Source of the DNA: a virus
Virus record (IMG/VR): IMGVR_UViG_3300047498_000107
Coordinates: 1 to 28,732 of that record
Direction: 5' to 3' (one strand)
DNA length: 28,732 nucleotides
Of this stretch, positions 1 to 28,732 are shown one piece after another. Below the pieces are notes generated by a model. It was not told where the DNA came from. It searched no databases and saw nothing but the letters and a program-made list of their open reading frames with translations. Made by a program: the position numbers and the translations under genes. Within the stretch, counting starts at the first letter, position 1, and each line of letters starts with the position of its first letter.

Positions 1-255
1 TCATTGCGGGGCTCCTGTGGGGTCGATGCCGGGAGGGGGGGTGAGATGCGCGCGCAGGCCAAAGCCGGCGGAGGTGGCACCCATCAAGGTGCCGACGGCA
101 GCACCATATTCGAGCGGGTCGAATCTGGCGCCGTGAAGCACGACGGAATAGATTTCCAGGGCAAAAAATACCGTCGCCGCGGCCAGCGAGATCAATGCCT
201 GCTCGTCGTACTGGCCGTGCGAATCCCTGAGCAGGCCTTGCAAAAAAGCATTCAT
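1..255 (-). CDS. Putative holin, small two-helix membrane protein
   Basis: An 84-residue protein with two hydrophobic stretches, at about residues 20-42 and 47-70, and a short polar, proline-rich C-terminus. It is the last gene of the lysis block in this window. Its ATG overlaps the stop of the muramidase gene (ATGA), which points to translational coupling. An upstream in-frame start at 393 would add a basic segment lying wholly inside the muramidase gene, so the ATG at 255 is chosen. Position beside an endolysin without a signal peptide, together with size and topology, suggests a holin that releases the enzyme across the inner membrane. I do not recognise a specific holin family. It could be another small phage membrane protein. 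Confidence 0.6.
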   Translation of the reverse strand: MNAFLQGLLRDSHGQYDEQALISLAAATVFFALEIYSVVLHGARFDPLEYGAAVGTLMGATSAGFGLRAHLTPPPGIDPTGAPQ

Positions 256-764
256 GATTCGAGGCTTGCGGCCAGCGCGATGATGCGGCGTGACCAACCC
301 AGGCCGAAATTTGGCCAGCCAGGGAGGCGCGAGGAAAAATCGAGCCGGCGCACCAGCGCCTCTCGCGCCAAAGCGAGCGCGTCCCCCATGCACAGCGCGC
401 CCAGCGTGTCAGGACCTAACACGCCGTCAGCAGGCTTGCCGACAGCGAGTTGCAGCCAGGTGATGGCGCGGCGGGTGCCGGCATTGACCGCGCCGTCGAA
501 AGCGACGCGCGCCAGCGGCAGCGGCAGCGCATCGCCCTCAAGTGCCGCCCAGTAATCGCGACGATATATTTGCTCCGCCACGGCTTCTGTCAGATTTGCG
601 ATATCCAGCGTCGGGTAAGCGGCAGCGCTGATGCCAAAATTCGTGCCGCGCAGTTCGCCCTGGCCGAGTTGACCGCCGGTCCAGTTGCCGGGATCGGCGG
701 CGTTGTTGGTGAATCCACCTTCGGCGCCGACCGTGAAGGCGAAACATGGGGCAAAATTATCCAT
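252..764 (-). CDS. Endolysin, GH108-type N-acetylmuramidase
   Basis: A 170-residue peptidoglycan hydrolase. Near the N-terminus is an EGGF motif (residues 15-18) like the catalytic EGGY motif of glycoside hydrolase family 108, where the Glu is the catalytic acid. DPGNWTGG (24-31) and TNFGIS (41-46) follow, both typical of this family. The C-terminal half (about 105-165) contains GKPADGVLGPDTL, which matches the family's peptidoglycan-binding domain. There is no signal peptide, so export should depend on the neighbouring holin-like protein. It overlaps the upstream coiled-coil gene by 8 bases and the downstream holin-like gene by 4. Role: cleavage of the murein glycan strand at the end of the lytic cycle. 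The family call is firm from the motifs. Confidence 0.9.
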   Translation of the reverse strand: MDNFAPCFAFTVGAEGGFTNNAADPGNWTGGQLGQGELRGTNFGISAAAYPTLDIANLTEAVAEQIYRRDYWAALEGDALPLPLARVAFDGAVNAGTRRAITWLQLAVGKPADGVLGPDTLGALCMGDALALAREALVRRLDFSSRLPGWPNFGLGWSRRIIALAASLES

Positions 765-1083
765 GGAAAAAACTCGCCATCAGGCCGCCGCAAGCAGCCG
801 AAAGAAGGCTGACGATCGTCAGACTGGTGCGCCGCTCGGCGTCGCGCTCGCCGCGGATGCGAGCAAGATCGGCACGCATATTACCCTGGCCTTCGACAAG
901 CTCGTCGACTTTTGTAAAGACCTTGGTGAGGGTTTGATCTTCCTGCAGCAGATAGCGGATGCGCCAGGCTTCCAGCGCATCCGATTTTGCTTCGAGCACG
1001 CCGATATCCTGGCGGACGGCGCTGACATCATTGCGCAACACAGCAATGTCGGCCCGCAGAATTGCGACATAATCTGAATCCAT
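757..1083 (-). CDS. Coiled-coil, C-tail-anchored membrane protein of the lysis block
   Basis: A 108-residue protein. Residues 1-80 are strongly helical and charged, with heptad-like spacing of Ile, Leu and Val (alternating ADIAVLRNDVSAVRQDIGVL-type repeats), so probably a coiled coil. A single hydrophobic segment at about 86-106 ends three residues before the C-terminus. This layout resembles XhlA-type haemolysin accessory proteins, which help holins in other phages. Here the resemblance is in architecture only. It is the first gene of the lysis block and overlaps the muramidase by 8 bases. Upstream lies a palindromic repeat rather than a gene. A spanin-like or baseplate-lysis linker role is an alternative. 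Confidence 0.6.
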   Translation of the reverse strand: MDSDYVAILRADIAVLRNDVSAVRQDIGVLEAKSDALEAWRIRYLLQEDQTLTKVFTKVDELVEGQGNMRADLARIRGERDAERRTSLTIVSLLSAACGGLMASFFHG

Positions 1084-1127
1084 TTGCTATTTCCCGGTAT
1101 GGGTGTGAGTGCTGCCAAAAAAGTGCA

Positions 1128-1258
1128 AGAAGCACTTCTTTTTGTGAACAAAAAGAAGCAAAAAAACTTTGATGTTTTTTGGCCATGGGCTTTGTCGCTG
1201 TTAGCGCCCACATAAATAAAAGTTTTTTGCTTCTTTTTTTCAAAAAAGAAGTGCTTCC
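1128..1258. repeat. Palindromic repeat element, copy A
   Basis: Two imperfect inverted arms of about 40 bp (roughly 1128-1170 and 1219-1258) surround a spacer of about 48 bp. Each arm joins a GAAGCACTTCTTTTT block to an AAGAAGCAAAAAACTTT block. A related element with the same arms but a different spacer lies at 5610-5734. Transcribed from the minus strand, it could fold into a long hairpin between the fibre-esterase gene and the lysis genes. Short frames across it (Lys/Phe/Ser-rich) are not credible genes. It looks like a dispersed host-type repeat rather than phage sequence. Confidence 0.8.
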
Positions 1259-1261
1259 TTA

Positions 1262-3406
1262 CTAACTCGTGGTATCAGACAGCACGATCGGATAGGTTGT
1301 CGCCTGCAGCGGCAGATTTATCGCCCAGGCGGTACCGAGATCATTCGCGATGTTCCAGTTGGCAGGTGCCGGAATGCTGGCGGCGTTATCGGTGACTGCG
1401 TCGCCGCGACCAATTTGCGTGCTGCCATAGGGGTAGAAAAACAGCACTTCGGAAGAGACATTGGTGATCGCTGAAGCAAGGGTGACGGCAACATGCATGG
1501 CATCGATGCGCACCGCCGCGGTGGCTGTGATAATATTCCCTGGAATCGCGACGCTGCCGCCGTCCATCACGGCAAAGCCGGCGCCATTTGCCGCCTGCAA
1601 CGGGACCAGCAGGTCGTTTCCGGAATCATGCGTGATGGTCAGGATGAGGCTGGTGTTGGAACTTCGATAAACATGGGTGATCTGTGGTCCGCCATGCGCG
1701 GGCAGGCCGGTAGTCGGAAGTGCGGTCCCGAAAACGGAATCCGAAAGTCCCAGCGCGATGGCCGCGCGCCCGGCCGCATGCGCGCCGATGCGGCCGTAGC
1801 GGAGCAGATCCGGCTCATCGCGATGTTCCGGATCACCGCCCGTAAACAGGCCGGTAGTTGGATCATAGGAAGAGTTCAGCGGGTTTGAGTCCGCGGTCTG
1901 TGCCGCGAAAATCACGATGTTATTCGTGCTGACGGAAGCCAGGTCGGCGATGGATTCCCGCACCATCTGTACGCCGTCGTTGGTCTCGTATGGGATCGCG
2001 TTCCAGGCCAGCAAAGGGAGGTTTGCCGCGGTGCGGCCAAGCAACGCGCGGGTCAGTGACAGCAGACGGAGCACCGAGGCTTTGTAGAGCGATTTATTCG
2101 CATAGGGCATCGTGCTGTCCTGCTCCGACCAGGGCCAGATCAGGAAGGCGATATCGGCATCGTCGATGCTGGGCACCACGGCAGCGCTGCCGGTCAGATA
2201 GGCGGTCAGTGCGGCGAAATCCGGGCCGCCGCTCCAGGTGGAAGGATCCGAGCCGTCGCCGGGATTGGTGAGGAACGTGCCGTTGGCAGCAGCGGGCGGG
2301 AAGAGCGGCGGCGAAGAATTTGAGATCGGGTGGCCGGCGATGATGGAATAGCGGTTGGGGCTGGAATACGTGCCGGAGAGGGCAGCCAGAAAACTGTAGG
2401 ATGCGGCACCAAGATACCAGGCAACGCCCTGGGCCAGGGCGAGCGGGCCGCCGGCGTTATAGAACCAGGCGGCGTTGGACTGGCCCATGACGAGCAAGTT
2501 GACGCCCTTGCGCGCGCCGAGCTGCCAGCGCGCCTGTGCGGCGATCAGCGTGGCAACGTCGGCGCTGCTCAACGCATGTTCCCACGTCGCGGCCTCGTGA
2601 AACCAGCATTGCGCAGAACCCTGGCTGGTCCCGTCATGCAGAAATAAAATCTGCGCATTGGCGCTGCTGGGCAGCGGATTCGTGACGGCCGACGCGACCT
2701 GCACACCGTCAAGCCAGGCATCGACGCCAATGCCCGGTGTATTGCGCAGCAGAATTGCATGGGTGTGGCGGCGCGTCAGGGCGGTGGACAGCACGGTCTG
2801 ACCGGCGGTGCCGGGGAATAACGTGAGGCTGCTGCCTTCGGCGCTGTCTGCCTGCAGGATGGTAGTCCCGCTCCCGGCGGTGGTGTGGAGCAGCGGGATT
2901 GGATCATCATTGACGTAATACGTGCCCTGGCGGAAATTTGGCCGGGTCCAGACCAGATAGCGGGTCCAGGCGACAGCCGCCCCGAGTTCAAAACCCGGGT
3001 GCGACAGTCCCCAGTCGGGGTCGAGCGTCGGACCATAGCTGACGATGGCGGCATCCGGCGCGCCGACGGCTCCAAGATAGCCGTTGATGCGCGGAACGGC
3101 GATCGTCGCGGCCGGGGTCGTATCGAAACTAACGTGCCAGGGAACCAGATTTTGCTGAGCGTCGGATTTGTCGACAACAGCTCCGACGACTTCATTGCTG
3201 CCGGCAAGCGGGAGCCCAGCGACGCCGACGAGACTGCCGAGCAGCCCAGCATCCCACCAACCGGAAAGGCCGGAAATGGCGGATGGATAGGGCCCGGTAA
3301 AAAGCCCTGCTGGCGGCGTGCTGCCGGCAGGCAGGGCTGCGATCAGAGCGCGTTTTCCCAGTCCTACTGCGAGCGGCGAGGCCGGCGCATTGCACAGAAA
3401 CGTCAT
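1262..3406 (-). CDS. Tail fibre/receptor-modifying protein with LamG-like and SGNH esterase domains
   Basis: A 714-residue protein, the last of the receptor-binding genes. Residues about 40-295 look like a concanavalin/LamG-type beta-sandwich: it opens with SGWWDAG and ends with a 'WEHALSSADVATLIA'-type strand pattern seen in such domains. Residues about 300-555 carry the blocks of SGNH/sialate-O-acetylesterase hydrolases: MGQSN at 307-311 with the catalytic Ser, WPWSEQDS at 424-431 in the WxQGExD position, and DPEH at 525-528 as the likely Asp/His pair. The C-terminal 150 residues are beta-rich and unassigned. Inferred role: removal of O-acetyl groups from surface polysaccharide during adsorption. 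It starts 3 bases after the upstream fibre gene and is followed by a palindromic repeat. Domain calls rest on motifs only. Confidence 0.75.
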   Translation of the reverse strand: MTFLCNAPASPLAVGLGKRALIAALPAGSTPPAGLFTGPYPSAISGLSGWWDAGLLGSLVGVAGLPLAGSNEVVGAVVDKSDAQQNLVPWHVSFDTTPAATIAVPRINGYLGAVGAPDAAIVSYGPTLDPDWGLSHPGFELGAAVAWTRYLVWTRPNFRQGTYYVNDDPIPLLHTTAGSGTTILQADSAEGSSLTLFPGTAGQTVLSTALTRRHTHAILLRNTPGIGVDAWLDGVQVASAVTNPLPSSANAQILFLHDGTSQGSAQCWFHEAATWEHALSSADVATLIAAQARWQLGARKGVNLLVMGQSNAAWFYNAGGPLALAQGVAWYLGAASYSFLAALSGTYSSPNRYSIIAGHPISNSSPPLFPPAAANGTFLTNPGDGSDPSTWSGGPDFAALTAYLTGSAAVVPSIDDADIAFLIWPWSEQDSTMPYANKSLYKASVLRLLSLTRALLGRTAANLPLLAWNAIPYETNDGVQMVRESIADLASVSTNNIVIFAAQTADSNPLNSSYDPTTGLFTGGDPEHRDEPDLLRYGRIGAHAAGRAAIALGLSDSVFGTALPTTGLPAHGGPQITHVYRSSNTSLILTITHDSGNDLLVPLQAANGAGFAVMDGGSVAIPGNIITATAAVRIDAMHVAVTLASAITNVSSEVLFFYPYGSTQIGRGDAVTDNAASIPAPANWNIANDLGTAWAINLPLQATTYPIVLSDTTS

Positions 3407-3409
3407 GTG

Positions 3410-5566
3410 TCAGGTCACGGTCACAGTAAAACTACTGACCGCGGGACTGCCGCCGGCCGTGGTATCGACCCATATGTAATAATTACCGGCAGCAGCCGGC
3501 GTGTTGCTGTAGACCCCCCAGAGCCCGTTGAAATCGAAGACCGTTGCTGCGGTCCAGCCAGCCGTCGGCAGCACAGTGTTGGAGAGCGAAAGAGCGACCT
3601 GGGTCGCGATGTTTTGTGGCGGCGTCAATGTGCCGTTGAGCGAAATAGTGCTGACGCCATGCACGTAAGTGCCACCCGGATTATTGATCCCATAGACCAG
3701 CGAAGCGCCGGCCGCGACGGTGATGGCGGCCGATACCGCAGCCAGACCGGTCGCGGCATCCTGCGCCCAGACGTAATAGGTGCCGGCTGCGGCGGGCGTC
3801 AGCGTGGCGCTGATGGCGCCCGAGGTGTTGGTTGCGGCGGTCCAGCCGGTGGTGGGTGCGGCGGTGTTTTGCGTCGCAAGTTGCACGTTGACCGCGTCGG
3901 CGGCCGGGACGACTGTGCCGGCCGCGGCCAGAGCCGTACCGGCAGTGCCGGTGGTTGGCGCGCTGATGGTTAATGAGGCGGCAACCACGCTGATCGCTGA
4001 AGATACAACGTTGATCGAAGTCGCGCCGGTCTGCTCGGCCCAGACGTAATATACACCGACGGTGGCGGGCGTTAGCGTCACCGTCCAGCTGCCGGCGCTG
4101 ACGGTGGCAGCGACCCAGGCGGTGGGGGCGACCGTCGCGCTGCTCGAAAGGCCAGCCTGCACCGCATTGCTCGCAGGCGAGACCGTGCCCGACACCACGA
4201 CCGGCGTGCTGACGGTCGAAATCGTTGGTAACGTGCCGAGTCCGATCGTCGGCGCCGTAACGGTAAAACTATTGGAGGTTCCTAGGACCGCGATGTTCGC
4301 ATGGTCGCGCACGCGGATCGAATAAGTGCCGGGCGCGAGGGCGGCGGCGGTAAAACTATACGCGTTGGCGGTGATGACCGGGCTGGGTGCGGCGACCCAG
4401 GTCGTGCCGCCGTTGCTGGAATAGTCCAGCGCCGTCGGCGCGTCGTTAAAAATACCGCCAGTGACAGTAAAAGCAGTGTTTTCCGCGGGTGCCAAAATCG
4501 AGCCGACGGTCAGCGTGGGGGCATTCGGGATGATGCCGCTCCACCAGATCAGAGAGCCGCCGGAATAGCTGAGGCCCAGCAGACTGGTGGAAGCGCCCGG
4601 CGGCAACATGGAACTGCCGGAACCGGAGGTGATTCCGGTGCCCATGGTGATCGAGCCGGCCGCGAGATTAATCAGTGTGCAGGAAAATCCTGGGCCCATG
4701 TTGGAGAAATTCGCGGTCAGCGTGATCGCAGAACTGGCCACCAGGATGCGGCCGTTATGCTCGGTGGAATCCAGCACGGTATTGCTGGTGAGTTCGACCA
4801 CGCCATTTTGCACGGTCGGCAGCTTGTTCTGTACGTAGGTCCAGATGGCGCCAAAGCTCTGGTTGCTGAGGCTGCTGCCGCCCTGCGCCACCGGCAATTC
4901 GTCGCTGTCGGAGGCCGGGCCGGCGGCGGGCAGCTCGTCGATGGTCTGGCCACCGAGAAACTGACCATAGGGCATCCAGGCCAGCGCGCCGTTCTGCCAT
5001 AACGCAACATAATCCGAGGCACCGACCGAGCTCGCGGAGTTGCCGGCTTCGGGGCCGCTCAGACCGGTGCCAGTTGGGCCTGCAGCACCGGCGGGACCGG
5101 GCGGCCCGGTCGGGCCTGCGACGCCCGCAGGCCCGACCGGATCCGCGATGGCTGAAAGAGTGACCGAGACGACGCCATTGTCGTCGATCGCAACACCGTT
5201 GCCGGCGGAAAACAGGCCGCGCATTGCAGCAAGCGGCAGCAGACCCGGCGCGCCCGACGCGCTGATGACGATATCGTCACTGAGCGACATGGCGCTCTGA
5301 ATCGGGAATCCCGCATGGTCCGCGCCGGTTGCCGCGAGCGCGCCGGCGGCAACCGCGAGGCCCAGGCCGACCGTAATGCTTTCGGGGGATCCGGCGCCGG
5401 CGCTGATGCGGCCCAGCAGTTCGCCGGTCGGGACGGTGATGAGCGGCTGGGTAGCGGCGGTCACCTGGCTTACCGTGGCGGCATACAGCACACCTGCCTG
5501 CGAAAGCGGCAGCAGATCGCCGGCGCCGACCGAGGTGGCCGGCGGCAGTTGGGCAACCGTTGTCAT
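3410..5566 (-). CDS. Tail fibre with collagen-like segment and Ig-like repeats
   Basis: A 718-residue low-charge, Ala/Thr/Gly-rich protein. The N-terminus has a QLPPATSV...LLPLSQAG motif that also opens the neighbouring spike, so it is probably the particle-attachment module. A short collagen-like run of GXY triplets occupies about 145-168. A second attachment-type motif (DELPAAGPASDSDELPVAQG) is at 211-229. From about 347 to the end come four tandem Ig-like repeats of roughly 90 residues, each with a conserved aromatic strand such as YYVWA (506-510, 597-601) and a closing TV strand. Likely a trimeric adhesin fibre. It lies between the palindromic repeat at 5610-5734 and the esterase fibre. 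The receptor is unknown. Confidence 0.75.
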   Translation of the reverse strand: MTTVAQLPPATSVGAGDLLPLSQAGVLYAATVSQVTAATQPLITVPTGELLGRISAGAGSPESITVGLGLAVAAGALAATGADHAGFPIQSAMSLSDDIVISASGAPGLLPLAAMRGLFSAGNGVAIDDNGVVSVTLSAIADPVGPAGVAGPTGPPGPAGAAGPTGTGLSGPEAGNSASSVGASDYVALWQNGALAWMPYGQFLGGQTIDELPAAGPASDSDELPVAQGGSSLSNQSFGAIWTYVQNKLPTVQNGVVELTSNTVLDSTEHNGRILVASSAITLTANFSNMGPGFSCTLINLAAGSITMGTGITSGSGSSMLPPGASTSLLGLSYSGGSLIWWSGIIPNAPTLTVGSILAPAENTAFTVTGGIFNDAPTALDYSSNGGTTWVAAPSPVITANAYSFTAAALAPGTYSIRVRDHANIAVLGTSNSFTVTAPTIGLGTLPTISTVSTPVVVSGTVSPASNAVQAGLSSSATVAPTAWVAATVSAGSWTVTLTPATVGVYYVWAEQTGATSINVVSSAISVVAASLTISAPTTGTAGTALAAAGTVVPAADAVNVQLATQNTAAPTTGWTAATNTSGAISATLTPAAAGTYYVWAQDAATGLAAVSAAITVAAGASLVYGINNPGGTYVHGVSTISLNGTLTPPQNIATQVALSLSNTVLPTAGWTAATVFDFNGLWGVYSNTPAAAGNYYIWVDTTAGGSPAVSSFTVTVT

Positions 5567-5609
5567 GAGCAGACACTTTCATTGATATTTGAGAGAAAGT
5601 TCAAAGGCA

Positions 5610-5734
5610 GCAAGCACTTCTTTTTTGAAAAATAAGAAGCAAAAAACTTTGATTCCTGCTGCGGCGCGGACAACGCCCGTGGCCCAGATTCAAAAAAGTT
5701 TTTTGGTTCTCTTTTTCAAAAAAGAACGGCTTCC
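5610..5734. repeat. Palindromic repeat element, copy B
   Basis: Same architecture as the element at 1128-1258: inverted arms at about 5610-5650 and 5692-5734 around a spacer of about 41 bp. The left arms of both copies share AGCACTTCTTTTT and CAAAAAACTTTGAT, which puts them in the same orientation. The spacers differ. It fills the gap between the beta-helix spike gene and the collagen/Ig fibre gene. In minus-strand mRNA it would form a hairpin with U-rich stretches and might attenuate transcription into the downstream fibre genes. Confidence 0.8.
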
Positions 5735-5739
5735 TTTGC

Positions 5740-8301
5740 TTAAGCCACGGCAACCCAGTTCGCCGCCCCGGTACCAGCCTGCTTGACCCAGAACGTGCTA
5801 CCGACGCCACCGTTTAGATTACGAAAGGTCGAGCCCGCAGGTGCAGAAACGACATTCAACGGGGTGCCCCGCCCGATCAATTCAACCGCGCCGGTTGACT
5901 CCGCGTCCGAGAGGATCCGCACCATGCCGGTGCCGGCAGGGTGCAGCGCAAGGTCGCCAGATTGTGTACGCAAAGTGAGGCTGCCGTCGCCGTTAGGCGA
6001 GACATAATCGCTTTGTGAAAATCTTGCCGCGCGCCAGCCGCCGGCGTTACCAACCCAGTCGATGCTGGCACCGGCCGGGATGGTGATCGGCGCGCCGGTC
6101 CAGTTGCTCTGTGCCGGTGCCGCACCAGCCGTGGCAAAAACCGTGCTGGCGAGACAATCGATTGTCAGTTTCCGATTTTGCCAGACCGGCAGGCCCACCT
6201 GCGCTGTTGCTGTGGCGCCGCTGCCATTACCCGAAATCGTCACAGTGGTGCCGGCGCTGTAGCCCGAACCAAAACCGCTCATCTGGATACCTATAACGCT
6301 GCCGGCCGAAATCAAAGCTGTTGCCGACGCACCGGTTCCGGTACCGGAAAAACTCACGCTCGCCGTTGTGTAGCCGATGCCCCCGCTGACGATTTTTGCA
6401 AAGGTCACGGTGCCGGCGGCATTGCTTGCCTGCGAGGTGATGATGCTGGTGATCGGTGCGGTGGTCTGGCTGATGCTGACCGTGTCGGCGAGGTCCGGCA
6501 CAGTCAGCGTATAGACGCCGCCGACCAAAGCCGGATTGACCGCCCAGCAACTGGAAAAATTCAGCAGATTACCGCGCAGGGTCAGCGTGTCGGTGTAGGC
6601 CGAAATCGCGCTCGGCAGATTGGCGCCGGGATTGCCAAGGATGATGTTATCGGCGACCAGAATGTTTTGTGCCGCATCGCGGATCAGTATGGCAATCACA
6701 TAACCGCTGAACGTGATCCAGTTGCCGACGATCGAAAGATCCTTGCAGGGCAAACCGAAATTATCGCCGCCGCCATCGCCCTCGACATTCTGCACAGCCA
6801 GGCCGACGGCAGTGGAATCCTGAATGAAGTTGCTGCGCGCCGTGCAATACTGGCCGCCGCCAATGTTCAGGCCGATATACGCGCCGTTGATGTAGTTGCT
6901 GTCGACCTCGGTATAGATCGAGCCGCCGCAATCGATGCCGAAGGCCGAGGCGCCGGATACCATATTGCCGCTGACTTTGCAGTAGCCGGTATCGCATAGA
7001 ATACCGGCACCTCCGGCCGCGATGGAACTGTTATTGGTGCAAAGATTACCTGAGACGAGAATATTGCGGCCGGAGATGTAGACACCGTATTCACGGTTGG
7101 TGTAGCAATTATTTCCGGCGATCACGGCACCAAGAACATCTGGATTTGCGTTGCCGTAGGTAAAAGGCGTCACCTGGATATTGGTCGCGTTAAAATTGCC
7201 GACGATGATACCGCAGTTATTGTTCCAGCAGGTATTGCCAAGCACCTGCAGCGCGCGAATTTTTAAGGTAAATGTCGGGTCGAGGCTATCGACATGAATG
7301 CCGTCGGTACCGTTGTCATGAGCGCGACAATTGGTGATGCTGAGCGCATCGACCGCGATCGCATAGAACCCATGCGCAGCGTTGGCGGTGAATTCGCAAT
7401 GGTCGATATTGTGCTGGGTGATGACGGGGTCGCTAGAGATATAGGTGAGGCCGCAACCGTAATTGGCATTTTTGGCATTGCGGAACAGGCATTTTGTGAC
7501 AAGAGATTTGGTGCAGCTGGCCTGAATCAGCACGGCAAAATTATTGCTGGTGATGGCGGCGTTGGCATCGAAGATAATACCATCCATGAACAGACTGGCT
7601 GCGGCGATGCTGATCCAGGCGGCGGTCACGGAGGTGCCTATTTTCGACTGTGCCGAACGAAGCAATATCGTCTGCCCGGGCACGCCCAGCAGCGTGCAGG
7701 TGGCGCCGATAATGTCGCATTCGCCGGCGATGGCGTAGGTTTTGGCACCCAGCCGCACCGGTGCGCCGCTGGCAATGGCAGCGAGCAATGCAGCACTGTC
7801 ATCGGTGACACCATTGCCGACGGCGCCAAAATCCTCGATCGAAACCGCATTGGCGGAGATTGCCGCGAGGGTGCGCGCCGTGGTGGCACCGGCCGCCGTA
7901 GCGGTGAGCGCACCGCCAGGCAGCCCTGTCACATTGCCCATCGCGCCCAGAAAATTCGCGTAGGACACGCCGACATTTGCACCCGCCTGCCCCAGCGCCA
8001 CGACGTCGCTGGGCCCCGGCTGTACGCCGGTGGCGAGGGACGATACCAAGAAAGGTGCCGCGGTGGCAGCAAGCGTGCTGCCGGTCAGCGCAAGATTGGC
8101 ACCGATGGTGATCGGCACCGGGGCGGCGGTGCCGGGACCCACATTTCCCAGGACGGTATTCTGTGGCAGCGCCAGCGCGGTCTGCACGCCGGCCAGCAAC
8201 TGTGCACGAGTCGCCGCAAGCGTCGCGCCGTTCTGGAAAATCGGCAGCTCGTCAGTGTCGGAGACCGAAGTGGCGGCAGGCAATTGTCCAATTGTGGGCA
8301 T
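5740..8301 (-). CDS. Tail spike with pectate-lyase-like beta-helix
   Basis: An 853-residue protein. Residues 1-25 carry the attachment motif QLPAATSVSDTDELPIFQNG, and SDVVALGQAG...YANFLG at 98-119 matches a segment of the downstream fibre. At 155-170, IEDFGAVGNGVTDDSA is the hallmark entry of pectate-lyase-superfamily beta-helices. Up to about residue 600 there are many Asn/Gly-rich rungs (repeated N.c..N...GI). Residues about 640-710 hold GSGYSAGTTVTISGNGSGATATA-like repeats. The C-terminus has STFWVKQAGTG...NWVAVA, a common spike-end motif. Likely a trimeric spike that binds and possibly depolymerises surface polysaccharide. No catalytic residues can be assigned by eye. The next gene downstream is separated by a palindromic repeat. 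Confidence 0.88.
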   Translation of the reverse strand: MPTIGQLPAATSVSDTDELPIFQNGATLAATRAQLLAGVQTALALPQNTVLGNVGPGTAAPVPITIGANLALTGSTLAATAAPFLVSSLATGVQPGPSDVVALGQAGANVGVSYANFLGAMGNVTGLPGGALTATAAGATTARTLAAISANAVSIEDFGAVGNGVTDDSAALLAAIASGAPVRLGAKTYAIAGECDIIGATCTLLGVPGQTILLRSAQSKIGTSVTAAWISIAAASLFMDGIIFDANAAITSNNFAVLIQASCTKSLVTKCLFRNAKNANYGCGLTYISSDPVITQHNIDHCEFTANAAHGFYAIAVDALSITNCRAHDNGTDGIHVDSLDPTFTLKIRALQVLGNTCWNNNCGIIVGNFNATNIQVTPFTYGNANPDVLGAVIAGNNCYTNREYGVYISGRNILVSGNLCTNNSSIAAGGAGILCDTGYCKVSGNMVSGASAFGIDCGGSIYTEVDSNYINGAYIGLNIGGGQYCTARSNFIQDSTAVGLAVQNVEGDGGGDNFGLPCKDLSIVGNWITFSGYVIAILIRDAAQNILVADNIILGNPGANLPSAISAYTDTLTLRGNLLNFSSCWAVNPALVGGVYTLTVPDLADTVSISQTTAPITSIITSQASNAAGTVTFAKIVSGGIGYTTASVSFSGTGTGASATALISAGSVIGIQMSGFGSGYSAGTTVTISGNGSGATATAQVGLPVWQNRKLTIDCLASTVFATAGAAPAQSNWTGAPITIPAGASIDWVGNAGGWRAARFSQSDYVSPNGDGSLTLRTQSGDLALHPAGTGMVRILSDAESTGAVELIGRGTPLNVVSAPAGSTFRNLNGGVGSTFWVKQAGTGAANWVAVA

Positions 8302-8313
8302 CGGGCAAAACCC

Positions 8314-8796
8314 TTAAAAAATGGTCAATGGGGTGCCGGTCGGATCGGTCAGCGGCTGGCCGGATGGCGTAGTCAACGCGCCTGAAGGTGCAGGCACAGA
8401 GGCCAGGGCAATCACAGGGAGTGCTATACTGCGCGCCAACGTGCGGCCGCCGCCGGTGGTGATGGTTACCGTGACAGTATAGTTCGTTAGCGCCTGCCCC
8501 CCGGTCAGCCAGAGGACGGCGCGCGGGCCATCTGCAGAGGCAGACACCAGGGTCACATCGCCGGCGTTCGACGGGCTGACGGTAACATCGAGGGTACTGA
8601 TCGTGTCGCCCGGGTTGGCAGTCAGCGCCGGGAGTATGTCAAACACATAGTCCAGCGTGTCGCCCGGATCTTTTGCCGGCCAGACGAGTGCCTGCGCCGG
8701 TGGCACAGCGGGTCCCCGCGGAATCGGGACAAAGCCGTCGATCTGCACATAGCGCGCGTTCGAGGGGCGCCAGAGATGGTTGGCCGGTGTCGTCAT
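8314..8796 (-). CDS. Phage fibre-tail adaptor-like protein
   Basis: A 160-residue protein lying between the glycine-rich fibre and the beta-helix spike. Residues about 43-125 (KDPGDTLDYVFDI..., then DTISTLDVTV and AVLWLTGG...YTVTVTITT) match my memory of fibre-tail adaptor proteins in caulobacter-type phages: a DPxxxLDY opening followed by an Ig-like beta-sandwich. The last 25 residues are proline/threonine-rich and extended. A good ribosome-binding site (GGGAGAG) precedes the ATG. Inferred role: link the spikes and fibres to the baseplate. The call rests on motif memory and position. Confidence 0.65.
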   Translation of the reverse strand: MTTPANHLWRPSNARYVQIDGFVPIPRGPAVPPAQALVWPAKDPGDTLDYVFDILPALTANPGDTISTLDVTVSPSNAGDVTLVSASADGPRAVLWLTGGQALTNYTVTVTITTGGGRTLARSIALPVIALASVPAPSGALTTPSGQPLTDPTGTPLTIF

Positions 8797-8811
8797 TGGC
8801 TCTCTCCCGGA

Positions 8812-10065
8812 TCAATATTCGACAATAATGAGGCCCGGAGCGCCGGCACCCCCAGGCGAGCCGACCGGGCCGGTACCGGTGGAACAACCGCCGCCGCCGC
8901 CGCCGCCGCCATAGCCGCCCGCATTGGTCCCGCTCAGCGGGCCGCTGGTGGCGCGGCCATTACCCGGACCGCCGCCATCACCGCCCCGGCAGGCGACGAC
9001 GATACAGTCGCTGCCGTCGGAACCGACGTAAGTGACCTGGCCGCCGGAACCGCCGCCGCCGCCGCCGCCGGCCAGCGCAAACGAGGACACGGTGCCCCCC
9101 TGCCCGCCGCCGCCGCCGGTCGCGGCGATATAGCTGCCGAAACTGGAGGTCCCGCCGCTGGCCCCGGTGCCGGTGCTGGTCGGCGCGGCTGCCCCGGCGC
9201 CGATTGTCACCGCCACCACGGTGCCGGCGACGAGACCGCCGATGGTGCCGACGACCCGGCCGCCGGCGCCCCCGCCGCCGCTTGGCATGGTGCTGTGATA
9301 GCCACCGGCACCACCGCCGCCGATCGCGGTGACGCGGACCGTGGTCACGTTGCTCGGCACGGTGAAGTTGCCCGATGCCGCAAAAACCTGCATCGTTGCA
9401 AAGCCGGGCCGCAGCGCCGGCAGTTTGTAGGCAAGGAACGGCGCGCCGGGGATCGTGACGATGTTGGTCCCGGTGATGGCACTCTGGCCGTAATTTACCG
9501 TGATCACATAAAGTCCGACCCAGCCGGTATCCACCGCGGGCGTGGTCTGCGTGCCCGCCGCTGCAGCGGCACCCGGCTTGAGCTGCAGCTGCACGCGCTG
9601 GATCCGCTGCGTGTTTTGCGCGGTGCCGGAATTGGCCGGTCCGGAATAGGGCACGCTCGGATTGGCGGCGTTGACGTAAGGCAGCACCGTTGCGTCGGTA
9701 TCGGTCTCGGCAAACGCCGCTTCGATCAGATAATTGACCGACTGCCCGGAACTTGCCGGCGCGGTCAGGGTAAAACTCGTCGCCTGCAGATTGATGCCGG
9801 TCTTTACGATCTGGTCGGTAAGGTCGGCGGCCAGAGACCCATAGGCGGTGGCGTCCACGGTGGTTAGCTGGGTTATGCTACCAGGAGCGACGTTGACGGT
9901 AAGCGAGGCTGGCGAGGTCGGCGTGCAGGCGAGGCCGTCAGCAACCGTGCCGAGCCCAAGTGTGGCCGCAGTGAGGGCGGCGATACCAACCATGGCGTTG
10001 CGGCCCGGGTACAGAATATCCGTATCCAACGGGATGCTCCCGGGATAGACGATGTTGCGATCCAT
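8812..10065 (-). CDS. Tail fibre with glycine-rich tip domain
   Basis: A 417-residue protein. It begins MDRNIVYPGSIPLDTDIL, an N-terminus typical of baseplate-attached fibre proteins placed after gpI. Residues about 30-240 are a beta-rich shaft. From about 245 onward the chain is dominated by glycine runs (GGGGAGG, GGGGGQGG, GGGGGGGGSGG) and ends GAPGLIIVEY. Such Gly-rich tips with a GLIIVEY-type ending are known in adhesins and may form packed polyglycine helices, as in T-even S16-type gp38. The runs of GCC/GGC make local GC very high. GAGGA precedes the ATG at good spacing. It follows the gpI-like gene by 9 bases. Likely a primary receptor-binding fibre. Confidence 0.8.
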   Translation of the reverse strand: MDRNIVYPGSIPLDTDILYPGRNAMVGIAALTAATLGLGTVADGLACTPTSPASLTVNVAPGSITQLTTVDATAYGSLAADLTDQIVKTGINLQATSFTLTAPASSGQSVNYLIEAAFAETDTDATVLPYVNAANPSVPYSGPANSGTAQNTQRIQRVQLQLKPGAAAAAGTQTTPAVDTGWVGLYVITVNYGQSAITGTNIVTIPGAPFLAYKLPALRPGFATMQVFAASGNFTVPSNVTTVRVTAIGGGGAGGYHSTMPSGGGGAGGRVVGTIGGLVAGTVVAVTIGAGAAAPTSTGTGASGGTSSFGSYIAATGGGGGQGGTVSSFALAGGGGGGGSGGQVTYVGSDGSDCIVVACRGGDGGGPGNGRATSGPLSGTNAGGYGGGGGGGGCSTGTGPVGSPGGAGAPGLIIVEY

Positions 10066-10074
10066 GCGAAATCC

Positions 10075-10731
10075 TCAGTTGGAAATTTTGGTCCAGGCAA
10101 TGGTGGCTGTTGGCAGCACCGCGGCGACCGCGGCAAAAATATCCGCGTCGCTGATGTTGCCCTGAAATTCTGCGGCGTCAGCGTAAAACATCGGCGCGGT
10201 GCGATAGCCGCCGGGCCCCCTGCCATAGCCGCCGGCATTGCTAATCGGTGTGTTGTCCGGCCGAAACGCCGTGACGAAAAACTGAAACGGCAGGTTGGCG
10301 CTGCCATAGCCGCCGGCGGTATTATAGCCGAGATTGACGTTGTAGCCGCCGGTGTCACTGGCGTTGAAAGGCTCGAAAATTTCTGGCGCGCGGCCGGTCA
10401 GATTTGTCAGCGCCGAAATCACGCTGGCCCGCGTCGCACGGGACTGCAGCAGATTGCTGCGAATGCGTAGGCTGTAGGCGGCGTCGGCTTCCCCGGCGCG
10501 GCGCGGCAGCCCTCCTAAGCAAAAGTCCGCCGCCGCGATGTCAAGGAAAATGCCGCTGGCGGTGGCGATGCGGCCCTGTGCGATGACATACCCCAGTAAT
10601 GCATAGAGGCCGCTCCAGGCGTTCGCGAAGCCAGTGAGAAGCGCGTCCAGAATCGGCGAGGAATCCGCAAACCAGCGTGCAGGAAGAACCATTTTTAGCC
10701 GCGCCAGCATGTCAGCCGTGTCGCCGGTCAC
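10075..10731 (-). CDS. Baseplate wedge protein, gpI-like by position
   Basis: A 218-residue protein immediately after the gpJ-like gene, as P2 gene I follows J. The N-terminal half is helical (WFADSSPILDALLTGFANAWSGLYALLGYV) and contains the phrase GGLPRRAGEADAAYSLRIRSNLL, seen in phage tail proteins of this slot. A Gly/Tyr-rich stretch follows (about 127-180). The first possible start is GTG at 10731, three bases after the upstream stop. ATG at 10710 is an alternative that would drop seven residues. Neither has a clear Shine-Dalgarno sequence. Inferred role: outer baseplate wedge connecting fibres. The assignment to the I family is by context more than by motif. Confidence 0.65.
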   Translation of the reverse strand: MTGDTADMLARLKMVLPARWFADSSPILDALLTGFANAWSGLYALLGYVIAQGRIATASGIFLDIAAADFCLGGLPRRAGEADAAYSLRIRSNLLQSRATRASVISALTNLTGRAPEIFEPFNASDTGGYNVNLGYNTAGGYGSANLPFQFFVTAFRPDNTPISNAGGYGRGPGGYRTAPMFYADAAEFQGNISDADIFAAVAAVLPTATIAWTKISN

Positions 10732-10734
10732 GGC

Positions 10735-11859
10735 TCAGGCCACCGTCACGGTGCCGACACGCACGACACCGAAAATGGGCGGTACCAGATCAGCAGCGGC
10801 GCCGTTGAGCAGCAGGCCGGAGACATTGGTGATGGTCGTGGCAGCGTCATAGGCAAGCTGCGCCAGCCGCGTATAGCTGAGCGTGGCGCCGACCGGCAGA
10901 CCCGCGATATAGGTTTCGATGGCGGTTGCTGCGGCCGCCACGGCCGCCGCATGTGACGCAGCCGCGGTCGTGGTCAGCGTAAGGGCAATATTCGCGGTGC
11001 TCACGACCGGTCCCTGGACAGCAAAACTGCTGCCGACCGGCCGAATCGCATCCACCGCCTGCTGCACCGTGGTCAGCAGGCCTGCCGGCGGATCGCCCGA
11101 ACCATCATCGACCGTGACAACAAAATGTCCCATCTGTGTGACCGCAGCCTGGTTGAGATTTTCGCTGATCCCATAGCTAAGGCCTTGTTGGATGCCCGCG
11201 ATCGCCGCCCCCACCGCCACATTCGTCGCGCGCGAAAGGCTGGCTAGATAATTGCCAAATCTGGCGCGAAATGCAGTGTCGCTCTCGGCATCTAGGCCGC
11301 CGGTACAGGCCGCGACGTTGGTCACCGTGTCGACGCCCGGTATCGCCGAGCTAAGCAGCGCGAGCGCTGCCGGCTGGATGTTTCCTGCACTGCCGGGGAG
11401 GGCAGCGACAACTGCGACGGTCAATCCGGCGACCCCAGCCGCCAGCGTATATCCGTCTGCCGCGGCATTGTAATTTGCATTGGTTGGGTCGACCACAACC
11501 AAAAAACTTTGGGTGTTTCCGGCGGTTGAGACGCTGGTTCCGACCGGGATGAACGCCACCGTGCTTTGGGTAAACCGGGCCAGCGTAACCTGCCCGCTCG
11601 CCGCGACCGCGGGTAGGCGCGCAAAACCAAAATCTGCGCCAAAACTATCGCAATCGGCACCGCCGCTTGTCGCCAGCCGAGTACTCGACAGAACCTGGAC
11701 AATCAGCCACTGCAACCATAGTGCCACGGAGGCATTGGCCTCCAGCAGCGCGCGCAGCACCGAGCCCACCGTCAGATCCAGCAGTGTGCCTGCTGCACCT
11801 TGCACGGATGCAGCCATGCCCTCGACCATCGTCGAGAAATTTTGCAGCGATAATTGCAT
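10735..11859 (-). CDS. Baseplate assembly protein J-like
   Basis: A 374-residue protein of the Baseplate_J/gpJ (gp47) family. The N-terminus has a helical lead (MQLSLQNFSTMVEGMAASVQ...LLDLTVGSVLRALLEANAS) and the middle has the family phrase GSAGNIQPAALALLSSAIPGVDTVTN...GGLDAESDTAFRARF at about 210-255. The C-terminal domain is alpha/beta with a repeated Ala-rich helix. The frame is open upstream to 12105, but ATG at 11859 follows GTAGG at good spacing and starts just after the gpW gene ends. The upstream part has no phage-like character, so the shorter form is chosen. Role: wedge scaffold of the contractile-tail baseplate, working with gpW and gpI. Confidence 0.88.
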   Translation of the reverse strand: MQLSLQNFSTMVEGMAASVQGAAGTLLDLTVGSVLRALLEANASVALWLQWLIVQVLSSTRLATSGGADCDSFGADFGFARLPAVAASGQVTLARFTQSTVAFIPVGTSVSTAGNTQSFLVVVDPTNANYNAAADGYTLAAGVAGLTVAVVAALPGSAGNIQPAALALLSSAIPGVDTVTNVAACTGGLDAESDTAFRARFGNYLASLSRATNVAVGAAIAGIQQGLSYGISENLNQAAVTQMGHFVVTVDDGSGDPPAGLLTTVQQAVDAIRPVGSSFAVQGPVVSTANIALTLTTTAAASHAAAVAAAATAIETYIAGLPVGATLSYTRLAQLAYDAATTITNVSGLLLNGAAADLVPPIFGVVRVGTVTVA

Positions 11860-11866
11860 AAAAAAC

Positions 11867-12229
11867 CTACAGAGAAAATGTGAGGGCTGAGGTTGGACCG
11901 TTCGGCGCGTCGGCGTAGCGCAGCGACAGCGTAACTGTGCCGTCATTGCCAACGGCCGTGCTGACCACTGGCGAGGGTGTCGTTGCCACAACGGATTCCA
12001 GTAGAAGCTGCCCCCGGGCGACAGCTGAAATTGCGGCCGGCGCGTCCGGCTGGCCGATGAACTGACCGAGCCCGGCGCCATAGGTAAGTTGCCAGATATA
12101 AGCACCCGGGTTGGTCAGCAGCCGGCGCAGCACACGCTGCTGCGTCAACGCCGCGCCATCACTTAACAGCAGGTCCCCGGTCGGGCCAACCGCCAGGTCG
12201 CCACCGAATTGCAGCGCAAGGTCGGCCAT
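11867..12229 (-). CDS. Baseplate protein W-like (gp25 family)
   Basis: A 120-residue protein of the gpW/gp25-like baseplate family. It has the expected opening (LQFGGDLAVGPTGDLLLSDGAALTQQRVLRRLLTNPG) followed by YGAGLGQFIGQ at about 50-60. These match the 'D...QRVLRRLLTNPG.Y.W...YGAGL' pattern of tail proteins in this slot. The ATG overlaps the end of the gpV-like gene (ATGA-type overlap at 12229). It sits between V and J as in P2-like tails. In contractile systems this protein joins wedges and nucleates the sheath. Length is usual for the family. Confidence 0.85.
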   Translation of the reverse strand: MADLALQFGGDLAVGPTGDLLLSDGAALTQQRVLRRLLTNPGAYIWQLTYGAGLGQFIGQPDAPAAISAVARGQLLLESVVATTPSPVVSTAVGNDGTVTLSLRYADAPNGPTSALTFSL

Positions 12230-12774
12230 CAGACCACCACAGAGGGTAATCCGGACGCTCCCCCCTGCGGGTCCGGATGGGTATGCGTATCATGCGCATT
12301 GCGCAACGCCGCCACGGTGCCATGGGCACCATTCTGATCGGAGATATCGCCGCTCACAACGAGATCTCCAGTGACATTCACCACCGGTGCCGCCAGCGCG
12401 ATATTTCCGTCATTGAGCAATTTCAGGTAACTCCCGGTTTGATGACGTAACCAAAGTTCGCCGGCGGGTGCAGGCAAAGGCTGGTCCACAGCCGACCATA
12501 CCCCACCCAGAATCACACCCTGTTCGGAGTCGCCTTCCTGGGCGATCACCAGCACCTGCGACCCGGGGGTCAGCGGTGCGACAAAACCCCAGCCGTTGCC
12601 GACCCAGGAGGACAGGACCGGCAACCAGCCACTCAGGACATTCTCCGGCTGAATCAACACACGCGCGGCAAAGGCATTGGGGTCGAAACTTGAGACCAGG
12701 CCGAAGCGGGCCACCCCGCCACGCCCGTCGAGCCCGCCGGCCTGCGCCTTCACCATGTTCCAGAATTGATCCAC
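12229..12774 (-). CDS. Baseplate central spike protein V-like
   Basis: A 181-residue spike protein. Residues about 20-95 form an OB-fold-like domain (ARVLIQPENVLSGWLPVL, then GWGFVAPLTPGSQVLV, QEGDSEQGVILGGVW), the usual gpV/gp45 pattern. The 120-145 region has the short beta-repeat of a spike needle. Near the end is HTHPDPQGG (164-172). An HxH motif in this place binds the tip iron in P2 gpV-type spikes; here that is inferred. The start is GTG at 12774, supported by GAGGGGG a few bases upstream and by conservation from the first residues. It overlaps the W gene. Role: membrane-piercing tip. Confidence 0.88.
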   Translation of the reverse strand: MDQFWNMVKAQAGGLDGRGGVARFGLVSSFDPNAFAARVLIQPENVLSGWLPVLSSWVGNGWGFVAPLTPGSQVLVIAQEGDSEQGVILGGVWSAVDQPLPAPAGELWLRHQTGSYLKLLNDGNIALAAPVVNVTGDLVVSGDISDQNGAHGTVAALRNAHDTHTHPDPQGGASGLPSVVV

Positions 12775-12783
12775 GCCGCCCCC

Positions 12784-13782
12784 TCAGTTTGCCGCGTAAG
12801 CCAAGATATTCTGCGTAAATCCAGAATTTTTATGAAGCGAGCGCGATATCGCAGAGATCGTATAGTTCTGATCGAGTGGCGAGTCCGTGCCGCGCAGCAG
12901 CAACTGCATCCCCGGGCTGAGGCTGACATCGGCCGGCATTGCACCGCTCAAAATCGTTGCATGCGTTCCCAGCGTCGCCAAATGGTTGCCAGCAAGGTTT
13001 TGCGCCTGCGTCGCCGTCAGATTCGGCCTGACGATTGTCGTCCGCGTTCCGCTGCCGGCACCACCAGAAATGACGGCCTTGTCACGACTGTTCCACGATT
13101 TTACCTGTGCACTCTGCGGCAGACTCGTTGCCATGTCGAACGATAGAGCCATAAAATCATGCACTGTCAGGAACACTGGTGCAGCATATATGGGCGGCGC
13201 AAAGATGAGTGTAGTGCCCTGCACCGCGAGGGAAAAACCCTCGGCCTGCGCGAGCATGACCAGCAAATTCCATTCCGTCGTGGCACGGGAGTTCTGCCCT
13301 AGCGCACTCCTCGCGTGATCTAACTCATAATATTGCCCGACCGGCGTCGGTGTCGACGTGATGTTTCCCGTCAGCCCATGTCGCCCGGCGATGGCGGTTG
13401 CAATCTGGCTCGCCGTCTGATTGGCAAATGTTTCTGAAATCTCAGTGTCGATCAGCCGCGCCGAGAGGTCGCGTCCGCTGAGCATCGCAATTTTTTGCGC
13501 GAAATTTATCTGTATGTTGTCAATCTGACCGGTCAGCAGCGAGACATAACTGATCCCGTCCAGTGCCGCCTCGATCGTGATCATCTGCAGCCCCAGCGCA
13601 GAGAAATATCCGACGGTGGTCGCAGGCGAAGCCCCTATCGCAAAACTGAGGCTGAACCTGTCGGCGGCAAAATAACCTACGGCTTCAATGCGAAAGGCCA
13701 CGGCGCCTGCCACGGCAACACCCGCGATGCTGGCGCGCAATATGGGCTGGTCAACCGGCAATGCCGCCCCCCGCTGTGGCAT
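12784..13782 (-). CDS. Baseplate hub protein, gpD (late control D) family
   Basis: A 332-residue protein of the phage late control gene D/gp27-like hub family. Visible cues are the order X-D-V, LLTGQIDNIQINFAQKIAMLSGRDLSARLID (about 80-112), a LysM-adjacent position, and a C-terminal half with LAGNHLATLGTHATILSGAMPADVSLSPGM, typical of hub proteins. The ATG at 13782 overlaps the LysM gene by 32 bases. A TTG at 13761 preceded by a GGGGGG run is a credible alternative start that reduces the overlap. Role: trimeric hub between the tail tube and the spike. Confidence 0.85.
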   Translation of the reverse strand: MPQRGAALPVDQPILRASIAGVAVAGAVAFRIEAVGYFAADRFSLSFAIGASPATTVGYFSALGLQMITIEAALDGISYVSLLTGQIDNIQINFAQKIAMLSGRDLSARLIDTEISETFANQTASQIATAIAGRHGLTGNITSTPTPVGQYYELDHARSALGQNSRATTEWNLLVMLAQAEGFSLAVQGTTLIFAPPIYAAPVFLTVHDFMALSFDMATSLPQSAQVKSWNSRDKAVISGGAGSGTRTTIVRPNLTATQAQNLAGNHLATLGTHATILSGAMPADVSLSPGMQLLLRGTDSPLDQNYTISAISRSLHKNSGFTQNILAYAAN

Positions 13783-13939
13783 CGACGGCTGGAATCACCA
13801 AGTTCTGGACTCCCTGAACCACCGGATCCAACAAGTTATTCGCTTGCGCGATACGATTCCACTGGGTCGCATCGTTCAGGTATTTCGCTGCGATGGCGAA
13901 TAGATTGCCGCCGGCAACGGTAATGGTCCGGTTACTCAT
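13751..13939 (-). CDS. LysM-domain tail protein, gpX-like
   Basis: A 62-residue protein that is almost entirely one LysM fold: ITVAGGNLFAIAAKYLNDATQWNRIAQANNL, then VQGVQNLVIP (about 5-50), followed by a Gly/Ala tail. This matches tail protein X of P2-like phages, which links tube-side and hub proteins. Its ATG overlaps the upstream stop (ATGA), and its end overlaps the gpD-like gene. Short, but clearly recognisable and in the canonical place. Confidence 0.88.
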   Translation of the reverse strand: MSNRTITVAGGNLFAIAAKYLNDATQWNRIAQANNLLDPVVQGVQNLVIPAVDATAGGGIAG

Positions 13940-14634
13940 AAAAACTCATTTGCAAGATTGTTTGCGGCACGACTAACATAGCTGCCCATCGCAGTCAGAC
14001 CCGCAAGTTGCGATGAGGCACCAGATAATTGTGTTATCGCCGCCGCACCGGAACTGGCATCCGGAGCGTTGCGGACCGCCGCCGTCGCGCTGGTCAGCAG
14101 CGCGCCGCCGCTGCCGATAGCCGCGCCCAGTACCCCCTGAACCCCGGCAAGTCCGGCTAGGCTGGTCGCGCTCAAGCCCACAAGCGAAACCCCCGCCTGA
14201 CCTGAAAAGCCCGCGGCCACGGTCAGATCATCACCGATCAAATTCGCAAAAGGTGCTGCCATTGAGGCAACCTCCGCTAGCGGATCAGTTACCACAACGC
14301 AGTCTATGGTAAATGGAATTAAATTCGATTTCTGATATTCCGCAGAAAACCTCTCGATGATGACGGTATAGAAAAACCCGTCCCAAATTAGCGGCAGCGC
14401 TGCTCCCAAGGCGCGCGCTGCATCCAATAGCTGCGCCCGTTGCACCGCCTCGCTGCCGGAAAAGACGCCGGAGAACGATATGATACCGTCATCTATGCCG
14501 AGCGCTGACACGACGCGGCCACCACCAATGAGGTTTTGTGTAACCACACGTTGCTTACCGCCGAACGAGATTTTCTCCGGCACTTCCATATCCTGGAACG
14601 GCACACCGCCCAGCGTAAGAATCACATTACTCAT
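13936..14634 (-). CDS. Tail/baseplate protein, gpU-like by position
   Basis: A 232-residue protein between the tape-measure slot and LysM, where P2 gpU or Mu gp43 lies. The first 120 residues fit the general gpU pattern: GGVPFQDMEVPEKISFGGKQ, a GIDDGIISFSGVFSG segment near 47-61, and PLIWDGFFYTVIIERFSAEY (about 80-100). The last 100 residues are Ala/Gly/Ser-rich and low in charge, an extension absent from P2 gpU. AGGA lies 9 bases before the ATG. Likely role: cap at the hub-proximal end of the tube. The family call is tentative. Confidence 0.6.
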   Translation of the reverse strand: MSNVILTLGGVPFQDMEVPEKISFGGKQRVVTQNLIGGGRVVSALGIDDGIISFSGVFSGSEAVQRAQLLDAARALGAALPLIWDGFFYTVIIERFSAEYQKSNLIPFTIDCVVVTDPLAEVASMAAPFANLIGDDLTVAAGFSGQAGVSLVGLSATSLAGLAGVQGVLGAAIGSGGALLTSATAAVRNAPDASSGAAAITQLSGASSQLAGLTAMGSYVSRAANNLANEFL

Positions 14635-14643
14635 AAAGGAATC

Positions 14644-15696
14644 CTAAAGCGCTTGTGTCAGACCAGCCCAAGCTGGCGTTAGGCGAGGATCAAATGCGCT
14701 GCCGCCCGATGGCGGCAAGCGCGCCTGGCGAAAAAAGAATTCTCCCAGCGCATCAGAAAAATTTTGCTGCGCGGATGCCGGGATGTTCTCGCCTTGCCAA
14801 GCACCTTTACGCTGTTCGGAACCAAAATCCACTGAGGCGGTCAAGGCACTCTTAGCACTGCCGAAACTCATTGCGTGACTTTCCTGGCGTCCTTCACCTA
14901 CGCTGAAAAATCCAGCGCGACCCTGTTCAGGTAAAATCTGCCTCCCGGTTTCCATAGACTGAGCGCCCCGGATCGCTGTCAGTCGGGTCTCAACGGGCGC
15001 AAATGATCGAATGTTATGCCGACGTCCCTCAGATGAGCGAATCTGGTCCGTTCCTTTTGCTCCACCGGACCAAACGTCATGCAACGTCCGCATCATACGC
15101 GCCCCATCTGCCGACATCGGACCGACGGGCTGAAAAGTCCGGCGCGTCGTCATCCACGACGGTGGACGAGCCTTATTCTTCAACAAAACCGATACATCCC
15201 ATGTATCCGTTGATCCTTTTTGTATAACTTCACTCGTCCTATGTAATCCTGCCGATTGAATTATCGCTCCTGCGGCCAGTGGCAGTGAGGCAAGTACTGT
15301 GGGCTTTCTGTATCGGCGGCTCAACGAGATTAATGGTGTCTTCGACGAAAATTTCGACGTCCCGGCTCCGACACCAGATTCAATATCCCAGGCCACAGAG
15401 GGTATCCCAGGTGAAAGATGCGCTTCTATTATGCCGTCATCCGATGAGTGCGTCTGAAAACCGCCGGTTTTCGACCGCCGCAATTGCCTCCATAATGGCG
15501 AAAACCGCGACATTTTGGCCTGAAAATTGGGATGGCCCCACACGGAATGTATGGTGAAATTCTCATAATCACGCGTGCTCAAGCCAAAGTTCATCTTCGC
15601 TGGTGACAAGTTCCGGCTAAGATCAAACGAGTTTCTTGCGGCAAAAAGCAGCCATTTCGAAAGCCCCAGAACATCGGGCACCTTTGTAAAAGACAT
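14644..15696 (-). CDS. Short protein in the tape-measure slot
   Basis: A 350-residue protein placed exactly where the tail tape measure is expected, after the tail assembly chaperone and before the gpU-like gene. It lacks the long helical, hydrophobic make-up of normal tape measures: it is rich in Arg, Ser and Gly, with one hydrophobic patch near residues 134-148 (VLASLPLAAGAIIQS). The C-terminus, RQARLPPSGGSAFDPRLTPAWAGL, is a motif I associate with the end of phage tail proteins of this slot. At about 0.15 nm per residue it would span only about 50 nm. The frame is unbroken, so it is not obviously a pseudogene. It could be a shortened tape measure or a remnant that kept its ends. Confidence 0.5.
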   Translation of the reverse strand: MSFTKVPDVLGLSKWLLFAARNSFDLSRNLSPAKMNFGLSTRDYENFTIHSVWGHPNFQAKMSRFSPLWRQLRRSKTGGFQTHSSDDGIIEAHLSPGIPSVAWDIESGVGAGTSKFSSKTPLISLSRRYRKPTVLASLPLAAGAIIQSAGLHRTSEVIQKGSTDTWDVSVLLKNKARPPSWMTTRRTFQPVGPMSADGARMMRTLHDVWSGGAKGTDQIRSSEGRRHNIRSFAPVETRLTAIRGAQSMETGRQILPEQGRAGFFSVGEGRQESHAMSFGSAKSALTASVDFGSEQRKGAWQGENIPASAQQNFSDALGEFFFRQARLPPSGGSAFDPRLTPAWAGLTQAL

Positions 15697-15710
15697 CGTG
15701 CTCGTCTTTG

Positions 15711-15767
15711 CTAAAGAGGTTCATATGACCCAAATCCGTGATCCGGAATCTGCCAGGATCGACTCAT
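15711..15767 (-). CDS. Possible 18-residue peptide between chaperone and tape-measure slot
   Basis: A very short open frame encoding MSRSWQIPDHGFGSYEPL fills the 86-base gap between the end of the frameshifted chaperone and the next gene. No Shine-Dalgarno sequence precedes it. Tiny conserved proteins do occur at this place in some alphaproteobacterial tail operons, so it is recorded, but it may be chance. Confidence 0.2.
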   Translation of the reverse strand: MSRSWQIPDHGFGSYEPL

Positions 15768-15782
15768 CTGTTAGATGCGATA

Positions 15783-15953
15783 TCAAAGATCATCCCAACA
15801 CAAACGCGTCCAGTCAAACATCAAGCCTGACAACTCACCGCAAACCACAACATAGGCCAGCCGGTCCACGTCGTCCAAGCCAAACGCAACCTCATAGGGC
15901 ACCCCGCACCTCACCAGATACAGGCAATCTATCAGCGCCGGGTGCCTGGCTAG
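15783..15953 (-). CDS. Tail assembly chaperone, frameshifted C-terminal extension (T domain)
   Basis: After a -1 shift at 15953-15959 the frame stays open for 56 further codons to TGA at 15783-15785. It begins LARHPALIDCLYLVRCGVPY and ends FDWTRLCWDDL. The fused product would be 155 residues against 99 for the unshifted form, like lambda gpG and gpGT. The extension has no start codon of its own and no other gene occupies this stretch. Its aromatic and acidic composition looks protein-coding. In related systems the long form recruits the tape measure and tube subunits during tail assembly. Confidence 0.8.
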   Translation of the reverse strand, partial: LARHPALIDCLYLVRCGVPYEVAFGLDDVDRLAYVVVCGELSGLMFDWTRLCWDDL

Positions 15954-16249
15954 TTTCCCGCTTCGGCCGCCGTGTCGGATCCACTACCCATTGCCGCGGC
16001 AACGAGCGGCATGGCATCCAGCCCGATCCGTTCAAGTGCTGCTTCTACACCAGCTTCATTCGTCGGAAGCAGTAATGGCACATCGTCAATCATCGCCACG
16101 GCGGCGGCAATGAACGCGCCATGCATGTAAGGTTGATTAACGGAAAGCTCTGGCCCGAGTGCTTTGAACAAGCGGAGCTGCTCGACCACGCCGACCTTAC
16201 GCAATTGCAGCCTCCGTCCGGCCTTGTCAATCAAGATTTCCATCATCAT
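15950..16249 (-). CDS. Tail assembly chaperone (G-type short form)
   Basis: A 99-residue protein starting at the first of three consecutive ATGs and overlapping the tube gene stop by 4 bases. It sits between tail tube and tape-measure slot, the canonical place for chaperones. The N-terminus EILIDKAGRRLQLRKVGVVEQLRLFKALG is typical of tail assembly chaperones. It ends TAAEAGN at TAG, directly after a slippery heptamer that lets part of the ribosomes produce a 155-residue fusion. Function in the family: binds and spaces the tape measure before tube polymerisation. It is not expected in the finished particle. Confidence 0.85.
   Translation of the reverse strand: MMMEILIDKAGRRLQLRKVGVVEQLRLFKALGPELSVNQPYMHGAFIAAAVAMIDDVPLLLPTNEAGVEAALERIGLDAMPLVAAAMGSGSDTAAEAGN
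15953..15959 (-). promoter_or_regulatory. -1 programmed frameshift slippery site
   Basis: On the minus strand the heptamer G GGA AAC lies in the exact X XXY YYZ phase, directly followed by the in-frame stop TAG (15950-15952). A 6-bp hairpin can form four bases downstream of the heptamer (CAGGCA at 15943-15948 with TGCCTG at 15921-15926). An alternative 7-bp stem pairs GGCACCC (15940-15946) with GGGTGCC (15898-15904). This mirrors the GGGAAAG site of lambda G/GT. Confidence 0.82.
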
Positions 16250-16674
16250 ACCCGGGTCCGACCAGATGCAAAAAAATCGAGTTTCTGCGTGACGGGAGCG
16301 TCCCCGCGATAAGCACCAGCCGAGGTCAATTTGAAAACAGCCCCGTTAAATTGGTAGGTGGAGGTCGAGCCATCGGGCTCGCTAACATACTGATACAGAG
16401 TTCCTGCCGCGATCGATTGACCGGCCAGATATGCCGCTTCAATTTGCGCGATGAAATCATCTGCTACAGATGAACCACGATCGAGCGCGAAACTTCCCGA
16501 CCAACCTTTTGGCAGTTCGGCGCCCAGTTGCACGCCGTCCAACCGATCCACGCGCACTGCCATCGTGATCTGCCGCGCCTCAAATCCAGTTACATGCGCG
16601 AGATCGACACGACCGAACGGCCCCATCACAACGAGCTGACAATCATTTCCAACCGAAAAAGTATTATAAGGCAT
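16246..16674 (-). CDS. Tail tube protein
   Basis: A 142-residue protein directly after the sheath gene. It begins with a motif typical of contractile tail tubes (NTFSVGNDCQLVVMGPFGRVDLAHVTGFEARQ), then has KGWSGSFALDRGSSVADDFIAQIEAAYLAG (about 57-86). The C-terminus forms a beta strand ending QKLDFFASGRTRV. A good ribosome-binding site (GGGAGAG) lies upstream, and its end overlaps the chaperone start. Role: stacked hexamers forming the DNA conduit inside the sheath. The length is close to usual for this class. Confidence 0.85.
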   Translation of the reverse strand: MPYNTFSVGNDCQLVVMGPFGRVDLAHVTGFEARQITMAVRVDRLDGVQLGAELPKGWSGSFALDRGSSVADDFIAQIEAAYLAGQSIAAGTLYQYVSEPDGSTSTYQFNGAVFKLTSAGAYRGDAPVTQKLDFFASGRTRV

Positions 16675-16691
16675 GGTTTTGGCTCTCCCGA

Positions 16692-18245
16692 TCAGCCGTT
16701 AGACGGAATTGTCTGAACACTCACCTGCACCGTCTGGCCACCCTGCACATTGACGATAAATTTCTCGTTGATGGCCTGGTACTGCACTTGCACATCCGCC
16801 TGAACATACCCCAAGGCTGTCCGGGTGACCGGGTTGTTGCTGATATCGCAAACTACGGCAAAGGATAGCGCGCTGGTGGTACTGCCCAACATTCCCTGCG
16901 ACAACAGCCCATTTAAAAATGCCAGGAGCGTTGCTCTGATATTCTGGAACAATGTGGAATTGACGAGTTGGCCGACATAGGCACCCATGCCGCTCGCCAA
17001 GGTGCTGGCGATATAATTGGTCAGCCGCGTATAGTTGTCGCCATTTATTGAGGCGTTGGAGGACGAGTTGTGGCCGCCGCGCACACCCCAATACGCGCCG
17101 CCTGGCTGCGGGTTGGCGATCACGTCAATGCCCGCACTTAGAAGCACGGACAGATCCGCACTCGCATAAGTCGTTGCCGTCCCGCCGCCTGGCTGTCCAG
17201 ATTTCTGTGTACCTATAACGCCGTAGAGGGGTTTGTTGAGCGATGATTGTTCCGGAGACAGATTGGCGAGTCGGCCCGCCACAAAACCTTGTGGCGAAAC
17301 CAACCTGGTCAGCGCATTCGCCTGATCCGACCAATACACCCAATCGCCAAACATCAGCTTGGCGGCGTAACTATCCACGCCAGCTTCGGCCTTAACCGTC
17401 ACCGCATTGGCGATCGTGTCGCCAGACGGACCTGTTAGAATCATATAGACACTTTCAGAGAGGCCGAACGCGGTTTGCACACTCCAATGCGTTGAATCAT
17501 CTACGTCAGCAAGCAAAGCAATGGCACAACCTTGCGAACGCAGCGCGTACATCCCTAACCGCGGCAGCGAATCAGTTCCCACCAGCATCGTCGCCGAAAT
17601 ACCTCCGGCGCCATCTGACCCTGGCGTGCCGGCGCCGAACGAAAACACGCCCGCTAGCGGTGTGGTCGTGCCTGCGAGCGCCGTCGCCACCACGAGCTGT
17701 GATGGACCACGCAGGGCGCCGTTGCCGTTATTGACGGCGTTCGCCAGATTCGCCCAGAATGTGGGACCACTCCCGGCAATATTGTCATAGATTTCAGGAT
17801 TCTGACCCGGAATTGCTACGGCAAGTCGCCACGTGCTCGCAGCTGACCCGGCGGAAAATGTCAGACTCAGCTGGGTGCCGAGACTCCCTGTATAAATAGC
17901 GGTAAAAGTGACGGCACCAAGCACTGTCAGCGACGCAGCACTGTCGGTTCCATCAGTGACCCGCACACAGCGAAAATTCCCTGCACCCTGCTGCACGGCT
18001 GTCGCCACCTGTGTTCCCATATCATATTTTCGTGCCATGACAGGGCCGAAACTCGTTGCATAGTCACTCATGCTGCCGACAATCGTCGGCTCTCCCACCG
18101 GCCCCCAGCTGGCACTGCCTACAACGCCGCAAACGTCAGTCGGTACGCCGTTTAGCAACAACGACTGCGGCGGCACGATTTGGACATATAAATCAGGTAC
18201 GATCAGCGCTGTGGTATTGATGGCGCCCTGCTGCACAATCGGCAT
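16692..18245 (-). CDS. Contractile tail sheath protein
   Basis: A 517-residue sheath subunit. The N-terminal arm (TTALIVPDLYVQIVPPQSLLLNGVPTDVCGVVGSASWGPVGEP) is the classic opening of phage sheath proteins, with VGSASWGPVGEP at 42-53. The C-terminal part contains RLTNYIASTLASGMGAYVG and NPVTRTALGYVQADVQVQYQAINEKFIVNV, which match the conserved sheath C-terminal domain. GGAGG lies 8 bases before the ATG. Presence of a full-length sheath next to a tube gene establishes a myovirus-type tail. It is preceded by a 45-residue protein whose stop is one base away. Confidence 0.95.
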   Translation of the reverse strand: MPIVQQGAINTTALIVPDLYVQIVPPQSLLLNGVPTDVCGVVGSASWGPVGEPTIVGSMSDYATSFGPVMARKYDMGTQVATAVQQGAGNFRCVRVTDGTDSAASLTVLGAVTFTAIYTGSLGTQLSLTFSAGSAASTWRLAVAIPGQNPEIYDNIAGSGPTFWANLANAVNNGNGALRGPSQLVVATALAGTTTPLAGVFSFGAGTPGSDGAGGISATMLVGTDSLPRLGMYALRSQGCAIALLADVDDSTHWSVQTAFGLSESVYMILTGPSGDTIANAVTVKAEAGVDSYAAKLMFGDWVYWSDQANALTRLVSPQGFVAGRLANLSPEQSSLNKPLYGVIGTQKSGQPGGGTATTYASADLSVLLSAGIDVIANPQPGGAYWGVRGGHNSSSNASINGDNYTRLTNYIASTLASGMGAYVGQLVNSTLFQNIRATLLAFLNGLLSQGMLGSTTSALSFAVVCDISNNPVTRTALGYVQADVQVQYQAINEKFIVNVQGGQTVQVSVQTIPSNG

Positions 18246-18246
18246 T

Positions 18247-18384
18247 TTATGCCTCCCCGGATGCGCAACGCACGACGAAACTGGCCTGCGGCCCGGTCAG
18301 AATTTTCTCGACCGTCACAACATCAGTGATCAGATCACCGCGCTTAAACCCATTGAATGGCTTCAGCACAACCAAATGAAACAT
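18247..18384 (-). CDS. Small phage protein upstream of sheath, Mu gp38-like by position
   Basis: A 45-residue frame starting MFHLVVLKPFNGFKRGD and ending VRCASGEA fills the gap between the tail-completion gene and the sheath. The ATG follows AGAGG about 11 bases upstream, and its TAA sits one base before the sheath ATG. In Mu-like phages a small DUF2635-type protein holds this exact place, and the 'KPF.GF..GD.ITD...V..IL' pattern has the feel of that class. Function unknown. A minor neck or head-tail component is plausible. Confidence 0.65.
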   Translation of the reverse strand: MFHLVVLKPFNGFKRGDLITDVVTVEKILTGPQASFVVRCASGEA

Positions 18385-18397
18385 TGTTAAACATCCT

Positions 18398-19228
18398 CTA
18401 ACTCTGGAGATTTTCTAGGAACACCGCGTTGGCCGTCACGGCTGTAGACCCGAACAGCATCGCAGGCGTCATCTGCGCCAGCGTCGTCGGATACTCCGCG
18501 CTATACGTCAGATCACGGCGATACAGGCTGGCATCTGCCGAGATATCCTCGACAGCCGTGCCGACAAACAGAATTCTGGCAAAAGATCCATCGGCCAAGG
18601 GCAAGAAATTTATCACGGCCAACGCCGCATCAATCACCGGCGCAGCCTCGTCTCTAGTGACAGGATCAGGACACCAGAGCGTGATTTTGAAAAATTGCTC
18701 CTGACGCCTGATCTCCTGCAACGCGCCGGCCCCGCGCACAGCTCTCGCCATGACGCTCGTCGCACCTGGAAGTCCTATACTGACCCCGGCATACTCGACC
18801 AGAAATCCAGCTTCGCGAAGCAGGGCCGCGAGATTGCTGGCCACCGTCGCAGGGCTGTCGTTGGCTTGAACGGCGTAAGGAAAGGCCATCCCATCCACCA
18901 ATACGCCCGCCAACTGACCAACCGCACAGGTGCCCGAAAACGTGACGACCTGCGCGGAGACAACAGCGATCAAAACAGCGGCCACGGGCGCTACCGAGAT
19001 CCATCGCCGCGGATAGCGCGTGACGTTTTTGACCGGCCCTGCATCTGCGCCGACGGAAACATTTACCACCCCAGATGCCAAATCGGCATTCAATCCGGGC
19101 GCTGCCGGAAAGCCGCGGTAAACGCGACATAAATTTCCTATGACACTCGGGGCAGCTGTGCCCTTCGGGTAGACAGCGCTCGCCAGGACTGCGGCCAAAG
19201 CGTTTTCGACGTCCGCTTGGTCAGCCAT
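18398..19228 (-). CDS. Neck/tail-completion protein, probable
   Basis: A 276-residue protein between the connector genes and the sheath. ATG at 19228 is chosen because it overlaps the upstream stop (ATGA); the frame extends 11 codons further. The N-terminal region (ADVENALAAVLASAVYPKGTAAPSVIGNLCRVYRGFPAAPGLNADL) and the DPVTRDEAAPVIDAAL stretch (about 191-206) look like a tail-terminator or neck protein. Residues about 70-150 form a beta-rich insert containing PYAVQANDSPATVASNLAALLREAG. Order resembles Mu gp37. The specific family is not recognised. Confidence 0.6.
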   Translation of the reverse strand: MADQADVENALAAVLASAVYPKGTAAPSVIGNLCRVYRGFPAAPGLNADLASGVVNVSVGADAGPVKNVTRYPRRWISVAPVAAVLIAVVSAQVVTFSGTCAVGQLAGVLVDGMAFPYAVQANDSPATVASNLAALLREAGFLVEYAGVSIGLPGATSVMARAVRGAGALQEIRRQEQFFKITLWCPDPVTRDEAAPVIDAALAVINFLPLADGSFARILFVGTAVEDISADASLYRRDLTYSAEYPTTLAQMTPAMLFGSTAVTANAVFLENLQS

Positions 19229-19872
19229 CAACTTATCGCCTGCACGAGCGACAGACGCCACACCCCGGCCACCTGTTCCACCGCGCTAACAACAAACCGC
19301 TCACTATCCGCGTTGATGCAAATATCACCGACTTTCGGTCGGACCGTTGCCACCGCGGGCAGCAACGCGACAAAGCCAGGCAGTTTCGTATCGTCCGGCA
19401 GCCCCGCTCGGCTCCGGTCAGCAAGCCCACCGACGAGCAAGCTCGCTGGAAATTTTGACAATACAGTGGTCTCTGTTCCGCGTAGCACAGCACCATATTG
19501 GTTCAATCCGGGAAGGGCCTGCTCTGCCGGCCGCGCCAGATCCAATACTGCATTTGTCATGACCACCAGCATCGGCTTTGGCGGTTCGATGACGGCAACA
19601 AACGCAATGCCTTCCGGGCCGGCCAGGTAATCACCAACCTGCAAATAACTCCAGTCGGCCCAGGCCTGTCTAAACGGCATGCCAAAGCCAGAAGGTGCCG
19701 CTACCGAGCCGCCGGGCAGCACAAATCCAACAGCCAGGCGTAAAAATCGCTTCGCAAGGTCCACGGGCGTGGCCGGCCCGTCGGGCCGATACGCATCGTG
19801 CAGAAATCCTACCCGCCGTGCTGCGCATCCAGCACCATAGGCGAGCCGATCTGCCAATCTTACCCCGTCCAT
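19228..19872 (-). CDS. Head-tail connector/neck protein, probable
   Basis: A 214-residue protein with ATG at 19872, where TGATG couples it to the preceding gene. A TTG one codon earlier is less likely. The chain is mixed alpha/beta with FGMPFRQAWADWSYLQVGDYLAGPEG in the middle and a C-terminal beta region, VGDICINADSERFVVSAVEQVAGVWRLSLVQA, that resembles head-closure or stopper proteins with an SH3/beta-barrel fold. Position between adaptor and terminator-like genes fits. The call is by context. Confidence 0.55.
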   Translation of the reverse strand: MDGVRLADRLAYGAGCAARRVGFLHDAYRPDGPATPVDLAKRFLRLAVGFVLPGGSVAAPSGFGMPFRQAWADWSYLQVGDYLAGPEGIAFVAVIEPPKPMLVVMTNAVLDLARPAEQALPGLNQYGAVLRGTETTVLSKFPASLLVGGLADRSRAGLPDDTKLPGFVALLPAVATVRPKVGDICINADSERFVVSAVEQVAGVWRLSLVQAIS

Positions 19873-20267
19873 CAAACCACCAGCGTCAAACCAGCCTGCG
19901 CCAGCGCAGGGCCAGGCGGTACGCCCAGGAACCCACAGAGACGCCGGCGCCAGCTGTCAAAGAGATTTGACCTATCACGCAACTCGTTCGCATTGTGCGT
20001 CCATGCCGCAGCCGAGTCAGTGTCAAGGTTTTCTGACGTCGGCGGAACGGCCGCTTCCAACGTCGCCAGCGTCGAGAGATATTGCAGCACGACCGCGGCT
20101 TCTGCCGCGGTCAAATTATTCATGCGATATTCCAACGTTCCGTACGCCTGAAAGAATCGCCAACCATTGAATCCGGCCGCACCAGCGCCGTAAGCCGGAT
20201 ATCCGCTAAAACGCCGAATATCAGCCTTCTGTCCATCCGTAAAAGACGTCGACGTCGTGCCGGACAT
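19872..20267 (-). CDS. Head-tail adaptor protein, probable
   Basis: A 131-residue, mainly helical protein. It begins MSGTTSTSFTDGQKADIRRFSGYPAYG and contains EYRMNNLTAAEAAVVLQYLSTLATLEAAV (about 46-74) and a helix with NANELRDRSNLFDSWRRRLCGFLGV. Such small helical proteins placed soon after the major capsid gene form the adaptor ring below the portal (HK97 gp6/Mu gp36 slot). Its start overlaps the upstream stop by one base and its stop overlaps the next gene. The family name is not certain. Confidence 0.6.
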   Translation of the reverse strand: MSGTTSTSFTDGQKADIRRFSGYPAYGAGAAGFNGWRFFQAYGTLEYRMNNLTAAEAAVVLQYLSTLATLEAAVPPTSENLDTDSAAAWTHNANELRDRSNLFDSWRRRLCGFLGVPPGPALAQAGLTLVV

Positions 20268-20572
20268 TAATATGTGTCCCCATCGCCAAGCGTAAAATAC
20301 ACCGTGCCTGTCCCAGCTCCTAGGATGACGCTGGCATAGCTGACAAAGGGACCGCCATCGACCAGCATGCGCGCTCCCGCTGGCACCGGTGTATCGGTCA
20401 TCGCGGCGGTAAGCCCCGCAGCACCGAGACGAAAAAAAGCGGTTCCATTTGTGGCGTTAAAAACCAGCACGGCGCTACCGCCGCCGGCGAGCGCCACTGC
20501 GCTCGCCGTCGTGGACGCCGCAATGCTGGAGGTACCTGCTGGCCGAAAAGGCTGCGTCGAACCCGTCGACAT
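20267..20572 (-). CDS. Small beta-rich head protein, possible capsid decoration
   Basis: A 101-residue protein directly after the major capsid gene. The sequence is low in charge, small-residue-rich and beta-like: TTASAVALAGGGSAVLVFNATNGTAFFRLG, then ASVILGAGTGTVYFTLGDG. GGGAGGGAG precedes the ATG, predicting strong translation as expected for an abundant structural protein. Decoration proteins often occupy this slot; an accessory fold of this kind could also be a head fibre. No family is recognised. Confidence 0.5.
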   Translation of the reverse strand: MSTGSTQPFRPAGTSSIAASTTASAVALAGGGSAVLVFNATNGTAFFRLGAAGLTAAMTDTPVPAGARMLVDGGPFVSYASVILGAGTGTVYFTLGDGDTY

Positions 20573-20587
20573 GTCTTTGCTCCCTCC

Positions 20588-21910
20588 CTAACCAATATGT
20601 TCAATCATCACGGCGCGCTTGTAATTCGAATTTGTTGCTGTTGGGACGGTACTCGGTGTCGTCGTCGTATCGGACGGCGCGCAAAATCCACCGATCCAGT
20701 ACCAACTCTGCGCAATAATCTGCTGCAGCCGGTCGATCGGCTCACGCGTCACCATTGCAACATTATCGATGACGTTAACCAGGCTGTCCTTCGGCGCCAC
20801 GTCCTCGGCGGCCATGCCTGCGAAGTCTCCCTCGATCAGCGCGCCTTGCCCGCAAACGATCGGCCGTCGGACGAAAAGATTCGAGATACTCGGATGCGTT
20901 TGAACATAGGCCTCCGTGGTCGTAATAAATCGTAAGCCCAGAAAATCACTCACCATACCTTGCCGGAAGACGGCATTTGAAGATGTGGCACCTTGAAAAA
21001 GTTGTTTGAAATCTGGGTCAGAAAATAACTGCCGTGCAGAAATCGGATCAAGATAGCAGTTATAGAGTCCATCGACCAAAGGTACGGCATTGCGCCGCAA
21101 CAGCGCCACGGAATCGAGAAGATTTCCCATGGTAAGGGTATCCGTTGCCTGCAGCGCCGCGGTGGTTGTCCGTCCCGCTGGCCGCACGATCGAGCTTGCG
21201 GTAGCCGCGCGCACCGCATTTCCTGCCGTTCCGTCGCCGACGCTGACGGACGTCGAAAATAGCAATTGGCCCGAAATGCCATTGGGAGCCGTCGATACAT
21301 TTGTGCCATCGGGTGTCACTCCGACCAACACATATTGGCTCGATCCGACCATCACAGTCAGCGGATATGTCGCCGACACGCTCTGCTGCACACCGTTTGA
21401 AAATGCTGTCTGAAAACCGCGAACATCGTCAACTTCGATACTTACCGCTGCGGCGCTAAGAGTTGTGACAACCCGCGTATTACCACCGAAATATGGTGCG
21501 AAAAGCGCGTTGCGTGCTAATTCATCGAGACTTCTCGCAGCCTGCTCGCCATTCGTTGCCGCATTTTGCAGAAACTGGCTGGCGATTCCTACACGGCTCG
21601 TCACCATGTTAAGATCTTGCGTAGCGGCGTAGAAATTTAGCGAGATCGTATATTGCTCGACGCCCCAATTCGTCGAGGTTAGCCCATTATCGAGATTGGT
21701 ATTGCTGGCCGCAACGAGCGGAACTGTCACGCTCGGCTTCAGCCCCGCGCGGGTTTTGGTGAGCGTTTCGCCGATGCCTACTGAAAACTCCTCACGATCG
21801 GCAATCAGCCGGTAGCCAAGGCGAGATTTCAGCGCAGTTTCGAACTCGCGCTCCAGAAACCCCTGCATAATAATCGGCTGCAATGCTGCAGGGAAATTTT
21901 GGATACCCAT
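20588..21910 (-). CDS. Major capsid protein
   Basis: A 440-residue protein that lies after the scaffold gene. The N-terminus (FPAALQPIIMQGFLEREFETALKSRLGYRLIADRE) and the middle part (LLRRNAVPLVDGLYNCYLDPISARQLFSDPDFKQLFQ at about 272-308) follow the pattern of N4-gp56/P22-type HK97-fold coat proteins. SNLFVRRPIVCGQGALIEGDF lies near the C-terminal third. ATG at 21910 is preceded by GAAGGA about 10 bases upstream; a TTG two codons earlier is disfavoured. No protease gene or fused protease is seen, which agrees with a scaffold-dependent, P22-like assembly. High confidence on role, moderate on subfamily. Confidence 0.88.
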   Translation of the reverse strand: MGIQNFPAALQPIIMQGFLEREFETALKSRLGYRLIADREEFSVGIGETLTKTRAGLKPSVTVPLVAASNTNLDNGLTSTNWGVEQYTISLNFYAATQDLNMVTSRVGIASQFLQNAATNGEQAARSLDELARNALFAPYFGGNTRVVTTLSAAAVSIEVDDVRGFQTAFSNGVQQSVSATYPLTVMVGSSQYVLVGVTPDGTNVSTAPNGISGQLLFSTSVSVGDGTAGNAVRAATASSIVRPAGRTTTAALQATDTLTMGNLLDSVALLRRNAVPLVDGLYNCYLDPISARQLFSDPDFKQLFQGATSSNAVFRQGMVSDFLGLRFITTTEAYVQTHPSISNLFVRRPIVCGQGALIEGDFAGMAAEDVAPKDSLVNVIDNVAMVTREPIDRLQQIIAQSWYWIGGFCAPSDTTTTPSTVPTATNSNYKRAVMIEHIG

Positions 21911-21990
21911 CGGCAAAATTCCTTCATGTTAACTTTATGATTTAAACGCGAGCTATCGGCACCATTCAAATATTGCGGGCTGGGTAAGCC

Positions 21991-22380
21991 TCAGCGACGG
22001 CGAACCAACGAGGCCCGGGCACTTAGCCATTCCTCATGCGTTAGCTCGTTGGCATGCCGCGCTCGAGGTGCTTCGGGCCGTGGCGGGTTCGCCGCAGCCG
22101 ACGAGGATGCCGCCGTTACGAACAACCAAGGTTTTGCGCGCTTTAGTTTAGCTAACATTACCGTCGCGTCGGCAACGTCGCCCGCCTCGGTCAATCTCAC
22201 GTCATCCATGTTCAGTAATTTTAGGCCATCAAGATCAACCATGCCGGCGCGGATGGCCTCCGCCTTTAGTTCCGCCCGTATCAGTTTGGCATTAACGTCT
22301 GCCTGCACGCGACCCAAGGCGGCTTCCGCAGCCTCAGCGCGCTCCTGCCAATTCTCTTCGATATTTGAATCATCGCTCAT
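21991..22380 (-). CDS. Capsid scaffolding protein
   Basis: A 129-residue protein between portal and major capsid. Residues about 7-50 form a charged coiled coil (ENWQERAEAAEAALGRVQADVNAKLIRAELKAEAIRAG). AGDVADATVMLAKLKRAKPWLF follows at about 67-88, a conserved phrase of alphaproteobacterial phage scaffolds. The chain ends in a basic tail (SARASLVRRR) that in scaffolds of this type contacts the coat. The ATG overlaps the portal stop by 4 bases. After it comes an 80-base gap before the capsid gene. It is expected to leave the head during maturation. Confidence 0.82.
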   Translation of the reverse strand: MSDDSNIEENWQERAEAAEAALGRVQADVNAKLIRAELKAEAIRAGMVDLDGLKLLNMDDVRLTEAGDVADATVMLAKLKRAKPWLFVTAASSSAAANPPRPEAPRARHANELTHEEWLSARASLVRRR

Positions 22381-23771
22381 AGGAGATCCTGATCAATAGC
22401 GTCCAATTCGGCTTGCACATCGGCAATACCATGCGCAGCAGCCAAGGTTTTTATCCCAGCTTCGCGGGAAATCTGCCCCGCATTCTTAAGAATCGCCACT
22501 GCCTGTGCCTCCTTCAGACGATCATCGGCCGAAAGCGGAGACCACCGCGGCCATCTTAGGCTTAGGCGTTGCGTGGGATCCAGAGGTGGAAGTACTTCAC
22601 CCATAACGGTCAGCGGAAATACCTGCGAAGCCAGAACCACCATTTTCAACAATGCGAGCATCCCCCCGTCTCCGTAGGAAATGCGTAGATTATCGGCCAG
22701 CCAGATCAGTCCCTGATTCATCAATTCCAGCGCCCGCCCCGATTGTGCAGCCGTCAAGCGATCCGCACTGGCGCGGTTCCCGTGTAAGGTTTCCAATGCG
22801 AATTCCCGAAGCGTTCGCACGTAGGAGATAACGGCCTCACAGGCGGTTCCCCCAATCTCTAATAATTTCGCATCGCCCTTCTCGGAGACTACCAGTGCAT
22901 TTCCTGCACCCTTGACGATCTCTGAATCGCTTGTGGCAGGCTCCTTGATCAGCAGCGTAGGGTCAGAACTGTACTTTAGACCTCGGCCTGCCTGGCTCAG
23001 CTGGTAGTCGATTTCGATGTTGGTCTCAATCGCAGCGCGAAATGTACAGGCCCCATCAATTGAATCACCTCCGGGCAAATTGCGTATCCAAACAATCGGA
23101 ACGAAACCAAGGCCGTGCACCACAGTTCTGGCACTATCGATCTGCAAACTAGCATTATCACCGTTGACCGGCCTTGGCAGATACCAGGTTTCCGCATGCG
23201 TATCCCATACCCTCTGGAACCAATAGGTCGCAGTCGGATCGATATTTTCATAGCCCTGCGTGATCAAATCGGCTCCGGACACCTTATATGTTTCGGTGAC
23301 ACGACAAAGCGTATCCGGCGCAAAATCATCCCACAGCGGCGTTAGGTAGAGGCTCTCCAGCACGGCGAAAAACACTCGCCCCCGCAAAACCCGCAATATA
23401 ATTGCGACAGACCCGACCGAGCCCCGGATCGCGGCGTCGATCATGATCTCATTGAGCCGAGTTTCGGAAATTATATCAGCGAGGTGGCCTGACAAGCTAT
23501 TGTCCGGGCACTCCAGCATCGGGAAATGTGCGGCACTGAACAGGAGCGAGATAGAATCCTCAACCACGAGGCGACAAAGTCCGTAGCGCACGGACGGCCG
23601 ACGCATGCGTAGTGGAACATATTCACCGGCCCCATTGCGCTCTTCATGGAATTGGTACGGCAGATTATTATAGATCGTGCCGTCCAATACGCGCCGCAAA
23701 ACTTCGAGCCGCGCGACGCGCGCCGGCATTGCAGTATCCCTCGGCACCGTATCACATATCGTCTCGAACAT
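22377..23771 (-). CDS. Portal protein
   Basis: A 464-residue portal of the SPP1 gp6/phage_prot_Gp6 type. Cues are the N-terminal YNNLPYQFHEERNGAGEYVPLRMRRPSVRYGLCRLVVEDSISLLF (about 34-78), the central helical stem region with IDYQLSQAGRGLKYSSDPTLLIKEP (about 254-278), and the C-terminal PLDPTQRLSLRWPRWSPLSADDRLKEAQAVAILKNAGQISREAG (about 398-441). This last block is usual in such portals. It follows the terminase gene by 22 bases. No MuF-type minor head protein lies between portal and scaffold, which is slightly unusual. Role: dodecameric DNA entry port. Confidence 0.9.
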   Translation of the reverse strand: MFETICDTVPRDTAMPARVARLEVLRRVLDGTIYNNLPYQFHEERNGAGEYVPLRMRRPSVRYGLCRLVVEDSISLLFSAAHFPMLECPDNSLSGHLADIISETRLNEIMIDAAIRGSVGSVAIILRVLRGRVFFAVLESLYLTPLWDDFAPDTLCRVTETYKVSGADLITQGYENIDPTATYWFQRVWDTHAETWYLPRPVNGDNASLQIDSARTVVHGLGFVPIVWIRNLPGGDSIDGACTFRAAIETNIEIDYQLSQAGRGLKYSSDPTLLIKEPATSDSEIVKGAGNALVVSEKGDAKLLEIGGTACEAVISYVRTLREFALETLHGNRASADRLTAAQSGRALELMNQGLIWLADNLRISYGDGGMLALLKMVVLASQVFPLTVMGEVLPPLDPTQRLSLRWPRWSPLSADDRLKEAQAVAILKNAGQISREAGIKTLAAAHGIADVQAELDAIDQDLL

Positions 23772-23793
23772 CGGGCCTCACAGTTTTCAGATA

Positions 23794-25152
23794 TTATCGA
23801 CCAAGTAGAGGTATGTTGACGCGCCGCATGGCCTGCAGCGCCGTCGTTGCGAGCGTATTTACGGCGCGGGAAAGGGCATCAACCTGATCATCCTTCGGCG
23901 AATCCGGGAAAGCTCTGAGCTCGGCGAGAAAGGCATCGTTCCAAGGCGCTGCGAGCAGCGACAGGCTTCCGGCATCGATTTGAGTCGCCGCCGGCATTGC
24001 TCTGGTAAGTTTCGCCCCGGTTTCTGGTGTCGCCACCACATGAAAGCCTATGAGGCCCCGACTCAACATCGCGATCTGCGCAGCACCGGCCTGCCCTGGA
24101 TCCTGCGGCAGGGCGAGAATTGTAGCTACACCGTCGCTTTGTGCCGTCGCTTGGATCTTCGCCTCGACCCGAGCCGGCGAATCCTGCAGGCGAATAACGT
24201 CAACCACAACCATATGTTGCTCCGCTGTGATGCCAAGCTTCAATCCAACGGTGTAATCCGGATTTCGACCCGGTCCGGGTAAGCTTGCCGCTAAATCCCA
24301 AGCCCGGATGGTCCTTTGAAAGTCAGGCGCTTGTGCAATCACCTTTATATTGTCCGTCTTGAATAGCGCCGCATGCGGTGGCCGTGGGCTTTGCTGGTAC
24401 ATCGCCGCAAAAGTACGTTCGCCAACTTCGAGCCGGCGCCGGGAAATGGCAGTGGCGTCCTGAAACTCCGGCCACAAAACAGCACCTTCCGTGCGGCCGA
24501 GCGGGTCTCCGGCGGTAGCGATCGCAGAGAGCTTAAGGGAAGTCCAGGCAGGCTCCGCGCCGAGCAACCGTCCGGCGAGATCATCTTCGTGCCAACGTGT
24601 CATGATCAACACGATACGCCCACCTGGCTTCAGCCTGGCGGACAACTCAGCACGATACCAGTCATATAGACCGTCTCGATAAATCTGGCTTTCTGCTTCC
24701 GCCCATGATTTCACGGGATCATCAATGATAATCAGATCAGCGCGCCGGCCGGTGATCGGTCCTCGTACCCCGGCCGCAAAATACTCTCCGCCGGCATCAG
24801 TCGTAAATCTCGTCGCGGCGCGGCTCTCACGCGCAAGCTTCAAATGCAGAAGATCGCCATGCTCGATCACCATATTACGCGCGAGTCTGCCAAAATGGTC
24901 GGCCAAAGATGCGGTATGCGCCGTGGCAATAATCTGGCTTTGTCGATGCAGCCCTAGAAAATAGGCGGGAAACAACACCGAACCATAGGTCGACTTTGCC
25001 GACCCCGGCGGCATCTGAACCATTAGCCTATCACAACTTCCCTCCGCCACAGCTTGCAGGCGCGCGATAAGAAGCTCGTGATGTCGGGCCGGTACTTGCG
25101 CTACCGAACCTAGGGCATGGCGGGCGAAGCCCAGAAACCCTGCCACCTCCAT
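23794..25152 (-). CDS. Terminase large subunit
   Basis: A 452-residue packaging ATPase/nuclease. Residue numbers use ATG at 25152. Walker A-like PPGSAKS is at 48-54, Walker B LIIIDDP near 140-146, the coupling segment TRWHEDD at 185-191, and nuclease acidic residues in AWDLA (about 284-288) and DDQVDA (421-426). These match the phage terminase large-subunit family common in alphaproteobacterial phages. The frame is open up to a TTG at 25233, but that region runs to a promoter-like stretch and lacks an SD, so the ATG is preferred. No canonical small subunit is recognised upstream; the DUF6362 protein is the candidate. Role: motor and nuclease that packages DNA into the prohead. Confidence 0.93.
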   Translation of the reverse strand: MEVAGFLGFARHALGSVAQVPARHHELLIARLQAVAEGSCDRLMVQMPPGSAKSTYGSVLFPAYFLGLHRQSQIIATAHTASLADHFGRLARNMVIEHGDLLHLKLARESRAATRFTTDAGGEYFAAGVRGPITGRRADLIIIDDPVKSWAEAESQIYRDGLYDWYRAELSARLKPGGRIVLIMTRWHEDDLAGRLLGAEPAWTSLKLSAIATAGDPLGRTEGAVLWPEFQDATAISRRRLEVGERTFAAMYQQSPRPPHAALFKTDNIKVIAQAPDFQRTIRAWDLAASLPGPGRNPDYTVGLKLGITAEQHMVVVDVIRLQDSPARVEAKIQATAQSDGVATILALPQDPGQAGAAQIAMLSRGLIGFHVVATPETGAKLTRAMPAATQIDAGSLSLLAAPWNDAFLAELRAFPDSPKDDQVDALSRAVNTLATTALQAMRRVNIPLLGR

Positions 25153-25240
25153 GAAGATTGCTGTCGTACCTCTCGGTGCGCGGTAATAACCAGTATGCCA
25201 AAAGGTATATGCCAAACTGGGGTAGGTGGGCAATCAGAAA

Positions 25241-25273
25241 TAACTTTAAGTTAAAATTAAAAACAACTGTCAA
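25241..25273 (-). promoter_or_regulatory. Possible late promoter upstream of terminase
   Basis: An AT-rich island in a GC-rich setting. On the minus strand TTGACA (25268-25273), overlapping the stop codon of the outer-membrane protein gene, is followed by A/T-rich sequence and weak -10 candidates: CTTAAA at 17-bp spacing or TAAAGT at 19. A perfect palindrome, TAACTTTAAGTTA, covers 25241-25253. It could be a promoter or an activator site for the head and tail genes. The -10 match is poor, hence the modest confidence. Confidence 0.35.
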
Positions 25274-26082
25274 AAACCGTATGCCAAACCGACGATGGAA
25301 TTCACCTGCAGAGTCGTACTGAGCGGTTCATAAAGTCCTGTGGCACCGGGCTTCGAGCCTGAATAAGCATAGTGTGAAACGCCGAGTCCGGCGAACGCGT
25401 GCCAGGAGTCGCTCAATCGGTAATCCGCATCCAGAGACACGCGCTCCTCGGCGCTCGTGCCAAAATCCCCCTCAAAACTCTGCGACGGCGCCACGACGCT
25501 GCCGCCGATGACGGCAAGCCCCTCAGCGGCGGCGCTGACAACGAGCAGCGGCGTTGCCGCCACATCGATCTTCAAACCGGCACCAAGCACTCCTGCCTGA
25601 TAAAACTCATTAAATCCCGCAGGACCTGCGACGTTTCGATACCAATTTTGATATCCACCGGCGATAAATGGAATAATTTCCGCATTTTCCGCTATAGCCC
25701 GACCCAACCCCAGACGCACGACGACTGCGTTAAAGTAGCTGTTGTCACGTGCCGAATACTCTACGTCAGGCCGCTCCGCTAAATTGCCCGAATATGTCAG
25801 ATATCCTGCAGAAAAATCATAACCAATGCTGGCATAAAGATCGGGCCAGCCAAAACGGCTGAGCGATGTCGGACGTAATGCGCTGAGGCCGGCCTGAAAT
25901 CCAAACAGCGCCCCGGCCTCAGTATCCTGAGGCCGAACATTCTCTTCATATGTACCAAAACCGCCAGCAATACCGAGTTGAACGGAGTTTTCGGTGGCCA
26001 GAATCGCAGGCGAGACAGCTTTGGCCGGGAATATCGCCGCCAAAGCCAGCATCCAGCCCAGAATCGTGCAAACCGATCGCAT
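25270..26082 (-). CDS. Outer-membrane beta-barrel protein, likely moron
   Basis: A 270-residue secreted protein. The ATG at 26082 gives a clean signal peptide (MRSVCTILGWMLALAAIFPAKAVS), then alternating strands such as LYASIGYDFSAGYLTYSG, FIAGGYQNWYRN and WHAFAGLGVSHYAYSG. The chain ends VGLAYGF with the terminal Phe required for barrel assembly. An upstream extension to 26139 would spoil the signal peptide. It is placed between regulatory genes and the terminase, has a 145-base upstream gap, and has no structural role in a phage, so it is best read as a cargo gene that changes the lysogen surface (for example superinfection exclusion). No specific porin family is recognised. Confidence 0.72.
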   Translation of the reverse strand: MRSVCTILGWMLALAAIFPAKAVSPAILATENSVQLGIAGGFGTYEENVRPQDTEAGALFGFQAGLSALRPTSLSRFGWPDLYASIGYDFSAGYLTYSGNLAERPDVEYSARDNSYFNAVVVRLGLGRAIAENAEIIPFIAGGYQNWYRNVAGPAGFNEFYQAGVLGAGLKIDVAATPLLVVSAAAEGLAVIGGSVVAPSQSFEGDFGTSAEERVSLDADYRLSDSWHAFAGLGVSHYAYSGSKPGATGLYEPLSTTLQVNSIVGLAYGF

Positions 26083-26227
26083 GCCACCACCCGCTTTGTT
26101 TGAAACGCCCTGCTTTCGTAACAAATTGCTTAACCACAAAACAGCGTAAAAATGCCACAGTCATCGATATTTAGCGTAGCTCAGGTAACGAAGCATGCAA
26201 TAACTTTCGGCAGCCCTAATGGGTCTC

Positions 26228-26728
26228 TCACGAACCCGAGAGCTTTTGAACAATTAGTGAAATCGCCTGAGCATGCCAGCGTTGGACGGATTTGTGGTCG
26301 GTGCCCAACATCACAGCTAACCGTCGCCATGGGTATACATGACGCCCCGTCAGAGGATGCACCAGCGCCCGCGCACCGAGAATGCGGCGCAAGACATATC
26401 TCGCTTCTGGGACCAGGGCGAGCCACCCAAATGCCTCATCCATGGCCGTGATATCTGCCGCGTTCGGGGCAGGAGGCCGCGCCATCGCCGTCTGCCATCC
26501 GTACGCTTCCAAAGCTGTGTGGACGATATCAAATTTCATCTGACGCAAGTGGGTTGAATGGCCACTAGCGGGCAACGCTAGAAGCGTCGCTCCGGCATCC
26601 TCAAATCTTGAAATTACCTCGCCAGCGTTTAAGCCTTTTGCCAAGTTTCCGCGCAGCGAACTAGCAACGAAACTGCTGCCTGATGCCGATATCTGTCCTG
26701 CCGGCCGGGCCCGGACGAGCCGGCTCAC
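26228..26728 (-). CDS. DUF6362-family DNA-binding-like protein
   Basis: A 166-residue protein. Residues about 34-140 fit the DUF6362 layout: EVISRFEDAGATLLALP, then the HTALEAYGW block, PPAPNAADITAMDEAFGWLALV (85-106) and a C-terminal helix-turn-helix (RRLAVMLGTDHKSVQRWHAQAISLI at about 134-158). Genes of this family often lie just before terminase large subunits in alphaproteobacterial phages. It starts with GTG overlapping the stop of the GcrA-like gene. Role unknown: it might be the small terminase subunit or a late-gene regulator. In this window it is the only candidate for the small subunit. Confidence 0.7.
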   Translation of the reverse strand: MSRLVRARPAGQISASGSSFVASSLRGNLAKGLNAGEVISRFEDAGATLLALPASGHSTHLRQMKFDIVHTALEAYGWQTAMARPPAPNAADITAMDEAFGWLALVPEARYVLRRILGARALVHPLTGRHVYPWRRLAVMLGTDHKSVQRWHAQAISLIVQKLSGS

Positions 26729-27006
26729 GGCGCGTCACCTGAAGGATACGGCTCGCTTGTTAGTAGACCCCAGGTCAGGGGATGTCCGGCCCGCAACGCG
26801 CTTCTGTTAGGATCATCGGAGACCATCTCCGGCTTGGGGGCCACCAATCTGACCGGCGCTTGCGCTCGAAGTCGCCTGCCACGCTCAATAACAGTATTTC
26901 TCGACAACCCCAGGGTGCGTCCGATTACCGCCCAGGTCTCGCCGCCCCCCCTCATTTGAACAATAACGATATCAGCAGCCTCAGTCCATTGTCGCGCCTG
27001 CGGCAT
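26725..27006 (-). CDS. GcrA-like small helix-turn-helix protein
   Basis: A 93-residue protein, first gene of the leftward operon. Residues about 5-45 (ARQWTEAADIVIVQMRGGGETWAVIGRTLGLSRNTVIERGRRL) resemble the WT...(I/L)..L...G.S...IA..LG.SR..VI.. pattern of GcrA-type DNA-binding domains. The C-terminal half is proline-rich and extended and ends in a GHPLTWG stretch. A very strong ribosome-binding site, AAGGAGG at 27015-27021, fixes the ATG at 27006 over the GTG at 27027. Position under a repressor-controlled promoter suggests a regulator of the next genes. The GcrA relation is by motif only. Confidence 0.65.
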   Translation of the reverse strand: MPQARQWTEAADIVIVQMRGGGETWAVIGRTLGLSRNTVIERGRRLRAQAPVRLVAPKPEMVSDDPNRSALRAGHPLTWGLLTSEPYPSGDAP

Positions 27007-27030
27007 AACGATGTCCTCCTTGACCACATA

Positions 27031-27059
27031 ATGTTAGTTTAAATAACATAATATGTCAA
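27031..27059 (-). promoter_or_regulatory. Leftward promoter for the GcrA-like/DUF6362 operon
   Basis: On the minus strand a perfect -35 (TTGACA, 27054-27059) is separated by exactly 17 bp from TAACAT (27031-27036), a 4-of-6 match to the -10 consensus. Transcription would start near 27024, about 18 bases before the ATG at 27006, and include the AAGGAGG site. The -10 lies within the palindrome ATGTTAgtttaaaTAACAT, so repressor binding there should block the promoter. Confidence 0.75.
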
Positions 27060-27098
27060 TTAAGTCTAACATGGCGTTGTCGTTCGGCACGTGTTAGA
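27031..27098. promoter_or_regulatory. Putative repressor operator cluster
   Basis: Four related half-sites occur in the 73-bp divergent region: TGTTAG at 27032-27037, TAACA at 27044-27048, CTAACA at 27066-27071 and TGTTAG at 27092-27097. The first two form the perfect palindrome ATGTTA-7-TAACAT. The last two form TCTAACA...TGTTAGA with a 20-bp spacer. One palindrome covers the leftward -10; the rightmost half-site abuts the repressor start codon. This fits autoregulation by the XRE protein, by analogy with lambdoid switches. Confidence 0.6.
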
Positions 27099-27100
27099 TA

Positions 27101-27439
27101 ATGTTCATGGCATCAAAAAAACAAAATCCCACCGAAACCGTCGGCGCAAGAATCCGGGCATTGCGGCTCGCCGCAAATCTTACCCAGGACGAATTCGCGG
27201 CAAAGCTCAATGTCTCACGTTCGGCTATTGCGCAGTGGGAAACCGATCGGGCCGGTCAGGTCCGAGACAATATGGAGCGCATCGCCAAGGTGCTCAACAC
27301 ATCTTTAGGATATTTGGTATCTGGAGAGACCGGTTCTCTCCTGGGCGATGAGCTGGCGCTAATGCGCCTCTATCGGGCCTGCGCGACCGAAGATCGTCGG
27401 ATGTTGCTACTAACGGCGCGTCGCCTAGCCCGCAGCTGA
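27101..27439 (+). CDS. XRE-family phage repressor
   Basis: A 112-residue regulator and the only clear plus-strand gene. A Cro/CI-type helix-turn-helix occupies about residues 14-75, with TQDEFAAKLNVSRSAIAQWE at 28-47 as the recognition unit. The last 30 residues (LALMRLYRACATEDRRMLLLTARRLARS) are helical and probably mediate dimerisation. No peptidase domain is present, so it is not a LexA/CI-type self-cleaving repressor. ATG at 27101 or 27107 may be used; neither has a good Shine-Dalgarno sequence, suggesting low expression. It is divergent from the leftward operon, with operator-like repeats between, and convergent with the glycosyltransferase gene. Confidence 0.88.
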   Translation: MFMASKKQNPTETVGARIRALRLAANLTQDEFAAKLNVSRSAIAQWETDRAGQVRDNMERIAKVLNTSLGYLVSGETGSLLGDELALMRLYRACATEDRRMLLLTARRLARS

Positions 27440-27493
27440 GCGCTATGGGTTCCGCTGCGTGAACCTCACGAAAACGTGAAAATACGATCCGCT

Positions 27494-28732
27494 TCAAAGA
27501 TCGGTAGGTGCTAACAACCTCAACTCGCCATAAACACCGCTCTCGCGTGAGAAATTCCGGTTGTAAAAGGGATCATGCGGCAATATTTTGCCATGTCTCT
27601 GCCGCATAACCTCATTCTCCAGCATGAACCTCGCAATTTTTCGTTCGTCAAAATCATCGCCGCGGCTAATGCTCTCGCGGTGCTCGGCAACCGCATCGGG
27701 TGCATAAATTATGCCCCAACCAGCAGCAGACAGCCGAACACAGAGATCGACATCGTTGAACGCCACAGATAGCTCAGCTTCATCGAATCCACCTACGCCA
27801 TCAAATGCACAACGTCGCACGAGCATGCAAGCCGCGGTGACCGCGGATATCTGCTGTGTTGCGATGGCCCGTAGCACATAGCCTGGAGCGTCTGCGGCTA
27901 TTCCCCTGAACGCGTGATCTGCGACCCCGCCTACGCCCAACACGACGCCAGCATGTTGCACCGTGCCATTTGGATAGATCAATTTGGCACCAACCGCCCC
28001 CACCCCCTCGTTGATTAAGCATTCGTTCAGCATTCGGCGGAGCCAAAACGGCTCTCGTACGATCACATCGTTATTCAAAAACAGCACGAACGGCGCGCTC
28101 GTGGCTTGCACGCCTATATTATTAAGCCTTGAATAATTGAACGGCTCAAGAATGCGGATCACTTTTGTGTGAGGTGTGTTTGCCTGCGCGGTGGTAAACG
28201 CTTCTGCCTCCGGCGAGGTCGACCAATTGTCCAAGAGAACGATCTCATATTGAACGTCCTTAGTATTGGCCCGAATAGCTGCGACGCACTCAGCCGTCAT
28301 TTCAATATGATCCCTGAAAGGGATCAGGATTGAAACACGAGCGGCCCGTGCCGTCGCCGCTGCTGGCTTCCAGTCCAATTGATAGCAGGTCAGTCCGGCG
28401 CGAGCGCTGACCTCAACATTGATTTGTCGCCTCCTAAGATGCGCTGCGACAGCCGCCGCGCCCGCCCTCGCTGCCATCGGTTTAGCACCCGAGCCAGCGG
28501 TAGCCGTCGAGTTCGCAGCTTTACGCCAATGGTACAAAATTTCCGGCACGTGATGGATCTGCCGAGGGTCCAGCACCTCCGAAACGCGCAGCAGAAAATC
28601 ATGGTCCTGGGCGCCGTCCAACTGGCTGTCCAGAACACCCACCACGGTAAAAAGTGCGGCCTCGACCATCACAAGGTGACATATATAATTGACCTCGAGC
28701 AGAAAACGATAGTTGAAATCCGGCTTGAAATG
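27494..28732 (-). CDS. Glycosyltransferase family 2 protein, 5' end outside window
   Basis: 412 visible residues, open to the window edge without a start, so the gene continues to the right. The first visible part (NYICHL, then DGAQDHDFLLRV near 39-50) looks like the end of a first GT-A domain, comparable with the 'GSQDYDL' motif of such proteins. A second GT-A domain begins at about 133 (VSILIPFRD) and carries LLDNWS near 166-171, FLNNDVIV (218-225) in the DxD place, FNDVDLCVRL (325-334) and AEHRES. Likely transfers sugars to a surface polysaccharide. Presumably host chromosome at the prophage edge, though a phage serotype gene cannot be excluded. It is convergent with the repressor gene, separated by 54 bases. 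Confidence 0.85.
   Translation of the reverse strand, partial: HFKPDFNYRFLLEVNYICHLVMVEAALFTVVGVLDSQLDGAQDHDFLLRVSEVLDPRQIHHVPEILYHWRKAANSTATAGSGAKPMAARAGAAAVAAHLRRRQINVEVSARAGLTCYQLDWKPAAATARAARVSILIPFRDHIEMTAECVAAIRANTKDVQYEIVLLDNWSTSPEAEAFTTAQANTPHTKVIRILEPFNYSRLNNIGVQATSAPFVLFLNNDVIVREPFWLRRMLNECLINEGVGAVGAKLIYPNGTVQHAGVVLGVGGVADHAFRGIAADAPGYVLRAIATQQISAVTAACMLVRRCAFDGVGGFDEAELSVAFNDVDLCVRLSAAGWGIIYAPDAVAEHRESISRGDDFDERKIARFMLENEVMRQRHGKILPHDPFYNRNFSRESGVYGELRLLAPTDL

Follow-up and report, generated by a model that had tools for sequence, protein, structure and literature searches.

A conserved candidate −1 frameshift signal with an abutting stop codon at a predicted tail assembly chaperone locus of Acetobacteraceae phages

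The 28.7-kb (28,732-nt) virus record IMGVR_UViG_3300047498_000107, the whole of which was analysed and is referred to here as the window, carries a short tail gene, G, whose stop codon lies at the edge of a second open frame, T, set one base back. This raises the question of whether T is translated as an extension of G and, if so, which parts of the surrounding sequence make up the signal. The evidence set out below makes it very probable that this is a G/GT chaperone locus of an Acetobacteraceae contractile-tailed phage that would use canonical −1 programmed ribosomal frameshifting.

The G–T locus and its neighbours

All locus coordinates refer to the minus strand, along which the order is terminase, portal, capsid, head–tail genes, sheath, tube, G, T, a 350-aa gene, a 232-aa gene and baseplate genes. 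The parts considered here are as follows.

16692–18245, minus strand: tail sheath protein (phrog_23, E 9.7e-49)
16246–16674, minus strand: tail tube protein, overlapping the start of G (position after the sheath; phrog_12993, a PHROG without assigned function)
15950–16249, minus strand: G, predicted short tail assembly chaperone of 99 aa, read in the zero frame as far as TAG (ORF, fold; phrog_20383, also a PHROG without assigned function)
15783–16249, minus strand: putative G–T fusion, 155 aa, via a −1 shift at the heptamer (reading frames, conservation)
15953–15959, minus strand: slippery heptamer G_GGA_AAC (in phase in all relatives)
15950–15952, minus strand: zero-frame stop TAG abutting the heptamer (adjacent in most relatives, CTA enrichment)
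15783–15953, minus strand: T extension, 56 codons, −1 frame, stop TGA at 15785–15783 (open conserved frame, no upstream start)
15940–15946, minus strand: 5′ arm of the stem, GGCACCC, with a 6-nt spacer to the heptamer (folding, conservation)
15898–15904, minus strand: 3′ arm of the stem, GGGTGCC (folding, conservation, frozen wobble bases)
14644–15696, minus strand: tape-measure-like gene, 350 aa, in the canonical slot (position, conserved C-terminus RQARLPPSG..FDPRLTPAW)
13936–14634, minus strand: 232-aa gene, downstream of the 350-aa gene

G ends in GCG GGA AAC TAG, with GGGAAAC at 15959–15953 in the phase G_GGA_AAC, and the −1 frame read from CTA (15953) runs for 56 codons, LARHPALIDCLYLVRCGVPYEVAFGLDDVDRLAYVVVCGELSGLMFDWTRLCWDDL, before its TGA, giving a fusion of 99 + 56 = 155 residues. 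The initial annotation had described just such a heptamer followed without a gap by TAG, together with a 155-residue G–T form beside a 99-residue G, and both coordinates and reading frames were verified on the minus strand. Its further claim, that T has no start of its own, agrees with the window, where no ATG, GTG or TTG occurs among the 10 open upstream codons of the −1 frame. As a bare string GGGAAAC is not rare (four occurrences in the window against 3.2 expected), and the case therefore rests on phase, position and conservation.

What kind of protein is G? HMM searches of PHROG, Pfam and NCBIfam yielded no curated chaperone profile that matches G, and a sequence profile search of the PDB found nothing. 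When an AlphaFold (AF2) model of G (pLDDT 89.8) was aligned with 35 chains, the HK97 chaperone 2OB9 (VIA Z 6.4) and YqbN 3KLU (6.1) came out on top; the alignments span 84–86 residues with moderate scores, the Foldseek E value is 0.46, and predicted viral chaperones recur among the Foldseek matches of the model. When gene order was tested, G was found between the tail tube and tape-measure-like genes, as expected of a G/GT-type chaperone. Gene order and the likeness of the model thus argue strongly that G is a tail assembly chaperone and, with the conservation described below, agree with the earlier proposal of a chaperone with a −1 frameshift, the G–T form being its predicted product.

The 350-aa gene has no match in PHROG, Pfam or NCBIfam, and its tape-measure identity is taken from its position and conserved C-terminus. 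In the window's group the tape-measure-like protein measures ~244–496 aa, of which only the ~39 C-terminal residues are conserved (RQARLPPSG..FDPRLTPAW.G). In the window and most relatives this gene comes next after T, but it is missing from the slot in 24, where T is directly followed by the gene for a 232-aa-type protein (the two gene orders were noted with loci L069, L073, L103, L104 and L105). The idea that such phages are ‘tape-measure-less’ was rejected: a profile of the C-terminus (A4) finds the gene in 14 of 14 genomes tested, in several of them on the same contig ~15.6 kb downstream of G, past tail-fibre-like genes, so that the chaperone and tape-measure-like genes are unlinked there. 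In loci L005, L006, L007, L012, L039, L044 and L045, T and the 232-aa-type gene are up to 3.7 kb apart; additional ORFs lie between them, some of which, in L005 and L006, begin like signal peptides, and the region is possibly a cargo site in the tail operon. Outside the structural module, near the right edge of the record, lies an ORF judged by eye to be glycosyltransferase-like (27494–28672, minus strand).

Heptamer and downstream stem in the relatives

At the protein level, G alone led to 2 viral loci and T alone to 29; a T alignment then gave 63, and bacterial genomes, chiefly of Acidocella and Acidiphilium, gave 31. A diverse T alignment (A5) proved too variable to scan with. Two further sets, for which the site was ignored in the search, came from distant T (18 loci) and from the G protein of Komagataeibacter phage phiKX1 (29 loci). 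A tblastn search of GT against 50,697 phages gave no match; relatives were reached via the sheath. Pooled, the protein-found set comprises 121 distinct sites selected by protein similarity alone; L063 and L065, where the locus ends at a contig edge, were left unscored.

An in-phase XXXYYYZ heptamer is present at all 121 sites, as GGGAAAC in 72, AAAAAAC in 47 and GGGAAAT and AAAAAAT in one each. GGGAAAC is thus swapped for AAAAAAC, AAAAAAT or GGGAAAT among the relatives, every version being slippery. The window and phiKX1 share only 24 of 99 aligned residues in G and yet both keep the frameshift site, which is thus more durable than the protein sequence. T is a ~56-aa domain whose conservation is confined to the −1 frame. 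Comparison of homologues, which the initial annotation had put forward as a check and, should the heptamer be destroyed or the −1 frame stopped, as a refutation, therefore bears out both heptamer and frame. In one prophage (L302/L139, IMGVR_UViG_2585427931_000004) T is apparently broken by a frame change near its GVP motif while heptamer and stop are intact; this is possibly a decaying prophage. Upstream, a search for a Shine–Dalgarno-like stimulator found no conserved motif beyond GC just before the heptamer.

Downstream of the heptamer, RNAalifold and direct counting identify one helix, pairing columns 14–20 with 56–62 counted from the heptamer (15946–15940 with 15904–15898 in the window). 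This stem, GGCACCC/GGGTGCC, begins 6 nt past the heptamer, the usual spacer being 5–9 nt (PMC7618472), and the hairpin built on its 7 bp dominates in most of the sub-stretches folded, with pair probabilities of 0.75–1.0. Two mutually exclusive hairpins had been proposed here from the window alone: a competing fold does reach ~50% in one truncation of the sequence, but only the 7-bp stem is backed by the homologues. The middle and inner helices of the predicted hairpin were rejected as poorly conserved (40–44% unpaired cells at two middle-helix pairs); they are also absent from a column-pair helix search, which found no conserved second helix or pseudoknot. Two other candidate helices, set aside, share the same 3′ arm and consist mostly of G–U pairs. 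At a threshold as loose as E 10, Rfam covariance models still gave nothing relevant, and the element is absent from Rfam.

Both arms of the stem fall in conserved codons, and the stem might be a by-product of the conserved RHP and GVP peptide motifs, leaving the heptamer to act alone. All seven pairs, however, form in 109 of 121 relatives and in just 15.7% of redraws that keep the T peptide and resample synonymous codons, the mean MFE being −30.3 kcal/mol in relatives against −20.1 in redraws; the comparison is conservative, because the codons of the stem itself are part of the pool drawn from. Wobble bases within the stem are fixed or nearly so (third base of CGG/AGG in 73 of 73, of GGG in 80 of 81 and of GTG in 81 of 81), whereas Pro codons beside it use all four third bases. 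One stem pair is changed in compensatory fashion in L032, from C–G to G–C, and C–G to U–G variants still pair. Four further loci, L098–L101, have the same GGCAYCC bases in another codon phase (RAS/RAP), although these were found with the DNA pattern itself (see below). In favour of a by-product, 7 of 121 relatives, including subclades in which RHP has become RSP and GVP has become GIP or GIA, retain four of the seven stem pairs; the stem is thus not indispensable. On balance we judge the by-product explanation improbable, and comparison of the relatives shows selection on the stem, as on the stop discussed below.

Substitutions of this kind are seen in L288, L289 and L298–L301 (GGTCCCCG), where heptamer and stop are unaltered and a weaker, shifted pairing of UCCC with GGGA is possible.

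Entry into the T frame and the abutting stop

T could also be a separate small gene reached with no frameshift at all, by initiation at a start codon belonging to T or by ribosomes reinitiating once they have terminated on G. The phiKX1 record lists T in this way, as an ORF from an internal ATG, and an abutting stop would suit termination–reinitiation. However, 77 of 82 relatives have no ATG, GTG or TTG in the −1 frame upstream of T, a frame that in 11 relatives opens just 3 codons before T, and the ATG annotated in phiKX1 is internal to the conserved domain, so that a start there would drop LSRHPV. Nor does a separate gene explain the universal XXXYYYZ and the heptamer swaps, and we regard it as very unlikely. 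Less probable still is transcriptional slippage by RNA polymerase: a six-A run, a mild slippage run, is found in 47 of 121 relatives, but 72 (including the window) have GGGAAAC with a longest run of three, the conserved feature is the in-phase XXXYYYZ of tandem tRNA re-pairing and not a homopolymer, and a stem at 6-nt spacing fits the ribosome.

For programmed −1 ribosomal frameshifting, the preferred reading, we infer the slippage itself, its rate and the roles of stem and stop as follows. A ribosome decoding GGA AAC would move back by one base and re-pair on GGG AAA, aided by the stem-loop 6 nt downstream; most ribosomes would stop at the abutting codon to give G, and a minority would continue in the −1 frame to give G–T. 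Counting against it, in an A_AAA_AAN series in E. coli an A-site AAC is reported to be less shift-prone than AAG (PMC5009743).

The position of the stop is itself conserved. The zero-frame stop adjoins the heptamer in 115 of 121 relatives (TGA in 79, TAG in 24, TAA in 12); in the remaining six it lies 3 nt away in three and 18 nt away in three. The first T codon is Leu, for which CTA is used in 32 of 81 cases, as against 19 of the 779 Leu codons within G (2.4%). Before a G, CTA is the Leu codon that yields a stop, and of the 24 Leu codons in that context 22 are CTA, CTT (once) or CTC (once), and one is TTA; before an A, the codon is either CTG (giving TGA) or CTA (giving TAA). That so rare a codon is used so often at this one place indicates, from codon choice, that the abutting stop is under selection. 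In annotated phage chaperones the heptamer averages 26–36 nt from the stop (PMC10885494), which makes it distinctive that in 95% of this family a stop under selection directly adjoins the heptamer.

Given that all three stops occur and that rare CTA retains one, pausing at the stop or competition with release factors would, on a tentative reading, combine with the fixed stem to set the G:GT ratio. The abutting stop might then be an active part of the signal, and the whole a recoding module found throughout this lineage of Acetobacteraceae phages. If so, the module would be an RNA element better conserved than the protein encoded upstream of it.

The signal as a DNA pattern and its place among known systems

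The signal is compact and conserved enough for a plain DNA pattern to find the gene. When AAAC-TRR-NNN-GGCAYCC-N28-40-GGGGTGCC was scanned in IMG/VR, at least 120 stretches carried it, and five carried a version lengthened by a single spacer base. Among the matches listed (81 distinct, both scans), GGG or AAA precedes AAAC in 80, completing an XXXYYYZ that the pattern does not request, and those 80 encode chaperone-like G and T; the one remaining match may belong to a tRNA gene. In bacteria, the pattern occurs in 35 of 100 genomes of the Acetobacteraceae, the family of Acidocella aromatica genome G006. A class sample of 385 genomes gave two matches, both in genomes belonging to the Acetobacteraceae list, and none outside that family; a reversed control pattern had zero matches in the bacterial genomes scanned.

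The whole signal (heptamer, abutting stop, 6-nt spacer and stem) is thus near-unchanged among G proteins with about a quarter of their residues in common. The natural series it offers, of GGG or AAA, of TGA, TAG or TAA and of stem variants, would suit experiments on what stop and stem contribute to −1 shifting outside E. coli. The signal could also serve to correct annotations in which T is split off or missing.

One such case is phiKX1 (LC644975, L097), an induced contractile-tailed phage with tails of ~99 nm. Its record has an unannotated putative −1 frameshift site at 14842–15045 and gives G and T as separate hypothetical proteins, PhiKX1_580 and PhiKX1_590, the latter lacking the first T residues; the word frameshift is absent from the main text of the phiKX1 paper. 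Like the window, phiKX1 has a heptamer (A_AAA_AAC) followed at once by a stop (TGA), a 6-nt spacer, a stem (GGCACCCCG/CGGGGTGCC) and T in the −1 frame; it differs in having AAA for GGG and a tape-measure candidate of 742 aa. The chaperone of phiKM1, considered as a similar case, was rejected: it is encoded in a single frame with no similar site.

HK97 2OB9 and Bacillus YqbN 3KLU may share the fold of G, but at ~10% sequence identity and with no profile match, and HMM comparison found no sequence relationship of G to a curated chaperone family. Mu FS-gp41, the frameshifted tail assembly protein of a contractile-tailed myophage, is a weak Foldseek match (rank 25, E 0.48).

G/GT frameshifting is textbook knowledge, and the slippery heptamer of lambda is GGGAAAG. 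As in lambda, a short chaperone and a −1 extended form are encoded among tail genes, with the heptamer near the end of G and T after it. Unlike lambda, this is a contractile-tailed phage, the heptamer ends in AAC and not AAG, the stop abuts it, and a conserved 7-bp stem follows at 6 nt; GGGAAAC and AAAAAAC are both known g–t sites of haloarchaeal viruses (PMC5009743). The partner of lambda G is the tape measure and that of T is the tube (PMC5009743, summarising Levin 1993 and Xu 2004, 2013 and 2014), and by analogy the partners would be the same here, with G binding the tape measure, T recruiting the tube subunit and the G:GT ratio being important. The locus thus falls in the known lambda G/GT-type frameshift class, of which it is a new, well-conserved and unusually clean member.
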